This document shows, piece by piece, positions 1-64,000 of a stretch of 64,000 nucleotides of DNA. Source of the DNA: Teretinema zuelzerae (GTDB lineage: Bacteria; Spirochaetota; Spirochaetia; Treponematales; Treponemataceae). Position numbers and translations under genes: made by a program. The stretch covers positions 248,001 through 312,000 of the forward strand of contig NZ_JAINWA010000003.1 in NCBI RefSeq assembly GCF_021021555.1, given 5' to 3'. Numbering within the stretch: the first letter of the stretch is position 1; every line of letters starts with the position of its first letter. The notes under the pieces are model-generated. The model did no database searches. It was not told where the DNA came from and saw only the letters and a program-made list of their open reading frames with translations.

Positions 1-1499
1 AAGAGATAAAACAGGGAAGCGTACAGGAGAGACAGGGGAAGGGATAAAAGGCTCTTCATCCGGGCCGCCAGGAAGGCGACGAGCATTACCGAAAGAAATA
101 CAGCAAGGGCGAATGCGATCCCGTCCGGTCTGTCGATAAACCGCTCAGTCAACAGGGTGTTGAGAGCGTTTGCATGAATTTCTATGCCGAACATCATCCC
201 GTAAGGGGTTTGCTTCTCATCGTCGGCCATCCCCTTTTCAAAGGCTCCGACGAGCAGGATTTTATCCTTCACACCCCGCGTCTCCGGCTGTTGTTCGACT
301 TCCGGAGACGAGTCTCTTACATAGCCGGCGTAGGAACGAACGGGAAAGGTCCTATAGCCCTCAGAAGAGGAGGATGAAGGACGCCCGGCGAAATTAATCC
401 ACATGGCGCACTGGTAATCGACGGGTATAACCGCATCGCTTTGACCCGTCCGCGCGATCCTGATTTCCTTGCCGGGTAAAACTGAACAATCGTCTGCCTT
501 CGCGTTCCAAGAATGCAAGGCAAGACTGAGCGCGATCGACGGGTAAAACGAATCGCGGTATATTTCGATTACTCTTGTTTCGGTTTCCGGAACGCCGTCG
601 CCGTCCGCATCGTAGACGAGCGGAGGAGCTTTTCGTTCCATTGCCTTTCTTAAGCGAGCAATCGAGGCTTCTGTAAGGGGTTGTTCTATTTGATGTTCCA
701 GGCCCTCCGAATCGAACCAACTTAACCGTTCGAAAACAGATTCATCCGCTAAAAATCCTGGAACAAGCTCTTCGTAGGCGATTTCGCCGACTAATTCAGA
801 ATACTTAAAAACAAGAGGCTGGCGCCTAACTACAGTATCCTGAAAATCCATATTCGCCGCTCCATAGCCGCGGGCGGCGGAATTAAGACCGGCGAGATTC
901 GTTTGCAAGCCTTGAAACGATGCCATATCCTTCCACCCCTGCCCGATCTTGGTCAGGGATGGAGTCTTTGCATCTAAATAGGATTGACGGTGTTTCATTT
1001 CCTGATCGATGTCGATTTCAGAGGGAAATTGCTCGAGTATCGACTCGAGAAACACTCTGTCGGATTCGCGTATGCTTGATTCCAAAGCTTCATCGTCTTC
1101 GCGGTTGCGCGAATCATCGATAAAAAAGAAATCGAGGAGCAAGGCTCTTTCGCGTTCGCTCTGATCAGAAATTCGGGAGAATGAATTCACGAGATCCGCA
1201 TGAACGGATCGGGGGAACGGCCATGATCCGAACCGTTGCAGCGTTTTAAGATCGACCCCGACGATTACGATATCCGAAGAAACCTTGTCATCCTCCGGAT
1301 TGAACCAAACGCCCTTCTGTATTGAACGGCGAGAATAAAATTCCTTCAATGAAAAATAGCTGTCAAGGATTCCAGGCTCAAGATTCCTGAAAAATCCCGA
1401 ACCCGAGCCTATAACCGTCAGTAAAACCGCAAAAAAAAGACCGATACACAATCCGAAGTTGCGCGTTTTCAACAGTTTGGCGTATTTTTTGACAGCCAT
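1..1499 (-). CDS. CHASE2-domain membrane sensor protein (C-terminus outside window)
   Basis: About 499 N-terminal residues are visible; the frame is open to the left edge, so the output domain is missing. The start ATG at 1499 is preceded by a GAGAGG ribosome site. A transmembrane helix lies at about residues 14-34. A long extracytoplasmic region follows with CHASE2 hallmarks: DIVIVGVD then a GSWPFPRS-like block near residue 75, and KDKILLVGAF plus GIEIHANAL near residues 412-440. At least one further hydrophobic stretch begins near residue 455. In this family CHASE2 is an external sensor joined to a cytoplasmic cyclase, kinase or similar output; an adenylate/guanylate cyclase is common but cannot be seen here. 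It lies 16 bases after a membrane TPR gene and is probably in the same transcript. Confidence 0.8.
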   Translation of the reverse strand, partial: MAVKKYAKLLKTRNFGLCIGLFFAVLLTVIGSGSGFFRNLEPGILDSYFSLKEFYSRRSIQKGVWFNPEDDKVSSDIVIVGVDLKTLQRFGSWPFPRSVHADLVNSFSRISDQSERERALLLDFFFIDDSRNREDDEALESSIRESDRVFLESILEQFPSEIDIDQEMKHRQSYLDAKTPSLTKIGQGWKDMASFQGLQTNLAGLNSAARGYGAANMDFQDTVVRRQPLVFKYSELVGEIAYEELVPGFLADESVFERLSWFDSEGLEHQIEQPLTEASIARLRKAMERKAPPLVYDADGDGVPETETRVIEIYRDSFYPSIALSLALHSWNAKADDCSVLPGKEIRIARTGQSDAVIPVDYQCAMWINFAGRPSSSSSEGYRTFPVRSYAGYVRDSSPEVEQQPETRGVKDKILLVGAFEKGMADDEKQTPYGMMFGIEIHANALNTLLTERFIDRPDGIAFALAVFLSVMLVAFLAARMKSLLSLPLSLLYASLFYL

Positions 1500-1515
1500 G
1501 CATACCTCTCGAGGG

Positions 1516-2214
1516 TTATTTCACTTCCATAGCGACCAGACGCGACTTTGCAAGCTTGGTCCACTGGTCTTCGGGATAATCGGCGGCAAGTTTTTTATAC
1601 GCCTCTGCGGCGGCTTCGGTATTCATTCTCTGTTCTTCAACTCTTCCCAGATTAAATAAAGCGCGGGGCTTCATCGAAAACGAAGAAGTATCGCTTGCTG
1701 TCTTGAAGTATAGCGCCGCTTCGTCGGCATTGTTCAGTTCGTCTGCGCAAACAGCCGCGTTGAAAAATGCGATGCCGGAAGTATAAGCCTGAACATCCGC
1801 CTGGCCTGCTTGAACATACCACTTCTGCGCCGTCGCCCAGTCTTTTTTTGCGAAATAGACTTCACCCAGGGACATCGCAGCGCGAATTCCCGCGAAACGC
1901 TTCATCTGTTTTTCGGCGATAGGAGTCAATTCGGCAATAAGAGCATCCTCTGCGGCGGTTATGGCAGCCTTGTCCGTAGAGATACGAGCTTCCTCCCAGG
2001 CGGAAACCCGGAGTTCGATTATTTCAAACGCTTTTTCGTTCGACTTACCGATTACAACGCTGACGGTTGCGATAACCGCAAAGAGAATGGTACAAGCGGC
2101 CAGGGCGGTCAATATCCAAAGTCGATGCTTAAGTAGAATCTCCGACACCTTATGCGACAATTTCACAGTTTCCGCGGTAGTTTCACCTTTTGATGCAATA
2201 GCCATCTTCGTCAT
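1516..2214 (-). CDS. Membrane-anchored tetratricopeptide-repeat protein
   Basis: 232 residues. A cytoplasmic N-terminus of about 30 residues is followed by one hydrophobic helix (about 32-55) and then an alpha-helical region with TPR-like pairs: an AGIRAAMSLGEVYF segment, an AQKWYVQAG segment, and ALFNLGRVEEQ near residue 190. The layout resembles YfgM-type proteins, which work beside the Sec translocon, but sequence alone does not prove that role. The start overlaps the stop of the sigma-54 activator by four bases (ATGA), which suggests translational coupling. Function is inferred only from the fold. Confidence 0.75.
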   Translation of the reverse strand: MTKMAIASKGETTAETVKLSHKVSEILLKHRLWILTALAACTILFAVIATVSVVIGKSNEKAFEIIELRVSAWEEARISTDKAAITAAEDALIAELTPIAEKQMKRFAGIRAAMSLGEVYFAKKDWATAQKWYVQAGQADVQAYTSGIAFFNAAVCADELNNADEAALYFKTASDTSSFSMKPRALFNLGRVEEQRMNTEAAAEAYKKLAADYPEDQWTKLAKSRLVAMEVK

Positions 2215-3728
2215 TTCTCCTTAATTTCCAATTCCTTAATCAATCGTGATAGATATGTACGTTGTATATCCAGAATCCCTGCCGTCGCAGTTTGATTCCA
2301 TTGATTTTCTTCTAAAACTTTCTGAATATAATGCTTCTTGAAAAGGTTCAAAACGGATTTAAGACTTTTATCTCCGTCTATATTATTATCAGGCATTGTC
2401 CGGATATTCAAGAGTAAATCTTCTTCCCGTATGTACGGGGGCTTTCCTATGACGCACGCCCTTTCTATCGTATTTTCCAGTTCGCGTATGTTTCCCGGCC
2501 AGGAATAAGAAATGATCGCGCTCATCGCCCCTTCCGAGAATCCGAGAAAATCCTTTTTGACCTCATGCCGGAACTTTTTGAGAAAAAAAAGCGCAAGCTC
2601 GGGAATATCTTCGAGGCGTTGGCGAAGCGGCGGTATATACATAGGCAACACATTGAGCCTGTAGTACAGATCAGACCGGAACTTTTGTTCTTCAACCAGT
2701 TTTTCGATATCTCTATTAGTCGCGGCGACGATACGGACATTAACGGTGATAGTATCGCTCGACCCCAGCTTTTCGAAGGTTCTGTTTTGAATAACCCGAA
2801 GAAGTTTCGATTGAAGAGCCAATGGCAGATCGCCGATTTCGTCGAGAAAAATCGTGCCCTGGTCCGCCATCTCGAAGCGGCCCTTCCTGTTGCTGATAGC
2901 ATCGGTGAAGGCTCCCTTGACATGGCCGAACAATTCGCTTTCGAGCAATCCTTCAGGTAGCGCTGCGCAATTCACCCGAACAAAAGGCTTGGAAGCCCGA
3001 TCGCTTTTCAGATGAAGCTGTTCTGCAATCAATTCCTTGCCTACCCCGCTCTCTCCGAGAATAAGCACCGATGAATCTGATTTTGCCACCCGTTCAACGA
3101 TATCAAGCTTTTCCAGAATAACAGGACTGCGCGCTATCATCGTATGATAGCCTCTATCAGTTGCTATCTGATCCTGAAGAACAACGATTTCATCCCGCGA
3201 GCGTTGCAGAAAACGAGCGTTCTGGTACGCAAGCGCTGCCTGATTAGCGAGTATTTCAAGAACTTCAAGGTCCTGAAGGGTAAAACCGCATTCAGCGCCT
3301 TTATTCAAAATTTCAATAACGCCGATGCACTCGTCTTTGACCCTCATCGGGACGGCGAGCATGTTCTGAGTACGATAGCCGGTGGACTGTTGAACCGCGG
3401 GATTAAAACGAGGATCGTTTGCGACATCGTTTACGATAAGGCTCCGGTTGTTTTTTACAACCCAGCCGGCTATGCCTTCGTCCATTTTTACAATGAATTT
3501 CTTTGCTTCGAGACCTTTCGGGCCAAGAGCGATTTCGAAACGAAGGTACTGTTTACTTGAATCTACCAAAAGAAGGGAAGAAGCTTCGCCGGAAACAAGA
3601 CGCATTGCCGACTCAAGTATATGAGCCAGCAATGCGCTTACATCGGAATAATTAGAGTTGATTAGCGTATTAATCTCGATAAGAGCATTGAGTTTTTCAG
3701 TGTCAAGGGAACTAGACAGTTTCATCAA
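2211..3728 (-). CDS. Sigma-54-dependent transcriptional activator with N-terminal GAF domain
   Basis: 505 residues with the three-part layout of NifA/FhlA-type enhancer-binding proteins. A GAF sensor domain covers about residues 15-170. An AAA+ domain covers about 195-430, with Walker A GESGVGKE at 225-232 and Walker B DEIGD at 296-300. A Fis-type helix-turn-helix ends the protein (NQTATAGILDIQRTYLSRL). The sigma-54 contact loop reads GAFTDA (272-277) instead of the textbook GAFTGA. The ligand and target promoters cannot be read from sequence. It lies 21 bases after rpsA and overlaps the next TPR gene by four bases, so it is the third-last member of a long housekeeping run. Confidence 0.9.
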   Translation of the reverse strand: MMKLSSSLDTEKLNALIEINTLINSNYSDVSALLAHILESAMRLVSGEASSLLLVDSSKQYLRFEIALGPKGLEAKKFIVKMDEGIAGWVVKNNRSLIVNDVANDPRFNPAVQQSTGYRTQNMLAVPMRVKDECIGVIEILNKGAECGFTLQDLEVLEILANQAALAYQNARFLQRSRDEIVVLQDQIATDRGYHTMIARSPVILEKLDIVERVAKSDSSVLILGESGVGKELIAEQLHLKSDRASKPFVRVNCAALPEGLLESELFGHVKGAFTDAISNRKGRFEMADQGTIFLDEIGDLPLALQSKLLRVIQNRTFEKLGSSDTITVNVRIVAATNRDIEKLVEEQKFRSDLYYRLNVLPMYIPPLRQRLEDIPELALFFLKKFRHEVKKDFLGFSEGAMSAIISYSWPGNIRELENTIERACVIGKPPYIREEDLLLNIRTMPDNNIDGDKSLKSVLNLFKKHYIQKVLEENQWNQTATAGILDIQRTYLSRLIKELEIKEK

Positions 3729-3749
3729 TGCCGCTCATCGAAATCATAA

Positions 3750-5471
3750 TCAGTTGTTCTTGTTTTTCAAAAAATCTCCGAGCGTATATGCGCCGTCGTT
3801 TTTCTCTTCTTCAGAAGACATATACCGGGAAATTTCTTCTCTTTGAACTTTCTTTTTATAGTCCTTGATTGAGAAAGCGACCTTCTGCTTATCAGGGCTT
3901 ACTTCTACAACGACTACTTTAATGGTTTCTCCGACGGTATACTTTTTTACAGCGTCTTCGAAGGTTTCTTCACGGGATTCTGTGAGGTTCTGCTTGTTGA
4001 TCAAACCTTCGATTCCCCCGGCTACCTTGAGGAAAACACCGAAATCGGTGATAGAGGTAATCTCGCCTTCGACGGATGTTCCGGGAGGGTTCGCTGCCGC
4101 GAAATTCTGCCACGGATCGTCCGAGAGCTGCTTAACGCCGACGCGGATGCGTCTGTTGTCGGGATCGATCTCAATAACCATGACTTCGATTTCCTGATCA
4201 ACAGAAAGTTCGCTGCCGGGATGCTTGATCTTGCGGGTCCATGAAAGGTCGTCGACATGAAGGAAACCGTCGATTCCTTCTTCGAGTTCTACGAATGCGC
4301 CGGCATTGGTGACCTTTACGATTTTGCGGGTCAGCTTGGTGCCGCTGGGATACTTCTTGGCGATGGAATCCCAAGGATTGTCGGTTACCTGCTTGAGTCC
4401 GAGCGAAACGCGTCCGGCTTGGATATCGTATCCCAGAATCATGCATTCAAGTTCGTCGCCGATCTTGACCATGTCTTCGGGCTTGTTGATTTTTTTAACC
4501 CAGCTGAACTCGCTGATGTGCGCGAGGCCTTCGATTCCCTCTTCCAGTTCGATGAACGCGCCGAACTCGGTCAACTTGGTAACCTTGCCCTTCACGACGT
4601 CGTTAACATGGAACTTGTCTTCAAAGTGCAGCCACGGATCTTCGGAGAAGTGCTTCAGAGAAAGATTGATTCTCTTGTCTTCCGGATCGAGGCGGATTAC
4701 CTTGAGGGTGATTTCCTGTCCCTTCTTCACGAAATCCTTAGGCCGGGTAACGTGGCCCCAGCTCATATCGTTGATATGAAGAAGGCCGTCGAAGCCGCCG
4801 AGATCGATGAAGGCGCCGAAGCTGGTGAAGCTTTTGACGACGCCGGTGACCGAATCTCCGATCTGGATATCCTTGAAGAATTTCTCGCGGTTGACCTCTG
4901 TCTGTTCCTCGAGGTACTTTCTGCGGTTGACGACCACATTGACCTTGTTGTCTGAATAGAGGCGCTCTACATAAAACATCGCCTTGAGAGCGAGAAGTTT
5001 TTCGGCCTTCTCAACTTTCTGGCTGTCTGATTGGCTGATCGGAAGGAACGCGCGAACGCCTGCGCCGAGCAGGACTTCGTATCCGCCCTTCACTACTTTA
5101 TCGATAGTTCCTTCTACGGGAACCTTGTCCTGAAAAGCTTGTCTGAGATTTTTCCAGAAAACCTTTACGTCGGCCTTCTGTTTGGAAACGATAACCTCGC
5201 CGTGCTTATTCTCTTTCTTTTCGAGAACTACGCTGACGGTATCGCCCACTTTCGGCAGTTCGGTAAACTCCGCAACCGGAATCTTGCCTTCGGATTTATA
5301 ACCGACATCAATAAAAACCTGTTCGTTTGTTACCTGGATGACAATACCGTCAACAAGCTGTCCCTCTTCGAGAGACTGGAACGACTTCAGGTATTCTTCC
5401 TGTAATCGTGTCTGCTGGATGTCCTCGCCGGAGTTCTTCTGACCATCCTTTGCCACTTCCATCTGATCCAT
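3750..5471 (-). CDS. rpsA: 30S ribosomal protein S1
   Basis: 573 residues with six consecutive S1 (OB-fold) repeats. The last four carry the typical FGAFI/NAGAFV/FGVF signature and end in RINLSLK, RVSLGLK, RIRVGVK and VAFSIK. In the family, S1 binds mRNA and helps it onto the 30S subunit. The open frame also allows a TTG at 5477, but ATG at 5471 is preferred because an AGGG ribosome site lies about eight bases before it. It directly follows cmk, the usual bacterial pairing, and is in the same frame as cmk with only one TAA between them. Confidence 0.96.
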   Translation of the reverse strand: MDQMEVAKDGQKNSGEDIQQTRLQEEYLKSFQSLEEGQLVDGIVIQVTNEQVFIDVGYKSEGKIPVAEFTELPKVGDTVSVVLEKKENKHGEVIVSKQKADVKVFWKNLRQAFQDKVPVEGTIDKVVKGGYEVLLGAGVRAFLPISQSDSQKVEKAEKLLALKAMFYVERLYSDNKVNVVVNRRKYLEEQTEVNREKFFKDIQIGDSVTGVVKSFTSFGAFIDLGGFDGLLHINDMSWGHVTRPKDFVKKGQEITLKVIRLDPEDKRINLSLKHFSEDPWLHFEDKFHVNDVVKGKVTKLTEFGAFIELEEGIEGLAHISEFSWVKKINKPEDMVKIGDELECMILGYDIQAGRVSLGLKQVTDNPWDSIAKKYPSGTKLTRKIVKVTNAGAFVELEEGIDGFLHVDDLSWTRKIKHPGSELSVDQEIEVMVIEIDPDNRRIRVGVKQLSDDPWQNFAAANPPGTSVEGEITSITDFGVFLKVAGGIEGLINKQNLTESREETFEDAVKKYTVGETIKVVVVEVSPDKQKVAFSIKDYKKKVQREEISRYMSSEEEKNDGAYTLGDFLKNKNN

Positions 5472-5480
5472 AACCAACCC

Positions 5481-6146
5481 TTATAAGTGAATTTTGGTTA
5501 TCATCATGTCACAAACGTTCTGTATGGTCAAGTCCGATGTATCGATATAGACGGCATCGGGGGCGATTTTCAGGCTTCCTTCTTTTTTATTTCTATCTAT
5601 TAGATCTCTTTCGGCAATCGAAGCTTCGATTTCTTTCAATGATAGCGAACTGGTGCCTTGATCGAACCGTCGTTTTGCCCGCGACGCAGGCGAAGCGTCG
5701 AGAAAAAACTTACAGTCCGCGTCCGGGAATACGACGGTGGTCATATCTCTTCCTTCGCACACAACGCCGGTTTCGCGGGCAACGGCGCGAATTTTTTCGT
5801 TGACGATGTGACGAACGCCGACGATAGCCGACAACGGAGCGACGATTGATTCGACGGAATCGCTGCGTAAATAGCTCTCGACGTCCTCCGGTCCGATGAA
5901 GAGCCTGCCATTTTTGTAGGCGAGCGGGACGGATTTCGCGAAAGATATTATCGCGTCTTCATCTGAAAGATCTGGAGATGCTCCGCCCGAACCGTCCAGG
6001 GCACCGCCCAGGCTGCGCAGAAGGGCCAGGGTGACGCCGCGGTAAAAACTTCCGGTGTTCATAAAGGTTAAACCGGTTCTTTCAGCGATAATCTTGGCTA
6101 TGGTGCTCTTTCCGGATCCTGCCGGGCCGTCGATAGCGATAATCAT
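5481..6146 (-). CDS. cmk: Cytidylate kinase
   Basis: 221 residues, normal length for bacterial CMP kinase, which phosphorylates CMP and dCMP with ATP. The P-loop GPAGSGKST is at residues 7-15, followed by FMNTGSFYRG (usual YLDTGAMYRA) for nucleotide binding. VVCEGRDMTTVVFPDADCKFF matches the family's GRDIGTVVFPDA block. The C-terminal RDLIDRN fits the LID region. The start overlaps rluB's stop by four bases and rpsA follows directly. Confidence 0.95.
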   Translation of the reverse strand: MIIAIDGPAGSGKSTIAKIIAERTGLTFMNTGSFYRGVTLALLRSLGGALDGSGGASPDLSDEDAIISFAKSVPLAYKNGRLFIGPEDVESYLRSDSVESIVAPLSAIVGVRHIVNEKIRAVARETGVVCEGRDMTTVVFPDADCKFFLDASPASRAKRRFDQGTSSLSLKEIEASIAERDLIDRNKKEGSLKIAPDAVYIDTSDLTIQNVCDMMITKIHL

Positions 6147-6910
6147 ATATAGTCACCTGTTGATGCGGGATTTGCTCTATTTGCGAGGTTTTGCACCTCC
6201 GCATCGGTCAGATTCCTGAAGGCTCCCGGCGGCATATCTCCCAAGAGCACCGATCCGATGCGAATTCTGATCAGTTTTTTTACCCGGACGTCGAAGTGTT
6301 CGAGAACCCGGCGGATTTCCCTGTTTTTCCCTTCTACAAGAACGATTCTCAATCGTCTCGATGAAATGCGCTCAGCTTCCTTGCATTTATAAAACACCGA
6401 ATCGATCCGGATGCCCCCGATAAAAGACGATACCAGATCGTCGCGATACGGAAGACTTGTCTCGACAATATACTCTTTCTCGATTTCAGCCGACGGATGC
6501 CCGACGATCGATGCGAATTCTCCGTCATTGGTAAAAATCAAGGCACCCGAAGAAAACATATCCAGCCTGCCGATATTATACAGTCGCTCCGAATAGGCTT
6601 CTTTCAGCAAATCGGCGGCTACAGGACGGCCCTTCTCGTCCGAAAGAGAACAAACATGTCCGGAAGGTTTATGAAGAAGCACATACCGCTTCGTTTCTTC
6701 GAGCCTAAGCGGATTGCCGTCGAGACATATCCGATCGTCCAGGCGGACTTTTACGCCCATCTCGGACACTACGGCTCCGTTCACGCTTACCCGTCCGTCG
6801 AGAATCAATCTTTCAGCTCCGCGTCGCGAGGCTGCACCGGCGTGAGCGAGAAAAACCTGGAGGCGCATTTCTTTATCGGGCGAGTTCAAATCTGTCACTT
6901 TCTGTTTCAT
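6143..6910 (-). CDS. rluB: rRNA pseudouridine synthase, RsuA/RluB family
   Basis: 255 residues. An N-terminal S4 RNA-binding domain (about 15-65; SRRGAERLILDGRVSVNG) is followed by the pseudouridine synthase core. The catalytic aspartate is D117 in GRLDMFSSGALIFTNDG, and GKNREIRRVLEHF is the family's C-terminal motif. RluB acts on helix 89 of 23S rRNA; the scpA-scpB-rluB order supports RluB over RsuA. The listed start overlaps scpB by 38 bases. An ATG at 6868 (residue 15, MRLQVF) would begin just after scpB and still include the whole S4 domain, and neither start has a strong ribosome site. Confidence 0.88.
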   Translation of the reverse strand: MKQKVTDLNSPDKEMRLQVFLAHAGAASRRGAERLILDGRVSVNGAVVSEMGVKVRLDDRICLDGNPLRLEETKRYVLLHKPSGHVCSLSDEKGRPVAADLLKEAYSERLYNIGRLDMFSSGALIFTNDGEFASIVGHPSAEIEKEYIVETSLPYRDDLVSSFIGGIRIDSVFYKCKEAERISSRRLRIVLVEGKNREIRRVLEHFDVRVKKLIRIRIGSVLLGDMPPGAFRNLTDAEVQNLANRANPASTGDYI

Positions 6911-7417
6911 CCAATTTTGGCAAGTCCGCGATGCTGCTGAGGCGGAATACTTTTAAAAATTCCTTGGTCGTTCCGAATTGAACGGGCTTTCCCGGAATGT
7001 CCTTTTTGCCTACTTCCTTGATCAAATTACGCTCGGCGAGCAGCCGGATCATGTTGTCGGCCGAAACTCCCCGTATAGCTTCGATTTCAGAGCGGGTGAT
7101 CGGCTGCGAATACGCGATAATTGAAAGAGTCTCCATCGCGGCCCGCGACAGCTTGTTATCGTTTTTTTTGCCGTATTTATCTTTTAAGCAATCCCACAAC
7201 TCTTTCTTGGGGCTTATCGTCCATCCCCCGAGATCTGAACCATTTCAATTCCATGGGCTTCGTCGGCGTATCGTTCCTTCAACAGTTCAAGCGTCTGGTT
7301 GACTACATCCAGGGAAAGACCGGAAACCCTCACGATCGCCGCTTCATCGAGCGGTTCATTCTCCAAATACAAGATGGCTTCGACCAGGGCGGTTTCTTTT
7401 TCCATTTTATACTCCAT
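6873..7417 (-). pseudogene. scpB: ScpB, chromosome segregation/condensation subunit, interrupted by a one-base deletion
   Basis: Two pieces in adjacent frames form one ScpB. The N-terminal piece (7417-7214) has ALVEAILYLENEPLDEAAI and ends early at GIEMVQISGDGR. The C-terminal piece (from about 7230 to 6873) carries the winged-helix signature LSRAAMETLSIIAYSQPITRSEI and GKPVQFGTTKEFL. Adding one G to the G5 run (7225-7229 on the complementary strand) restores ISGGWTISPKKELWDC and a 181-residue protein, the usual ScpB length. ScpB partners with ScpA and SMC to compact and segregate chromosomes. A base-calling error seems likelier than true decay, because everything else in the gene is intact. 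Confidence 0.88.
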
Positions 7418-7425
7418 ACTCTATG

Positions 7426-8205
7426 TCACCCCTCGACCGTCAATTCCATCTCGTCGATGGAAATCTTCTCCCAGGGCCGTATTTTTATATCGCCGAACAT
7501 GCGGTTCTGCCACACGCTCGCCATTCTGAACTTGACTGCCTCGAGAATCGCCATAAACGCGCACACTACATCCATCAGATTGCCCTTCCGGACGATCAAA
7601 TCCGTAAACAGACATTCTCCGCGAGTTTCCAATAATTCGTTCATCAGAGTGATCTTTTCGTTCACGGATACTTCTTCGTATAAATCTAGTATTCTCTCCG
7701 AATTATAACTGGATACGAGATTTGAAAAGGTTTTTAAAAGATCCCAGGTATCCACGCGCTCCCACAATTCTTCTTCGCCGAAAGGAAGCGGACGCTGAAT
7801 TTTCTTTCTTTCAAAAACCCACTCGGCTTCGCTTTCTTTTTGCTCCATCAATTCCGAGAGCTTTTTGTATTTCTGGTATTCGATAAGCTTGTCGACCAGT
7901 TCCTGCCGGGGGTCGTCGATTTCTTCGTCGTCGAGAACGATCTCGACAGGAAGGAGCATTCTGCTCTTTATATACAGTAGAGTTGCGGCTAACGCATAAA
8001 ATTCCGTCAAACTTGAAAGATCGGATCCCACAGCATAATCGAGGTATTCCAGATATTGCTCGGTGATATGGCCTATCGGAATATCATAGATATTCACCTC
8101 GTTCTTTTTAATCAAAAAAAGCAGGAGATCCAGAGGTCCTTCAAAATCGTTAATACGGAACGTATTTCCCTGTTCCGCGTTTGCAGTCTGATTATCAGCT
8201 TCCAT
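7426..8205 (-). CDS. scpA: Segregation and condensation protein A
   Basis: 259 residues, normal for this kleisin. The N-terminal signature is FEGPLDLLLFLIKKNEVNIYDIPI. The middle carries LATLLYIKSRMLLP with an acidic linker after it, and the C-terminal winged-helix region has FMAILEAVKFRM. ScpA bridges the SMC heads and binds ScpB. The start overlaps folK by 11 bases and scpB begins eight bases after the stop. Confidence 0.95.
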   Translation of the reverse strand: MEADNQTANAEQGNTFRINDFEGPLDLLLFLIKKNEVNIYDIPIGHITEQYLEYLDYAVGSDLSSLTEFYALAATLLYIKSRMLLPVEIVLDDEEIDDPRQELVDKLIEYQKYKKLSELMEQKESEAEWVFERKKIQRPLPFGEEELWERVDTWDLLKTFSNLVSSYNSERILDLYEEVSVNEKITLMNELLETRGECLFTDLIVRKGNLMDVVCAFMAILEAVKFRMASVWQNRMFGDIKIRPWEKISIDEMELTVEG

Positions 8206-8692
8206 AGAGCGTTCCTGCCTTTAGAACCCCTTGATCGGGTAATGCTGCGCAAATATCCTGAAACAACCGTCCCGTAAGAGGATCTGATAGTTGTGGAAGA
8301 ATTTCAAGCAGGGGAATCAGCACGAATTGTCGATTCTTCATTCTCGGATGAGGCACCTGCAGCCGAGGCGTATCTATTACCGAATTTCCGAACAATTCGA
8401 CGTCGATATCAAGCGTCCGGGGTCCGTATCGAATTTCACTGGAACGATCGCGTAAATTCACGTTTTCAATGTCCAATACGGCATCCAGCAGATGTTCGGC
8501 CGTTCCGGAATACATTCCGGCGATTACCATATTGTAAAAATCGTCCTGTTGAAGATACTCCATCGGTTTTGTCTTATATATTGAAGACATTTTCATCTGA
8601 TGAATCTCCTTTTCCAGAGATTCGACGGCATGACGAAAATACGATACGGATTCTCCGCAGTTCGACCCGAGACCTAATACGACTTGAGTCAT
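8195..8692 (-). CDS. folK: 2-amino-4-hydroxy-6-hydroxymethyldihydropteridine pyrophosphokinase
   Basis: 165 residues, full length for HPPK, which transfers pyrophosphate from ATP to hydroxymethyldihydropterin in folate synthesis. The N-terminal LGLGSNCGES, the DFYNMVI segment and the diagnostic RYGPRTLDIDVELFG block, with its metal-binding DxD, are all present; VPHPRMKNRQFVLIPL completes the active site. No other folate gene is in the window. It lies three bases after recA and overlaps scpA by 11. Confidence 0.93.
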   Translation of the reverse strand: MTQVVLGLGSNCGESVSYFRHAVESLEKEIHQMKMSSIYKTKPMEYLQQDDFYNMVIAGMYSGTAEHLLDAVLDIENVNLRDRSSEIRYGPRTLDIDVELFGNSVIDTPRLQVPHPRMKNRQFVLIPLLEILPQLSDPLTGRLFQDICAALPDQGVLKAGTLYGS

Positions 8693-8695
8693 TGA

Positions 8696-9826
8696 TTAAA
8701 ACAAACCGCCGTCTGCCGCAGGCGCCTCGACCTTGGGCTTTTTCGCGGCGGATTCGGTCTTTTTCAAAGAATCGGGGGCGGGAGCCTCTATTTTCTTAAT
8801 AATTTGACCGGGAAAAAGCTTCGCCCGCAGCTTTGTTTCGAGAGTTGCTCGAAGTTCCTCATTACCCTGCAAAAAAGTGATGGCATTTTCGCGGCCCTGT
8901 CCGATTTTCTCATCGCCCATTGAATACCAGGCGCCCTTCTTGTCGATCATTTCGTGCTTGACGGCGGCATCTAGAAGGCTGGAAACCGCAGAGATTCCCT
9001 TGCCGAATATAATGTCCAGCTCAACCTTGCGGAAGGGAGGAGACACCTTATTCTTCACGACCTTCACTCGGACGCGGTTTCCGACGGCGTCTTCTTCGCC
9101 CTTGTCGATCGTTTCAATTTTTCTAACCTCGAGTCTTAAGGACGCGTAAAATTTCAAAGCGTTTCCGCCTGTCGTTGTTTCCGGGTTGCCGAACATGACG
9201 CCGATTTTCATACGTATTTGATTTATGAAAATGATGATGCACTTCGATTTTCCCAGAATGCCGGTGAGCTTCCGCAGAGCCTGGCTCATCAATCGAGCCT
9301 GTAGCCCCATATGAGAATCGCCCATATCGCCTTCGATTTCAGCCTGGGGCGTGAGCGCGGCTACCGAATCGACTACGATGATGTCGACGGCGCCGGATCT
9401 CACCAGGCTTTCAGCTATTTCAAGGGCTTGTTCGCCGGTATCCGGCTGAGACACCCATAAATCGTCGATGTTTACGCCTAAGTTTCTGGCGTATACGGGA
9501 TCGAGAGCGTGTTCAGCGTCGATGAAAGCGGCAATTCCGCCCATTTTCTGGGCTTCCGCTATGGCATGAAGCGCGAGAGTTGTTTTACCGGACGATTCGG
9601 GGCCGTATATTTCTATTACTCTGCCCTTCGGATAGCCGCCGATTCCAAGCGCTTCGTCAAGGAGTATGCTTCCGGACGGGATCGCTTCTATTCCCGGCGT
9701 ATTAGCACCGGTGCCCAATTTCATCAGGGAGCCCTGTCCAAACTGCTTTTCAATTTGGAGCCTCGCTACTTCAAGGGCTTTTAATTTCTCCCCCAAATCA
9801 GCGTTAGCATTAAATTCGTTTGCCAT
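8696..9826 (-). CDS. recA: Recombinase RecA
   Basis: 376 residues. RecA forms filaments on single-stranded DNA and drives homologous pairing and strand exchange. Visible motifs are Walker [10 protein letters not shown] (75-83), [18 protein letters not shown], the L2 region [29 protein letters not shown], and an alanine/lysine-rich tail. The frame stays open to a TTG at 10000, but the extra 58 residues are low-complexity and hydrophobic. ATG at 9826 gives the standard MANEF start and has GGAGG plus AGGTGG upstream. It is the first gene of the minus-strand run and diverges from the PRPP-synthetase-like gene across about 120 A/T-rich bases. Confidence 0.97.
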
Positions 9827-9948
9827 CTTTGCCACCTTTTCCTCCCTGACTATGATATAGGCGCAATCCATAATCCTGCCTGTCATTGTACCAAAAAAAA
9901 CGGAAAAAAAAAACACTATAACAGGATAAGTCAGTGTATTATTAAAAA

Positions 9949-11055
9949 ATGATCGAACCATTTTTGATTTTGGCGACAAGATCGTGCGTTGGTTATGCAA
10001 AAAAAGTGGTAAACGCCATCCGGCGCAATCCCGAAAGACTGCTTTTACCGGATGGATTTGATTACACCGAAGAACTGTCGGTGCTCCAATTCGCCGACGG
10101 AGAAATGGAAGTCGTTCTGCATAATTCAGTCAGAGGGAAAACGGTTTTTTTATTCACTACCTGCGCAAGAAATGAAGCGGGTCTTTCGGTGGAAAGCTGT
10201 AAACAGGAGTTATACCACACGATAGATGTGCTGCAGCGTTCTCAGGCTAAAGAAATCATCGTTTTCGAGCCCTTCATATCCTGCAGCAGATCGGATAGAA
10301 CCACCAGAAGGAATTCCGTGGGCTTATGGATTCATTACAAGACGCTTATTTCGCTGGGCGCGGACCATCTGATAACCTATCAACTCCATTCGGATAAATC
10401 GAAAACCATTTTCGACCCCTGTCTTTGCGCCGTCGACGACGTGCCGGCCATATCGCTTCTTCAACGCTACCTCTGCGAACATGTGTTCATGTCTACCGAG
10501 AAAATGAATACATTTTACCGTGATTCGCTCTTATTCTGTTCGGTAGACGCAGGAGGCGAAAAACTTGCCAAGGGTTTTGCGAGCGCGTTCGGCACGCAGT
10601 TGATGGTAGCACATAAGCAGAGAAGCCTCGAAAAGGCCAATACAGTCGAGTGCATCAACCTTCTGTCCGCTGTCCCCCTGAAGGACAAGATAATATGGAT
10701 TATCGACGATATGATCGATACCGGCGGTTCGATATACGGGTTAATTCAGGAATTATCCGCTCGGGAATGCGCCGAAATCAATGTAATGATCGTGCATCCT
10801 GTGTTGTCCGAGCCGGCAGCCGCGCGCCTGCAGGAACTTAAAGACAAAGGAATGATCCATCGATTCGTCGCCTGCGACACGATCGATTGTCCGGCTACGA
10901 AACGAGAACTGTCCTTTATGGAAGTCATCGAATCGACTACCTTGAGCGCTCATATCGTGCTCACGATTTCGCTGGACAGGCAAATGGCGCCGCTTATCGA
11001 CGGCTTTTCCCCTCTTGAATACCTTGAACGCAACGGACCTTTCCAGGAAAGCTAG
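9949..11055 (+). CDS. prs: Ribose-phosphate pyrophosphokinase-like protein
   Basis: 368 residues, longer than the usual 310-320 of bacterial Prs. The PRPP-binding loop is DDMIDTGGS at 253-261, inside [24 protein letters not shown] near residue 110 occupies the place of the ATP-binding ARQDR loop, and [13 protein letters not shown] matches the GADRVLTVDLHA block. Prs makes PRPP from ribose-5-phosphate and ATP for nucleotide, His and Trp synthesis. The divergent loop and extra length leave open a distinct subclass or a Prs-associated regulator. No clear ribosome site precedes the ATG. The 3' end overlaps the opposing TPR gene by four bases. Confidence 0.8.
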
Positions 11056-12131
11056 GGAGAAACGCTCTGGTAGATTCCGCCGCCGAGAAGCGACAGACTT
11101 CCGTTTTCGATTCGAATCTTCGCCAGAAGCTCGAACGGACGCGAAGGGTCAAGAAAGACGGGCTTGTCGAAACTGACGGGAACTATTCCTTCAAGCGCGC
11201 TGCGCGTGTCGTACCCCACCAGAAAATTAAAACCGAATCGATCGTCCGGAGCAGAGACATTGGCGGCCATCCCCTTCCATCGAATCCAGCAATCCTGATA
11301 CAAGTACGCATCCTGAATAACGGTCGCGTAGGAAAAATTATCCTTCAAAGTATCGAATCCCGGTTCCGAAAGATACTCCATCAGCAGGCGCGCTTTGGTG
11401 CGAACAGCAATAGAAGCGTTAGAATTGAGTATTCTATTGATTTCCACCTGCGCCTGGTTGTCACGATAAGACTGAAAATACCTCTGAGAATTCTCGAAAG
11501 CCTGAACCACTTGTTTTTCTGTAAGTATGTACCTATAGCTCCCGCCTGCTTCCACAGAATTTTTCAGATCTATGGCCTGAAGACTGATTGACGACAGATC
11601 AGCCCGAGTTTCCTGTCCGACCGACAGCGAAACTGCTTTGATGCCGAAAATCGATGCGCACAGAATGAAAACCGCCAGAGGAGCTGCAACTGCGGCTGGA
11701 TGAAGGCTTGTACGGCGGGGTTTCGGATAAAAAGCGGTAATTTTTCCGGTTTCGGCCATATTCAAAAAAGTTTCCTTATCGCCTTTTTTACGAATAAATT
11801 GCAAGGCCTTTTTCGCCAAAGCGTGATCGGGATCATACTCCAATGCATCCAGATAGTACTCGACGGCCTGATCAGTCTCGCCTCGCCGGAGAAACAACGC
11901 AGCCTGCGCCGTCAATAAGTCGGGATCGCGCATTTTAATCTGACGGGCTCTTTGAAAATAAGACGAAGCGCCTCCTGCATCTCCGGTATGAAGACAGGAA
12001 AGCCCAAGATACAGATAAAACTGAAACGATTCCCTATATTGGAGTATATTGGGCTCCAGAAGGGATATGACTTGAGAGTATTTTTTTTGGTCGAACAGTT
12101 TTTTTGCTTTTTGCAGTATGGTCAGGGGCAT
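11052..12131 (-). CDS. TPR protein with a single transmembrane segment
   Basis: 359 residues, not recognised beyond its fold. Residues 1-130 are tetratricopeptide repeats (FYLYLGLSCLHTGDAGGASSYFQRA; AVEYYLDALEYDPDHALAKKAL). A hydrophobic helix at about 147-168 (AVAAPLAVFILCASIFGIKAV) separates them from a roughly 190-residue C-terminal region, probably outside the inner membrane. Topology is therefore TPR inside, unknown domain outside. It is last in a run with two exported proteins and rpe. It lies ten bases after its neighbour and converges with the Prs-like gene. Confidence 0.7.
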   Translation of the reverse strand: MPLTILQKAKKLFDQKKYSQVISLLEPNILQYRESFQFYLYLGLSCLHTGDAGGASSYFQRARQIKMRDPDLLTAQAALFLRRGETDQAVEYYLDALEYDPDHALAKKALQFIRKKGDKETFLNMAETGKITAFYPKPRRTSLHPAAVAAPLAVFILCASIFGIKAVSLSVGQETRADLSSISLQAIDLKNSVEAGGSYRYILTEKQVVQAFENSQRYFQSYRDNQAQVEINRILNSNASIAVRTKARLLMEYLSEPGFDTLKDNFSYATVIQDAYLYQDCWIRWKGMAANVSAPDDRFGFNFLVGYDTRSALEGIVPVSFDKPVFLDPSRPFELLAKIRIENGSLSLLGGGIYQSVSP

Positions 12132-12141
12132 ATTTCAGCTA

Positions 12142-13179
12142 TCACCGAGGAGCATTCAACAACAGCACATCGAGAGATTGATTTAAAGCCTGCAATTCCG
12201 CATCAGTCGTCGACGCGGGGTTTCTCTGCAATTCATCGATTCTCGTCAGAATTTCACGTATCTGTCTCAATCGTTCATTTTCCGTCAGAGGAATCGGTTC
12301 AGAGAGACCGGTTCCAACAGGCGTAGTCGAATTCGGTGCTGCGAGCGAGGTCGATCCTGCATCGATAATAACAGACGCATCCGTGCCGAGGATCATGACG
12401 TTCTCATAGGTTTTATTCGCGCGAATTTCCGAAGCCGGCCATACGAATAAAATCGCGGAATCATTTATGGAATATATGCTGTTAAAAGAACGGCCCTCCA
12501 GATAGTCGGGTTTCCAGGTAAGAGTGTTCAAACGATCCCAATTTGCGAGATACACCTCTTCCGGTCGTGACGCGGATGAATCGTCCAAGAAAATCTCGAG
12601 CGACGCGTCTTCCGAACGGGATGAGATATATGCGTCCCTGGAGAGCGCAGGATTGATTCTTGTCTCGGCGGAGATGCGTTTTTTTACCGGAGTCGAGAAA
12701 TGAATTCCTGAAGCCTCGCCGAGAAGCGTATCGAAAAGGGCTTTTAACGCTATTGTTTGGGTTTTCCCCGAGGTGTTTTCAATAATCGTCTCGATCTTCA
12801 GAAAAGCCGAGTCCACGCGGCCGGGTGCAGGGATAAAGGTAAAAATCTGGATGGCCTGAAAGTCGTCTGTAGGAGTGAATACTACGCGCGCTCCGGCGTC
12901 TGTCCGTTCAGCTTCGATGCTTCTTCCGCTTTTTCTCGCTAATTTGAAGACCTTATTATCGAGCTGCACTGAAAACCATGAAGTAGCTGAAGCGTTTCGA
13001 TCCTCGATCAATGCCCGATAACGGCCTTTTCCGACATCGGAAAGTTGATGAAGAGAAAAACTTCCTGAATCGGGATGCACTACAAGCTTCAAATTCCGAA
13101 AACTGACTTCAATCGGCTGAGAACTGAAAAGCGGCGTTATCAGGGCCGCGAGTAAGATCAATGCAAAAAACTTCTTCAT
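12142..13179 (-). CDS. Exported protein of unknown function, beta-rich
   Basis: 345 residues. An N-terminal signal peptide (KKFFALILLAALITPLFSS) precedes a beta-rich body with LVVHPDSGSFSLHQLSD, FDTLLGEASGIHF and NSIYSINDSAILFVW segments. A short helical C-terminus (LRQIREILTRIDELQ) may be a small coiled coil. The body resembles a conserved family of treponemal exported proteins that I remember only as hypothetical; no catalytic motif is evident. The start overlaps the upstream TPR gene's stop by four bases, so the two are probably made together in the periplasm. Confidence 0.65.
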   Translation of the reverse strand: MKKFFALILLAALITPLFSSQPIEVSFRNLKLVVHPDSGSFSLHQLSDVGKGRYRALIEDRNASATSWFSVQLDNKVFKLARKSGRSIEAERTDAGARVVFTPTDDFQAIQIFTFIPAPGRVDSAFLKIETIIENTSGKTQTIALKALFDTLLGEASGIHFSTPVKKRISAETRINPALSRDAYISSRSEDASLEIFLDDSSASRPEEVYLANWDRLNTLTWKPDYLEGRSFNSIYSINDSAILFVWPASEIRANKTYENVMILGTDASVIIDAGSTSLAAPNSTTPVGTGLSEPIPLTENERLRQIREILTRIDELQRNPASTTDAELQALNQSLDVLLLNAPR

Positions 13180-14129
13180 GGCGAAACCTCGACTGGAGCA
13201 TCGGAATATATGTTTTCGAGAGTGAGCGCCTTTGTGCGCAATTCTTCCAAAGCTCGCTTTCGTTCAACAGAATCGCTCTCTTCGCCGGATTTGCCTGAGT
13301 TAGGGAAAGCCGCCGGGGCGGCTCCTGTCATGGTCAAAGCAGCCGCCAACTCGGCGTTCTGGCTCTCCAAAACTGCGATTCTGTCGGTCAAACGAGAATT
13401 GCGGAGCTTTTCGTCCCCTAATTGCTTTTCCAAATCGCCGAGGCGGGTATCTTTTATCATCTCGGAGATGCGCTTTTGATATGCCGTCATGGCCTGTTCA
13501 TAGGTTTTCTCGCGGCGCTGGTATTCTTCTATGATTTTTAAGGATTCCTCATGGCTTTGTTTTAACAGTCGCAACAACTCGTCTTCCCGAACCGTTTGCC
13601 CGATAAGGGCCAACCGATAACGGGCCGCTTCGCCTTTGACCGATTCAGGGAATCGTTCAACGACCAGCCTGAATACCGACGAGGCTTCTTCATACCTGCC
13701 GGTGGAATACAAACATTCGCCGATCCAGTAATAAGCGGAGGAAATCGACGCATGAGAGGGCCATTCGCTCAGATATCGATATAAAACCTGAATGGATTCC
13801 TCATATTTTCCTTCGGTATATTTGATTCGTCCTTTTTGATACGACAAATCTGCGTTGCGCGCGTCTGCCGGATATCGTGCGGTGAATCTTTCCATTTCGG
13901 ACATCGCAGTTTCGTAGTCTCCTGAGGATAGCTCTGACATGATAAGCCAAAACCATGTCTCAGGCCGATTTTTCTCGTCGCTGGAAGAAAGAGCCTTTCT
14001 GAACGATAAAATAGCCGTCGACCAATCGGATTTCGCGTAGGCGTCCAGTCCAGACACAAGCGCGTCCTGCGCTGTAAGAGAAACTAATAATACGAAAGCA
14101 AAAAACAAAGACACACTCGTTTTTTTCAT
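13176..14129 (-). CDS. Exported TPR/coiled-coil protein (CpoB/YbgF- or BamD-like layout)
   Basis: 317 residues from ATG 14129, chosen because a signal peptide (KKTSVSLFFAFVLLVSLTAQ) starts there and GGAGAG lies before it; an upstream start at 14216 would add 29 residues without one. TPR units cover about 20-190 (YQKGRIKYTEGKYEESIQVL; SAYYWIGECLYSTGRYEEAS). A coiled coil follows at about 195-275 (LGDEKLRNSRLTDRIAVLESQ). The combination recalls CpoB and BamD, which coordinate cell-envelope growth and outer-membrane assembly, but the domain order is reversed relative to CpoB. It lies 43 bases after rpe. Confidence 0.7.
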   Translation of the reverse strand: MKKTSVSLFFAFVLLVSLTAQDALVSGLDAYAKSDWSTAILSFRKALSSSDEKNRPETWFWLIMSELSSGDYETAMSEMERFTARYPADARNADLSYQKGRIKYTEGKYEESIQVLYRYLSEWPSHASISSAYYWIGECLYSTGRYEEASSVFRLVVERFPESVKGEAARYRLALIGQTVREDELLRLLKQSHEESLKIIEEYQRREKTYEQAMTAYQKRISEMIKDTRLGDLEKQLGDEKLRNSRLTDRIAVLESQNAELAAALTMTGAAPAAFPNSGKSGEESDSVERKRALEELRTKALTLENIYSDAPVEVSP

Positions 14130-14172
14130 GCAAACTCTCCAGCAATGGAAGTTAAATACACTTATCCAATGT

Positions 14173-14802
14173 TCAAACCGGAAAATTTCCGGAGAAAAAA
14201 GCCGATCCGGTAACAATCACATCAGAACCGGCAGACAAGGCGGAATCCAGGGTGCGTGAGTTCACACCGCCGTCCACAGATACTATATACGAAAAATCGT
14301 TTTCCTGCTTTAACTTTTTCAGCTCTCTCACTTTCTCAAGACATGACGGAATCAGGCTCTGTCCTCCGAAGCCGGGGTCCACAGTCATGACGAGTATTAA
14401 ATCGACAAGGGGCAGCAGCTCTTTCAGGCTTGAAACAGGAGTCGACGGAACTAGAGATATGCCGGCTTTCCTGCCCGCCTCATGAATGCGGGAAATAAGG
14501 CGATGGGCGTGAATTTCGGCTTCGATATGAAATGTAAGATAATCGGCTCCGGCTTCAATGTATGAGTCGAAATGTTCCGCAGGATTTGAGGTCATAAGAT
14601 GGACATCGAAGGGCAACGATGTTCGTTTGCGCAAAGCCGCGATTACCGGCGGTCCGAAGGTCAAATTCGGCACGAAATGTCCGTCCATTACATCGATATG
14701 TACCCAATCGCCGCCTTTTTGTTCAATAAACTGAAGCGCGTCTCCCAACGCGGAGAAGTCAGCGCTTAAAACCGAAGGGGCAAGGATGTATTCTTTATTC
14801 AT
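14173..14802 (-). CDS. rpe: Ribulose-phosphate 3-epimerase
   Basis: 209 residues, a TIM-barrel enzyme that interconverts ribulose-5-phosphate and xylulose-5-phosphate in the pentose phosphate pathway. Metal-binding and signature blocks are visible: APSVLSADF, HIDVMDGHFVPNLTFGP, FDVHLM, VMTVDPGFGGQ, and SVDGGV near the phosphate site. The ATG has no ribosome site, and a promoter -10 element ends six bases before it, so the mRNA may be leaderless. It is first in the run with the three envelope proteins downstream. Confidence 0.95.
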   Translation of the reverse strand: MNKEYILAPSVLSADFSALGDALQFIEQKGGDWVHIDVMDGHFVPNLTFGPPVIAALRKRTSLPFDVHLMTSNPAEHFDSYIEAGADYLTFHIEAEIHAHRLISRIHEAGRKAGISLVPSTPVSSLKELLPLVDLILVMTVDPGFGGQSLIPSCLEKVRELKKLKQENDFSYIVSVDGGVNSRTLDSALSAGSDVIVTGSAFFSGNFPV

Positions 14803-14808
14803 AGTATA

Positions 14809-14837
14809 ATAGTAGCAAAGTAGAAGCGACCTGTAAA
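14809..14837 (-). promoter_or_regulatory. Promoter for rpe
   Basis: On the minus strand TTTACA (14832-14837) and TACTAT (14809-14814) are separated by 17 bases, a near-consensus sigma-70 promoter. The -10 box ends only six bases before the rpe ATG at 14802. Confidence 0.65.
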
Positions 14838-14849
14838 TACAAAGCTTAA

Positions 14850-14877
14850 TTGACTAAACGGAAAGAATGAGTATAAT
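14850..14877 (+). promoter_or_regulatory. Promoter for the TPR-greA pair
   Basis: TTGACT (14850-14855) and a perfect TATAAT (14872-14877) are separated by 16 bases. Predicted transcription starts about five bases before the ATG at 14890, leaving almost no leader. It is back to back with the rpe promoter. Confidence 0.75.
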
Positions 14878-14889
14878 TGTGTAGGTATT

Positions 14890-15828
14890 ATGATAACAGA
14901 TTCTGTTCATGGAACATTGCCCCAGGTCTGCGAAGTACTCAAAACGGGAGAGCTTGAACAGGCGCATAGGGATATTAGAGAGTTATTACAACATGAACTT
15001 GAGAACGAAGACGTTATCTATACGCTAACCGGCATCAATTTCTGGACTGATAAGCTGAAAAAAGCACAGAACGCATCAACGGCCTTTGAGAAAGGAGAGT
15101 TTCTTGTATCGCAATGGAAACCATTCTCCCTGTTTATGTCGAAGCAAGGCCGGGAGAGAGAGCCTGTACTCTATGCGCTCAAGCAGTGTGCATTCAGAAT
15201 AGCGCTCGGTTTCTACCAATCCCTGTACAGGGAGGATGTTAACTCTCAGGATCCGGAATTATATAGAAAGATAGGTTTGTGTTATAAAGCTTTAGGAGAT
15301 TATGAACAAGCGCTGAAGCTGCTTGAACAGGCGCACGACGGCACGAAGGATTCACCGGCGATTCTTGCCGAACTGGCCGACTGTTATGCGTTGTGCGGCG
15401 AATCCAGACTTTCGAAGGTTCTTTTCAGGGAAGCTTTTTTTCAGGGAGCGTCTCAAGTTGAACTGTGTTTCCTTGAGTCGGAAGTAATAAAAAGACTTGA
15501 AGCCCAGGTTCATGCTTTGGGATATTCAGGGGCAGAATTAGCCGAATGGATCCCGGTATACGGGGTTTTATACGGTATTTTCAATATAAAAAGGGAATTA
15601 CGGGCGCTTGAGTTCGGGAAACTCAAACAGTCGATATTCGCTCTTGAGAATGAAATTCGGGATGCTGCTGCAGGGAATCGTTCAGTACTGATACCGCGGC
15701 TCATCAATCAGTATTTTTGGCTTATCGACCATTACGTTAACGTAGAGGATGAAAAGTCGAGAATTAATGAAGTACTACTTAAAATCAAATTATTGGATAC
15801 AGATGTGTACAACAAGTACACAATGTAA
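14890..15828 (+). CDS. TPR-containing protein encoded upstream of greA
   Basis: 312 residues, without signal peptide or membrane segment, so probably cytoplasmic. TPR pairs are clear in the middle (LYRKIGLCYKALGDYEQALKL; ILAELADCYALCGESRLSKVLF). The C-terminal 100 residues are helical (RELRALEFGKLKQSIFALENEI). It shares a promoter with the giant greA 24 bases downstream, which hints at a joint role in transcription, but this is inference from position. The function is not known to me. Confidence 0.7.
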   Translation: MITDSVHGTLPQVCEVLKTGELEQAHRDIRELLQHELENEDVIYTLTGINFWTDKLKKAQNASTAFEKGEFLVSQWKPFSLFMSKQGREREPVLYALKQCAFRIALGFYQSLYREDVNSQDPELYRKIGLCYKALGDYEQALKLLEQAHDGTKDSPAILAELADCYALCGESRLSKVLFREAFFQGASQVELCFLESEVIKRLEAQVHALGYSGAELAEWIPVYGVLYGIFNIKRELRALEFGKLKQSIFALENEIRDAAAGNRSVLIPRLINQYFWLIDHYVNVEDEKSRINEVLLKIKLLDTDVYNKYTM

Positions 15829-15852
15829 ACCGGATTTGCAGGAGAAAAGAAT

Positions 15853-18534
15853 ATGTCCGAGTCGTTGATTAAATCTGTCCAGGATATGCTGAATGAAGAG
15901 AAGTGGACCCGCGCCACAATCAGTAATTATTCAATCAGCAACTTCAAGGAACTGGATTCCATCCTACGCGATGCAAAGCAGGCTAACTGCATCGATGAAA
16001 TCAAGGCTCTGTGCGATGAACACTTGTCTCACACGAAAAACAGCATCATAGCGCTATACATATCCGGAATTTCCGCGCTTTCACGACAGCTTCTCGACGA
16101 TTCGGCCCTTATAAGCTTGATAAGCATTTTCATAGACAATCACAAAAACCCGATCGTAGAGTATCTGTGCGTCAGAATGCTCGATTACGGCGAATCGAAA
16201 TTCGCTCTCCGCACTCTTGCAGACTGCTACAAGGAATCGGACGACGAAAAGATCTACGACATTTGGGAGCGTCTGGTCAAAATCGACTATGAAGAAGCGG
16301 ACATCACAAAACAGCTGGCTGAAAAGTATGAAAAAGACGGTGAAATGGAACCAGCCGTCGAGTTTTATAAAAAAGCGCTGTATAGATACATCAACCGAAA
16401 GCAGGCGAACGCGGTCAAGGAAATCTGGTCGCATCTCGTCGCGTTGATTCCCGATGAAATCGATTTTTTCTATCATGTACAACGCAAAATTTCCAAAATC
16501 ATGGGCGACGACAGAAGCGCGATGCTCATGCAGGAAGTCTACGAGTACTACAAGACGAAACAGGAATGGGCGACCGCGATCGACATATTGAAAATCATTC
16601 TCGGTTACGACGACAAGGATTCGTGGGCGAGAAAAGAGATCGTCGAATGCTTCCGGGGCAAGCACGCCGGACACAGCCAGCTTGACGAATACATCCGCGC
16701 TTCGAACCTCAATCAGAGCTGGCGAAATGTTTTTGAAGCAATAGCTGAATTCGAAAAACATATTTCATTCGACGCGGGAAATTTCGTATACCATCGATCA
16801 TGGGGCGTAGGCCGCATCGCGAGCGTAAAAAACGACGAGATTACCATCGATTTCGCAAAGAACAGGGGCCATACGATGAGCCTCAAGATGGGCGTGAGCT
16901 CCCTGCAAACTTTATCGAAGGATCATATATCAGTTCTCCGCGCCATCTGGAAAAAAGAGAAGCTTTACGACAAAGTGAAGAGCGACATCACCTGGGCTTT
17001 GAAAACGATTATCAAGAGCTACGACAATAATTGCGACCTGAAAAAGGTTAAAGCTGAACTTGTTCCTTCTATTTTAACCGCGAATGAATGGACGAGCTGG
17101 AGCACGAAGGCGAGAAAGATACTTCAGGAGGATCCAAGCTTCGGCGTAAATCCTACGAACATCGACCTTTACGTCGTACGCGATCGGCCCATCTCTATAG
17201 AAGAAAAACTGTTCAACGAGTTCAAGGCTCAAAAGAACTTCTTCGCTAGAATCGACCTGCTCATGATGTTCTCGGAACGAGCGGAGCCCGATTCGGAATA
17301 TTTCGCTGAAATGTTCTCATACTTCGCCGGCTATCTCAAGGCGTTCAATCAGGTTAACGAACAGGTCATCGCGTCGTATCTAGTTGTTAAACAGCTCGTA
17401 GCGAAGCATCCCCACCTCAATCCGGGGCTTCACTATAATTTCGCAGAGCTTTTCTCGGAAATCGAAGATCCTTCGTCCGTTTATATAGCGCTGAAAGACT
17501 CCGGACTTAAGAGAAGCTATCTTCAGGATATAAAGAATTTCCTCATCAACTGGCCGGACATCTACGTAAAGCTGTTCCCTTCGGTTCTGAGCGTAGACAT
17601 CATCCAATCTCTTGTTCTCGACGGATATACCGAGAAAGTACAGACCCTGGCAGATCTTTGCTTCGATAATTACCGGGACTACAGAGAGGGCGCGATCTGG
17701 TTCTTCAAGAATTCGCAGGAAGCGGAGTGGTTCAAGGAACTCAATATTCCCTATGAGAAGCAGCTCATCACGCTTATTCACATTCTCGACATCACCTACC
17801 GCGAGATCGCCAACCATCGGGAGACAACCGAAAACAGAAAGATCAACCGCCAGGTGCTGAACATCCTCTTCGGCAAGGATGCCTTGCTGGAGAACTACAT
17901 CCTCAAGAGCGACGTAGACACCATTACCCGAATTTATACCCTCATCGACGACGTGAAGGATCTCGATCCTTCCTTGAAGATGAATCTTCGAAACAAGATC
18001 CTTGAGAATCACAAGGGATTCAAGTTCTTCGGTTCGGAAGAAAAAACCGTCGTATCGAGAGGTCTTATCGTCACATCGCGCATGCTTGAAGAAAAGAAAA
18101 AGCAGCTGCAGCAGATTATCGAGGTTGAAGTTCCCGCCAACTCGAAAGAAATCGGATTCGCCCTGTCCCTCGGGGACTTGAGAGAAAACGCTGAATACAA
18201 GGCGGCGAAGGAGCGTCAGAATATTCTCAATACAACGGCGACCAGGCTTCAGGAAGAAATCGACCGGGCGCAGACCTTCGATCCTACTACCGTCACCGTC
18301 ATCAGAGTGTCTTTCGGCACAATTGTAACGTTGAAAAACAACGACACCGGCCTCGACGAAACTTACACGATCCTCGGCCCCTGGGAATCCGATCCCGACA
18401 ACAAGATTATTTCCTACATGTCGCCGTTCGGAAACGCAATATTGAATCACCGGGAAGGCGAAAACCTTACCTTCACGATCAACGAAAAGGAATATAATTA
18501 TTCCATCAAAAACATTGCCGCGGCTTCTTTCTAG
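15853..18534 (+). CDS. greA: GreA-domain transcription elongation factor with a very long N-terminal region
   Basis: 893 residues against about 158 for standard GreA. The last 158 residues (about 736-893) form a complete GreA: a coiled coil with LGDLRENAEYKAAKER, whose acidic tip lets GreA stimulate RNA cleavage in backtracked RNA polymerase, then the FKBP-like C-terminal domain. Residues 1-300 and 365-730 are alpha-helical and TPR/HEAT-like. Between them, residues 308-355 (FVYHRSWGVGRIASVKNDEI onward) look like a CarD/Mfd-type tudor fold. Oversized GreA proteins are, to my memory, typical of treponemes. GGAG lies before the ATG, and a strong terminator follows the gene. Confidence 0.9.
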   Translation: MSESLIKSVQDMLNEEKWTRATISNYSISNFKELDSILRDAKQANCIDEIKALCDEHLSHTKNSIIALYISGISALSRQLLDDSALISLISIFIDNHKNPIVEYLCVRMLDYGESKFALRTLADCYKESDDEKIYDIWERLVKIDYEEADITKQLAEKYEKDGEMEPAVEFYKKALYRYINRKQANAVKEIWSHLVALIPDEIDFFYHVQRKISKIMGDDRSAMLMQEVYEYYKTKQEWATAIDILKIILGYDDKDSWARKEIVECFRGKHAGHSQLDEYIRASNLNQSWRNVFEAIAEFEKHISFDAGNFVYHRSWGVGRIASVKNDEITIDFAKNRGHTMSLKMGVSSLQTLSKDHISVLRAIWKKEKLYDKVKSDITWALKTIIKSYDNNCDLKKVKAELVPSILTANEWTSWSTKARKILQEDPSFGVNPTNIDLYVVRDRPISIEEKLFNEFKAQKNFFARIDLLMMFSERAEPDSEYFAEMFSYFAGYLKAFNQVNEQVIASYLVVKQLVAKHPHLNPGLHYNFAELFSEIEDPSSVYIALKDSGLKRSYLQDIKNFLINWPDIYVKLFPSVLSVDIIQSLVLDGYTEKVQTLADLCFDNYRDYREGAIWFFKNSQEAEWFKELNIPYEKQLITLIHILDITYREIANHRETTENRKINRQVLNILFGKDALLENYILKSDVDTITRIYTLIDDVKDLDPSLKMNLRNKILENHKGFKFFGSEEKTVVSRGLIVTSRMLEEKKKQLQQIIEVEVPANSKEIGFALSLGDLRENAEYKAAKERQNILNTTATRLQEEIDRAQTFDPTTVTVIRVSFGTIVTLKNNDTGLDETYTILGPWESDPDNKIISYMSPFGNAILNHREGENLTFTINEKEYNYSIKNIAAASF

Positions 18535-18556
18535 AATGTAATCGACGCTCGTTGAA

Positions 18557-18593
18557 GCATGCACTCTGAAAACGGGTGCGTGCTTTTTGTTTT
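18557..18593 (+). terminator. Rho-independent terminator after greA
   Basis: A ten-pair stem (GCATGCACTC at 18557-18566 with GGGTGCGTGC at 18574-18583, including G-T wobbles) has a seven-base loop and is followed by TTTTTGTTTTT. Confidence 0.85.
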
Positions 18594-18662
18594 TCCGGGA
18601 CGCACTCGCGAAAAACAATATAAAAGAAAATTAAAACCGTGGAAGTGCAAAAGGGTATCATT

Positions 18663-20807
18663 ATGAAGAAAAAACAGGGATTTCTTGCGCTGATTCTTCT
18701 CATCGGATCGCTTCTAAGAATTCAAGCGGCAAGCGCCGATATCGTTGTTTTGATGGATACATCCGGTACGATACTTCCCTGGTTTGATCAGATAAATAGC
18801 CGGGTTCTGGTCGATATAACGGAAAAATTCGTTCGCCCGGGCGACACGTTTCATCTGGTTTCATTTAATTCCCGCGTAAATCTTGAAATCGTACAACCGG
18901 TAAAAACAGAATCAGACATATCAAAAATCGTTTCAAGATTTATGCTGTTGTATCCGTTGGGACAAAACTCGGACTTTATTTCCGGTCTTCATTTCACTTG
19001 GCAATATTTATCTACCCTGAACCAATCTACCGAAAAAATAGTCATCATCATTTCCGATGGAATATTCAATCCTCCGAAGAGCAGCGACTTTCAAGCCTTG
19101 ACGACTGAACAGGTAGAATCCGAAATCAACATGATGACTGCGAAAATCAGAGGCGCCGGATGGCAGGTATACTATGTAAAGTTGCCCTTTCCGGACGACG
19201 CCATTGTTACGAACCTCGACGGAACAACGCAAATTCATCCTGTTCCAGGATCAAAAGAGAAGAAAGAGCAGCACAGCCGAGCAATACAGGATAATATCGG
19301 AAATAGCGATTCGGATGGTTCGGAAAAAGCAGTTGTAACGTCTAAAGCCGGGGAAACAGGCGGATCGCCCGATGCAACAAAATCCACTTCAACCGGCACA
19401 GTATATCAGGACATATCGAGCACATTCACAGATGCCCTTGCGATAACCCCGAGCATTCTCCCGGAAGAGGGAGCCGAGCTGACCTTCACAGATTCGGCTT
19501 TCGGCATGCCTGAAGTCTCTTTTCCGGATAATCTCGGTAAACGGGGAAGACAGTTCGCCCTACCCTTGAAGATAACCAATCCATCGTCGCAGAATCTCAA
19601 TCTGGAACTTGTCAGCATTTACCTTAACGGTGCTGATGTTTTGGAAGAAAAAAACTTCATCCGCATCAATCCGGGAAAAACGGCAACGCTTAAAGCTCAA
19701 ATCAAAATTCCTGCAACCGTAGAATTGGGGTTGCATGATTTTCTCTTTACGCTTCGATTCGCAGGGAACACTCGCGTACTGCCTCAGGAAGGATTGGTTT
19801 CTGTCCAGCTTGTCCCGTTTTCCTTTACAACAGTCGTGAAAAACGGGAGAACATTTTCCTATGCTGTTTTCATTATCATTCTAACGGTTCTCTCGGCATT
19901 TCTAATCGCTTTTTTCATTTTGAAGCGCACAAGCAAACCCTCTCATGTATTACGCCGCGCGAATTACGGCGAAACTGATGAACGCCGAGAAACAAAGGAA
20001 TTTGCGGTATCGACTGGAACAGGCGATACCCTATCGGCCAAAAAAATCGAACAGATTACTCCGAAACCGTACTCGTCAGAAAGAATCGCATCAAGCCGTT
20101 TGTCGACCGAGCAACAGCAACTGGATCGCACGAATTCGAATGCGCTTACGCAAATGCCGGAATCCCGCAAAAAAATATTCCAGTTTGAAACGGCGAAGCC
20201 GTATGATTCAAGCGCTCTCGACGAATTCTCCGATGGCGCTGCAAGCAAACAACAAGCGGGCGAAACACTGGCGGCTTCGATTCAGAAGAAACCGGACCAA
20301 TCAACCGTGTCCGCTCTGGCCCGCTTGCAGGAAGAAGAGAAGCGCAACAGGCTCGCAATACTAAATGCCTCAAAGCCGGCCTACCACAAAGCGGAAACCG
20401 TAAGAAAAGGCGCCGATCCATCGCAACAGATTGAAATTAAATCCAACAAGCGGATCATGCTTGAGATTGTCGTCGACAGGCAAAATCCGCATATCGGAAA
20501 GAGGAATATTCATGTTTTAAAACCTGGCTCGCGTTTCTCGATCGGCGGAAACAATTCTTCATTCCTCGTATTCCTGGTTCGGTTCCCTTCGAGAATAGCC
20601 GAGCTCAGGTACGACGGAGAAAAATGCGATCTTGCAATCATCAAGCCTGAATACTTTCCGCTGGAAGCGAACAATATAATACCGGATTGCGTCGGCAGAA
20701 CTTTCAAGATCGTGTCGGATAGAGGCTACGAGGTCTCATTCAGATTCGCCGAATACGAAGATCCTGTGATTAAGCTGAACGAGATGCTGAGATCCATCAG
20801 CATCTGA
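18663..20807 (+). CDS. Membrane protein with von Willebrand factor A domain
   Basis: 714 residues from ATG 18663, chosen over the GTG at 18639 because AGGG lies about eight bases before it and a signal peptide starts there (KKKQGFLALILLIGSLL). The exported vWA domain covers about 25-200, with MIDAS-like DTSGT. A low-complexity linker and a beta-rich region follow. A transmembrane helix lies at about 398-422 (YAVFIIILTVLSAFLIAFFIL), then a charged linker and a C-terminal beta domain (GSRFSIGGNNSSF) that may be FHA-like. vWA domains mediate metal-dependent protein contacts; the partner is unknown. It converges with the HEAT gene. Confidence 0.8.
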   Translation: MKKKQGFLALILLIGSLLRIQAASADIVVLMDTSGTILPWFDQINSRVLVDITEKFVRPGDTFHLVSFNSRVNLEIVQPVKTESDISKIVSRFMLLYPLGQNSDFISGLHFTWQYLSTLNQSTEKIVIIISDGIFNPPKSSDFQALTTEQVESEINMMTAKIRGAGWQVYYVKLPFPDDAIVTNLDGTTQIHPVPGSKEKKEQHSRAIQDNIGNSDSDGSEKAVVTSKAGETGGSPDATKSTSTGTVYQDISSTFTDALAITPSILPEEGAELTFTDSAFGMPEVSFPDNLGKRGRQFALPLKITNPSSQNLNLELVSIYLNGADVLEEKNFIRINPGKTATLKAQIKIPATVELGLHDFLFTLRFAGNTRVLPQEGLVSVQLVPFSFTTVVKNGRTFSYAVFIIILTVLSAFLIAFFILKRTSKPSHVLRRANYGETDERRETKEFAVSTGTGDTLSAKKIEQITPKPYSSERIASSRLSTEQQQLDRTNSNALTQMPESRKKIFQFETAKPYDSSALDEFSDGAASKQQAGETLAASIQKKPDQSTVSALARLQEEEKRNRLAILNASKPAYHKAETVRKGADPSQQIEIKSNKRIMLEIVVDRQNPHIGKRNIHVLKPGSRFSIGGNNSSFLVFLVRFPSRIAELRYDGEKCDLAIIKPEYFPLEANNIIPDCVGRTFKIVSDRGYEVSFRFAEYEDPVIKLNEMLRSISI

Positions 20808-20829
20808 TATACATGCGGCGGCGGCGCGG

Positions 20830-22188
20830 CTACTCGCCAGAAGCCGTCGTGGTTTTATCAGATTCGATAATTCGCTTCGCCCGCCGATGTAAGGCGCCTT
20901 GTTTTTCATCAGCGGCAATCTTTTCGATTTCCGACTTTGCTTCAGTGAATTTATATAGTTCGAATAAATCGATGCCGAAACTTTTTGTCGTAGGATCCTT
21001 GCTCGTTAAAAGCGAGATACAGACCGATGAATCGAGTTCTGTCCTTTTGGCGATCATCAGCTTAAGCAATTCATAGCGGTATTTAATTTTCTTTTCGTCT
21101 TCGAGCACTGAGATAAGCTCTTTTAAGAGCAATGGTGAAAAAGAGGTTTTGTGGTGCTCGGCGAGAACCGAAGCGGCTTTCAGCCTCAACCCCTCTGCAT
21201 TCTTTTTATTCGCGAATTGTTCAGCAAGCCAGGAATACCCTTCTTGATCGCCGATCAATCCAAGCGCTTCATAAGATCGGTAACGAACAGATTCAACAGG
21301 GTCGCTTTTCGATCGATACAATAAATACGGAACCGATTCGTTCAGCTTTAGCTTTTCCGCAGACGCTATTGCGTCGAGCCTAACCTTATAATACGGATCC
21401 TTGAAACCCTCCAATATTATCGCTGTGGATGCTTCGGATGAATAACCGGAAAGAGCTTTTACCGAAGCGGAGCGGAGAAGCGGATCCTTATCAAGAAAGA
21501 GGCTTTCGAGAATCGGAATGGATTCAGGATTTCCGATTTCGCCGAGAGCGACGGCAGCCGTAGAACGGATGACCGCGTTTTCATCCTCGTTCCCGGCGAC
21601 TTCTTCGAAACGGACACGATATTTTTCAGCCTTGAGCTTTCCGAGAGCCGTCATTACGTTTTGTCTGATGACCAGCCTTGTCTTTTCATCTACGGAAAAT
21701 TCATCTTCAAGAAAATCAAAAAGAAAATCCGCGTCTTCTTCTGTTCCGATAGAACCCAACAGGGAGATCGCGGAATCCCTGTAATCGGTGTTTTCCGACT
21801 TGAGAATGGCACGAACAGAAGACGCCGCTTCCTGTGCTTTCATTTTTTCGATATATGAAAAAATTGATAATACGGTGGTCTTTTTATGATCCCAGGGATC
21901 GGCGATTATTGAAAGAGCCCATTCTTTCGGATACGGGTCGTTCTTTTCGCCGTAATATTTCAGCAATGATTCTTTAACAGCGGAGCTGCGCGTAGAATCG
22001 AACAAGGCCTGAAGCTCATTCTGCAAACCGGATTCATCTTCTTTTATTAACGCGTCGATCAATTCGACGATTTCGTTCTCCAATCCGTATGCAAGAATAT
22101 CCCTTCGAATGTCCAGATCTGTTTTCTCCAGAGAAAACAAGAACATCGAGGATGCAAAAGCGCAGATAAGAGCTAAGAACCTTTTCAT
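20830..22188 (-). CDS. Exported HEAT-repeat protein
   Basis: 452 residues. A signal peptide (KRFLALICAFASSMFLFS) is followed by repeated HEAT/PBS-lyase-like helical pairs from about residue 100 to 400, for example AVIRSTAAVALGEIGNPESI, PLLRSASVKALSGYSSE and SVRYRSYEALGLIGDQEGY. HEAT arrays are protein-binding scaffolds; no enzyme motif is visible. The location is probably periplasmic. The start overlaps the tgt stop by four bases, but a functional link to tRNA modification is unlikely given the export signal. Confidence 0.8.
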   Translation of the reverse strand: MKRFLALICAFASSMFLFSLEKTDLDIRRDILAYGLENEIVELIDALIKEDESGLQNELQALFDSTRSSAVKESLLKYYGEKNDPYPKEWALSIIADPWDHKKTTVLSIFSYIEKMKAQEAASSVRAILKSENTDYRDSAISLLGSIGTEEDADFLFDFLEDEFSVDEKTRLVIRQNVMTALGKLKAEKYRVRFEEVAGNEDENAVIRSTAAVALGEIGNPESIPILESLFLDKDPLLRSASVKALSGYSSEASTAIILEGFKDPYYKVRLDAIASAEKLKLNESVPYLLYRSKSDPVESVRYRSYEALGLIGDQEGYSWLAEQFANKKNAEGLRLKAASVLAEHHKTSFSPLLLKELISVLEDEKKIKYRYELLKLMIAKRTELDSSVCISLLTSKDPTTKSFGIDLFELYKFTEAKSEIEKIAADEKQGALHRRAKRIIESDKTTTASGE

Positions 22189-23324
22189 ACGGAATCACCG
22201 GAAAAACGGGATAAAAAGGACGATCGATACTGGACAAACCTGTTTTCTTGTATTGCCAGCCGGATCTCCTTCATCATTTGGTGAAGAAAGGCCAGATTGT
22301 GATACGATGCGAGCATTGAACTGAGTATCTCGTCATTTTTATACAAGTGGCGCATATACGCCCGGGAATATTCCCTGCATACTCGGCAGGAGCATTCTGG
22401 ATCTATCGGACCGAAATCGCGTGCAAATCGTTCCTTCTTGATCGCAATTATCCCGTCTCTGGTGAAGAAAGAACCGTTTCGCGCGTTTCGGGTAGGAAGA
22501 ACGCAGTCGAAAATGTCGATTCCGTTCAACACCGCGTCGAGGATATAGTCAGGGGTGCCGATTCCCATTACGTAGCGAGGCTTGTCGTCCGGCAGCAATT
22601 CGGAAGTAGACGCGAGAAAATCGCGGTACACTTCGGGCGGCTCTCCTACCGACAAGCCGCCGATGGCGATTCCCGGCGTATCAAGATCGATTACTGAATC
22701 GATGCTTTCCTTTCGAAGATCCTGGTAAAAATTGCCCTGCACTATTGAGAACAGCTTTCCCTGATATTCGTCCGGAGTCTCAAGCCAGGCTTTTTTCGCC
22801 CGTTTTGCCCAATCAGTGGTGATGACGAGCGCTTCTTTCGCCTTTTTCCATTCAGTACCGAATCCCGTGCAAACGTCCAGCTGCATTTGTATATCGCTGT
22901 TGAAATCTGCCTGAAGCCCTACTACGCTTTCGGGAGTAAGAAAGTGTGAAGAGCCGTCGATGTGGCTGCGGAACTTTACTCCTTCGCGGGTGATCTTCCG
23001 GAAAGAAGACAGGGAAAAGACCTGAAAGCCGCCCGAATCCGTGAGGAAATTTTTTTTCCACCCCGAAAAACCGTGCAATCCGCCGGCATCACGAATCAAT
23101 TTCGAGCCCGGCCTCAGATACAAATGATAGGTGTTCGCCAAAATAATTTCGAAACCAATTTCGTCAAGCCAGTCCTTCGTCATTGCCTTCACAGTGGCAT
23201 TGGTCCCCACCGGCATAAAGGCTGGAGTTTGAACGGTGCCGTGGGGCAAGTCGATGAATCCGGTACGAGCCCTGGAACCGGAGTCGGCATGGTTGATTCG
23301 AAAAATCGAACTGTTTTTATTCAT
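22185..23324 (-). CDS. tgt: Queuine tRNA-ribosyltransferase
   Basis: 379 residues. Tgt exchanges guanine-34 of certain tRNAs for the queuosine precursor preQ1. The substrate motifs TPAFMPVGTNATVKAMT, LANTYHLYLRPG and DSGGFQVFSL are present. VLPTRNARNG contains the active-site region (usual PTRxARxG), and the zinc site is CSCRVCREYSRAYMRHL. ATG 23324 has AAGGA nine bases upstream and clears the preceding stop; ATG 23342 would overlap the permease. No queuosine biosynthesis genes are nearby. Confidence 0.95.
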   Translation of the reverse strand: MNKNSSIFRINHADSGSRARTGFIDLPHGTVQTPAFMPVGTNATVKAMTKDWLDEIGFEIILANTYHLYLRPGSKLIRDAGGLHGFSGWKKNFLTDSGGFQVFSLSSFRKITREGVKFRSHIDGSSHFLTPESVVGLQADFNSDIQMQLDVCTGFGTEWKKAKEALVITTDWAKRAKKAWLETPDEYQGKLFSIVQGNFYQDLRKESIDSVIDLDTPGIAIGGLSVGEPPEVYRDFLASTSELLPDDKPRYVMGIGTPDYILDAVLNGIDIFDCVLPTRNARNGSFFTRDGIIAIKKERFARDFGPIDPECSCRVCREYSRAYMRHLYKNDEILSSMLASYHNLAFLHQMMKEIRLAIQENRFVQYRSSFLSRFSGDSV

Positions 23325-23328
23325 TGCA

Positions 23329-24399
23329 TTATGTCCTTGCATACTTGAGTATAACGATGCTGGCGATTATAAACAACAATACCGGAGACCAGGCGCCGGC
23401 GAGCGGCGATATATATTCCCATTTCGCGAACAACATGGTGATCATTTGAGTTACATAGTACAAGACTGCTATAGAGAGGCTCAGCAACAAGCTCATCAGC
23501 ATGATATTTTTCTTGAAACGTCCGCCCAACGATATCGAGAACAGCAGAACGATGAAAATCGTAAGCGGAAAGGAAAATCGCTTATAGTAATTCGCCAAAT
23601 GCTCTGAAAACGGCAGGCCTGCTTTTTTCAATGTCTGAATATATTTTTTCGCGTCGGGAGCGGTCAGTTCTTCCACCGAAGCGACGTTTCGCTGAAAGGT
23701 TTCCGGAGGTTCGTCAAGCATCATCGGAATCGTTTTTTTTGAAATAAGCACGTCCGATGCATCAGCAAAAAGGTAGGTGATGAAATCTTCCGGCTGCCAT
23801 TTCGAATCTATCCATCGGGCGGAAGGCGATTGCAGTATCGAAACAATATTGCCCTCCTGATCGCGTTCGACTACGAATAAGGAATACAATTTTTTGTCTG
23901 CATCCTGATAATAGTCAGCGGTATAGATTATCTTTCCGTCGTGAGAGAGCACGACGATGTTCGTATTGCTCAGCGTTTGCTGCTGCTTGAGCAGCAACCT
24001 GTTGAGATTGTTTTTTTCAGAAAGTGTTTGTATAACGACTCGATCTTCGAAATAAAACATGCCGAAGGATAGCAAAAGCCCGACAACCAACAGAGGAAGA
24101 ATTAAAAGATACAACGGGTAGCCGGAAGCAAAAATCGAAGTGAGCTCGTTGCGGGCATACATGTTCCCCATCGTATAAGCGGCGGCAAAAAGAACCGAAA
24201 GCGGCAGAGCGAACGACACGCATTTCGGTGCGTACAGCAGAAGGACTTTAACCACAGAGCGCAGAGGAACTTCGTTCGAGAGATATTTCCATAGATTCGC
24301 GAATAAGTCGCCAAGCTGCAGCATCAACACGAAAAAGAGCAGTGCTACGACGCAAACCGGAACGAATTGCTTCAGCAGATACCGTTGAAGAAGATTCAT
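23329..24399 (-). CDS. LptF/LptG family permease (second of pair)
   Basis: 356 residues of the YjgP/YjgQ family. Two transmembrane helices occur at each end of a central periplasmic beta domain: N-terminal VCVVALLFFVLMLQLGDL and later hydrophobic stretches, C-terminal TIFIVLLFSISLGGRFKKN and VLYYVTQMITMLFA. In other bacteria LptF and LptG form the membrane part of the LptB2FG exporter, which extracts lipopolysaccharide. Which of the two this is cannot be decided here. It overlaps its paralogue by four bases, so the two subunits are probably made together. Confidence 0.88.
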   Translation of the reverse strand: MNLLQRYLLKQFVPVCVVALLFFVLMLQLGDLFANLWKYLSNEVPLRSVVKVLLLYAPKCVSFALPLSVLFAAAYTMGNMYARNELTSIFASGYPLYLLILPLLVVGLLLSFGMFYFEDRVVIQTLSEKNNLNRLLLKQQQTLSNTNIVVLSHDGKIIYTADYYQDADKKLYSLFVVERDQEGNIVSILQSPSARWIDSKWQPEDFITYLFADASDVLISKKTIPMMLDEPPETFQRNVASVEELTAPDAKKYIQTLKKAGLPFSEHLANYYKRFSFPLTIFIVLLFSISLGGRFKKNIMLMSLLLSLSIAVLYYVTQMITMLFAKWEYISPLAGAWSPVLLFIIASIVILKYART

Positions 24400-25502
24400 C
24401 TAATCAGATACCTCCCGCCCAGAATCGCTCCAGTGGCGAACACCAGCGCATTCGGAAGCCACATCATGACGAAGCCGTCGAAGCCCAATCTGACGCTCAA
24501 AGTCTGGCCGCCTATCAATAGTGCCCAATATAGAACCGCTATGATCAATCCGAAAATAAACCCGACGCTCTGGCCGTTTGTTTTAGCGAACATGCCGAGA
24601 GGAAAAGCGAGAACGACAAAGAAAAAAGCTCCGAACGGAATGGAAAATTTCTTATGAAATTCCATTCGATACAAATTAATCTGCTTTGCGTCGGAGCCTT
24701 TTTTCTTTTCAAGAAGTTGCGCATATAAGTCCCTAGAGCTCATTTCTCTCGGGGTAACTTTGCCGGAATAAGACGGCAAGATATTTTTCGACAACACGTT
24801 GTAAGAAAGGCCTGAAGCATTGAGGACGTCGTAGTCTGTCCTGTTTTTTCTATCGAACGAAATTATCTTGGCGTCCGCCATGTCGAGAGTCATCAATACG
24901 GCCGCGTCCGACGACTGCACAATTTCAGCAGACGGCGCTGCGATGATGCGTTTATTTCCGGAATCCGTAGAGTCGATAACAAGCAGGCTATCCATGACTC
25001 CGTCTTTGATCGTTCCGGAAACGATAATTGCATTCTGGTTTCGTTTGATGGAGTTCGATTCCAGCTCCAGAGCCGGAGTCGACGTTATGATTTTTCTGTA
25101 TAGCCGGTTGAATCTGATTGTTCCCGCGGGAAGCAGGATGTCGTTAGTAAAAAAAGAACCGATCGAAACCAATATACCGACGGCTAATACTGGCATTAGC
25201 ACAAATCTGACGGGTATGCCGAGGGCGTTTATCGAGAGAATCTCCCGGTCTGAAACCAGACGGCCGAGAGCCATCAGCGTTCCGACGAGTGCTGCGAACG
25301 GAGCGCTTGTTGCAATGATGGCGGGAAGAGAAAAGATAATGAGAGATGCGACATCCCTGACTGGCGCCTTTTTTGAAAGGATGTCTTCAGCCATAAGCAG
25401 AATTTGGTTTACAAAAAAGACGAGAAAGAAGAAAAGAAAACACACAAAAAAATACAAGAGCATTTCTCTTGCTATATACCTAAAGAGAGTATAAGCCTTC
25501 AT
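24396..25502 (-). CDS. LptF/LptG family permease (first of pair)
   Basis: 368 residues with the YjgP/YjgQ layout: N-terminal helices (LLYFFVCFLFFFLVFFVNQILLM; ATSAPFAALVGTLMALGRL), the conserved SDREILSINALGI segment typical of this family, a periplasmic beta domain, and C-terminal helices (SIPFGAFFFVVLAFPLGMF). It lies immediately after dut and overlaps the second permease. The cytoplasmic ATPase (LptB) is not in this window. The substrate is uncertain, since treponemes are thought to lack classical LPS. Confidence 0.88.
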   Translation of the reverse strand: MKAYTLFRYIAREMLLYFFVCFLFFFLVFFVNQILLMAEDILSKKAPVRDVASLIIFSLPAIIATSAPFAALVGTLMALGRLVSDREILSINALGIPVRFVLMPVLAVGILVSIGSFFTNDILLPAGTIRFNRLYRKIITSTPALELESNSIKRNQNAIIVSGTIKDGVMDSLLVIDSTDSGNKRIIAAPSAEIVQSSDAAVLMTLDMADAKIISFDRKNRTDYDVLNASGLSYNVLSKNILPSYSGKVTPREMSSRDLYAQLLEKKKGSDAKQINLYRMEFHKKFSIPFGAFFFVVLAFPLGMFAKTNGQSVGFIFGLIIAVLYWALLIGGQTLSVRLGFDGFVMMWLPNALVFATGAILGGRYLIR

Positions 25503-25952
25503 TCAATTTCTACCGGTGGAACCGTAGCCGTTCGCGCCGCGGCTTGAATCCGTCAAAGCTTCGGAGAAACCGAATCCCGCCTGTACTACCGGAGAGACCA
25601 CTAGTTGAGCTATTCTGTCGCCGTCGCTGACTGTAAATGGTTCGCTACCATGATTGATAAGGACGATGCCGATTTCTCCTCGATAATCCGAATCGATCGT
25701 TCCGGGAGAATTGAGAACAGCGACTCCATGCTTCAAAGCAAGGCCGGATCTTGATCGTACCTGAATCTCGAATCCCTGAGGGATTTCAACGAATAATCCC
25801 GTAGGAACGAGCTTGCGTTCACCTGGACCGATAACGACTGGAGAGGAAAGAAACGCGCAGACATCCGCTCCGGCAGATCCGTCGGTCGCGTATTTCGGTA
25901 AACGCGAATCGTTCAGGCCGTCTTTCATTAACACTTTAATAACTTGACGCAT
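25503..25952 (-). CDS. dut: dUTP diphosphatase (trimeric dUTPase)
   Basis: 149 residues with all five trimeric dUTPase motifs in order: [44 protein letters not shown], and C-terminal [10 protein letters not shown]. The enzyme splits dUTP to dUMP and pyrophosphate, keeping uracil out of DNA and feeding dTMP synthesis. ATG 25952 gives a normal N-terminus and overlaps the M16 peptidase by 25 bases; ATG 25928 would shorten the first strand. Confidence 0.96.
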
Positions 25953-27202
25953 TTTCGAACCGCCTTTTTTGTTCCATACGTGAAGATATGCATAGATTCA
26001 GGAGCAAAAGCCTTTTTACTGATATTATGTACACAATCAAAGTTCAGGGACTCGATAATTCCGGCGCTTTGATCGATGCCGAATACCGATTTATTGTACA
26101 GGTATTGCCTCGCCAATCGTTTCATCCGCGTATCCGTATCTTCTGCAGACAACAGGAGATCTCCTGTCAAATGCTCGCGCGCATAATCGAATTCTTCCCG
26201 GTTGATGCCTGACATGCGCAATTTATCGAACTCTGATAAAAGAACGCCCATAGTCTTTTCGGCAGCATCATGATTGACTGAACAGCCGGAGATAAGGTAC
26301 AAGCCTTCCCGAGTAGGAAGAAATGACGTGAACACGTTGTAGCATAAGCCTTCCTTTTCGCGCAATTCCTGAAAAAGCCGCGAACCGGGAGTATCGCCGA
26401 CGATGCAGGCGAGAAGCTCTCCGGCATACCAGGATTCAGCGGTTTTTTCCATCGGAAACAAGGAAGCGCTCCATATCTGAGTCTGCGAAAAAGGAGAATA
26501 CGAACCGGCAAATCCGGCATGAAAATTGAAACAACCCGTTTTGGGCTCTTGTTGAAACGAAGGTTGCAGAGCAGACGGGTTAAAGCTGAAAGAATCAAGC
26601 AATTCTTTGCACTGCTGCACATCGAAGTTTCCTGCGACGGAGACCAATGCAGGTCCGTTCTTCACAAGGGAATTCCAGAACGAAACGAGATCCGTTTCCG
26701 AAAGCGAGCTCACAGATTCGACGGTTCCGGCGACCGGCAGAGAATACGTACTGCCGGGAAAAAGCGAGGCGAAAAACCTATCCGCGGCCTGCTCCTCCGG
26801 TTCATCGAGCGAGCTGACTATTTCATTGAGAATAACCTTTCTTTCCGCTTCTATGTCCGAGGTTATAAAGAGGGAATCAGACGTCATATCGCGAAGAAGC
26901 CGCATCGCCTCAACTGCATAGAGGGAAGGCACTAAGCAATGCACACACAAAGCCTCACGCTCCGTGAATGCATTGCAATACCCGCCGGTTTTATCGAAAA
27001 AACGCGATATGTCTCTAGCGGAATGAGAGGAGGTTCCTTTGAATAGCATGTGTTCAACGAAATGAGTTATTCCGTTGCTATCCGCGCTTTCATCCCGGGA
27101 ACCGCAAAAAAACCAAAAACCGATAGCGACGGCTTTTGTCGTCGCTATCGGTTCAGCTAGAAACCTGGTTCCTCCCGAAAGAAGAAACTCATTAATTGGC
27201 AT
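25928..27202 (-). CDS. M16-family zinc peptidase
   Basis: 424 residues from ATG 27202; a TTG at 27211 is also possible. The inverted zinc motif HFVEH lies near residue 47, and the second-site glutamate region ([18 protein letters not shown]) follows at the usual distance. A C-terminal M16 half is present, including the paired-domain SLFPMEK and [22 protein letters not shown] blocks. Members include processing peptidases and PqqL-like enzymes that degrade small proteins. A gene of this family next to pnp and dut also occurs in Gram-positive bacteria (YmxG/MlpA). It overlaps the pnp 3' end slightly. Confidence 0.9.
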
Positions 27203-29282
27203 CTTCTCCAAGGGCGTCTACATACGAAAGGTTGAGGCGTCCCATCTTGTCGACTTCCAAGAGTTTAACGGGAATCTTCTGTCCTTCTTTCACGACATCG
27301 GATACATTTGCGATCCGTGTTCTGGAAAGTTTGGATATATGGCACAAACCTTCTTTTCCCGGAAGAATTTCAATGAATGCGCCGAAATCCATGATTCTTT
27401 TCACGACGCCGTCGTAGATGCGGCCGACCTCGGGATCTTCGACGATGCCTTTGATGGCTTCCTTCGCTCCGAGAGCGCATTTGGCGTTCTTTCCGTAAAT
27501 AGTGACGGTACCGTCGTTTTCAGTATTGATCGTGACCGAATACTTCTCGGAAATCGCCTTGATGTTCTTTCCGCCGGGTCCGATGAGAGCGCCGATCTTG
27601 TCGGTTTCAATCTTCATGGTTTCAATGCGGGGAGCGTACTTGGAAATCTCGGCAGAGGGCTTGGAGATGGTTTTGTTCATGATTCCGAGAATATGGAGCC
27701 TGCCGCGCTTTGCCTGGGCAAGCGCCTTCGACATGATTTCTGTCGAAACGCCGGCGATCTTTATGTCCATCTGGAATCCGGTGATTCCCTCTTCGGTTCC
27801 TGCGACCTTGAAGTCCATATCTCCAAGGTGGTCTTCTTCGCCGAGGATATCGGAAAGAACCGCGTACTTTTCTCCGTCGGTGATCAGACCCATCGCGATT
27901 CCCGCAACCGGCTTCTTCATGGGAACGCCTGCATGGAGCATCGAAAGAGTTCCTCCGCACACTGAAGCCATGGAGGAGGATCCGTTCGATTCGAGAATCT
28001 CGGATACGACGCGTACAGTGTACGGGAATGCTTCTCTGGACGGAACCATCGGTTCAAGAGAGCGGCGGGCGAGATAGCCGTGACCGATTTCCCGGCGGCC
28101 TGTTCCCATTCTTCCGACTTCTCCGACTGAGTACGGAGGGAAGTTGTAGTGAAGGATGAAATTCTCGCGGCGATCGCCTTCGATGTCGTCGTAAATCTGT
28201 TCGTCGAATACGGTTCCGAGCGTACAAACTGCCAGGGCCTGGGTTTCGCCGCGAGTGAATACTGCGGATCCGTGGGGATAGGGAAGAACATCGATATCGC
28301 AGGTGATGTCGCGAATGTCTTCCGTGCCGCGGCCGTCGACGCGTACGCCTTTTTCGAGAATAGTGGTGCGAAGAATCGTATATTCCATATCTTCGAACAG
28401 CGCGTTGAAGAGTTTGCTTTGAACCTCATCCTTAAGCTGTTCGGCATACTTCGCGGAAAGATCGGTTTTAACAGCGTCGCATGCGTCCCTGCGCTCGAAT
28501 TTGCCCTTAACGAAAAGAGCTTCAGAAAGACGGGGATAGGCTTCGGCCTTGATCGAGTCGGCGTTAAGCAACTCTACCTTCACGGGGTTGAGGGGAAGCT
28601 TTTCCTTTCCGCACAATGCGCGAAGATCGTTCTGAAGACCGCACATGATTTTAATGAATTCTTCAGCCTTATCGAGGGCTCCGAGCATGACTTCTTCGGA
28701 AACCTCGTGGGCGCCGCCTTCGACCATGGTGATGCCTTCCGCGGTTCCGGCAACTACGATTTCCATTTCGGCGTTTTCAATCTGCTCGAAAGTCGGATTG
28801 ATCACATAACCGCCGTCGATGTAAGCAATTCGAGCCGCCGCGACCGGTCCGTGGAACGGAATATCGGAAATCGTCACCGCCGCGGAACTCGCGATCACTG
28901 CCAGAATGTCGGGAGGATTGGTCATGTCCGAGGAAATGCAGGTCGGAACGATCTGAATATCGCGGCCGAAGGACTTCTCGAAAAGAGGACGCATGGGACG
29001 ATCAATCAAACGGGAAACAAGGACTTCCTTGTCTTTCGGCCGCCCTTCCCTCTTGATAAAACCGCCGGGGATTTTTCCGGCGGCATAATACTTCTCGTTA
29101 TAATCTACGGTGAGAGGAACGTAATCAAGGCCTTCCTGGCTTGAAGACGAAGCGCATACAGTTGCCAGCACGGCAGAACCTGCGTACTGGGCGTAAATGG
29201 AACCGTTCGCCTGTTTCGCTAATTTGCCTGTTTCAAGGACCAGCTCGTTATCGCCGATCTTATATGTTACTCTTTGAATCAT
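27192..29282 (-). CDS. pnp: Polynucleotide phosphorylase
   Basis: 696 residues, full length. PNPase degrades RNA 3' to 5' with phosphate and can add tails. Two RNase PH domains are joined by a helical linker; the second carries the active-site aspartates in SDILGEEDHLGDMDFKVAG. A KH domain (IGALIGPGGKNIKAISEKY) and a C-terminal S1 domain (VVKRIMDFGAFIEILPGKEGLCHIS) follow. It lies downstream of rpsO across a hairpin that acts as a terminator, as in many bacteria. Confidence 0.97.
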   Translation of the reverse strand: MIQRVTYKIGDNELVLETGKLAKQANGSIYAQYAGSAVLATVCASSSSQEGLDYVPLTVDYNEKYYAAGKIPGGFIKREGRPKDKEVLVSRLIDRPMRPLFEKSFGRDIQIVPTCISSDMTNPPDILAVIASSAAVTISDIPFHGPVAAARIAYIDGGYVINPTFEQIENAEMEIVVAGTAEGITMVEGGAHEVSEEVMLGALDKAEEFIKIMCGLQNDLRALCGKEKLPLNPVKVELLNADSIKAEAYPRLSEALFVKGKFERRDACDAVKTDLSAKYAEQLKDEVQSKLFNALFEDMEYTILRTTILEKGVRVDGRGTEDIRDITCDIDVLPYPHGSAVFTRGETQALAVCTLGTVFDEQIYDDIEGDRRENFILHYNFPPYSVGEVGRMGTGRREIGHGYLARRSLEPMVPSREAFPYTVRVVSEILESNGSSSMASVCGGTLSMLHAGVPMKKPVAGIAMGLITDGEKYAVLSDILGEEDHLGDMDFKVAGTEEGITGFQMDIKIAGVSTEIMSKALAQAKRGRLHILGIMNKTISKPSAEISKYAPRIETMKIETDKIGALIGPGGKNIKAISEKYSVTINTENDGTVTIYGKNAKCALGAKEAIKGIVEDPEVGRIYDGVVKRIMDFGAFIEILPGKEGLCHISKLSRTRIANVSDVVKEGQKIPVKLLEVDKMGRLNLSYVDALGEDAN

Positions 29283-29308
29283 TTAAAAACCTTTATGTAG
29301 TCTGTAAA

Positions 29309-29346
29309 GAAAAAAAGTTACCTGCCGGAGACCGTACAGGTAACTT
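29309..29346 (-). terminator. Terminator between rpsO and pnp
   Basis: A ten-pair inverted repeat (AAGTTACCTG at 29315-29324 with CAGGTAACTT at 29337-29346) has a 12-base loop; on the minus strand it is followed by a T-run. It lies six bases after the rpsO stop and about 26 bases before the pnp start, so it also sits in any read-through pnp leader. Confidence 0.85.
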
Positions 29347-29351
29347 ACACA

Positions 29352-29621
29352 TCACTTGCGGAGGCCAAGGTCCTTGATCAAGCTCCGGTAACCTTCGAGG
29401 TCGCGGCGCTGCAGGTACTTCAGAAGGCGTCGGCGCTGTCCAACGAGGATGATCAATCCGCGGGTGCTGTTCTTGTCCTTCTTGAATGTTTTGCAGTGCT
29501 CAGTGAGCTGATTAATGCGCTCAGTCAATAAAGCGATCTGAACCTTCGTATTGCCGGTGTCTTTTTCGTTTCCACCGAATTTGTTTACCACCGCAGTGGT
29601 TTCTTCTTTTGTAAGTGCCAT
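29352..29621 (-). CDS. rpsO: 30S ribosomal protein S15
   Basis: 89 residues, exact family length. S15 binds the central domain of 16S rRNA early in small-subunit assembly. Signature segments are FGGNEKDTGNTKVQIALLTERINQLTEH, GLIILVGQRRRLLKYL and the C-terminal YRSLIKDLGLR. It stands between ribF and pnp, as in many bacteria, with a terminator after it. Confidence 0.97.
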   Translation of the reverse strand: MALTKEETTAVVNKFGGNEKDTGNTKVQIALLTERINQLTEHCKTFKKDKNSTRGLIILVGQRRRLLKYLQRRDLEGYRSLIKDLGLRK

Positions 29622-29643
29622 ACTTACTCCTTCTCTATCATAA

Positions 29644-30483
29644 TCATCTTAAAACCTGGAATTCTGCGGTCATAACGCCGGATATCGGAGAATCCGCCGC
29701 TCGATCCTTTGGAATCAAACAAAGCGTATCTCCTTCTATCTTGAGATCTGCCGGCACGAAAGCGCCGGATCTCGTATGAATCATGACCGTATACACGCCC
29801 CAACGGGGCAGTATTTGAGTGATCGCTGCACGAGAAGCTACAGGACCGGATTCTCCGGAGGCCCATATAACTTCGTTCAAATCCAGTAAAAATGGATGTC
29901 CCAAAAGAGTTTTCGCAAGGGTAAAATCGGCGTCTAAAACAGCGGTGCGAATAGCGCTAGAGCTTATTCTCATGCCGTTTAATTCAATCCGTTTTATGGA
30001 ATCAAAACGAAAACCATTTATATGAGAGAGAGCCTCAATTTCCGAAACTCCCGTATCCAGGCGATGTCCGCATCGAAAATCAGGGCCGACGGCCAGATAT
30101 TTCATTCGGACAGTATTTACCAGAATATCCAAGAAATCACCTCCAGTCATTTTACCGAATTCTGGAGAAAAGTCAATGAGGATAACGAAATCGAATCCTA
30201 ACGATTCCAGACGCTGTAAACGCAAATTAAGGGTTGAAACATCGCCCGGATAGGTCGAAGGATGCTTCAATCTTCCCGGGGACGATGAAAAAGTAACAAC
30301 TCCGGAAGCTAAACTCATCTTGCTAGAAGCATCTAATACGGAATGAAATAATTCTTCATGGCCGCGGTGAGGCCCGTCGAATCCGCCGATCGTCAGCGCG
30401 CTGCCCTTCTTTTTGCTCCAAAAATGATCGAACAGCGAAATCGACTCATGACTGTGCAAATGATCCCATCTAACGATTTTCAT
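29644..30483 (-). CDS. ribF: RibF-type FAD synthetase, riboflavin-kinase half not recognisable
   Basis: 279 residues from ATG 30483, chosen for AGGAAAGG just upstream. The N-terminal nucleotidyltransferase half is clear: TIGGFDGPHRGHEELF, VTFSSSPGRL, LAVGPDFRCGHRLDTG, and ISSSAIRTAV, which together make FAD from FMN. The C-terminal half lacks the flavokinase signature (GRxLGFPTAN and the metal site) and reads LDLNEVIWASGESGPV instead. The FMN-forming step may be lost or carried by another protein. It overlaps truB by 14 bases. Confidence 0.82.
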   Translation of the reverse strand: MKIVRWDHLHSHESISLFDHFWSKKKGSALTIGGFDGPHRGHEELFHSVLDASSKMSLASGVVTFSSSPGRLKHPSTYPGDVSTLNLRLQRLESLGFDFVILIDFSPEFGKMTGGDFLDILVNTVRMKYLAVGPDFRCGHRLDTGVSEIEALSHINGFRFDSIKRIELNGMRISSSAIRTAVLDADFTLAKTLLGHPFLLDLNEVIWASGESGPVASRAAITQILPRWGVYTVMIHTRSGAFVPADLKIEGDTLCLIPKDRAADSPISGVMTAEFQVLR

Positions 30484-31462
30484 GCGCCTTTCCTGCCACA
30501 AAACCGTATCGCAACTTCCGGTCTTTTAATTCCACGGTGCCGATGAACTCGCCATCATGAAATACAGTGCGAAGTTCGTCTATTGATTCTGAAAACCATG
30601 TCTCTCTGGGTTCGACGCCTTTTAAAAAGGAGTTGATCTGCTCTGGTTTCAGTTGAACGGGCGGAAGACCCAAGAATCGTGAAAAATCGGGCGTTAAGTC
30701 CAATACATGCGAGCGAATATCGGCAGGATCTGCCTGTTCTATTTTTTGTTCGCGCGGGATAGGCGCATACGGGGCTCCAAAGGGTTGGAGGAGATCAAAC
30801 CCGGCGGCGTCTTTAAGAAAAAACGGGCCTACGGTAGTTCTTCTGAGCGCGCCGAGATACCCCAGGCTGCCGGCCGCCCGAACGATGTCGCGAGCCAGGG
30901 ATCTGACATACGTTCCCTTTGAACAGCGTACATCGAGTACTGCTGATGATACCTCATCCGATTCGTAAGCAGGCGCGCCGTCGCTTTTTTTTGCGTCGCT
31001 CAATTCTAACGAATGTATAACGACAGGACGAGGTTCAAGAGAAATAGACTCTCCGCGCCTGACCCGATCCGAGGCTCTTTCGCCTGAGACATGCACGGCA
31101 GAGTAATGGGGAGGGATTTGCATGATCGGGCCGGTGAAATCCTGAATTGCTGAATTAAGAGCGCTTAATATGGGAAGAGAAGTTGTTCCGATCACGGATC
31201 CTTCCGGATCGAGCGTATCGGTTTCTGAACCGAAGAGCACCAATGCTTTGTATGATTTATCGGAATCGGAGATGCAGGCGCCTAATCGAGTGTATCTTCC
31301 GGCAAGAGCTACGAGCAATCCGTCTGCAAACGAATCGAGAGTCCCGGTGTGCCCGATTTTTTTCGTTCCCAACGCGTTTTTAATCTGCCATAAAGATGAA
31401 AAACTCGTCCTGCCGGATTGTTTAGCCAGCAGGACGATTCCATCGGAAATCGATTGAGTCAT
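30470..31462 (-). CDS. truB: tRNA pseudouridine-55 synthase
   Basis: 330 residues from ATG 31462; a GTG at 31471 that overlaps the rbfA stop is also possible. TruB makes pseudouridine-55 in the T-loop of tRNAs. The catalytic aspartate is in GHTGTLDSFADGLL, followed by SYKALVLFGSETDTLDPEG, PPHYSAVHVSGERA and CSKGTYVRSLARDI, all family motifs. The C-terminus is slightly longer than in E. coli. It lies in the classic infB-rbfA-truB-ribF order. Confidence 0.95.
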   Translation of the reverse strand: MTQSISDGIVLLAKQSGRTSFSSLWQIKNALGTKKIGHTGTLDSFADGLLVALAGRYTRLGACISDSDKSYKALVLFGSETDTLDPEGSVIGTTSLPILSALNSAIQDFTGPIMQIPPHYSAVHVSGERASDRVRRGESISLEPRPVVIHSLELSDAKKSDGAPAYESDEVSSAVLDVRCSKGTYVRSLARDIVRAAGSLGYLGALRRTTVGPFFLKDAAGFDLLQPFGAPYAPIPREQKIEQADPADIRSHVLDLTPDFSRFLGLPPVQLKPEQINSFLKGVEPRETWFSESIDELRTVFHDGEFIGTVELKDRKLRYGFVAGKAHENR

Positions 31463-31467
31463 AGATT

Positions 31468-31845
31468 TCACTCAGGCGAATTCTCGCCGGTTTCGGAAGA
31501 TTTCTCCAGGCTATCGATTTTACGAACCATTTCGAAACCTTCCCGAATGCTTTCATCGAAAACGAAAGTCAGTTTTGGAAATTGCCTGATTTTAAGCTTT
31601 TTCCCTAACACGCCCTGAATAAAGCCGGCGGCGCTCTCTAAGCCCTTGATGCCTTTCTTCGTTTCCGACGGTTCAAGGAAACTCGAAATATACACTTTTG
31701 CGTAACCCAGATCTCCGGATACTTCAACCCTTGTAATTGAAAGAAAGGTTGAAACCCGGGGATCTTTAATTTTCGCGCCGAGAATCAGGCGGGATATTTC
31801 ATCCCGGATCTGTTCGCCCAACCGGTCAAGTCTGTATTCTCCCAT
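31468..31845 (-). CDS. rbfA: Ribosome-binding factor A
   Basis: 125 residues. A small KH-fold protein that matures 16S rRNA in the 30S subunit. RLDRLGEQIRDEISRLI at the N-terminus, VEVSGDLGYAKVYISSFL in the middle and the LKIRQFPKLTFVFDESI block match the family. A short acidic tail (SSETGENSPE) ends it. It starts 12 bases after the infB stop. Confidence 0.94.
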   Translation of the reverse strand: MGEYRLDRLGEQIRDEISRLILGAKIKDPRVSTFLSITRVEVSGDLGYAKVYISSFLEPSETKKGIKGLESAAGFIQGVLGKKLKIRQFPKLTFVFDESIREGFEMVRKIDSLEKSSETGENSPE

Positions 31846-31857
31846 AATATTCGCGGA

Positions 31858-34614
31858 TTACTCCGCTTTCTCCTTGGAAGGTACGGACTTGTCGAGCTTT
31901 TCGCTGTCCTTGAGCTTGCGGGCGACTTCGACGTATTCGATGACTTCAAGCTGATCGCCGACTTTGATGTCGGAATAGTTGTCGAGACCGATACCGCATT
32001 CGAAACCGGAAGCGACTTCCTTGACGTCGTCCTTGAAACGGCGAAGCGAGGATAGTTTGCCCGAATGAACAACGATGCCCTCGCGGATGACGTTGACGGA
32101 AGAACTTCTCTTGATAAGTCCTTGAAGCACGTAGGAACCGGCGATCGCTCCGATTTTCGGAACTTTGATGACGTCGCGGACTTCGACAGTACCGATGACC
32201 TCTTCCTTGATATCCGGCTTGAGCATGCCTTCCATAGCCTGTTCGATTTCTTCGACGGCTTTGTAAATGATATTGTACTTCCTGATATCGACTTTTTCCT
32301 GCTCGGCAAGCAGCTTCGCCTGGGGAGTAGGACGAACGTTGAAACCGATGATTATCGCGTTTGAGTCGGCGGCGGCGAGCATTACGTCGGAATCGTTGAT
32401 CGCTCCGGCAGATGCGTGAATTACGTTCAAACGGACGTCGCGGGTTGAAAGCTTTTCGAGAGACTGTTTGAGAGCCTCTACCGATCCCTGAACGTCTCCC
32501 TTGATGATCACCTTCAATTCGAGAATTTCTCCCTGGTTGATGGTGTCGTACAGGTTGTCCAGCGTAACCTTCTTGATGTTCCGCGAATTCTCGAAACGCT
32601 TGAGTTCCTGGCGCTTCGAGGATATTTGGCGCGCAATGCGTTCTGTTTCCGTCACCTGGAAGGGATCGCCGGCGTTCGGCATTCCTTCAAGTCCGAGTAT
32701 TTCGACAGGCATGCTCGGAGTGGCTTCTTCAAGCTTTTCTCCGCGATCGTTGAAAATTGCGCGCACGCGTCCTGAGAACACACCGGCTACGTAGGAATCT
32801 CCGGTGCGGAGGGTTCCGCGTTCGACGATGATCGTGGCTACGATTCCGCGGCCGTGGTCGATTCGGGATTCGATAACCTTTCCTTCGGCCCTGCATTCGT
32901 AATTCGCGGTGAGTTCGAGAACTTCCGCCTGCAGAAGAATCGCATCGAGAAGTGTATCGAGTCCGACTTTCTGAAGAGCGCTTATCGGAACGAAAATGGT
33001 GTCTCCGCCCCACGCTTCGGGAATAAGGCCGCGCTCGGAAAGCTGAGTCATCACCTTGTCGGGATTCGCCTCCGGCTTATCAATCTTGTTGACGGCAACG
33101 ATTATAGGAACCTTCGCGTCCTTCGCATGATTGATCGCTTCGATGGTCTGGGGCATCACGCCGTCGTCTGCCGCTACTACGAGTACGACGATATCGGTGA
33201 TTTCCGCTCCGCGCGCTCTCATCATGGTGAAAGCTTCGTGTCCCGGCGTATCGAGGAAGGTAACCTTGCCCTTTCCGGTTTCGACCGTATACGCACCGAT
33301 GTGCTGCGTAATTCCGCCGAATTCGCCTGCCGCGACGTTCGCGCTGCGGATAGCGTCCAGAGTTTTCGTTTTACCATGGTCTACGTGACCCATGATGGTA
33401 ACCACGGGAGGCCGATGCAATAATTCGACGCTTCCGTCGGATTCGCTCTCAATAACAGTTTCGTCGTACAGACTGACGATATGAACCGTGCAATCGTATT
33501 CGGATGCGAGTATTGTCGCTGTGTCGGCGTCTATGGACTGGTTCATGGTAACCATCATGCCCATACCCATGAGCTTTCCGATCAGCTCGGAAGCTTTCAG
33601 ATTCATCTTCCTCGCTAATTCGGAAACCGAGATGGTTTCCATGATTTCAATTTCCTTTGGAATAGCGTTAGCTTTATCCAAAGCTTTCTTTTTCTGAAGG
33701 ATCAATTTCTGTTCGAAATCGTCTTCTTTATTTCTGCGTGAATATTGAGTGGCTTTCTTGCCTTTAAATCCCTTTTTGGTCGCACCGGCGCCGCCGCGCG
33801 AATCAAGAGGAAGAGGAGCAGGTCCTGAACCGCCGGGACGGCCTTGGCCGCCCTGGTATCCGCCGCCGGGACGGCCTTGACCGCCCTGGTATCCGCCGGG
33901 CCTGGGCGCTCCGCCCTGGTATCCGCCGGGCCTGGGCGCTCCGCCCTGATATCCGCCGGGCCTGGGCGCCCCGCCCTGGTATCCGCCGGGCCTGGGCGCT
34001 CCGCCCTGTCCGCCCTGGTATCCGCCGGATCTGGGCGCTCCGCCCTGTCCGCCCTGGTATCCGCCGGATCTGGGCGCTCCGCCCTGTCCGCCCTGATATC
34101 CGCCGGATCTGGGCGCTCCGCCCTGTCCGTTATAACCGAACGAATCCCGGGCGCCTTCGCGCGCCTGAGCTCCGGAAAAATTATCCCGGCCAGGACCGCT
34201 GGGGCTTCCGCCCCGGGGAGGATATGAACCGCCGGGTCGTTGCGCCGGCTTGGTTCTATCGGCAAGATTTCCTACCTTGACGTTAGGCCTGGGTGGACTT
34301 AGTTCAATGGAAGTAGCCTTCCGTTTTTCCTGAACGGGTGCCGACTGGACGGCATCCCCCGAGGAGACAGAAGAAGCTTGAGGGGTTTCGGGGGCCGGAT
34401 GATGGACCGGAACGACATGAACTTTTTTTCGTTCGACGTGTTCTTCCTGAACCGGAGCGGGTTGAGAAGATGCGGCGGCCGCAGCCGGTTTCTTTTTAAC
34501 GACTACTACTTTCTTCTTTTCAGTCTGATCAGAAGAATCAGCAGGCGAGTCAGATTTGCGTTGTTTGTTCAATATTACCTTCGGTTTCTGGGTATTCTCG
34601 AGATCTTCAGCCAT
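31858..34614 (-). CDS. infB: Translation initiation factor IF-2
   Basis: 918 residues. IF-2 is the GTPase that brings initiator tRNA to the 30S subunit and joins the subunits. The variable N-terminal third begins with lysine-rich and proline-rich segments, then a glycine/proline/arginine repeat tract at about residues 163-260. The IF-2N domain ([20 protein letters not shown]) comes next. The G domain has GHVDHGKT (G1), [15 protein letters not shown] (G3) and NKIDKP (G4). Domains II, III and IV complete the C-terminus. It is cotranscribed after nusA with an eight-base gap. Confidence 0.97.
33836..34125 (-). repeat. In-frame tandem repeat inside infB
   Basis: Three copies of a 39-base unit (encoding [13 protein letters not shown]), about four copies of a 30-base unit ([10 protein letters not shown]) and two shorter [11 protein letters not shown] units follow one another without breaking the reading frame. 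They are nearly identical at DNA level, which suggests recent duplication. Confidence 0.9.
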
Positions 34615-34622
34615 ATGGTTTC

Positions 34623-36098
34623 CTATTCTTCGTCCTCATATTCAAAACTGAGACCAATACCACAATTAGGACATGTTGTCATATCGATCGTTATTCGTCC
34701 GCCGCATTCGGGACATTCGTATTCTTCTACAGCCGGAGATTCCTCAACAGGAGTTTCGCTTTCGGCGACAGAATCCGATGTCTCGATAACTTCAGGTTCT
34801 TCTTCGACAATATCAAAGGAATCCCTCATCAATTTACCGAGAAGAGTTATGTGTTCTTCCGTAATTCCGGAAATAGCTGAGAGTTGTTCTTCTCCGAGCG
34901 CTAACAAATCTCCTATTTTAAGTATATTGCCCTGAGACAGCAAAGCAGCAATCTCATCTGTAATTCCGGGCAAGTCGGCGATAGAAGATTCTTCGTCGAC
35001 AAACACTTCATCGGAGAACAGATCATTCGCGGCCTTGCGTGAATCCGCGGTAATATCCATTTCTGCGAACTGTTCATCGGTTTTAACATCGATGCTCCAG
35101 TCGGCCAGGCGGTTTGCAAGACGGACATTCAATCCCTGCTTGCCGATCGCCAGAGAAAACTGCGGTTCGGATACAACGGCCAAGGCTGAGCGTTTCGCTT
35201 CATCCATTATAACGACTTCATTCACTTCAGCCGGCGACAATGCGTTCCTGATGAAAACGCGCGGGTCCTCGTCGTATTTTAATACATCTATCTTCTCGCC
35301 CTCAAGCTCCCTGATGACAGCTTGAATTCGGACGCCCTTCAAACCGACGCATGCGCCGACAGGATCGACGTCGTCGCGGTTCGAAAACACCGCCACCTTA
35401 GTCCTGTAGCCGGGTTCGCGGACGATTTTATGGATCTCCACCGTTTTGTCGTATATTTCAGGAACTTCAAGCTCTAATATACGGCGCACGAAGTCGGGAT
35501 CGGTTCTTGAAAGAACAATCTGAAGTCCCGAGGGAGCTTTTTTCACCTCGGTAATCAAAGCCTTTATTCTGTCGTTAGGCCGGTAGGTTTCACGAGGAGA
35601 CTGGAATTTCTTCGGGAGTATGCCTTCAACTTTTCCGAGATCAACGTAAATATTGCCGTTTCTTTCGCGCTGATAGTAGCCGATGATAATCTCGCCGACC
35701 TTATCCTTATATTCCGAATGAAGGCTGTCCTTCTGAATATCGCGTATCGATTGATGAGCAGTCTGCTTGGCCGATTGCACGGAAATCCGGTCGAATTCGC
35801 GGGGGTCGACTTCGATCAACAGCTCGTCTCCGAGCTCGCACTCTGGATCGAGAGCCAGGGCTTCTTCAAGCTCGATTTCAATGACCGGATTATATACGCC
35901 ATCCACGATGGTCTTGCGGGAATATATCGATACGTCGGTTCTAGTCTCATTAAAGGTGACTACAGCATTATCGTTGGTTCCATACTTACGTTTATAAGCA
36001 GCCTTGAGGGTATCCTCAATCATTCTGAGAACCAAATCTTCGTCGATTCCTTTTTCTTGAACGAGTTGGCGGATCGCTTCTGCCATTTCTGCGGACAT
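34623..36098 (-). CDS. nusA: Transcription termination/antitermination factor NusA, with C-terminal zinc ribbon
   Basis: 491 residues. NusA binds RNA polymerase and nascent RNA and modulates pausing and termination. The order is an N-terminal polymerase-binding domain (1-130), S1 (about 135-200; GNIYVDLGKVEGILPKKFQSP), KH1 and KH2 (VGACVGLKGVRIQAVIREL; FSLAIGKQGLNVRLANRL), and a helix-hairpin-helix-like repeat (about 375-435; SIADLPGITDEIAALL). After an acidic linker, two CxxC pairs (C462/C465 and C476/C479) form a likely zinc ribbon, which standard NusA lacks. It lies 25 bases after rimP. Confidence 0.96.
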   Translation of the reverse strand: MSAEMAEAIRQLVQEKGIDEDLVLRMIEDTLKAAYKRKYGTNDNAVVTFNETRTDVSIYSRKTIVDGVYNPVIEIELEEALALDPECELGDELLIEVDPREFDRISVQSAKQTAHQSIRDIQKDSLHSEYKDKVGEIIIGYYQRERNGNIYVDLGKVEGILPKKFQSPRETYRPNDRIKALITEVKKAPSGLQIVLSRTDPDFVRRILELEVPEIYDKTVEIHKIVREPGYRTKVAVFSNRDDVDPVGACVGLKGVRIQAVIRELEGEKIDVLKYDEDPRVFIRNALSPAEVNEVVIMDEAKRSALAVVSEPQFSLAIGKQGLNVRLANRLADWSIDVKTDEQFAEMDITADSRKAANDLFSDEVFVDEESSIADLPGITDEIAALLSQGNILKIGDLLALGEEQLSAISGITEEHITLLGKLMRDSFDIVEEEPEVIETSDSVAESETPVEESPAVEEYECPECGGRITIDMTTCPNCGIGLSFEYEDEE

Positions 36099-36123
36099 GA
36101 AAAACTCCTTCCAGTCGGCCGCT

Positions 36124-36576
36124 TTACGCGGGGCTGACCAATTTTGCTTTTGCTATTTTATCGAAGGGAATTTCGATATCGCCTGAAGGCGTGGAAAGGC
36201 GCAACGCCTTCGAATCACAGGACGATATTGTCCCGTGCATCCAATCAGAGATATCGGTATTCCATACCTTCACAAGTTTTCCGGTGAATACCGTAAACTC
36301 AAATCCATTTTTGATGATTCTATCCAAACCGGGGGACATTACCTCAACGTACATATCCTGGGAGGACAGCAGAGCTTCCAGACGGGGAAGAAGCGCGCGA
36401 TGCACGCGGGTGCAATCAGCGATTCCCACGCCCTCAGGTCCGGCGATTACCATTCGAATATGCCATGTAGACTGCCTTTTAAAGGCGGTCAATTCAACTA
36501 TGTTGAATCCGAAACCCTTGACCAGGGGTTCGCAATCCATAAAATACGGAACTTTCTCCGGCGAGATGTATTCCAC
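36124..36576 (-). CDS. rimP: Ribosome maturation factor RimP
   Basis: 150 residues from a GTG start with AGGAG ten bases upstream. RimP helps assemble the 30S subunit. Family features seen are GFNIVELTAFKRQSTWHIRMVI, GIADCTRVHRALLPRLEAL, VEVMSPGLDRII and a C-terminal SH3-like domain ending in IPFDKIAKAKLV. First gene of the rimP-nusA-infB operon; its leader contains a strong promoter and, inside the transcript, a terminator hairpin. Confidence 0.93.
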   Translation of the reverse strand: MEYISPEKVPYFMDCEPLVKGFGFNIVELTAFKRQSTWHIRMVIAGPEGVGIADCTRVHRALLPRLEALLSSQDMYVEVMSPGLDRIIKNGFEFTVFTGKLVKVWNTDISDWMHGTISSCDSKALRLSTPSGDIEIPFDKIAKAKLVSPA

Positions 36577-36621
36577 TGCTTTTCAGCTCCTGAAAGGGGC
36601 GCCTGCGCGGCCCGCTTGATA

Positions 36622-36650
36622 TAAAAAAAGGAGCCGTTCGAACGACTCCC
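36622..36650 (-). terminator. Intrinsic terminator in the rimP leader (possible attenuator)
   Basis: On the minus strand a stem (GGAGTCGT pairing with ACGGCTCC, 36630-36649, one U-G pair) with a four-base loop is followed by seven T. It lies downstream of a strong promoter and 46 bases upstream of the rimP GTG, so it sits inside the operon leader. It also ends comF read-through. Confidence 0.85.
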
Positions 36651-36683
36651 GATTTTTTTAAAGGATAAAAATGTTCACTACTT

Positions 36684-36712
36684 ATAGTACCATAAGGAAA
36701 AAACACTGTCAA
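36684..36712 (-). promoter_or_regulatory. Strong promoter for the rimP-nusA-infB operon
   Basis: On the minus strand a perfect TTGACA (36707-36712) and TACTAT (36684-36689) are separated by exactly 17 bases. The predicted start is near 36677, about 100 bases before rimP and about 27 bases before the terminator stem. The -35 lies six bases after the comF stop. Confidence 0.8.
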
Positions 36713-36717
36713 CCGAG

Positions 36718-37457
36718 TCAATCATGGAAGAGCGTCAGGCCGTAAACGACACGGCTTCCCGCATTTTTTAACGCTTCCGCGCAGGATTCGAGCGTCGCGC
36801 CGGTGGTCATGAGATCATCGATAATAATCGCCGTTTCCGGCGCTCTTACGTTGAGACAGCTGATATTTCCCTTCATATTATGAAGACGCGCTTCACGGCC
36901 AAGGCTTTTTTGCTGTTCGCGAGCGGTTCGCTGAAGGATTCTTTCAATTTTTACATTGTGTTTGTTTTCTAAGATACGAGACAGCTCTTCGATTTGATCC
37001 CAGCCCTTAGAGCGTATTTTACCCGGCCGGGGGGGACTGGTACTATGGTTGCATGCAGTTTGATGTCGGGGATGGTTGAGAGGTTCTTATCGATTACAGA
37101 AGCGAATATTGCCGACAAGCCCCTGCATCCGTCGATTTTCCAGGATGTTAAAAGTCGCTGTCCGCCTCCGTCGTACGGAAAAAGAGGAATAATGCGATCC
37201 ATCGCAGACATCCAGGGCGTGGAAGCGCAGGAGCAGCAAACGCCTATTTCAGAAACAAGCGGCCTGCCGCACTTTGAGCACATATCGGTTTGGTTGCCGA
37301 AGAATGATTTTGATGCTGCGCTCTCCATCATGGATTGTCTGCACGAAGCGCATAATGGTTCGCCGTAATGGCACAAAACCGTTTTGCACGACAGACAAGG
37401 GACGGGCGAAAGAAAATAGCCCAAAGCATTTCTTATAATGGACGATATAGTTTGCAC
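36718..37457 (-). pseudogene. comF: ComF-family phosphoribosyltransferase, interrupted by a one-base deletion
   Basis: From GTG 37457 the first piece has an N-terminal cysteine-rich zinc region (CLSCKTVLC, CASC, CSKCGRP, CCSC), PYDGGGQRLLTSWKI and IVPVPP, then leaves frame after PPGRVKYALRAG. One extra C in the C7 run (37029-37035) gives PPRPGKIRSKGWDQIEELSRIL and continues to the PRPP loop IIIDDLMTTGATLES and a stop at 36718, a 246-residue protein of normal ComF length. ComF acts in DNA uptake in naturally transformable bacteria; in many others its role is unclear. It is preceded by mutS 61 bases away. Confidence 0.88.
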
Positions 37458-37518
37458 ACGGAATACATAGGGTTGTATTAGCGATTCAGGCGTGCCGAAA
37501 CGGCATCAAACTAAGGGA

Positions 37519-40140
37519 TTATGAGCCGGAAAGCTTCCGTTTCCATCCGTCGAGGTATGTAAGGGCCTGCAAGGGAGTGAGGGACTCTATCGATATGGAC
37601 AATAGTTCGTTCAAGATGAGCTCTTCTTCCGGAAAAAGCGAGGGGCCGAAGGAAATCGGCTTGGATTTCGCCTCTATGGCTGCATCGGGAACGGAAGATA
37701 ACGCGGAAGCTTCAGGAAAATCGTTTTCGCGAAGCTTGACGTATTTTTTCGCGGCTTCGAGAACTTGATCGGGGATCCCTGCCAGACGGGCGACATGAAT
37801 TCCGTAGGAGTTCGCCGAGGCTCCCGATCGCAACTTCTTCAAGAATACAACGGTTCCTTCGCTTTCCAGAACATCGAGACAGAAGTGAGCCAACCGCGGG
37901 AATTGAAGATGAGAGAGTTCGTGATAATGGGTGGCGAAGAGCGTTTTAGCTCCGATCGAATGCAAAAGATATTCAGTTACCGATCGGGCAATCGCAAGAC
38001 CGTCTTCAGTGGAGGTGCCCCGCCCTACCTCGTCCATTATCACTAAGCTTGATTTGGTCGCGGTGCGAAGGATATGCGCGGTTTCCGTCATCTCCACCAA
38101 GAAGGTCGATTCGCCGCGCGCCAGATTATCAGAAGCTCCCACCCTGCAAAAAATGCGATCCACAGGAGTTAACACGACGGACTCCGCCGGAACGAATGAA
38201 CCGAGCTGAGCCATGAGGGTTATCAGGGCGGTTTGACGAAGAAAGGTGCTTTTTCCGGCCATATTCGGACCGGTGATCAACGCGAACGAAGGAGCATCGG
38301 ATTCTGCCGCCGAATCAAGGGTTATCCCGTTCGGCACGAAGCTTCCCGAGGGCAGATGAAGCTCGACTACGGGATGCCGTCCTCCGCGTATATCCATAAC
38401 CCCTGAATCAGAGAACGCCGGTTTTGTCCAAGCATACAGCGTAGCGGCATGGGCGAACGACTGAAGCGCGTCGAGGCGGGAAATGCGTTTAGCGGCATAG
38501 GATAAAGTTTCAAGATCTGCCCCGACTCGAGCTCGAATTTCCAGAAAAAGCTGTTGCTCTAATTCGGTTATATTCGCATGAACTCCGTTCAGTTCGGTTT
38601 CGAGTTCAACAAGCCGGTCGGTCGTAAAGCGTTCGCCGTTGGAGAGCGACCTGCGGCGGATGAAATGAGAAGGAACAGCGTGAAGGTTGCCTTTTGAAAC
38701 TTCAAGATAATAACCGATCAGGCGGTTATAGCGAATTTTCAGATTCTGGATTCCGGTGTTATCGCGTTCTTCCGCGACATAGGCATCCAATACAGCTTGA
38801 GAATTGTCGCGCAAAGCCCTGAGTTCGTCCAAACGGGGAGACCAGCCGTCCTTAATGAGATTCCCTTCGGTCAAAAGAATCGAGCAATCTTCCTTCAGGC
38901 TTGAGGACAGAAGCTCTTTTAATTGAAGAATGCTGTCTGCTACGGCAGCTTCCATCCTGAAAGAAGCAGGAGCGTCGGAGGAGAATATCTGTTGTATCTT
39001 CAAAAAAGCTTCAAGTGATTGTTTCAGGGCGACCAGGTCTTTTCCATGAGCGCGCTCCATGGATACACGCGCGGCCAGTCGTTCGATGTCCAATACCGTT
39101 GAAAGATGATCCCTCAGCCGGGCAAGAAGGCGCTGAGAGCGATACAGATAGTCGACAAGACTATTGCGTTCTTCTATCGCGGAGCGATCGGTAAGCGGAT
39201 GATGGATCCAGGCGCGCAGCAAGCGGGCGCCCATTGCTGTACGGGTTTGATTGAGAACTTCGTACAAGGTATAGCTCGATGATCCGTCGCGAAGATTCTG
39301 TACGAGCTCGAGATTTTTACGCGTCGAATCGTCGATGGAAAGAAAATCCGTTTCGCCGTATACGGTGATTCCTGAAACATGGGACAAGGCGGCTCCGGCG
39401 GTTTGATTGAGATACTCGATGACCAGAGCGGCCGAGGCTACAAGCGGAGACGCTTCGGTTAATCCGAAAGACTGAAGGCTGGCAGTTCTAAAAGCGCCGC
39501 ATAAGCGCTTGTAAGCGGACTGCAGGTTGTAGCTCCACTCGGGATAGCGGTTAATCAACATCGAAGACTGGTCTGCGAGAGCTTCCGCCAATATCGGATA
39601 AGAGTCTCCAAGAGATTGAGGCACCAGAATCTCCCTGGGCTGAATCCGGCCCAGCTCCTTTCTGAATCGTTCAGGAGAATCGGGGCCGGAAAAAACCGTT
39701 CCCGCGAACTCTCCGGTTGTAACGTCTATATATGAATAAGCGCACACGCCGTCGGGAGAAACATAAAACGAGGCAAGATAGTTATTGACGTTCTGTTCAA
39801 GATATTCTTCTTCGACAGCGGTTCCGGGCGTGATTATTTCAACGACTTTCCGTTCGGCGATGCCTTTGCCCGGACCGGGAATCGTCAATTGCTCGCAGAT
39901 CGCAATTTTTTTCCCGGCTCTGAGAAGACGCGCAATATACACGCGGGAAGCGTGATACGGAATCCCGCACATAGGATTTCCCGCTCGCTGGGTGAGAGTG
40001 AGATTTAGTAAACGGCTGACTTCGATTGCGTCCTGATGAAACATTTCATAAAAATCTCCCAGCCTGAAGAAGAGCACCGCATCGCGATGATCTTCTTTGA
40101 TGCGAAGATACTGGGCCATCATGGGCGTTTGTTCAGACAT
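37519..40140 (-). CDS. mutS: DNA mismatch repair protein MutS
   Basis: 873 residues, normal length for MutS1, which detects mismatches and recruits MutL. The mismatch-binding segment FFRLGDFYEMF carries the conserved Phe and Glu near residues 33-40. The ATPase has Walker A GPNMAGKSTFLRQ, SLVIMDEVGRGTSTEDGLAIA and TLFATHYHEL. The C-terminal helix-turn-helix region (LVSYGIHVARLAGIPDQVLEAA type) is present. It lies 19 bases after skp. Confidence 0.97.
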   Translation of the reverse strand: MSEQTPMMAQYLRIKEDHRDAVLFFRLGDFYEMFHQDAIEVSRLLNLTLTQRAGNPMCGIPYHASRVYIARLLRAGKKIAICEQLTIPGPGKGIAERKVVEIITPGTAVEEEYLEQNVNNYLASFYVSPDGVCAYSYIDVTTGEFAGTVFSGPDSPERFRKELGRIQPREILVPQSLGDSYPILAEALADQSSMLINRYPEWSYNLQSAYKRLCGAFRTASLQSFGLTEASPLVASAALVIEYLNQTAGAALSHVSGITVYGETDFLSIDDSTRKNLELVQNLRDGSSSYTLYEVLNQTRTAMGARLLRAWIHHPLTDRSAIEERNSLVDYLYRSQRLLARLRDHLSTVLDIERLAARVSMERAHGKDLVALKQSLEAFLKIQQIFSSDAPASFRMEAAVADSILQLKELLSSSLKEDCSILLTEGNLIKDGWSPRLDELRALRDNSQAVLDAYVAEERDNTGIQNLKIRYNRLIGYYLEVSKGNLHAVPSHFIRRRSLSNGERFTTDRLVELETELNGVHANITELEQQLFLEIRARVGADLETLSYAAKRISRLDALQSFAHAATLYAWTKPAFSDSGVMDIRGGRHPVVELHLPSGSFVPNGITLDSAAESDAPSFALITGPNMAGKSTFLRQTALITLMAQLGSFVPAESVVLTPVDRIFCRVGASDNLARGESTFLVEMTETAHILRTATKSSLVIMDEVGRGTSTEDGLAIARSVTEYLLHSIGAKTLFATHYHELSHLQFPRLAHFCLDVLESEGTVVFLKKLRSGASANSYGIHVARLAGIPDQVLEAAKKYVKLRENDFPEASALSSVPDAAIEAKSKPISFGPSLFPEEELILNELLSISIESLTPLQALTYLDGWKRKLSGS

Positions 40141-40159
40141 GAAAACCTTTCGCGGTAAA

Positions 40160-40684
40160 TTACCTGCGGCCCGTCAAACTGCGGATTACTTTCTCGGTAA
40201 TGTCGACGGTGGGGCTGTACCAGAGAATTGAATTTCCTTCCTGGAGGCTTAAAACCATGCTGTATCCGTCTGCTTCGGAGATCTTTTTGATTTCATCGTA
40301 CAACATGGAATAAAAATCGTCGTCGGAAACAAGGCGTTTTTTCAAAGCATCAAGTTCCGCGTTTTTCACCTTGGAGTATTCAAGAAGAACTGAGGTTTTC
40401 GAGTCGATTTCCGAACTTAAGCGCGCGGAAAGGGCGTTGTCTCCCACAGTTTCGGCATCCACCTTTTTCTGTCTGAGATTTTTCACCTCTTCTGACATGC
40501 GTTTAATCTCGCCCTGATACTGTTCTTTTTTCGCTTCATAATCCCGTACATTCCGGGAATCCCGGTAAAAGGCTGTGTAAATTCGGGACGTATCTACCAC
40601 GCCGAAGCGGGTGATCTGCTGGGAAAAAAGAGAAGCCGAAAAAAGCGCTATCAGCAAACCGATGATTATTTTCTTATCAGACAT
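40160..40684 (-). CDS. skp: OmpH/Skp-family periplasmic chaperone
   Basis: 174 residues. A signal peptide (KKIIIGLLIALFSASLFS) is followed by GVVDTSRIYTAFYRDS, a long charged coiled coil (about 45-120; YEAKKEQYQGEIKRMSEEV) and a short C-terminal beta strand segment. In this family trimers hold unfolded outer-membrane proteins on their way to BamA. It is located directly after bamA, with 17 bases between, the usual context. Confidence 0.9.
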   Translation of the reverse strand: MSDKKIIIGLLIALFSASLFSQQITRFGVVDTSRIYTAFYRDSRNVRDYEAKKEQYQGEIKRMSEEVKNLRQKKVDAETVGDNALSARLSSEIDSKTSVLLEYSKVKNAELDALKKRLVSDDDFYSMLYDEIKKISEADGYSMVLSLQEGNSILWYSPTVDITEKVIRSLTGRR

Positions 40685-40701
40685 AAGTAACTCCGTAATT
40701 A

Positions 40702-43176
40702 TTATAGATTAGAAATATTAAAGGACAACACGAACTTCCAATCAGGACCGACCTTGTTGCCCCACTCGAATTCTCCGTCCTGGATTCTGAAGGTGTTCGC
40801 CAGCATAAGGCGCAGAGGAAACTGCGGAATCGAAAAACGGATGCTCGGTCCGAAGCTGCCGTAATAATCGTTCAAACTCAGGTTTGACAAATCAGACACG
40901 CTTTCCTTCACGGCGATACCCTCGAGGAACCAATCGCCCGCGATAACGCCGGGAACGAAGGGAACGCGGAACTCGAGCCGATGATCGAGCATTACGTTGC
41001 CTTTCAGATAGGAATAGAGGGTTGTCCATCCGTATCCGGTAAACATACCGTCGGGATACAGCTTGTTGGAATCGCTTACCGAAAGATCCGTGAACGGCAC
41101 CTGTACTGAAATAGACGAGTAGGCGGCCAGAATAAATTTGAGATTGAAGGATTCGGTGACCGGATAATCCAGAAGCTTCAGATAGCCTTCTGCCTTGGTG
41201 TCGAACTGGAAATAATAATCTGATTCGATTTCCGGAAGTATGCCGTTTACCGTAAACTGTTGGCTCGCGAACCATCCGGTCGTGGGATCGTAATAAATAT
41301 CGCGTCTATCGAGAGAAAGGCGGGTCCAGACCGAGTTTTCCCAGCCCCAGCTGCCGTGATGTTCGCGAATGCTTCTATCGGCTGGCCGGTAGAGGGTCGA
41401 ATCGTACATGTTGCGGAGAACGGAGAAGGTTACGCCGCCTTTCAGCGTTACGCTCGCAAGGCGGGGATTCCACCGATAGCCTGTCGACGAGCCGAGGCTG
41501 TAGCTCCATTGCTCGTATTGCATTCGGTACGAATCGTCGATGCTCGACGCAGACTCGTAGTCGGAGAGGGAATTGTACGGATCCGCGACGTAGTCGTCGT
41601 CGTCCTCGTTGTCGAAAAGAGGGAACACTTCGTCGCGGTAGGCGTACAGTTTCTTGTGGGACAGGGACAGATTAAAGCTTACCGTAAGAGGGCTTCCGAG
41701 AAACCAGTTTTCCGAATATCCCAGGGCGACGCTCTGCGTGTCGGGAGATGCGGTTATATTGGTCGAGAAGGTTTGTCCGTTGCCCATGAAGTTTTTATCT
41801 TCCCACTGCACAAAGGCGGAAAGCGGGAACGTATCCGCGTCGGTAACGCCTGAAAAGGTGACGCCGAACTGTACGGAAGCGGTCGACTGTTCCTCGAGAT
41901 TGATTACGATATCGACGAGATTCTCTTCGGAACCCTGGACAAGATCGGGGGCGACTACGGAGAAGTACCGGAGATTGTGGAGATTTCTCAGACTGTCCAT
42001 CAACTTGGATTTCGAGAAAATATCCCCGTCTTCGAGCAAAAGCTCCCGCTCGATAACCCTCAGCTTTGTTTTAGTATTTCCTTTGATAATGATGTGCTCA
42101 ATGTGGGAACGCTGGCTTTCCACGACGGTTATCACCCATGAAACACGTTTCTGCTCGGTGTTACGCAATTCCTGACGATTGATGTAGTTCGATGTATATC
42201 CGTTTTCAAAATAGACGTCCGCAACGGCCTGAAAACCCTCGTCGAACCTGTTCTGGTTCATGACATCGCCTTCGTTGAGGCGGATTTTCGATAAAAGCTG
42301 GTCGGTCGTGAAAATAGTATTGCCGGAAATAGTTGTCCCGCCGTAGGTATACTGGTCCCCTTCGTTTATTACAAAGGTGAGTTTGAGCAGGTTTTTATCC
42401 TCCGAGGAATCAGCGTCTACTTCCCGTATGACGGTTTCGATTTTCGCGTCGATATAGCCGCGTTCGGTGTAATAGCGGCGGATCGCGAGCTTATCGGCTT
42501 CAAGATCCATCTCCCTGAAGGTTCCGGGAGTAAGAAGCTTCGCTTCCTTAAGGGTCATTACTCCCCGAAGGTTTTTTGCGGCCATTACCCTGTTTCCTTC
42601 AAAATTAACTGCGGAAATGACGGTTTGCTTCCCTTCGGTTATGGTAAAACGGAAAACCAGCGATGAATCCTCTGAGGGAACGGCTTCGGAGACGATTTTT
42701 ACTCCGGCATAGCCTTTTTCCAGATAATAATCCCGAACGGAACGTTCGTCCATGCGGGCTTTAAGCTCGTTATAAATGTCGCCTTCTTTTAAGGCGATTT
42801 TTTCCAGCAACTCGCCCTGTCTGAGTTTTCTGTTTCCCTTGAACTCGATGCGGGAGATGACGGGAAGTTCGGCAACGGTGAACTGAAGATTAACGGTTTT
42901 CTTGTCGGGATCACCTGGAACGGCGATCGGATCTATGGTTTCAAAATACTCAAGAGCGTACATTTTCTGGAGGATTTCCCAGTAAAGCTCATCGGTAAAC
43001 GGTTTTCCGAGATAAGATGAAAAAACCCCGTCCAGTTCAGAACGGGCGATGTGTTTTAATCCGTTGAAGGTTACAGCCCGGATCGGCTTGTCCTGATACC
43101 AGTCGTCGGAAGTTTGAGCGTTTACTGCTCCGAGACAAAATACCAGCAAAAGCAGGGCAACCAATTTAGTGCGCAT
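40702..43176 (-). CDS. bamA: Outer membrane protein assembly factor BamA
   Basis: 824 residues. A signal peptide (about 1-20, cleaved near VNAQ) is followed by five POTRA domains (about 28-400, each with an ISRIEFKGN- or HIIIKGN-type strand) and a C-terminal barrel from about 420. BamA inserts barrel proteins into the outer membrane. The RGF motif region is not obvious, and the last residue is Leu instead of the usual aromatic. To my memory the T. pallidum orthologue is TP0326 in the same order with skp and mutS. It lies 40 bases after tamB. Confidence 0.95.
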   Translation of the reverse strand: MRTKLVALLLLVFCLGAVNAQTSDDWYQDKPIRAVTFNGLKHIARSELDGVFSSYLGKPFTDELYWEILQKMYALEYFETIDPIAVPGDPDKKTVNLQFTVAELPVISRIEFKGNRKLRQGELLEKIALKEGDIYNELKARMDERSVRDYYLEKGYAGVKIVSEAVPSEDSSLVFRFTITEGKQTVISAVNFEGNRVMAAKNLRGVMTLKEAKLLTPGTFREMDLEADKLAIRRYYTERGYIDAKIETVIREVDADSSEDKNLLKLTFVINEGDQYTYGGTTISGNTIFTTDQLLSKIRLNEGDVMNQNRFDEGFQAVADVYFENGYTSNYINRQELRNTEQKRVSWVITVVESQRSHIEHIIIKGNTKTKLRVIERELLLEDGDIFSKSKLMDSLRNLHNLRYFSVVAPDLVQGSEENLVDIVINLEEQSTASVQFGVTFSGVTDADTFPLSAFVQWEDKNFMGNGQTFSTNITASPDTQSVALGYSENWFLGSPLTVSFNLSLSHKKLYAYRDEVFPLFDNEDDDDYVADPYNSLSDYESASSIDDSYRMQYEQWSYSLGSSTGYRWNPRLASVTLKGGVTFSVLRNMYDSTLYRPADRSIREHHGSWGWENSVWTRLSLDRRDIYYDPTTGWFASQQFTVNGILPEIESDYYFQFDTKAEGYLKLLDYPVTESFNLKFILAAYSSISVQVPFTDLSVSDSNKLYPDGMFTGYGWTTLYSYLKGNVMLDHRLEFRVPFVPGVIAGDWFLEGIAVKESVSDLSNLSLNDYYGSFGPSIRFSIPQFPLRLMLANTFRIQDGEFEWGNKVGPDWKFVLSFNISNL

Positions 43177-43216
43177 CAGAAGAGCTCCTTAAGGGTGAAC
43201 TATATCATAAAACAGG

Positions 43217-46200
43217 TCAGTATGAAAACTTCCATGAAAGAGTAACCGAATTGTCAGCGACGAACAGGGTGTCGCGATGTTCCGGGCTGAATCCCCATCG
43301 AAGAAGGAATAGAGGCGTATTCACCTCGAAGCCTATCTCCGGCTGGGCAAGCAGATTGCCGTACGGCTCGATCAGAGTTTCCGCCTGAACGGCTGAACGG
43401 GGATCATAATAGCTGAAATGCAAAAGAGCATCGGCATAGATCGCTGATCCCAGATATTTACCGATATAAACAGTCGTGTTGTCGAAATAGTTACCGATTG
43501 TCATGCCGGTAGAATCCGTATCAAGCCCGCTTTGGCCGAGCAACGCATTTTGCAAAACAAGCGTACGTATTGAAAAAAGATCCAGATGGAGAAAATCCCG
43601 AACGGCATTTTCCGTATTTCTAAAAATACTCAGCTGGGTTAACACATCGGAGGATGTAATTACCAAATCCTTGAAAAAGGTATCCTGTGATGCGTCCCCT
43701 GTGGTCACTTGCCCCATGAGCGTCAATATTTCAGTCTCGGAACGCACTGGATCCGACGATAAGACGGGAGAAAACAGGGAAAGCGGCTGATTGTCGACGC
43801 TCAAAATAATGCGAACGAACTCTCCGTCGATATCCCGTTCCCGGATTTCAGCGCGGATGGTTACGTAGGGATCGAAAAGATTCTGGGTTTCGTTCAAGGT
43901 GATGCTGCCCTGCCTCAAGTAAAAATTCCGCTTCAAATAAAAGATTTCGCCTCCACGAAGAGCGGCGTTTCCTTTTAGCAGAAACGAATCCTGGCTGCTG
44001 TCTATCTTGATGGACAGCGGTTCGTCGGCCTGTATCAAGCCGCGGATAAAGGCCAGTTCCGGCGAGGGCCAACGAAATTCAACCTGTTTTCCTATCGCTA
44101 TATTCAAATCAAGCAGCAGATCGCGGTCGGATTCGCTTGCATCGCCGCTTTTTGACTGGCCCGGAGTGAACATTGAAAAATAACCCTTTTGAAAATCGGC
44201 TTTTCCGGCCAGGTTCACGGCGCGTTCGTCGATCAGCAAGGCAATGTCGAAGGATGCGAAACCGGCCGCTCTGAATAATGAATTATTGAAATCGACGGGA
44301 ACGGCGGAGCCGATCGTACGGCCGGAGACTTTAAATATTGAAGGAAACCAACCGTCGAATTCCGCGCTTGCTTCCATCAGGGCATTCGCGCCTGATATAT
44401 CAAGAAGGAGGGACGGAATGGAAACATTTTTATCCCGTGCTTCTACCGCGAAAGAAATAGGTCCATGACGGCCCTTCAACACGTTTGGAACGGCATAATA
44501 GCAGTCGGAAACGTTCAATGTTCCGGAAAAATCAGGATCGGCCATCAATCCGGTGATCGTAAGGTCGCCGGAAATTTTGCCGGAATCAAGAGAAAAAAAA
44601 TCGATTCCGGTCAGGGGCCAGAGATCGGCGATGTCGATCATGAGGTTAGACACTTGCAGATCCAACTCGGAGTTCCTGATGAAACCGTTCGATTGAAACG
44701 AAACTGCAAGTCCGGGCGCGGCCGACAGAGAGAAGGTGCCGTCATCCAGAAGGTATCCGGTGACTTTTTCGTTCTCGCCTGCATATAACGCGGTGACTCC
44801 CTGCTCTCGCACCAACAACGCGGAAACGGGCTTATCGAAAACCAGAGAGCCCCACGAGAAATCTTCAAACGTCAACTCAACGGTAAAAATATCGGGAATC
44901 GAATACCTCTGATCGTCGTTGTTCGATTGAAGGCTTTGGCCCATAAAAGTGAAAGACAGACCCGAACGGGCTGTGCGTTTCCCTAGAACCGAAGTCCACT
45001 GCGAAGTAATTTCGGCGCGCTGAGAACGAAGATTGTAGCTGCCGGAAAAATCGCTCAGGGAATGACCGCTCCAATACGCGTTCAATCCGGTGACCGAAAC
45101 CACGTTATCCTCTAAAGTCGCTTTCCCCTTGACCTCAAGATTCGATTCGCCCAGCCGCATTGATGAACTTACGATATCTACGGAGGAATACAGGGTATCG
45201 AGGGATCCGCTGAGCGTGCCCGAAGCAGTCATTAAATTCGCCGGCGTCTGGCCTGCCGCAATGCGCATTAAAGGGAATGCTTCAAGCGAAAAACGGGCGT
45301 CGATATACACTTCCGAGCCGCTGGATATCACCGAATCGAATGCGATTTTTTCGCCGCTATCTGCTGAAGACAACGAAGCGTCAAGCAAATACCGGGAACC
45401 GAAAACACCGCCCGGCAGAATGCCGAGAGACGCGGTCCCGGATATTCGGGAATATTGATCGATTATACTGACGTCTTTCAGGAATACGCCCGAAGGATCG
45501 ATGGAACCGGAGGCCGTAAGCACGGTTCCCAGAGGGAGCAGGGTTCCGAGTTCTTCGATTTCAAGGCTGTCGATTGCCGCATCCCAGCTGGTTGAAGACA
45601 GATAGGCGAAACTCGCTTCGCTGGATAGCGAAAAAACCAATCCTGAAATCGGTACGGGCAATCCGTTCGATTTAAAGGAACCGGAAACCCCTCCGGCGAC
45701 ATCGAATAAAATGGAAAGCGCGAGACCGTAATCGCCGTATATCGAGAGCGTTCTGTTTCCGAACAAACCGGAAAACTGAAACGGATATTGATTCACGGAA
45801 AGAGAGCTCGAGAATAGAAGATCGTCGGAACCGCCGAAGGAGGCGAGAAAATTGCCCGTTATTTCGGCTGCTGAGGAGGAAAACTCGATATTGCTGATTT
45901 GAACTTCGTCATTGTTACCGTTCGCAGAAAGTAGCAAATAGTACGATTCAGTATCGGTAGGAGCCATTACTAGCCGGGGACAGTTGAACGAAAATCCCTG
46001 AAAATCCGTAGAAAAGTAAATCTCTGTTGTCACGGCGGCGGATGACACCCCCTCAGGAATAGCAGGCGCGGCAGAATTTCCGCCGCCTGAAGCAATAAGA
46101 CCGGTAGAAATCAGGTCGGAGAGGCTCAGCGAGTCGCAAAAGAAAAACCCCTGGAGAAAGGTCTCTTCGTCCCGGGAGAAGGTTCCTTCAAACCCCAAGG

Positions 46201-47581
46201 AACCCATCGAGTCGCGGGCAGCAAGACGAAGATCGTACCCATCCCCTTCGGGAGCAGCCCTGAGCTCGATCGAATTATACACGATAGAGCCTATAGACAA
46301 CGAAGGAACAACACAGGAAAAGCCTGAATTCTCCCGGACGAAATAAGCGTCTCCTGAGGCTGCCAGGGCATTTGGAAGAATCAGTTTCTTCACGGAAAGA
46401 AAACCTTCCGGTATCCAGGAGCCGAATTCGAGGGAAAGGCTTGTTAGTATGTCGCTGAGAGGCCCCTTGAAGGATCCTTCTGAAATAGTCAACCCGGATG
46501 AAGAAATGTTCCCGTCAAGAATCAGGTTTCCTCCGCCGTAGAAAGAGTCGGGCACTCCTGAATCGAGCGCATACGTTCCCTGAAAACCATCGTTTTCATT
46601 GAATGAAAAATCCATTTTCCCCGATACAGTCAAATCCGCAAGACCGCGAATCGAGGACTGGACAGTACGAATATTGATCCATCGAAACGGAAGAAGCTGT
46701 TCGGAACGAAAAGAGCCCGCAATAGTGCGGGAGGCGAAATCATAACTCAAACCGATATCCACCGGCTGAAGATCCTGAACAGTATCGAGAGTCAAGACAG
46801 ATTCGTTGATCGATGCGACCAATCCAATCCTTGATACGCTGAACGACGGAGATTCAAGAGTCTTCACGATGATTTTGGCGGAACCCGCGGTAAGGGATCT
46901 ATCGAACCTGCCTTCGAGGGATACATTGCCTTTCAAGGGAAATACCGGCGAATCGTCTCCCGATTGCACGCGTAATTTCGTCTCCATCGAAAAATCTATT
47001 TCCGAACCGTCGATTTTAGCAGAACCGGAGGAGATCAGGCCGGATACAACCGAGTCGTCCTGGGTGTAGCGAAAAGACAAATTACGTAGAGTAACCTCCG
47101 GAGCCTTGATGAAAACAGGCTTTGACGATTGGTCGGAACCTGATCGAGCCTCGTTGCCCGACCCAACCGCAAATAGCGAGGAAAGCGTATCGAAGAGTTC
47201 CTGTTGGCCGGGGAGTGAAAAAGAAACAGAGCCGTTTTCAAGCGTAATTCGCTCGACGACATTTTCGGTATTCCCCAATAAAAGCGACACTACGGAGAAC
47301 CGGATTGATACCCGTTCGATGCGGGCAAGCTGCACATTCGAGAGTCGGTCGTGTACGACTAAATCATGTATTTCCAACGACCTGAAAATAGAGGGAGAAA
47401 GCGAATGATAGCTCACGCCCAAGCCGGAAACCTTCTCCAGCTTTGCAACCAGCGAATCGCGGGCATCGGACAGATAGGCATCCATTTTTTTGGTTGCGGG
47501 GACAACGAGAACCAGAGATACCGCTAACAGGGCAAGGAACAGGAGTATTTCAATCGTATAAAGTATAACGGGACGTTTCAT
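43217..47581 (-). CDS. tamB: TamB-like translocation and assembly protein
   Basis: 1454 residues. One N-terminal transmembrane anchor (ILYTIEILLFLALLAVSLVLVV) precedes a very long beta-helical region of repeated short strands. The C-terminal DUF490 domain has the typical LQADEPLSIKIDSS, GNAALRGGEIFYLKR and DPYVTIRAEIRERDI segments, and SILTLMGQV-type sequence near the end. TamB spans the periplasm and moves lipids or assists barrel assembly. The tamB-bamA order is conserved in treponemes. No ribosome site is clear before the ATG. Confidence 0.92.
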   Translation of the reverse strand: MKRPVILYTIEILLFLALLAVSLVLVVPATKKMDAYLSDARDSLVAKLEKVSGLGVSYHSLSPSIFRSLEIHDLVVHDRLSNVQLARIERVSIRFSVVSLLLGNTENVVERITLENGSVSFSLPGQQELFDTLSSLFAVGSGNEARSGSDQSSKPVFIKAPEVTLRNLSFRYTQDDSVVSGLISSGSAKIDGSEIDFSMETKLRVQSGDDSPVFPLKGNVSLEGRFDRSLTAGSAKIIVKTLESPSFSVSRIGLVASINESVLTLDTVQDLQPVDIGLSYDFASRTIAGSFRSEQLLPFRWINIRTVQSSIRGLADLTVSGKMDFSFNENDGFQGTYALDSGVPDSFYGGGNLILDGNISSSGLTISEGSFKGPLSDILTSLSLEFGSWIPEGFLSVKKLILPNALAASGDAYFVRENSGFSCVVPSLSIGSIVYNSIELRAAPEGDGYDLRLAARDSMGSLGFEGTFSRDEETFLQGFFFCDSLSLSDLISTGLIASGGGNSAAPAIPEGVSSAAVTTEIYFSTDFQGFSFNCPRLVMAPTDTESYYLLLSANGNNDEVQISNIEFSSSAAEITGNFLASFGGSDDLLFSSSLSVNQYPFQFSGLFGNRTLSIYGDYGLALSILFDVAGGVSGSFKSNGLPVPISGLVFSLSSEASFAYLSSTSWDAAIDSLEIEELGTLLPLGTVLTASGSIDPSGVFLKDVSIIDQYSRISGTASLGILPGGVFGSRYLLDASLSSADSGEKIAFDSVISSGSEVYIDARFSLEAFPLMRIAAGQTPANLMTASGTLSGSLDTLYSSVDIVSSSMRLGESNLEVKGKATLEDNVVSVTGLNAYWSGHSLSDFSGSYNLRSQRAEITSQWTSVLGKRTARSGLSFTFMGQSLQSNNDDQRYSIPDIFTVELTFEDFSWGSLVFDKPVSALLVREQGVTALYAGENEKVTGYLLDDGTFSLSAAPGLAVSFQSNGFIRNSELDLQVSNLMIDIADLWPLTGIDFFSLDSGKISGDLTITGLMADPDFSGTLNVSDCYYAVPNVLKGRHGPISFAVEARDKNVSIPSLLLDISGANALMEASAEFDGWFPSIFKVSGRTIGSAVPVDFNNSLFRAAGFASFDIALLIDERAVNLAGKADFQKGYFSMFTPGQSKSGDASESDRDLLLDLNIAIGKQVEFRWPSPELAFIRGLIQADEPLSIKIDSSQDSFLLKGNAALRGGEIFYLKRNFYLRQGSITLNETQNLFDPYVTIRAEIRERDIDGEFVRIILSVDNQPLSLFSPVLSSDPVRSETEILTLMGQVTTGDASQDTFFKDLVITSSDVLTQLSIFRNTENAVRDFLHLDLFSIRTLVLQNALLGQSGLDTDSTGMTIGNYFDNTTVYIGKYLGSAIYADALLHFSYYDPRSAVQAETLIEPYGNLLAQPEIGFEVNTPLFLLRWGFSPEHRDTLFVADNSVTLSWKFSY

Positions 47582-47623
47582 GCCAGAGTAGTATCATAAC
47601 AGAATTTCCGCTATTATCCTATC

Positions 47624-48262
47624 ATGATAGTACGCAATTTTTTTGTTTTCGAAGGCATCGACGGAACGGGAACAACTACTCAATTGAAGCTGATAAAAGA
47701 ACGATTCCTCCGCGAAGAGAATGAAGGACGGGAGCTTATCGTAACCTGCGAACCGACTACGGGACCTATAGGCGCATTGATACGCAGAGGGCTATCCGGC
47801 GAATATCGATTTACAGCGGATACGATGGCGCGGCTCTTCGCTGCCGACCGGGGCGAACACATTTACGGCTCAGACGGCATTCTTGAGCAAACGAAAGCGG
47901 GAAAAACAGTGATCTCCGACCGATATCTCTTTTCCACCCTCGCCTATCAGGGATCAGCGGGGGATCCGCAACTGGCAGAGCAATTAAACGCGGAGTTTCC
48001 CCTGCCCGAATACCTCTTCTATTTCGATCTGGACGCTGACGCGGCGATGAACCGCGTCGAGAAAAGAAATGCCCGATTAGAGATATACGAGAAAAGAGAG
48101 TTTCAGCGCATTCTGAGAAATCGCTACGCCTCAATACTCGAACACTATAGAATCGAACATCCGGAAATGAAAATCGTGGTAATAGACGCGTCGCTCGGAA
48201 TTCAAGAAATCTCCGAAAAAATCTGGAGTATCATCCGGAACAAGCCGATCATTGAGACATGA
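47624..48262 (+). CDS. tmk: Thymidylate kinase, P-loop lysine replaced
   Basis: 212 residues, normal dTMP kinase length and layout. dTMP kinase makes dTDP from dTMP and ATP. The P-loop reads EGIDGTGTTTQ (residues 10-20): the expected lysine (GxGKTTQ) is threonine at 17. Other blocks are present: TCEPTTGPIGALIR (TMP binding), LLFAADR-like LFAADRGEHI, SDRYLFSTLAYQG (DRY), and the LID-like EKREFQRIL. The codon is ACA, two changes from a lysine AAG but one from AAA. The ATG lacks a ribosome site. It overlaps the next gene by four bases. Confidence 0.9.
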   Translation: MIVRNFFVFEGIDGTGTTTQLKLIKERFLREENEGRELIVTCEPTTGPIGALIRRGLSGEYRFTADTMARLFAADRGEHIYGSDGILEQTKAGKTVISDRYLFSTLAYQGSAGDPQLAEQLNAEFPLPEYLFYFDLDADAAMNRVEKRNARLEIYEKREFQRILRNRYASILEHYRIEHPEMKIVVIDASLGIQEISEKIWSIIRNKPIIET

Positions 48263-48885
48263 GGCGCTTCCTCTCGCACTTTAACAAATTCGTCATATTC
48301 GCATGCGTTCTTTTCAGCGTTGCCGCGCCTTCGTCCTCCTGGGTAGTCCGCTACAAAGAACAGTTTTATGAATTGTATCATGTCCATTACAACCAATACC
48401 CTGACGACGCGATGGAAAACATCTATTGGCTTGAACGCGCAGTCGAAGCGGATTTCGCGAACCCCCTCTATGCGATGGGCAAAATAGAGAACGAAAAAGA
48501 CTGGGAAAAGTATCGCTATCTTTTTATGATGCATATAAATCTGAAACTCGTTGAACAGCATCTCAGGCTCGGTTCGAAGTGGGATAAACAAAACGCTTAT
48601 TTTTTCAACGCTCCCTGGAAAGAACAGAACCTGGACAGCCTGAAAACCGCCGAATCCTGTTATACGACAGCCCTCGTGTACTGGAACGAGGCCGCGCTCT
48701 GGGCTGAAAAAGCTAATCAGAGTCAATTCCGCTTTCTATTCTTGCAGGATCTGCAGGCTTGGGAAGACGAGAGGGAAAGAATTGCGGTTAAAAAACTTGA
48801 TTACGGCAGAACAATTCGCAGAGAGCTTGCACGGTTGGAAAAGGTGCGCGCAGACTTCCTTGCAATGGACGAGAATACTTACTAA
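48259..48885 (+). CDS. Exported or membrane-anchored protein of unknown function
   Basis: 208 residues, not recognised. An N-terminal hydrophobic stretch (KFVIFACVLFSVAAPSSS) indicates export or anchoring. The rest is rich in aromatic residues and helical, with YKEQFYELYHVHYNQYP, a SLKTAESCYTTALVYWNEAALWAEKA pair that resembles one TPR unit, and a charged C-terminal helix (RTIRRELARLEKVRADF). It is translationally coupled to tmk (ATGA) and precedes aroB by nine bases, but neither neighbour suggests a role. Confidence 0.6.
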   Translation: MRRFLSHFNKFVIFACVLFSVAAPSSSWVVRYKEQFYELYHVHYNQYPDDAMENIYWLERAVEADFANPLYAMGKIENEKDWEKYRYLFMMHINLKLVEQHLRLGSKWDKQNAYFFNAPWKEQNLDSLKTAESCYTTALVYWNEAALWAEKANQSQFRFLFLQDLQAWEDERERIAVKKLDYGRTIRRELARLEKVRADFLAMDENTY

Positions 48886-48894
48886 TATGCACTC

Positions 48895-49956
48895 ATGGAC
48901 AGTTTTACTTTTACGGTGCAAACAGGCCCCGTCGCGGTTTTTTTTCATAAAACAATAACCATACCCGTATTGCCGCGCTCGGGCGGAATCTACGTAGCGG
49001 ACGAAAACACCCTGCCGCTGCTTCAAAAGGCTAAAAACTTCGATTCCTCGATGCCTCTGGTTGTGCTTGCCCCCGGAGAGGAAGAAAAACAGCTTTCCAG
49101 CGTAGAACGAATTCTGGAAGCGGCGCTGAACGCGGGATTGGCCCGAGACAGCGTTTTCGTCGGCTTCGGCGGCGGAGTGGTCACGGATATGACCGCTTTC
49201 GCGGCGTCTCTTTACATGCGGGGAGCTGGTCTCTGTCTTGTTCCTACGACGCTTCTCGCCATGGCGGACGCCGCGGTAGGCGGTAAAACCGGCGTCGATT
49301 TCGGAAATTTTAAAAATTGCGTGGGAACCTTTTATCCAGCCCAGGAGATACACATTTCCGTAGACGCGCTGAGAACGCTCCCCCAGGCGGAATTCATGTC
49401 GGGACTCGCTGAAGTGGTCAAGACGGCAATGCTGTATGCCCCGAAACTATACCAAATCCTTTGGGAGAAAAAGGAATCGATTCTTTCAAGAGACGGCGAT
49501 CTGCTTCTCGAGATCGTCAAGCGGTGCGTGCAGGCAAAAGCCCATGTCGTGGAGCGAGACCTGAAGGAAACAGGGGAACGGATGTTCCTGAATCTGGGGC
49601 ATACCTTCGCCCATGCGCTTGAAACCGTCGCAGGACTCGGCACGATAAGCCACGGCGAGGCGGTCGCCTGGGGAATCGCAAGAGCGCTGGAACTCGGTAA
49701 ACGAGCCGGAATAACAGACCTGGATTGGGCGAAAGAAGCAACCGGGCTTATCGCCTCGTACGGGTATTCGATTGCTCCCGTGCATCCTGTTCTGGCAGGG
49801 CGAAACGAGGCCGAGACGCCGCAGCTCCTTTTGAATGCGATGAAAAACGATAAAAAGAAAAAAGGCGGCGTCGTCAGATTCGTTCTCCAGCGCGAAATCA
49901 ACTCGACCCTGGTTACGCCGGTTCCCGACGCCGAGGTTTTGGCGGTACTGGCATGA
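48895..49956 (+). CDS. aroB: 3-dehydroquinate synthase
   Basis: 353 residues. AroB converts DAHP to 3-dehydroquinate in the shikimate pathway. NAD and metal motifs are present: GFGGGVVTDMTAFAASLYMRG, VPTTLLAMADAAVGGKTGVDF, and the zinc ligands in GLAEVVKTAM, LGHTFAHALE and SHGEAVAWG. The N-terminus is slightly short and unusual (DSFTFTVQTGPVAVFFHK). No other aro gene is in the window. It overlaps the cysteine desulfurase start by four bases. Confidence 0.94.
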   Translation: MDSFTFTVQTGPVAVFFHKTITIPVLPRSGGIYVADENTLPLLQKAKNFDSSMPLVVLAPGEEEKQLSSVERILEAALNAGLARDSVFVGFGGGVVTDMTAFAASLYMRGAGLCLVPTTLLAMADAAVGGKTGVDFGNFKNCVGTFYPAQEIHISVDALRTLPQAEFMSGLAEVVKTAMLYAPKLYQILWEKKESILSRDGDLLLEIVKRCVQAKAHVVERDLKETGERMFLNLGHTFAHALETVAGLGTISHGEAVAWGIARALELGKRAGITDLDWAKEATGLIASYGYSIAPVHPVLAGRNEAETPQLLLNAMKNDKKKKGGVVRFVLQREINSTLVTPVPDAEVLAVLA

Positions 49957-51089
49957 ATGCATATCTGGATTGGGCGGCCGCGAGCCCTCCGGAACAGGAT
50001 ATCCTTGAAGAAGCGCTGACCCTCTCGATGGAAAACTGGGCGAATCCATCAAGCCTCCACGTGCTCGGTAAAAAAGCCGAGGCGAAGCTGGAAGAAGCCC
50101 GGGAGCGAACGGCTTCGGTTATGAAGGTCTCAAGCGAGAAATTGCTTTTCACATCGGGAGGAACGGAATCGAATCACATCCCCCTTCTCTCCCTGATCGG
50201 AAGATCATCGAAAGGCTCGATCGCCGTCGGAGCGACCGAACATCCCGCCATTTCAGAACAGGCGAAAATGATGGCGAACGCCGGCTGGAAGATCATCACC
50301 ATACCCTGCGACAGCAGCGGAATTATCACGCCTGAGGCGGTGTCCAGAGCTATTCAAGACGATACAGCCCTCGTCGCGATAATGGCTGTGAATAATGAAA
50401 CCGGCGCTATAAATCCGATTTCGGAGATCTCTAAAACCCTGGCGGCGCGAAAGGAAAACAGACGGTCTGTTTTTTTCCATGTGGACGGAGTGCAATGCGC
50501 TGGAAAAATTCCCTTCGTGCATCTGCTGAGCGAGATCGATTCTTTCTCCGTCAGCGCGCATAAAATCGGCGGTCCGCGCGGCATCGGGCTTCTCTACATG
50601 GGAAAACGTCTTGAGCCGTTTATACGCGGCGGCGGTCAGGAAGGAGGACTGCGGCCCGGTACTGAGAATCTATTCGGCGCATGGGCGCTGTCCCGCTGCC
50701 TCGAGCGAGCATGCAATCCGGAAATATACGAGTACGGCAGGAGCATAGAGGCGTATGCCTTCGAACTTCTTGCCGGAATCCCCGGAGTAAAGACCATACC
50801 TGAATCGCGTTCGCCTGGCGACGAACGCTTTTCTCCGTGGATTATTCAGCTCTCGAACGAGGCGCTTCCCGGTGAGGTGTTGGTTAGGGCTCTTTCCGGG
50901 CATAACATATGCATATCGACAGGTTCGGCATGTTCATCCAAAAAAATCAAGCGGCCGATTCTGCATGCGATGAAAATTTCTTCCGAGGTTTCTCAAAACG
51001 CGTTCAGGGTCTCGTTCGGCCATCGAACAACACGGGAAGAAATATTCTTTTTCGCCGAAAACCTGCGGCGCATTCTTAAAGAGCTATAG
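49953..51089 (+). CDS. Cysteine desulfurase, NifS/IscS family, probably serving ThiI
   Basis: 378 residues. A PLP enzyme that takes sulfur from cysteine as an enzyme persulfide. The PLP lysine is K204 in SAHKIGGPRGIG; TSGGTESN and MAVNNETG line the cofactor site, and the catalytic cysteine is in STGSACSSKK. Its position immediately before thiI, 11 bases away, matches the NifZ-ThiI pair of Bacillus, in which a dedicated desulfurase supplies sulfur for tRNA s4U. A general role in iron-sulfur assembly cannot be excluded; no iscU is nearby. Confidence 0.93.
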   Translation: MNAYLDWAAASPPEQDILEEALTLSMENWANPSSLHVLGKKAEAKLEEARERTASVMKVSSEKLLFTSGGTESNHIPLLSLIGRSSKGSIAVGATEHPAISEQAKMMANAGWKIITIPCDSSGIITPEAVSRAIQDDTALVAIMAVNNETGAINPISEISKTLAARKENRRSVFFHVDGVQCAGKIPFVHLLSEIDSFSVSAHKIGGPRGIGLLYMGKRLEPFIRGGGQEGGLRPGTENLFGAWALSRCLERACNPEIYEYGRSIEAYAFELLAGIPGVKTIPESRSPGDERFSPWIIQLSNEALPGEVLVRALSGHNICISTGSACSSKKIKRPILHAMKISSEVSQNAFRVSFGHRTTREEIFFFAENLRRILKEL

Positions 51090-51100
51090 GAGCCATATAC

Positions 51101-52300
51101 ATGGAAAACGCGATATATCTGGTTAAGGTCGGCGAGCTGACCCTTAAAAGCGGAAATATAAAAGATTTCGAGCAAAGACTGGTCCAAAACACCCGCCTCT
51201 ATCTGGAAGGAAAAAAAACGAAGGTTCAGATTCGCGCAGGCCGAATGTATGTCGAAGGGCCGGAAGATTCGGTTCCATCGATAGAACATGCGCTCACTCA
51301 TCTGGTCGGCATCGCCGGCTGGGCGAGGGCCCGCGTCGTCCCGAAGGATATCCAGGCGATCAGGGAAGCAGTCGTCCTGGAAGCCCTCGACGCGAAAAAG
51401 CGCGGAGTTCGGACATTCAAGGTAGAAGCACGGCGGTCGGATAAACAGTTTCCCTTAAACTCGTACGAAATCGCGAGATTATCAGGCGAAGCGGTATATG
51501 ATAAAGAAATAATGGCGGTAGATGTTCATAAACCCGACATGACGATTCGGGTCGAATTGAGGGAGCGCTGTTTCGTTTACGGTTTCGAACATCCCGGACA
51601 CAGGGGCCTTCCCTGCGGAACCGGAGGCAAGGGACTCCTCCTTTTGTCGGGCGGAATCGATTCGCCGGTCGCAGGATTCAGGATGTTGAAACGCGGAATG
51701 AAAATCGATTGTCTCTATTTCCATTCACACCCCTACACCTCTCCCGAGGCTCAACAAAAAGTGGAATCGCTCGCGAAGCGGCTGGCCATCTACGGCGTAG
51801 GGACGCATCTGAATATTGTGCCCTTTACCGAGGTCCAGCAATGCATCAGGGACAACTCTCCGCCGGATTACGCTACCGTCATGCTGCGCATGGCGATGAT
51901 GAAGGTTGCCAACATGCTGTGCCGCTCGACAGGGGCCAAAGCGATCATTACAGGCGAAAGCCTCGGCCAGGTTGCAAGCCAGACAATAGAAAATCTTTCG
52001 GTAACTAACTCATGCGCCGATTTTCCGGTGCTTCGCCCGTTAATCGGCCTCGATAAGGAAGAAATCATACAAACGGCGAAAGAGATCGGCACGTATGAGA
52101 TTTCGATTCTGCCCTATGAAGACTGTTGCGTGCTCTTTTCGCCGAAGCATCCTGTTTTAAAAGCTCAGATAGCTGAAACCACCGAATTGTTTAACAAAAT
52201 GAATATCGAATCTCTTCTTGAAAAGGCATTCGCTGAAAGAGAACATAAACGCTTCGGATGGAAATCCGGAGATTCTGGACAGGAAATAGTAAAAGACTAA
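51101..52300 (+). CDS. thiI: tRNA 4-thiouridine synthase ThiI (short form)
   Basis: 399 residues, the short type without a C-terminal rhodanese domain. The order is an N-terminal ferredoxin-like domain, THUMP (about 60-165; RSDKQFPLNSYEIARLSGEAV) and the adenylating PP-loop domain with SGGIDSPV at 183-190. TGESLGQVASQTIENL and LPYEDCCVLFSPKHP follow; the latter holds the conserved PP-loop-domain cysteine. It thiolates uridine-8 of tRNA. Sulfur would have to come directly from the adjacent desulfurase. It ends four bases into the opposing lipoprotein gene. Confidence 0.95.
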   Translation: MENAIYLVKVGELTLKSGNIKDFEQRLVQNTRLYLEGKKTKVQIRAGRMYVEGPEDSVPSIEHALTHLVGIAGWARARVVPKDIQAIREAVVLEALDAKKRGVRTFKVEARRSDKQFPLNSYEIARLSGEAVYDKEIMAVDVHKPDMTIRVELRERCFVYGFEHPGHRGLPCGTGGKGLLLLSGGIDSPVAGFRMLKRGMKIDCLYFHSHPYTSPEAQQKVESLAKRLAIYGVGTHLNIVPFTEVQQCIRDNSPPDYATVMLRMAMMKVANMLCRSTGAKAIITGESLGQVASQTIENLSVTNSCADFPVLRPLIGLDKEEIIQTAKEIGTYEISILPYEDCCVLFSPKHPVLKAQIAETTELFNKMNIESLLEKAFAEREHKRFGWKSGDSGQEIVKD

Positions 52301-52980
52301 GTCGAAGCCGGCGAGCCTTCAGGGGCTTCGTCCGCTTCCGACGGCTTCTGTTCAGAGGCGCCGGAGGCAGGGGTTCTTTCGCCTTCAAGATCCGGAGCAG
52401 CGCCTTCCGTCGAAGAGCTTTCAGGAGTCTCCTCGGGGGCCGCGAGCTTGGCCGCGATTTCTTCGATTCGCTTCTGTTGATCGGTGTCGGGAAATCTATT
52501 TTTTATCTCCTCGAGCACGGCCAAGGCCTTCTCTTTTTCTCCGGCGATCCGGAGAACATCGACATAATTTAAGCCGGAAACAGGATCGTCGCTGAACCTC
52601 TGCCACAAGGCTTCATAGGTTGAAAGCGCGGATTCGGTTTTTCCGGAAGCCGCGTAGGCATAGGCCAAGGCCGATGAAACTAACAGATTTTCGCTGTCTC
52701 GTGAGAGAAGCCCTTCGAGCAGCGGAATCGCGGAACCCCAGTCCCCTGACAACGCCTTGACCCGGGCGAGAGAATACTCTGCGGCATTTCGATACTCGGG
52801 AGCTGCGGCGGCCTTTTGATAGAAAAGGGCGGCTTTGTCGTATTTTGACAGGCCGGCATAGCCGTCGCCCAATTCCATATATTCAGCGCCGAAAGAGCCC
52901 TTCGCTCCTCCTCCTGATGCGCAGGAAAAAAAGCAAACGGAAAAAAGAACGAGGGCTGCTTTCAGAAGACCCGAGCGCAT
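52297..52980 (-). CDS. TPR lipoprotein
   Basis: 227 residues from ATG 52980. An open frame continues to 53178, but this start gives a lipoprotein signal (LKAALVLFSVCFFSCAS, with FFSC as lipobox; treponemal lipoboxes are relaxed). TPR repeats follow at about 45-170 (ALFYQKAAAAPEYRNAAEYSLARV; ALAYAYAASGKTESALSTYEAL; KALAVLEEIKNRFPDT). The C-terminus is an acidic, Ser/Glu/Pro-rich tail. The start shares one base with the upp stop. The role is unknown; lipoproteins with TPRs often scaffold periplasmic complexes. Confidence 0.78.
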   Translation of the reverse strand: MRSGLLKAALVLFSVCFFSCASGGGAKGSFGAEYMELGDGYAGLSKYDKAALFYQKAAAAPEYRNAAEYSLARVKALSGDWGSAIPLLEGLLSRDSENLLVSSALAYAYAASGKTESALSTYEALWQRFSDDPVSGLNYVDVLRIAGEKEKALAVLEEIKNRFPDTDQQKRIEEIAAKLAAPEETPESSSTEGAAPDLEGERTPASGASEQKPSEADEAPEGSPAST

Positions 52981-54047
52981 CAATGAGATCCGAGCACTAT
53001 CTGTTCTATTTTTCGCAGCTGCGACCGGTACAAGCCGGTAATGTCGGAGCCGTAATCGGCGACAAGCTGGATGATATTCCGGGGCGTCTCTTCGGTGTCC
53101 TTGCCGTTGATGCGGTCTCCGGCATCTCCCAATCCCGGCATGATGTACGCCGACGAGTTGAGCACCGGATCCATCCACAGGGTGTATACCGTGCAGTTTT
53201 CAAGGGCGCGGACGACCCGAAGGGCGCCTTTCAGTGCCGATATAACGTTGAAGAAACTGATCGAACGGGGCTTGACTCCGTTGTCGATGAGATATTTTAC
53301 TACGGTTACAAGGCTTCCGCCGGTAGCGTTCATCGGATCGGCAAAAATCAAATCCTTTCCGTTCATGTCTTCGATATTGAAAAAAGACTTATCCAAATCA
53401 AGAATATATTCCATATTATTTTCTTTCTTCGAATCGTCACGCTTGATCTTGAACAGCGCAAAAGGAGTAACATAGCCGTGAGAAGAATACTCCTCGATTT
53501 CCTTAGACATGATCATCGAAGGCAGGAGGGCGCCGCGAAGCATTACGCACATAACGGAGTTCTCGATTTTATAATCGATATCTGGAATTTTATGCACTGC
53601 GTAATTCTGAACAGGCGCAGTGACGGGGGTTTTCACCACAAGATAGTTTTTATTTTCGGAGTGATTTCTGTTATATGCCAAACGGAAGAGCATTTCATAT
53701 GCGCGCTGCGTGTAGTATACGAATTCGTTATGGCCGGTTTTAATGTCCCGAAGCTTTGCGATAACCCGAGAAGCTTCTGCGTGGCTTTGTTCTTCGGTCT
53801 CAAAGGAATATACCTTAATGCCGGGCGCTTCCTTGCAGATCTCCTGCATCACATGACCCATTTCATTATATATTTCAATGACTTTTTTTTCTTCATTCGC
53901 CAGAGCGGAACTGAAACCGCCGGCGGCGAGAATCTTGAAAGAATCCATCGCCCGCGCGTACAGACCATCCATCCTGTCAAGATAGGCTAAATCTTTCTCC
54001 GTAAGATAACCATCCAACGAATCCGCACCTACAACTACCTTGCTCAT
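52980..54047 (-). CDS. upp: Uracil phosphoribosyltransferase with N-terminal extension
   Basis: 355 residues against about 210 for standard UPRT, which makes UMP from uracil and PRPP. The catalytic part begins near residue 97 ([11 protein letters not shown], equivalent to LRDKDTxxxEF). It ends with the PRPP loop [14 protein letters not shown] and the uracil-binding [12 protein letters not shown]. The first ~95 residues are extra ([20 protein letters not shown]) and not recognised. AAGGAG lies just before the ATG. It is transcribed after the barrel-like gene, across a terminator. Confidence 0.9.
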
Positions 54048-54082
54048 ATATACTCCTTCAGCATTTTCGAATCGATACTAGC

Positions 54083-54120
54083 ATAAAAAAACCGTCCCGA
54101 AAAGGGACGGTTTGAAAAAA
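54083..54120. terminator. Bidirectional terminator between upp and the barrel-like gene
   Basis: A perfect ten-pair stem (AAACCGTCCC at 54089-54098 with GGGACGGTTT at 54104-54113) has a five-base loop and A/T runs on both sides. It ends the minus-strand barrel-like gene just after its stop. Confidence 0.88.
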
Positions 54121-54124
54121 AAAC

Positions 54125-54616
54125 TTACTTAAACCAGATTCTGAAACCGGCGGAAATCGGAAAGAAGAAATCCGATAACCCGAAGGAAGGCAGGAAGTTA
54201 AGACCGAAAGACGGGGCCACCTGAATGAAGGGCTCGAAGGTTCCTTTCGCAAGGAAGGCATTCAACCCTAAAGGAAGCCGCATGCCGGCGTTTATTCCGA
54301 ACTCGTCGGCGAACACCGTGTTCGCGAAAAATCCGAAACCAAAAAACCAGTTGATCCCGAGGCTTCCGAGATTTCCCAGTCGATCGTTGATTGCCCAGTA
54401 ATCGCCTGTAAGACCCACGGTGGTAGTATCATCTCCGATAAACCAATTCACCGCAAAAACGAGAGGAACGGAATCCAGCTTGAAGGTTATCGCGGGACCG
54501 GGTTCGAACACAGCTCCGGCGTTCCCGTTGAATTGCAGACCGACGCCGAAGGAGAAGGCTCCGGTAAGAGGAAGAAGCAGCAAGGCGGCAAGAAGAACCA
54601 ACACTTTCCTTTTCAT
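54125..54616 (-). CDS. Small outer-membrane beta-barrel-like exported protein
   Basis: 163 residues from ATG 54616, which has AGGAG upstream and opens a clear signal peptide (KRKVLVLLAALLLLPLTGAFS); a longer frame reaches 54703 without support. The mature part is glycine and aromatic rich with alternating strands (FGVGLQFNGNAG; FVAVNWFIGDD-like; FFGFGFFANTVF; PISAGFRIWF), and the C-terminus ends in an aromatic before Lys. This fits a small eight-stranded OmpX-type barrel, as reported for borrelial DUF3996 proteins. It has its own promoter and terminator. Confidence 0.7.
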   Translation of the reverse strand: MKRKVLVLLAALLLLPLTGAFSFGVGLQFNGNAGAVFEPGPAITFKLDSVPLVFAVNWFIGDDTTTVGLTGDYWAINDRLGNLGSLGINWFFGFGFFANTVFADEFGINAGMRLPLGLNAFLAKGTFEPFIQVAPSFGLNFLPSFGLSDFFFPISAGFRIWFK

Positions 54617-54674
54617 TTTATACTCCTGATAAAAAAACAGACGAATAACCCGGAACACACCCGGGATTTTGAAA

Positions 54675-54703
54675 ATTATAGTACAAAAAAATGATGAAAA
54701 CAA
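54675..54703 (-). promoter_or_regulatory. Promoter for the barrel-like gene
   Basis: On the minus strand TTGTTT (54698-54703) and a perfect TATAAT (54675-54680) are 17 bases apart. The transcript would carry a leader of about 50 bases with a small CCCGG/CCGGG hairpin. Confidence 0.6.
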
Positions 54704-54720
54704 TCAACCAAGGTAAATTT

Positions 54721-55821
54721 TTACCTTGCCGACATCAGAAGATTTTTAGCGGCCGAGGCGACGGTGTAATCGGGAGAATTCTCGGCCAGGACCTCGAGAA
54801 TATACTGCGCCTGAGTATTAAATCCTCCGGAAAGCAATATTTCAGAGTATAAATACAACATTTTCCAAACATCGTTCCTGTCCGCCCAATCGCGTACTTC
54901 AGGCAGCTCATTCACCCGCTTCATCAAGTTGGAAATATTCGAGTAGGACCATTGAAAATCGGCATCCGCGCATGCGTGAGAGAGACGGGTGACAGCGATC
55001 AATGCCGCGAGAGACGAAACAACGGTCAACCGTTCGCCTTTCTCTCCCAAAGCAAAATACTGAACCGACAGACGCCGATAGGCTTCATACCCCCTGTAAT
55101 AGTCATGCCTGTACAATAGAAAAAATTTGTCCATTGTCGTTTCGGTTGCAAGGGTTCTCATCATCGCCGACAAAAACGATCCGGATCCGGTTCCGGCCGT
55201 AAAAAGCTCGTCTTCGCTCAAAATGGTGAGCAAATATTTTTCGGCGCCGTTGTAATCACCGATTAATTCGGACAACCGGGACATTTCATACAACACGGTG
55301 TAGCGTTCGTCGGGAATATACAGCATATCGCTGTAGTCCAAGACCTTTGCATAATAACTGAGAGCGAACGATATTTCGCCTTCGGCTTCATAGATTCTAC
55401 CGGTTAGAAAATCCGCTTCGGGGTATGCGACGCGTCTATCAAGCCACTTGAGGAGCCCTGATACCGACGACAGGGATTGTTTTCCCGAGCTCATGCGCAA
55501 ACTGTCTTCGATAGCTTTCAGCGCAGATGTCTCATTTCGCTCGCGAAGGACGATCTGAACCTCGGCTATCGAATCTCCCGCTTTGCGGACCTCGGCGCTG
55601 TCGAGAGCCGAAACCAGATCAGCCTTCATTCCGATCACGCGCTGACGGTGCATAAGCTTCGCGCGCTCGCATAAGCTCATTGCTTCTCCGGGAACTCCCT
55701 TATCCAGCGCTGTTTGAGCTCTGGAGAGAATCATCCAGGGTTCTTCCTCCGCTGACGAAACAGAATTCAAAACGCACGAAAAGAATAGTATAATCAAAAA
55801 AACCGTTTTTTGTGCAGGCAT
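54721..55821 (-). CDS. Exported helical protein of unknown function
   Basis: 366 residues. A signal peptide (KTVFLIILFFSCVLNSVSSA) is followed by an alpha-helical body with TPR-like units (RAQTALDKGVPGEAMSLCERA; DFLTGRIYEAEGEISFALSYYAKVL; LSELIGDYNGAEKYLLTIL; EILLSGGFNTQAQYILEVL). No enzyme motif is visible. It shares one base with the ispG stop (TAATG), so it is coupled to ispG, although an isoprenoid role is not suggested by its sequence. It may be periplasmic or a lipoprotein (FFSC). Confidence 0.7.
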   Translation of the reverse strand: MPAQKTVFLIILFFSCVLNSVSSAEEEPWMILSRAQTALDKGVPGEAMSLCERAKLMHRQRVIGMKADLVSALDSAEVRKAGDSIAEVQIVLRERNETSALKAIEDSLRMSSGKQSLSSVSGLLKWLDRRVAYPEADFLTGRIYEAEGEISFALSYYAKVLDYSDMLYIPDERYTVLYEMSRLSELIGDYNGAEKYLLTILSEDELFTAGTGSGSFLSAMMRTLATETTMDKFFLLYRHDYYRGYEAYRRLSVQYFALGEKGERLTVVSSLAALIAVTRLSHACADADFQWSYSNISNLMKRVNELPEVRDWADRNDVWKMLYLYSEILLSGGFNTQAQYILEVLAENSPDYTVASAAKNLLMSAR

Positions 55822-56939
55822 TACAGTTTATTCAACTCTTCCCGAAAAGCCGCATCGGCCGACTCGTATCCGTCGGAGACGGATACGGTTTTAACAATTT
55901 CTCCGCGCCGGAAAATCAGAACCTTGTCGCCGGCTCCGGTGATTCCGATATCGGCGTGTTTTCCCTCTCCAGGTCCGTTCACAACGCAGCCCATAACCGC
56001 GACTGTTATGTCTTTCTTCAGCGACATCAGCTCTGTTTCCCATCGGGAGACGAAGCCGTGGACATCGAAACCGTTTCTTCCGCAGCGCGGGCAGGAAACG
56101 ATGCGCACGCCGCCGGTTCTGATGCCGCACTCCGCAAGGATTTCCCTTCCGGCTATCACCTCGTTCCGAATAGAATCAGACAAACTCACCCTGACGGTCG
56201 AACCGATGCCTTTCGGCAATAGACGGGAGAACGCGAGAGTGCTTTTCACAACTCCGCTGATGAGGGGACCGGCCTCTGTAACGCCTAAATGAAGCGGAAT
56301 GTCGAAGCGGGAAGCGAAGGCCTCGTTGCATAAAACCGTTTCCTCCACAGTGGAAGCCTTCATCGACACCAGGTAGTTTTGAAAGTTCAATTCCTCGAAA
56401 ACGCCGACCTCCCGAGAAGCGGCTTCGACCAGGGCTTCTGCACGGATTAGTGCGGAGGAGGAGCCTTTAGCGGCCTGAGCTTCGACTTTTTCTCTCAAGT
56501 CAGCGGGAAGGGATCCGGAATTTACGCCGATTCTGATGGCGGCATTTTTATCCTTCGCCTTGGAGACGACTTCCCGAACCTTGTCCCTGGAACCGATATT
56601 GCCCGGATTTATTCTGATTTTAGCCACATTTCCGTCGAGACACTTGAGCGCGAGACGCCAGTCGAAATGAATGTCTGCAACCAATGGCATCGAAGTCATC
56701 GAAGCAAGAGAGACAAGCGCTTCGGCGCTATCCATGTCCGGAACCGCGAAGCGCACGATATCGCAGCCGAGCTGCTCTAATACCATAAGCTCGCGCGCGA
56801 CTTCATCAAGACCCGTAGAAGAAAGAGGAGCCTTCCACATAGTTTGTATCGACACAGGCGAGGATCCGCCGATTTTCAACTGCTTTGTCATTCCGGAACC
56901 GCCGAGCGCGACGGTGCGGAGAGTCTTTGTGCTACTCAT
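55821..56939 (-). CDS. ispG: 4-hydroxy-3-methylbut-2-enyl diphosphate synthase (GcpE)
   Basis: 372 residues, bacterial length. IspG is the penultimate enzyme of the MEP isoprenoid route and uses a 4Fe-4S cluster. The TIM-barrel part has VSIQTMWKAPLSSTG, CDIVRFAVPDMDSA, VADIHFDWRLAL and KIRINPGNIG. The cluster ligands are in SCPRCGRNG and MGCVVNGPGE, with the conserved glutamate in the latter. It follows the V-ATPase operon after a terminator. Confidence 0.96.
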   Translation of the reverse strand: MSSTKTLRTVALGGSGMTKQLKIGGSSPVSIQTMWKAPLSSTGLDEVARELMVLEQLGCDIVRFAVPDMDSAEALVSLASMTSMPLVADIHFDWRLALKCLDGNVAKIRINPGNIGSRDKVREVVSKAKDKNAAIRIGVNSGSLPADLREKVEAQAAKGSSSALIRAEALVEAASREVGVFEELNFQNYLVSMKASTVEETVLCNEAFASRFDIPLHLGVTEAGPLISGVVKSTLAFSRLLPKGIGSTVRVSLSDSIRNEVIAGREILAECGIRTGGVRIVSCPRCGRNGFDVHGFVSRWETELMSLKKDITVAVMGCVVNGPGEGKHADIGITGAGDKVLIFRRGEIVKTVSVSDGYESADAAFREELNKL

Positions 56940-56992
56940 ATCAATAACTATATCGGCAAAAAAAAAGGTTGTACAGAGCGATAATCAGAAAT

Positions 56993-57027
56993 AAAAAAAG
57001 GCTGTCCGCGAATGTATGCGGACAGCC
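56993..57027 (-). terminator. Terminator at the end of the V-ATPase operon
   Basis: A perfect ten-pair stem (GGCTGTCCGC at 57000-57009 with GCGGACAGCC at 57018-57027) with an eight-base loop is followed on the minus strand by seven T. It lies 26 bases after the subunit K stop. Confidence 0.92.
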
Positions 57028-57053
57028 CATGTCGATTAACCTTCTGAGAAAAA

Positions 57054-57476
57054 TTAGACCGAAATAAGTCCGAAAACCATGACGAACAGGGCAACGGTTT
57101 CGCACAAACCGACGACGGTGATGTACTGGGAAAAGCCCTTGCCTGTTTCTGCGAGAGAATCGGAACCGGCGGCTCCCGCTGCTCCCTGGGCTATCGCGGA
57201 TGCGGCGATTCCGAGACTGCAAACGAGTCCGACTCCGAGAAGGAACCAGTCGCTTTTCTGTGAAGCGAGCATGGCGTTCATCAGAAGGAATCCGTAAATC
57301 GTCTGCGTAAGGGGAGCTCCGGCGAAAGCAACGAGGATGAAGGGAGCGGGCTTGTTGCTCATGTAGCAGCGCTTCCAGGCGCCGATAGTGGCCTGTCCGG
57401 CGAGAGCGAGACCGATTGCGGATCCTACAGCGGAAATACCAAGAACAGCAGCAGCACCAAATAATCCAAATGTCAT
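57054..57476 (-). CDS. atpK: V-type ATP synthase subunit K (rotor ring)
   Basis: 140 residues, four hydrophobic helices (FGAAAVLGISAVGSAIGLALAG; PLTQTIYGFLLMNAML; LGVGLVCSLGIAASAIAQG; TVVGLCETVALFVMVFGLIS). The ion-binding carboxylate is the glutamate in GLCETVALF of the last helix. About ten copies form the membrane rotor. Ion specificity (H+ or Na+) cannot be set with confidence, though the Q/T-rich TQTIYGF helix resembles Na+-type rings. Last gene of the operon, with a terminator after it. Confidence 0.93.
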   Translation of the reverse strand: MTFGLFGAAAVLGISAVGSAIGLALAGQATIGAWKRCYMSNKPAPFILVAFAGAPLTQTIYGFLLMNAMLASQKSDWFLLGVGLVCSLGIAASAIAQGAAGAAGSDSLAETGKGFSQYITVVGLCETVALFVMVFGLISV

Positions 57477-57485
57477 ATTTCTCTC

Positions 57486-59336
57486 CTATTTTTCTACCGC
57501 TTTTGCGAACGGTTCATATTTAAAGCCTGACCAGGTCAGACCAAGATGGTTTGAGAACTCAAGCGTGTTGAGTCGTACTCCGTGGACGATAACAGAAAGC
57601 GCGTTCATTACGAAATTGAGTCCATGCCCGAAGAACAGAATCAAAAGAGCGGCGAAAATAATGAAGCCTCCCAGGAATGGTCCGGCCATTGAATTGATCG
57701 TCGCGCTGATCGCCGATCCCGCCAGGCCTACAGCCCATAGACGGATATAGCTCATAATGTCGCCGAACATGTTTACGATTCCGAGAAGCATGGTGATTAT
57801 GTTCTTCAGACTCTCAAGAATGCCCTTGCCTACGCTTCCGTCGTAATTGATGAATACGAAGTTGAGCAGAAATCCGACGCCGATAAGGCCGAGCACCACA
57901 TTAGTGAGCGGATATTTCTGCGCATCCACCACGAGATTCAGAACGACGAAATACATGCCGATGGTCATCATCAGCGACCCCAGTTCTCCAAGGCTTTTAA
58001 AGGATTTAATGTACCTGAAAACCCCGATTACATGAGCCAGAGAGATCTGAATCAAACCGAGGGTGAAGCAGAATATCTTGATATTTGTCGCGGAATCGGG
58101 ATTCTCGTTCGAAAATGCCGGCAAAGCGATTGAACGCAGTGCATCCGGAAGCGAGGCCGCCGGAATTCCGAACCAGGTGCAGGTGATCACGCCCCAGACG
58201 ACGGTCATCAATCCCAGATACAGGAACATTACCAATCCGGTTGCGACCTTTTTTCCCTTTCTGAGGGAAGAGACGATCAAACCGGATGAGATCAGAACCA
58301 ACAGAGACCCGTAGCCTGCGTCTCCGAAAATCATCGCAAAGAAAATTCCGAAGAACAGCAGGAACCACAGCGAAATATCGAGTTCCCGATAGCCCGGAAC
58401 CGTGCCGAGAAATTCCAGCAACGGAGAAATCAGGTTTACAACCCTGTTGTTGCGAATCTTGGTCGGCACGAGATCTTCCTCGGACGGAACGTCTGAAAGA
58501 AGCGCCCACCCATGAGACGCTGCCGCCTGTTTCACCAGATGCACGTCTTCTGTCGGAACATAACCAGTGAGCCATGCGAGCGATCCCGACTTCGACGCGG
58601 AAAGTTCAATGCTCTCCATCCCGGCGCGAACGGTTTCGAATTCAAGTTCTGCGGTTATTTCTCGTTTGAGGGCTTCGATAGACGCAAGGTTAAGCGCGCA
58701 TTCTGCAAGCTCTTTTTCAATCCGCGGAAGCGAAGCGCGCGCCGAATCGACCTGGGCCTTCATCTCAGCGGTGGAAATTTCAGGAAGAGCGAGCTCGACC
58801 GCATCAGCAGGCAGGGATTCCGGAAGGAGATCGTCTTCCTGAACGAGTACGCAACGCGCGACCTTGCCTTCCTTTGAAAGGAGAACCGTTTTAACGGAAT
58901 CTGCGAGTTTCGCGTAACTTGCTGCGGACATTTCAAGCGGAAAGAGGTAGATTCCCTGGTCCGCCAACGAGTTGAAGGAAGAGGGATCGACCTCGCCCCA
59001 GGGCGACAATCGTTCGATCTCCGCAACATTCCGCGCTATTAATTCTATAGCGGACCGTTTTTCATCCCGCAGGATGAAAACAGAGTCGACGAGTGAAAGA
59101 GCTGAATTCCTGTCGAGCGAGGCTGATGGAGCACGTCCCTTTTCCGGTTTTATCTCGGATAACACGCCCAGGCACTGATCTATCCGCGAGAGTTGCGCCT
59201 GAAGTTCTGAAACGTCGTGGCTCGCAGCGGTGCGCTTTTCGATATGGAGAACGCCGAGATCCCTCAGGGAGGAAAGCGCCGTTCGCCTTTCCTCATCAAG
59301 CATTACGAGGGTAATTTTCTTCATTGGAACAATCAT
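57486..59336 (-). CDS. atpI: V-type ATP synthase subunit I (stator, a-subunit)
   Basis: 616 residues. The cytoplasmic N-terminal half (about 1-320) contains coiled coils that attach to peripheral stalks ([38 protein letters not shown]). The C-terminal half holds about seven membrane helices, including [20 protein letters not shown] and [19 protein letters not shown], whose arginine is the essential one for ion passage. It overlaps the D-subunit gene by four bases. Confidence 0.94.
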
Positions 59337-59941
59337 TTACCTTCCTCTCCTGCTTTCTCCAGATTTTTTTTCGAAATTTTGCCCCGTACAACCGACGCAA
59401 CCTGTTGATCTCCCAGATACACGGTAATTTTCTTGATATTCGCCCGCGTTTCCGGAATTTTGACCTTCTCGAACAAATTAACTCGCTGGGTAGTCGTCCG
59501 CAGCTCCTGTTGAAGCAATCTAACCTGTTCATCGAGAACACGGGCTTCAAGATCGAGGCTCAACACTTTTTCGAGCCTGTCGGAGGCGGTGTCGACCCAC
59601 AGGGGCGTGCGATATAAATCATACTGCAGGCGCTCGAAATCAGCTCCGCTGAACACGGGAATCGAAACGCCGGCGATGTTTCCGACCGACGTCCGCACCT
59701 CGCGAACCTGAACAGTGTCAGGAGCGAACGATGCGGAGTCTCCGAACACGGCGATCCAATCTTCGAATTCGGCGTTCAGACGGTCGCGCTGGGCGCGAAC
59801 ATCCCTGGCCCGCAACTCGATTGTGCGAATCTCGGTCTGGAGCTGCTGTTTCTTGAGCTGGAGCGTAGGTAGATAGCGCCGATACATTTTCAGGCTTTCT
59901 TTCTGCGCTTTAAGCTCATTTTTCGTCAGCTTAATTGCCAT
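59333..59941 (-). CDS. atpD: V-type ATP synthase subunit D (central stalk)
   Basis: 202 residues. Long N- and C-terminal helices form the rotating antiparallel coiled coil: [31 protein letters not shown] at the start and [22 protein letters not shown] near the end, both family signatures. It links the catalytic head with the rotor ring. It lies 15 bases after subunit B. Confidence 0.93.
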
Positions 59942-59956
59942 TGGCTCCCGTCCTAT

Positions 59957-61249
59957 TTATTTAGGCCAGTACTGGTTTATCAGTTCCGACTTGATTCCGG
60001 TTTCTTCCGGTTTGAAACACTCTGCTAAAATCTTCCATCCGGCGTCGAGCGCTCCCTCGAGCGGGATGTTGACCGAAAGATCCATCATCTGCTTTTCAAA
60101 CAGCAGTCCGTATTTCAGAAGCTTGTTGTCCCATTCGGACATCATGAATCCCATGGATTTTTTTTCAAGGGTATCCTTATACGAAGAATATAGCTTGATC
60201 ATATTGTCCATCAGAGCGCGGTGATCGGGACGCGTTTTTCCGTTTACGTTCTGCTTGAGGCGGGAAAGGCTTCCGAACGGTTCGATGCGTCCGTTCTTGA
60301 GGTAGAACTGGCCTTCCGTGATGTAGCCGGTATTGTCGGGAACAGGATGGGTAACGTCGTCTCCGGGCATCGTGGTAACCGCGAGAATGGTTACCGAACC
60401 GGCGCCTTCGAAATCGACAGCCTTCTCGTAGCGGGCAGCAAGCTGGCTGTAAAGATCTCCGGGATATCCGCGGTTCGACGGAACCTGCTCCTGTATGATC
60501 GCGATTTCCTTCATGGCGTCCGCGAAGTTGGTCATATCGGTGAGGAGAACCAGAACGTCTTTTCCCTGAAGGGCGAACTGCTCTCCAACGGCCAGGCACA
60601 TATCGGGAATCATGAGGCACTCAACGGTCGGATCGGCCGCTGTATGCACGAACATGACGGTTCTGCTCATCGCTCCGGCGTTTTCAAGGGTCTCCTTGAA
60701 GACCAGATAATCGTCGTACTTCAATCCCATGCCGCCGAGAACGATAACGTCGACTTCCGCCTGCATCGCGATGCGGGCGAGCAGTTCGTTATAGGGCTCG
60801 CCGGATATCGAGAAAATCGGGAGCTTCTGGGATACGACGAGGGTGTTGAACATATCGATCATCGGAATTCCGGTGCGGATCATGCGTTCGGCCATGATTC
60901 GCTTGGAGGGATTGACCGAGGGTCCTCCTATCTGTACGAGGTTGTCCTTGAGGGCGGGGCCGGAGTCGCGGGGATTTCCCGAACCGTTGAAGATGCGCCC
61001 CATGAGATTGTCGGAAAAGCTTACGCGCATCTCGTTTCCGAGGAAACGAGTCTGGTCGCCGGTAGAAATACCGCGTCCGCCGGCGAAAACCTGCAGGGAA
61101 ACCAGATCGCCGTTGAGTTTGTTGACTTCAGCCAGCGACGTCCCGAAGGAGGTTTCGATTTCCGCAAGCTCCCCGTATTTAACGCCGCTCGCCTTTACGG
61201 TGATGACAGAGCCGTTAATTGATTCAATCTTGCTGTATACCTTTTTCAT
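59957..61249 (-). CDS. atpB: V-type ATP synthase subunit B (non-catalytic)
   Basis: 430 residues, shorter than the usual 460 but complete. The region that would be a P-loop is degenerate ([15 protein letters not shown]), as expected for [44 protein letters not shown] is the family signature with the SYRP-like and arginine positions, and [17 protein letters not shown] is also diagnostic. B alternates with A in the hexameric head. It lies three bases after atpA. Confidence 0.96.
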
Positions 61250-61252
61250 GGC

Positions 61253-63043
61253 TTACTCCGCAGTCCCGGCCTGCGCATGCACAAGGCCGATCATTTTTTC
61301 CGCTTCCGGATCGATTCCCTTCGACATTTCTTCCAGGGATCCGCGAATCTCGTTTTCGATCTTTCTGAACGAATCAGACTTCCATTCGGCGTAGTTGTAG
61401 TCGATGAAGAGCATTCTGATTTTATTGAACCAGGAACGAGCAGCGTCTTTATCCGCGAAATCGAACGAGGTGCCGAGGACAGTCAGAATGAACTTGAAGA
61501 GGTAATACTGCCGTTCCGTGGAAACAGCGGCATCGACGGGATCGAAGGAGTTCTGCTGCAGATAGACCGCATCCAGGAAGTTTCCCTTCAGATAGACGAT
61601 GAAGTCGTCCAGGCTGGTTCCTTCTTCTCCGACAACCTTCATCATCTGCTCGACTTCTGTTCCGCGCCTCAGGAAGGAGCGCGCATAGGACACAGAGCGC
61701 GAGTCAATGATCGAAGGATATTTCGACCAGGAATCGAGGGGATGGATGGCCGGATACTTTCGGGCGTCGGACCTCTCGCGGGAAAGTCCGTGGAAGGCGC
61801 CTACGACCTTCAAGGTCGCCTGGGTAACCGGCTCTTCGAAGTTTCCGCCCGCCGGCGATACCGTTCCGCCGATCGTAACCGATCCGGTCGATCCGTCTGC
61901 AAGGCGCACGATGCCGGCGCGTTCATAGAAAGCTGCGATGTACGATTCGAGATAGGCGGGGAAGGCTTCTTCTCCCGGGATCTCCTCGAGGCGTCCGGAC
62001 ATTTCCCGGAGAGCCTGGGCCCAGCGGCTGGTAGAGTCCGCGAGCAGAAGGACGTCGAGGCCCATCTGCCGATAGTATTCAGCGAGAGTAACGCCGGTGT
62101 ATACGGAGGCTTCGCGGGCCGCGACCGGCATCGACGAAGTATTGCAGATGATGATCGTCCGCTCCATAAGAGATCGGCCGGTGCGCGGATCGGTCAATTC
62201 GGGAAATTCCTTGAGGGTTTCCACGACTTCGCCGGCGCGCTCGCCGCATGCCGCTATGATTACGATGTCGACCTCAGCGTTGCGGCTGGTCGTGTGCTGA
62301 AGAACGGTTTTTCCGGCTCCGAACGGCCCGGGGATGCAATAAGTTCCCCCTTTCGCAACCGGGAAGAAAGTATCGATCGTTCTTGTTTTGGTGGTGAGAG
62401 TTTCCGTCGGCATGAGGCGTTCTGCATAGCAGTTTATTGCACGCTTAACCGGCCACTTGAAGCTCATCGTAACGGGGATAACGTTTCCCTTTTCATCGGT
62501 TAGCTCGGCGATCGTATCGCTGAGGGCGTAATTACCGGCCCCCTGGATGCTCTTTACCTTGTACGAGCCGAGAAAACCGAACGGAACCATGATTCTATGG
62601 GTAAAACTGCCCTCGGGGACGGTTCCGAGCGTATCGGCGCGGGCCACGGTATCGCCGACCTTCGCGACGGGAGTAAATTCCCAGCGGGTTGCGTCCGGAA
62701 GGGGATCAAGGTAGATTCCTCTTTCGAGAAAGAATCCGGCCTGCTTCGCAAGATCGGGGAGAGGATTCTGGAGTCCGTCATACACCTGGCCGAGAAGGCC
62801 CGGTCCCAGTTCAACTACAAGCAGATCTCCCGTGAACTCTACGGTGTCTCCTACCTGTATTCCCTTCGTAATTTCAAAAACCTGCAACTGAGCGACGTCG
62901 CCGCGGATGCGGATAACTTCGCTCTTCAGCTTTTTTTCACCGACTTTTACGTAGCCAACTTCATTAAGGGCAACCGTACCGTCGAATTCGACGCTGATCA
63001 TGTTGCCGTTGACGGCGACTACCGTGCCTTTTGTATCCGTCAT
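61253..63043 (-). CDS. atpA: V-type ATP synthase subunit A (catalytic)
   Basis: 596 residues. The catalytic subunit that binds and hydrolyses or makes ATP. Walker A is GPFGAGKTVLQHT, followed by IIAACGERAGEVVETLKEFPEL, LLLADSTSRWAQALREMSGRLEEIPGEEAFPAYL and SFLRRGTEVEQMMKVVGEEG. The V-type non-homologous insertion near residues 110-200 (EFTPVAKVGDTV) is present. It overlaps the unknown protein upstream by four bases. Confidence 0.97.
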   Translation of the reverse strand: MTDTKGTVVAVNGNMISVEFDGTVALNEVGYVKVGEKKLKSEVIRIRGDVAQLQVFEITKGIQVGDTVEFTGDLLVVELGPGLLGQVYDGLQNPLPDLAKQAGFFLERGIYLDPLPDATRWEFTPVAKVGDTVARADTLGTVPEGSFTHRIMVPFGFLGSYKVKSIQGAGNYALSDTIAELTDEKGNVIPVTMSFKWPVKRAINCYAERLMPTETLTTKTRTIDTFFPVAKGGTYCIPGPFGAGKTVLQHTTSRNAEVDIVIIAACGERAGEVVETLKEFPELTDPRTGRSLMERTIIICNTSSMPVAAREASVYTGVTLAEYYRQMGLDVLLLADSTSRWAQALREMSGRLEEIPGEEAFPAYLESYIAAFYERAGIVRLADGSTGSVTIGGTVSPAGGNFEEPVTQATLKVVGAFHGLSRERSDARKYPAIHPLDSWSKYPSIIDSRSVSYARSFLRRGTEVEQMMKVVGEEGTSLDDFIVYLKGNFLDAVYLQQNSFDPVDAAVSTERQYYLFKFILTVLGTSFDFADKDAARSWFNKIRMLFIDYNYAEWKSDSFRKIENEIRGSLEEMSKGIDPEAEKMIGLVHAQAGTAE

Positions 63044-63591
63044 GCTTCTTCTCCAAGGATCTGGTTATAGATTGAGGTATAGGATGCTCGGCCCGCTTCT
63101 TTAGTAAAGCGATCGCCGCGTTCATGCAGAAGGAGGCTAATCGCATAAGCGAAAAGAGCCTCGGAATCGAAAAAATGATTTCCTCTCAGCGATTCGGCCC
63201 AGCTTCTTCTGATGTTTTCCAGTGCGCGTTCCGCGTCCAAAGGACTTTCCAAGCCCGAAACGTTTTTAGCCGCCTGCTGGATGTCAGGATATTTGAGGAC
63301 AGATTCCTCTTCTTCCTGAGTCCAATGTACATCGCGTTTAAACCGCGCGGCCCGAAGGCGCTCGAGGCACAACCGGAGTATGCGTTCCCGTTCGTACCAG
63401 GAATCGACCAGAACAGAACCGGTTTTATGCTCGGGTCTGGGAGGCTCAAGGGAAAGCGCGGCAAGTATTTTATTATCGCGCGCCGAAATAAAACGCGAGG
63501 CAGTTTCCTTAAATTGGTCGTACGTGACGGGAAGCGGGAGATTCGGAAGGATTCCGGGCAGCTGCGCCATCAAGTAGTAATAACTGCTCAC
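63040..63591 (-). CDS. Conserved V-ATPase-operon protein of unknown function (DUF2764-like)
   Basis: 183 residues, soluble and helical. N-terminal YYYLMAQLPGILPNLPLPVTY and the RSWAESLRGNHFFDSEALFAYAISL region recall a small family found only inside V-ATPase operons of spirochaetes and Bacteroidetes (DUF2764, from memory). The operon otherwise lacks genes for subunits C and F, and this gene stands in their usual place between E and A. A divergent C/F-like stalk role is inferred, not shown. It overlaps atpA by four bases. Confidence 0.75.
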   Translation of the reverse strand: MSSYYYLMAQLPGILPNLPLPVTYDQFKETASRFISARDNKILAALSLEPPRPEHKTGSVLVDSWYERERILRLCLERLRAARFKRDVHWTQEEEESVLKYPDIQQAAKNVSGLESPLDAERALENIRRSWAESLRGNHFFDSEALFAYAISLLLHERGDRFTKEAGRASYTSIYNQILGEEA

Positions 63592-63595
63592 TTCC

Positions 63596-64000
63596 CTACA
63601 GCTCCTTCGCGGCCGACTTAAGAATTCCCGCTACCCGGGGATTCAGATAGGCTGCAAAAAGATCGGCGACGGCTTCTGCTGAAAAATCATAATAGGCTGA
63701 ACCGTCTTTGGTGCCGATCCTGAAACCTTTGGAGACATCGGTACTGATCTTCAGTTCCATGCCCTTGGCGATCTGGGACTTCAATGCCGAGGTAAAACCC
63801 GACTCGAGTTTAGCCGCGTCAGAGGGAGAAAGGAGCACGGCGATATCGTCGCTTCCCTGGGACGAGCTCCAGGACTTGACCACTGCGGGAACAAGTTCGG
63901 CAAGAAGAGACTCTGAATAGGCTGAAGCGGTCTCCGCGCGGATAAGCGCGTTCAATTCTGCGATGATGCTGTCGCGAAAAGCAATGATCAGGTTTCGGCC
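63596..64000 (-). CDS. atpE: V-type ATP synthase subunit E (5' end outside window)
   Basis: At least 135 C-terminal residues are visible; the frame is open to the right edge. A TTG at 63955 is only an internal codon, since family-like helix FRDSIIAELNALIRAETASAYSESLL runs across it. Subunit E forms the peripheral stalk with an N-terminal helix (not seen) and a C-terminal globular domain (LSPSDAAKLESGFTSALKSQ; FRIGTKDGSAYYDFSAEAVADLFAAYLNPRV, diagnostic). Family length is about 200, so roughly 60-70 residues are missing. Confidence 0.9.
   Translation of the reverse strand, partial: GRNLIIAFRDSIIAELNALIRAETASAYSESLLAELVPAVVKSWSSSQGSDDIAVLLSPSDAAKLESGFTSALKSQIAKGMELKISTDVSKGFRIGTKDGSAYYDFSAEAVADLFAAYLNPRVAGILKSAAKEL

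Follow-up and report, generated by a model that had tools for sequence, protein, structure and literature searches.

Domain layout and family of giant GreA

The window analysed here, a stretch of 64,000 nucleotides from Teretinema zuelzerae, encodes a GreA protein of 893 residues (15853–18534, + strand), which raises the question of what the long region ahead of the GreA domain contributes and whether it offers the transcription machinery a second point of contact. The open reading frame is preceded by a Shine-Dalgarno-like AGGAG (15840–15844, +) positioned 8 bases 5′ of the ATG. Prediction and comparison divide the protein, termed giant GreA below, into five parts, all on the + strand: helical arm 1 (residues 1–304; 15853–16764), a UvrD/PcrA-like tudor domain (residues 308–355; 16774–16917), helical arm 2 (residues 359–720; 16927–18012), a flexible linker (residues 728–737; 18034–18063) and a GreA domain (residues 738–893; 18064–18531).

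Arm 1, all-helical in the AlphaFold2 model, forms a TPR-like superhelix. Its profile matches consensus TPR structures (best E = 3e-28), and TPR chains cover residues 1–296 in the structure comparison, so that the TPR-like character that the first-pass annotation ascribed to the arms is borne out at least for arm 1. Arm 2 is likewise modelled as helical and has no Pfam family above cut-off over residues 359–720. Whole-model matches to CTR9, SKI and similar TPR proteins are weak (TM about 0.12) and were taken as generic superhelix. The linker joining the arms to GreA has pLDDT values below 50 at residues 728–735 and coincides approximately with the point at which the GreA-less proteins of Leptospira-type genomes stop.

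The GreA domain, composed of a coiled coil and a C-terminal globular domain, is complete, as had been claimed from the sequence: GreA_GreB_N scores 58.9 bits at residues 739–807 (Pfam cut-off 24.5) and GreA_GreB scores 79.5 bits at residues 818–888 (cut-off 26.9). VIA-align superimposes the domain onto GreA in entry 9a7t with a Z score of 16.6 and onto E. coli GreA (PDB 1grj) with a Z score of 15.8. The acidic pair at the coiled-coil tip of GreA is catalytic; it aligns with D775 and E778 of the DLRE motif (18175–18186, +), kept in 89 and 91, respectively, of the sequences with a GreA domain. Giant GreA thus resembles stand-alone GreA such as that of E. coli in having the complete two-domain fold with its acidic tip, placed here at the C-terminus, whereas the stand-alone protein measures about 160 residues and has neither arms nor tudor. 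A single GreA_GreB_N and GreA_GreB match makes giant GreA the only Gre factor found in the T. zuelzerae genome.

Over residues 4–892, the protein matches the NCBIfam equivalog PRK14720 (NF011309, “transcription elongation factor GreA”, 906 positions) with E = 0 and 1129.8 bits against a curated cut-off of 714 bits, the same family end to end with the same architecture. Giant GreA is therefore what spirochaetes normally have, and T. zuelzerae is no exception in this respect. Matches are present in 146 of the 149 genomes of the phylum sample, with full-length homologues throughout the phylum, and the architecture occurs in both Treponema and Borrelia. We take the gene to be TP0019 in T. pallidum and BB0132 in B. 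burgdorferi; a literature search with these gene names gave only a genome comparison, and little seems to have been published.

A second NCBIfam family, PRK06330 (NF004969, “transcript cleavage factor/unknown domain fusion protein”, 718 positions), which is presumably chlamydial, aligns with residues 240–888 at a score below its cut-off, and its match, beginning at residue 240, leaves most of arm 1 uncovered. The fusion family shares the tudor: spirochaete tudor segments match this model in 53 of 89 cases (best E = 1.7e-10). On the strength of this model, we assume that the architecture is also present in Chlamydia. The giant GreA architecture is thus already known from PRK14720 and PRK06330, and the annotation of PRK14720 names neither the tudor domain nor the upstream partner described below. 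What is new is the presence of a UvrD-like tudor inside a Gre factor: none of the domain libraries searched names the tudor, and the largely open-access literature searched describes neither this domain nor the conserved neighbour upstream nor the separation of GreA in Leptospira-type genomes.

The middle domain is a tudor fold closest to UvrD/PcrA

Residues 308–355 had been read in the first-pass annotation as a CarD/TRCF-like polymerase-interacting domain. In the AlphaFold2 model, residues 311–354 form five strands (311–314, 318–326, 329–334, 340–343 and 352–354) and one short helix in the strand order of a tudor (SH3-like) barrel, with a mean pLDDT of 88.5 in the full model and 89.1 when the domain is modelled alone. 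Fold prediction and structural comparison by Foldseek and VIA-align thus agree on a tudor, and an unrelated fold was not seen.

The type of tudor was addressed by profile and by structure. A 91-residue segment (residues 285–375) scanned alone against Pfam scores 22.9 bits with DUF3553 (cut-off 20.3), which is above cut-off only under this condition, 17.1 bits with PcrA_UvrD_tudor (cut-off 23.9) and 14.7 bits with CarD_TRCF_RID (cut-off 23). Because 17.1 bits lies below the PF21196 cut-off of 23.9, we label the domain UvrD/PcrA-like and not a family member; two giant GreA relatives in the phylum (G040 and G116) do reach that cut-off. At E ≤ 0.1, PcrA_UvrD_tudor matches 63 of 89 homologous segments (best E = 1.5e-7) and CarD_TRCF_RID matches 66 of 89 (best E = 1e-4). 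Profile-profile comparison by HHalign ranks UvrD tudors first at 95%, followed by the RIDs of Mfd (78%) and CarD (74%). Among the controls, the reversed UvrD, Mfd and CarD family profiles and unrelated segments of giant GreA each remain below 1%, and reversing the profile of the giant GreA tudor itself gives 5%. A motif-matching artefact is ruled out because these controls lie far lower and the fold is predicted confidently.

The five best PDB matches in Foldseek are all UvrD/PcrA tudors, with 5dma at the top. VIA-align places Thermus UvrD (7egt_B) first, with a Z score of 6.7 and 1.4 Å over 47 residues, closely followed by further UvrD chains and a single eukaryotic tudor, and then by CarD (4l5g_A and 4kbm_B, both Z 5.8) and RapA (Z 5.5). 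Rows within one Z unit count as tied, and structure alone therefore separates UvrD from CarD weakly. The distinction is carried by the profile comparison and by a gapless alignment of 42 residues between the giant GreA tudor and Thermus UvrD (E = 0.075 in that search). Within the T. zuelzerae genome, the giant GreA tudor is the sole PcrA-type tudor detectable, at E 0.02.

The C-terminal tudor of UvrD/PcrA (PF21196; PDB 5dma, 7egt, 7egs and 9dqs) is consequently the nearest known relative in both fold and profile, and the motif HRxWG[IV]G is common to 5dma and giant GreA. The two differ in placement: the helicase tudor is C-terminal, whereas that of giant GreA is an internal domain of a Gre protein. 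The CarD/TRCF RID (PF02559) belongs to the same tudor superfamily and has a similar first-strand motif, but CarD and Mfd sequences contain a long loop between strands 2 and 3 that giant GreA is without. Of the CarD/TRCF-like reading, the tudor fold and a sequence pattern beyond chance therefore stand, while the CarD/Mfd type proves second best. Together, fold, profile and conservation support the assignment of the middle domain as a tudor of the RNA-polymerase-interaction type.

Conservation and putative binding residues

An alignment of 103 Spirochaetota sequences identifies the tudor as the most conserved stretch of giant GreA, above the GreA domain, with a mean information of 2.41 bits over residues 308–355, compared with 1.81 bits for GreA, 1.68 bits for arm 1 and 1.39 bits for arm 2. 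H314, G320 and F334 are identical in 103/103 sequences, and H314 is the most informative single residue of the whole protein. The first-strand motif VYHRSWGVGRI (residues 312–322; 16786–16818, +) includes the invariant H314 and G320, so the conservation anticipated for its GVGRI segment is present.

In PcrA, mutating H681, W684, K712 or L714 each severely reduces RNA polymerase binding (PMC5397179). Their counterparts in giant GreA are H314, W317, H340 and M342, with the exact pairing of H340 and M342 taken from the sequence alignment and not from superposed coordinates. The histidine and tryptophan are kept, and K712 and L714 are replaced by H340 and M342. Across the alignment, position 314 is H in 103/103, position 317 is W in 82 and F in 13, position 340 is H, R or K in 96/103, and position 342 is M in 95/103. 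The alignment thus points to four candidate residues for a tudor binding face.

A conserved upstream partner and a natural split

A gene for a 312-residue TPR protein (14890–15828, +) sits 24 bases 5′ of giant GreA on the same strand. In an adjacency survey, 79 of 104 loci have a co-directional homologue directly upstream. Borrelia-type and Leptospira-type genomes are among them, these two labels being inferred from place and gene content. A further 24 genomes were picked from families without observed adjacency, and 19 of them encode a full-length homologue at another place. From the adjacency and homologue counts, the TPR gene and giant GreA form a conserved two-gene unit. W220 of the TPR protein is invariant in 35/35 aligned sequences, and the protein persists where GreA is unfused. 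This pattern of co-occurrence suggests a physical complex between the TPR protein, a candidate partner, and the arm-tudor protein. On the other side of giant GreA, a co-directional gene encodes a protein of 722 residues (18639–20807, +) whose start resembles a von Willebrand A domain (VLMDTSGT); it is found beside giant GreA mainly in near relatives.

Leptospira-type genomes (family f15, which looks to include Leptospiraceae; loci L083 1-10196, L086, L100, L103 and L105) encode an arm-tudor protein of about 740 residues that lacks GreA and stops close to the linker; their GreA comes from a gene of its own at another locus. In the arm-tudor tree, a single branch (SH-aLRT 99) sets the Leptospira-type rows apart from the rest, so that one change, in either direction, explains the fusion or split of GreA. 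Because these proteins keep the tudor without GreA, the role of the tudor does not depend on fusion. Leptospira-type genomes thus offer scaffold and GreA naturally separated.

Possible docking sites and alternative roles of the tudor

UvrD/PcrA tudors bind a β-hairpin motif that occurs both in the SI1 region of RpoB and in UvrB; on the β subunit, their site differs from the one used by Mfd (PMC8318588). The search for RpoB covered 30 genomes (loci L220–L249), and the region was aligned for most. The RpoB motif VDxxTGE is partly kept in T. zuelzerae, reading IDTEGGE. It is clear in G007, G082 and G042, among others, whose UvrD tudor exceeds the family cut-off, and degenerate or missing in the remaining genomes; it is absent from Borrelia-type RpoB, where the giant GreA tudor is nevertheless conserved. 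The known UvrD motif in RpoB was therefore rejected as a general docking site: with the motif degenerate or lost while the tudor is conserved, it is possible in T. zuelzerae and not a general explanation, and docking may occur elsewhere on the polymerase or on another protein. As a separate observation, the helicase motif in RpoB varies widely within the phylum and seems clear mainly where a strong UvrD tudor is present.

The strongest competitor to a polymerase-docking tudor, though a rather unlikely one, is that the tudor binds another protein, such as the upstream TPR partner or UvrB, and recruits it to a polymerase held only by GreA. UvrD tudors do use this motif to bind UvrB as well (PMC8318588; PDB 7egt, among the Foldseek matches), the UvrB of T. 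zuelzerae reads a near-consensus NPVSGE against the weaker IDTEGGE of RpoB, and the Leptospira-type proteins retain the tudor without GreA. The UvrB motif is kept in several treponeme-group genomes; it is, however, degenerate (SPLTKK) in the Borrelia-type genome too, in which the tudor is conserved, and the link to GreA, which most of the phylum retains, speaks for a site on the transcription complex.

It is improbable that the tudor merely spaces the parts of a long helical scaffold, or touches nucleic acid weakly within it, and makes no polymerase contact of its own. Its position between two helical arms is consistent with a spacer, UvrD tudors also bind DNA weakly (PMC7585439), and the conserved G318, G320, F334 and L351 could serve folding only; yet H314, the most conserved residue, aligns with PcrA H681, mutation of which leaves the domain folded but impairs polymerase binding, and conservation of the tudor far exceeds that of the arms. 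Equally doubtful is the original reading as a CarD/Mfd-type RID bound to the β1 domain, since the CarD_TRCF_RID matches, the HHalign values for Mfd and CarD, the CarD Z scores and the likeness of the Mfd motif VVH..YGIGR to VYHRSWGVGR are outweighed by the first rank of UvrD/PcrA in the profile-profile and Foldseek comparisons, the missing strand 2–3 loop with its gapless Thermus UvrD alignment, and the separate Mfd and CarD already encoded in the T. zuelzerae genome.

A proposed tethered Gre factor

From the domain layout, we infer a polymerase contact, a tethering function and a role for the partner, and with moderate confidence we favour giant GreA as a tethered Gre factor, in which the tudor docks on the transcription machinery, the linked GreA promotes cleavage, and the arms and TPR partner serve as a scaffold. 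The tudor face comprising H314, W317, H340 and M342 would dock the protein, most likely on the RNA polymerase β subunit. The GreA coiled coil, carried on the flexible linker (728–737), could then enter the secondary channel of a backtracked polymerase, where the GreA domain would promote transcript cleavage. The arms and the upstream TPR protein may together hold or recruit other factors, and in Leptospira-type genomes the same scaffold would work with a separate GreA.

A wider form of this proposal is tentative, and we would give it slightly less than an even chance: spirochaetes, and Chlamydiae through PRK06330, may use a two-point Gre factor in which the tudor anchors the scaffold and TPR partner and GreA is resident on the elongation complex, the scaffold being old and serving fused or separate GreA alike. 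Should the tudor indeed hold polymerase, spirochaetes would rescue stalled transcription with a polymerase-anchored factor and not with a transient visitor, and a repair helicase and a cleavage factor would share one type of domain.

One further frame related to the scaffold was observed. A second short frame of 205 residues in another genome of the phylum sample (G120:C43:2579-3112) matches residues 5–181 of arm 1 and lies apart from the giant protein.

Follow-up and report, generated by a model that had tools for sequence, protein, structure and literature searches.

The window analysed here, a stretch of 64,000 nucleotides from the spirochaete Teretinema zuelzerae, carries the rimP-nusA-infB operon on its minus strand, downstream of comF. 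The gap between comF and rimP is occupied by a short leader that consists of a promoter, a hairpin and a U tract. The parts of this leader and the genes that follow it are listed below in the order of transcription, with counts from the spirochaete leaders compared in the next section.

36707 to 36712, minus strand: -35 element TTGACA, preceded 5 nt upstream by the comF stop codon; TTGACA without a mismatch in 93 of 117 leaders
36684 to 36689, minus strand: extended -10 element TACTAT, with TG ahead of it, after a 17-nt spacer; spacer of 17 in 108 of 117 leaders
36672 to 36676, minus strand: predicted 5' end of the transcript and conserved box GAACA, found in 21 of 34 loci of the same family
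36663 to 36667, minus strand: second leader box, here TATCC and in other clades GATTC; ATCC in 15 of 99 leaders, 5.3 expected
36629 to 36650, minus strand: terminator hairpin GGGAGUCGU-UCGA-ACGGCUCCU, 9 pairs, -12.6 kcal/mol, with a covarying stem
36623 to 36629, minus strand: terminator U7 tract, its first U paired in the stem; 109 of 117 leaders have five or more T in a row
36577 to 36622, minus strand: 46-nt stretch from terminator to rimP with Shine-Dalgarno AGGAG; 9 to 275 nt long in relatives
36124 to 36576, minus strand: rimP (PF02576), GTG start at 36576
34623 to 36098, minus strand: nusA (TIGR01953), with a C-terminal zinc ribbon
31858 to 34614, minus strand: infB, an open reading frame and its translation, the name being read from the sequence

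The gene names of the first-pass annotation hold, those of comF, rimP and nusA by family match and that of infB from its translation alone. For comF the identity stands but the intact gene does not: a frameshift at a G7 tract (37026-37032) splits it into two pieces, matched by positions 1-87 and 95-188 of TIGR00201, the second of which ends at 36718. Several congeners have an open comF frame of 243-282 codons, and the split is either a sequencing error or the mark of a decayed gene. The zinc ribbon of NusA spans residues 458-482 (window 34653-34727, minus strand; PF13248), and a CxxC-n-CxxC pattern lies near the end of NusA in 119 of 119 distinct full-length relatives examined, a count biased by the fact that the named loci were found partly via a pattern from the zinc-ribbon region. 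Within infB, tandem repeats of 30-39 bp (33830-34129, minus strand) encode Gly-rich repeats in the N-terminal part of IF2.

The promoter, previously annotated as TTGACA-17-TACTAT between comF and rimP, was confirmed on the minus strand (36712-36684) and scores 10 of 12 in a promoter scan of 16 kb. Given that the scan returned 19 promoter-like sites where shuffles gave 12.8, the promoter match alone is little proof. Terminator-like sites in the scanned 16 kb were likewise not commoner than chance (23 found, 21.5 expected). With site scans this close to chance level, the case for the leader is carried by its conservation across relatives. The strong terminator that had been described shortly after the start and 46 bases before rimP is also present; its hairpin begins about 26 nt past a predicted start at about 36676, the earlier estimate being about 27.

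Hairpin and tail together occur as a single copy in the 3.62-Mb genome, even with up to 3 mismatches allowed. A covariance model of the element scores 51.8 bits at the rimP leader and 34.0 bits at the next site; its 12 genome hits include the rimP leader and its opposite strand, and six of the weaker ones (L197-L201, L203) have the appearance of ordinary hairpins located at the ends of genes or close to them, as opposed to operon leaders, so that a regulon is not indicated. Of the six other hairpins compared in the same genome, five are stronger than the leader hairpin. In 10 of 10 congeners the U tract is broken by a C after 5 or 6 T, whereas that of the window is an uninterrupted U7. On the plus strand the same hairpin with its flanking A tract (36616-36659) forms a weak terminator of 24.2 bits, and the genes on either side of it both lie on the minus strand.

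Conservation of the leader across Spirochaetota

Regions upstream of rimP were collected from 136 loci, of which 127 had a rimP hit (9 did not) and 115 were distinct after removal of 12 duplicate upstream sequences. From 40 loci more distant within the phylum, 31 were added (9 were omitted, nusA not being re-found), which brought the set to 146 regions; the exclusion of 3 that were too short left 143 spanning Spirochaetota. A terminator-like hairpin is present in 138 of these 143 regions, and in 127 of the 138 it lies downstream of a promoter scoring 9/12 or better, figures favoured by the choice of the leader hairpin with the promoter score in view, drawn from related and hence not independent loci, and affected in some counted loci (L018, L129) by a wrong automatic choice of hairpin. 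A comparison with relatives had been proposed in the first-pass annotation, and the hairpin proved to be conserved. Among the nine omitted distant loci, inspected by eye, promoter and hairpin are seen in L172, L175, L184, L185 and L195, and the leader is not resolved or absent in L190, L192, L193 and L194.

The geometry of the leader is conserved as well. In 117 leaders the distance from start to stem is 15-41 nt, with a median of 25 and an interquartile range of 23-28, while that from stem end to start codon runs from 9 to 275 nt. The narrow first range and the wide second one indicate that the start-to-hairpin distance is constrained and the remainder is not. Such an arrangement is rare elsewhere: a promoter that scores 9/12 or more is placed at 15-41 nt from 74 of 85 leader hairpins of matching stability, as against 11 of the 1213 control hairpins, the controls being other hairpins with a U tract from 80 named loci, on both strands and some inside genes. 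This gap is too wide for selection bias, kinship or in-gene controls to explain. One clade (L074, L076, L080, L089, L093, L101) has a doubled second box and a start-to-stem distance raised to 38-40 nt.

The stem itself covaries. In an alignment of 36 diverse leaders, taken from 60 listed ones for their clean hairpins and so leaning towards pairing, 95.9% of cells pair and both sides have changed in 5 of 9 pairs; when the partner is displaced by 1, 2 or 3 columns, pairing falls to 36 to 74%. Of 117 stems, 78 have GUCG as their core, and UUCRA is frequent as the loop sequence. Sequence is also kept near the 5' end, where GAACA lies within 16 nt of the -10 element in 21 of the 34 same-family loci, with 0.35 expected from shuffling. 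Across 99 non-redundant leaders, GACA occurs in 34 (10.0 expected), GAACA in 24 (3.9), GATTC in 23 (2.3) and CAGTC in 18 (1.0), and a motif search reached a log-likelihood ratio of 121.5 as compared to 13.6-19.4 in shuffled leaders. The motif starts cluster at about -2 to +1, which places the predicted start at the 5' box; part of the signal can reflect a start-site preference. GAACA may be akin to the NusA boxC of the Mycobacterium rRNA leader.

Exceptions exist. No such leader lies upstream of rimP in L050, a locus of the same family in a 1.1-Mb genome (G030), and in L085 and L051 it has apparently been lost or has decayed. No terminator was found upstream of rimP in L035, L174, L176, L189 and L191, in some of them perhaps because the rimP start was misplaced. 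The promoters of L048 and L162 score 8/12. In L158, L160 and L161, from genomes of 1.0-1.5 Mb in one family, promoter and hairpin are kept and the stem is different.

Alternative pairings were assessed by comparing duplex energies in the 117 leaders with 100 dinucleotide-preserving shuffles per leader. No antiterminator was apparent in these leaders, pairing with the 5' arm giving a mean z of -0.46 and pairing with the 3' arm -0.27; over antiterminator and Shine-Dalgarno sequestration candidates together, mean z lay between -0.14 and -0.46, which is not convincing. Two further candidate signals were set aside. The rRNA leaders of the genome carry GGTCTTTGAAAA, and a similar ATCCTTTAAAAA is present in the leader; compared by eye with the boxA consensus, the binding signal of NusB-S10, the versions in relatives lose the core. 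A promoter-proximal pause that depends on sigma is not favoured, the stretch from +3 to the stem holding a -10-like element in 57 of 99 leaders, fewer than the 66.8 of shuffled sequences.

Relation to known leaders of NusA operons

Leaders of this kind have been described in other bacteria. Among the attenuators predicted in 2010 by Naville and Gautheret the rimP-leader was the most frequent; their survey suggests NusA as its effector and cites work in which NusA represses the E. coli operon (PMC2965389). In Streptococcus agalactiae, an RNA-seq study describes for gbs0413-gbs0418 a short and a long transcript from one start, with termination 31 nt past that start at an intrinsic terminator before rimP-nusA-infB, and proposes NusA feedback (PMC4448216). 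In Bacillus subtilis, NusA is autoregulated through NusA-stimulated termination in its leader (Mondal 2016, as summarised in a review, PMC12288461), and NusA-dependent terminators are marked by weak hairpins and interrupted U tracts, according to the same review.

The spirochaete leader shares with the rimP-leader (RF01770), as that family is outlined, an intrinsic terminator 5' of rimP-nusA-infB, the lack of a visible antiterminator in its general form and a conserved stem sequence. A hairpin with a U tract does lie upstream of rimP in a rimP-nusA-infB operon. The stem motifs differ, however: the published rimP-leader has GGGc...gCCC, the window has GGGAGUCG...CGGCUCC, and the commonest core in spirochaetes is GUCG. 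The window's own stem, GGGAGUCG...CGGCUCCU, thus departs from GGGc...gCCC, and some relatives have GGGCCG...CGACCC or GGGUCG...CGACCC. RF01770 has no match at C3:284623-284674, its best score elsewhere being 26.4 bits against a gathering threshold of 47, and no Rfam family matches the leader, chance hits falling far below gathering.

With S. agalactiae the likeness is one of compact layout, and consists in a start, then an intrinsic terminator, then rimP-nusA-infB. S. agalactiae is a Firmicute in which termination is reported at 31 nt, whereas a stem at about +26 would place termination near +50 here. The B. subtilis rimP leader is given as 180 nt in the survey (PMC2965389), compared with about 100 nt in the window, and NusA dependence, demonstrated for the B. 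subtilis leader in the work reviewed, is a presumed property here. In sequence terms, the order of predicted start, terminator and operon agrees with the B. subtilis and S. agalactiae type, and no competing antiterminator is seen.

The first-pass annotation had regarded the arrangement as simpler than, and different from, the known leaders, a view that does not survive comparison with the same compact layout in S. agalactiae (PMC4448216) and a rimP-leader known since 2010 (PMC2965389), as these sources describe them. The kind is already known; what is new is its phylum-wide reach, the fixed spacing, a stem core of GUCG where the published motif is GGGc...gCCC, and the box at the 5' end. The strings Spirochaet, Treponema and Borrelia have 0 occurrences in the main text of the survey (PMC2965389), and no report of a rimP-leader in spirochaetes was found in the open-licence literature searched. 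Neither rimP nor infB is named in the main text of a paper that maps 5' and 3' ends in Borrelia burgdorferi (PMC10319736). Spirochaetes, in which there has been little work on termination, would thereby join the bacteria that keep their NusA operon behind a built-in terminator. As a compact natural system of fixed geometry, their leader lends itself to tests of how NusA is recruited soon after promoter escape, and its conserved 5' box is a concrete target for binding tests.

A proposed feedback valve and its rivals

We consider it likely that the leader is a promoter-proximal attenuator of rimP-nusA-infB, in which NusA-stimulated termination would provide negative feedback. RNA polymerase would initiate directly downstream of comF, make about 26 nt, and then transcribe a moderately stable hairpin followed by a U tract, the outcome being either read-through into rimP or the release of a short RNA some 50 nt long. 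The fraction that reads through would depend on how well termination is stimulated, with NusA as the most likely agent, and NusA at a high level would then lower its own operon; the hairpin would also halt transcripts leaving comF. The weak hairpin, the U-tract breaks in congeners and the published precedents are the grounds on which we infer the same NusA valve here; its start site and its termination in vivo are likewise predictions. The window's own U tract, being uninterrupted, may terminate well without NusA. As the layout is common to most relatives examined, it is probably a feedback valve of the kind described in other bacteria.

A true attenuator could instead answer to a signal other than NusA, such as NusG, Rho or RimP, or act as a constant damper on a strong promoter. 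The stem and the 5' box are kept in sequence beyond what pairing demands, which suggests a specific reader, and RimP and IF2 are encoded in the same operon; we nevertheless hold this unlikely, considering that the sources cited above report feedback by NusA on this operon for B. subtilis and E. coli, and that it has been proposed for S. agalactiae.

Beyond NusA feedback as such, the leader might be a sequence-specific NusA sensor, in which the spirochaete NusA, with its C-terminal zinc ribbon, recognises two elements in the first 50 nt: the 5' box, GAACA/GACA followed by ATCC/GATTC, and the GUCG-UUC hairpin. The fixed spacing of about 25 nt between start and stem would set how long NusA has to join the polymerase. 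This proposal is speculative, and we rate it as rather doubtful. If true, termination would measure free NusA by its rate of arrival and not by RNA refolding.

It is highly improbable that the hairpin serves to control translation of rimP or to guard the 5' end of the mRNA: its 3' arm GGCUCCU could form a duplex with AGGAGCU, which lies at the ribosome site of rimP, yet across the 117 leaders that pairing is barely above shuffles (mean z -0.45), 109 of the 117 retain five or more consecutive T, and the distance from hairpin to start codon is unconstrained.

Nor does the leader behave as a mere comF terminator with an incidental promoter, a reading to which we give very little credence even though the hairpin lies 3' of comF on the same strand and the comF stop codon is 5 nt before the -35 element, given that relatives keep the promoter alongside the hairpin at fixed spacing and that such promoters are rare at control hairpins (11 of 1213). 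Among the 105 loci having at least 440 nt upstream, the leader is present in 32 of 33 with a comF signature upstream, and promoter and hairpin are kept in 62 of 72 without that signature within 450 nt. A leader that is conserved, and kept without comF, is tied to rimP and not to comF.
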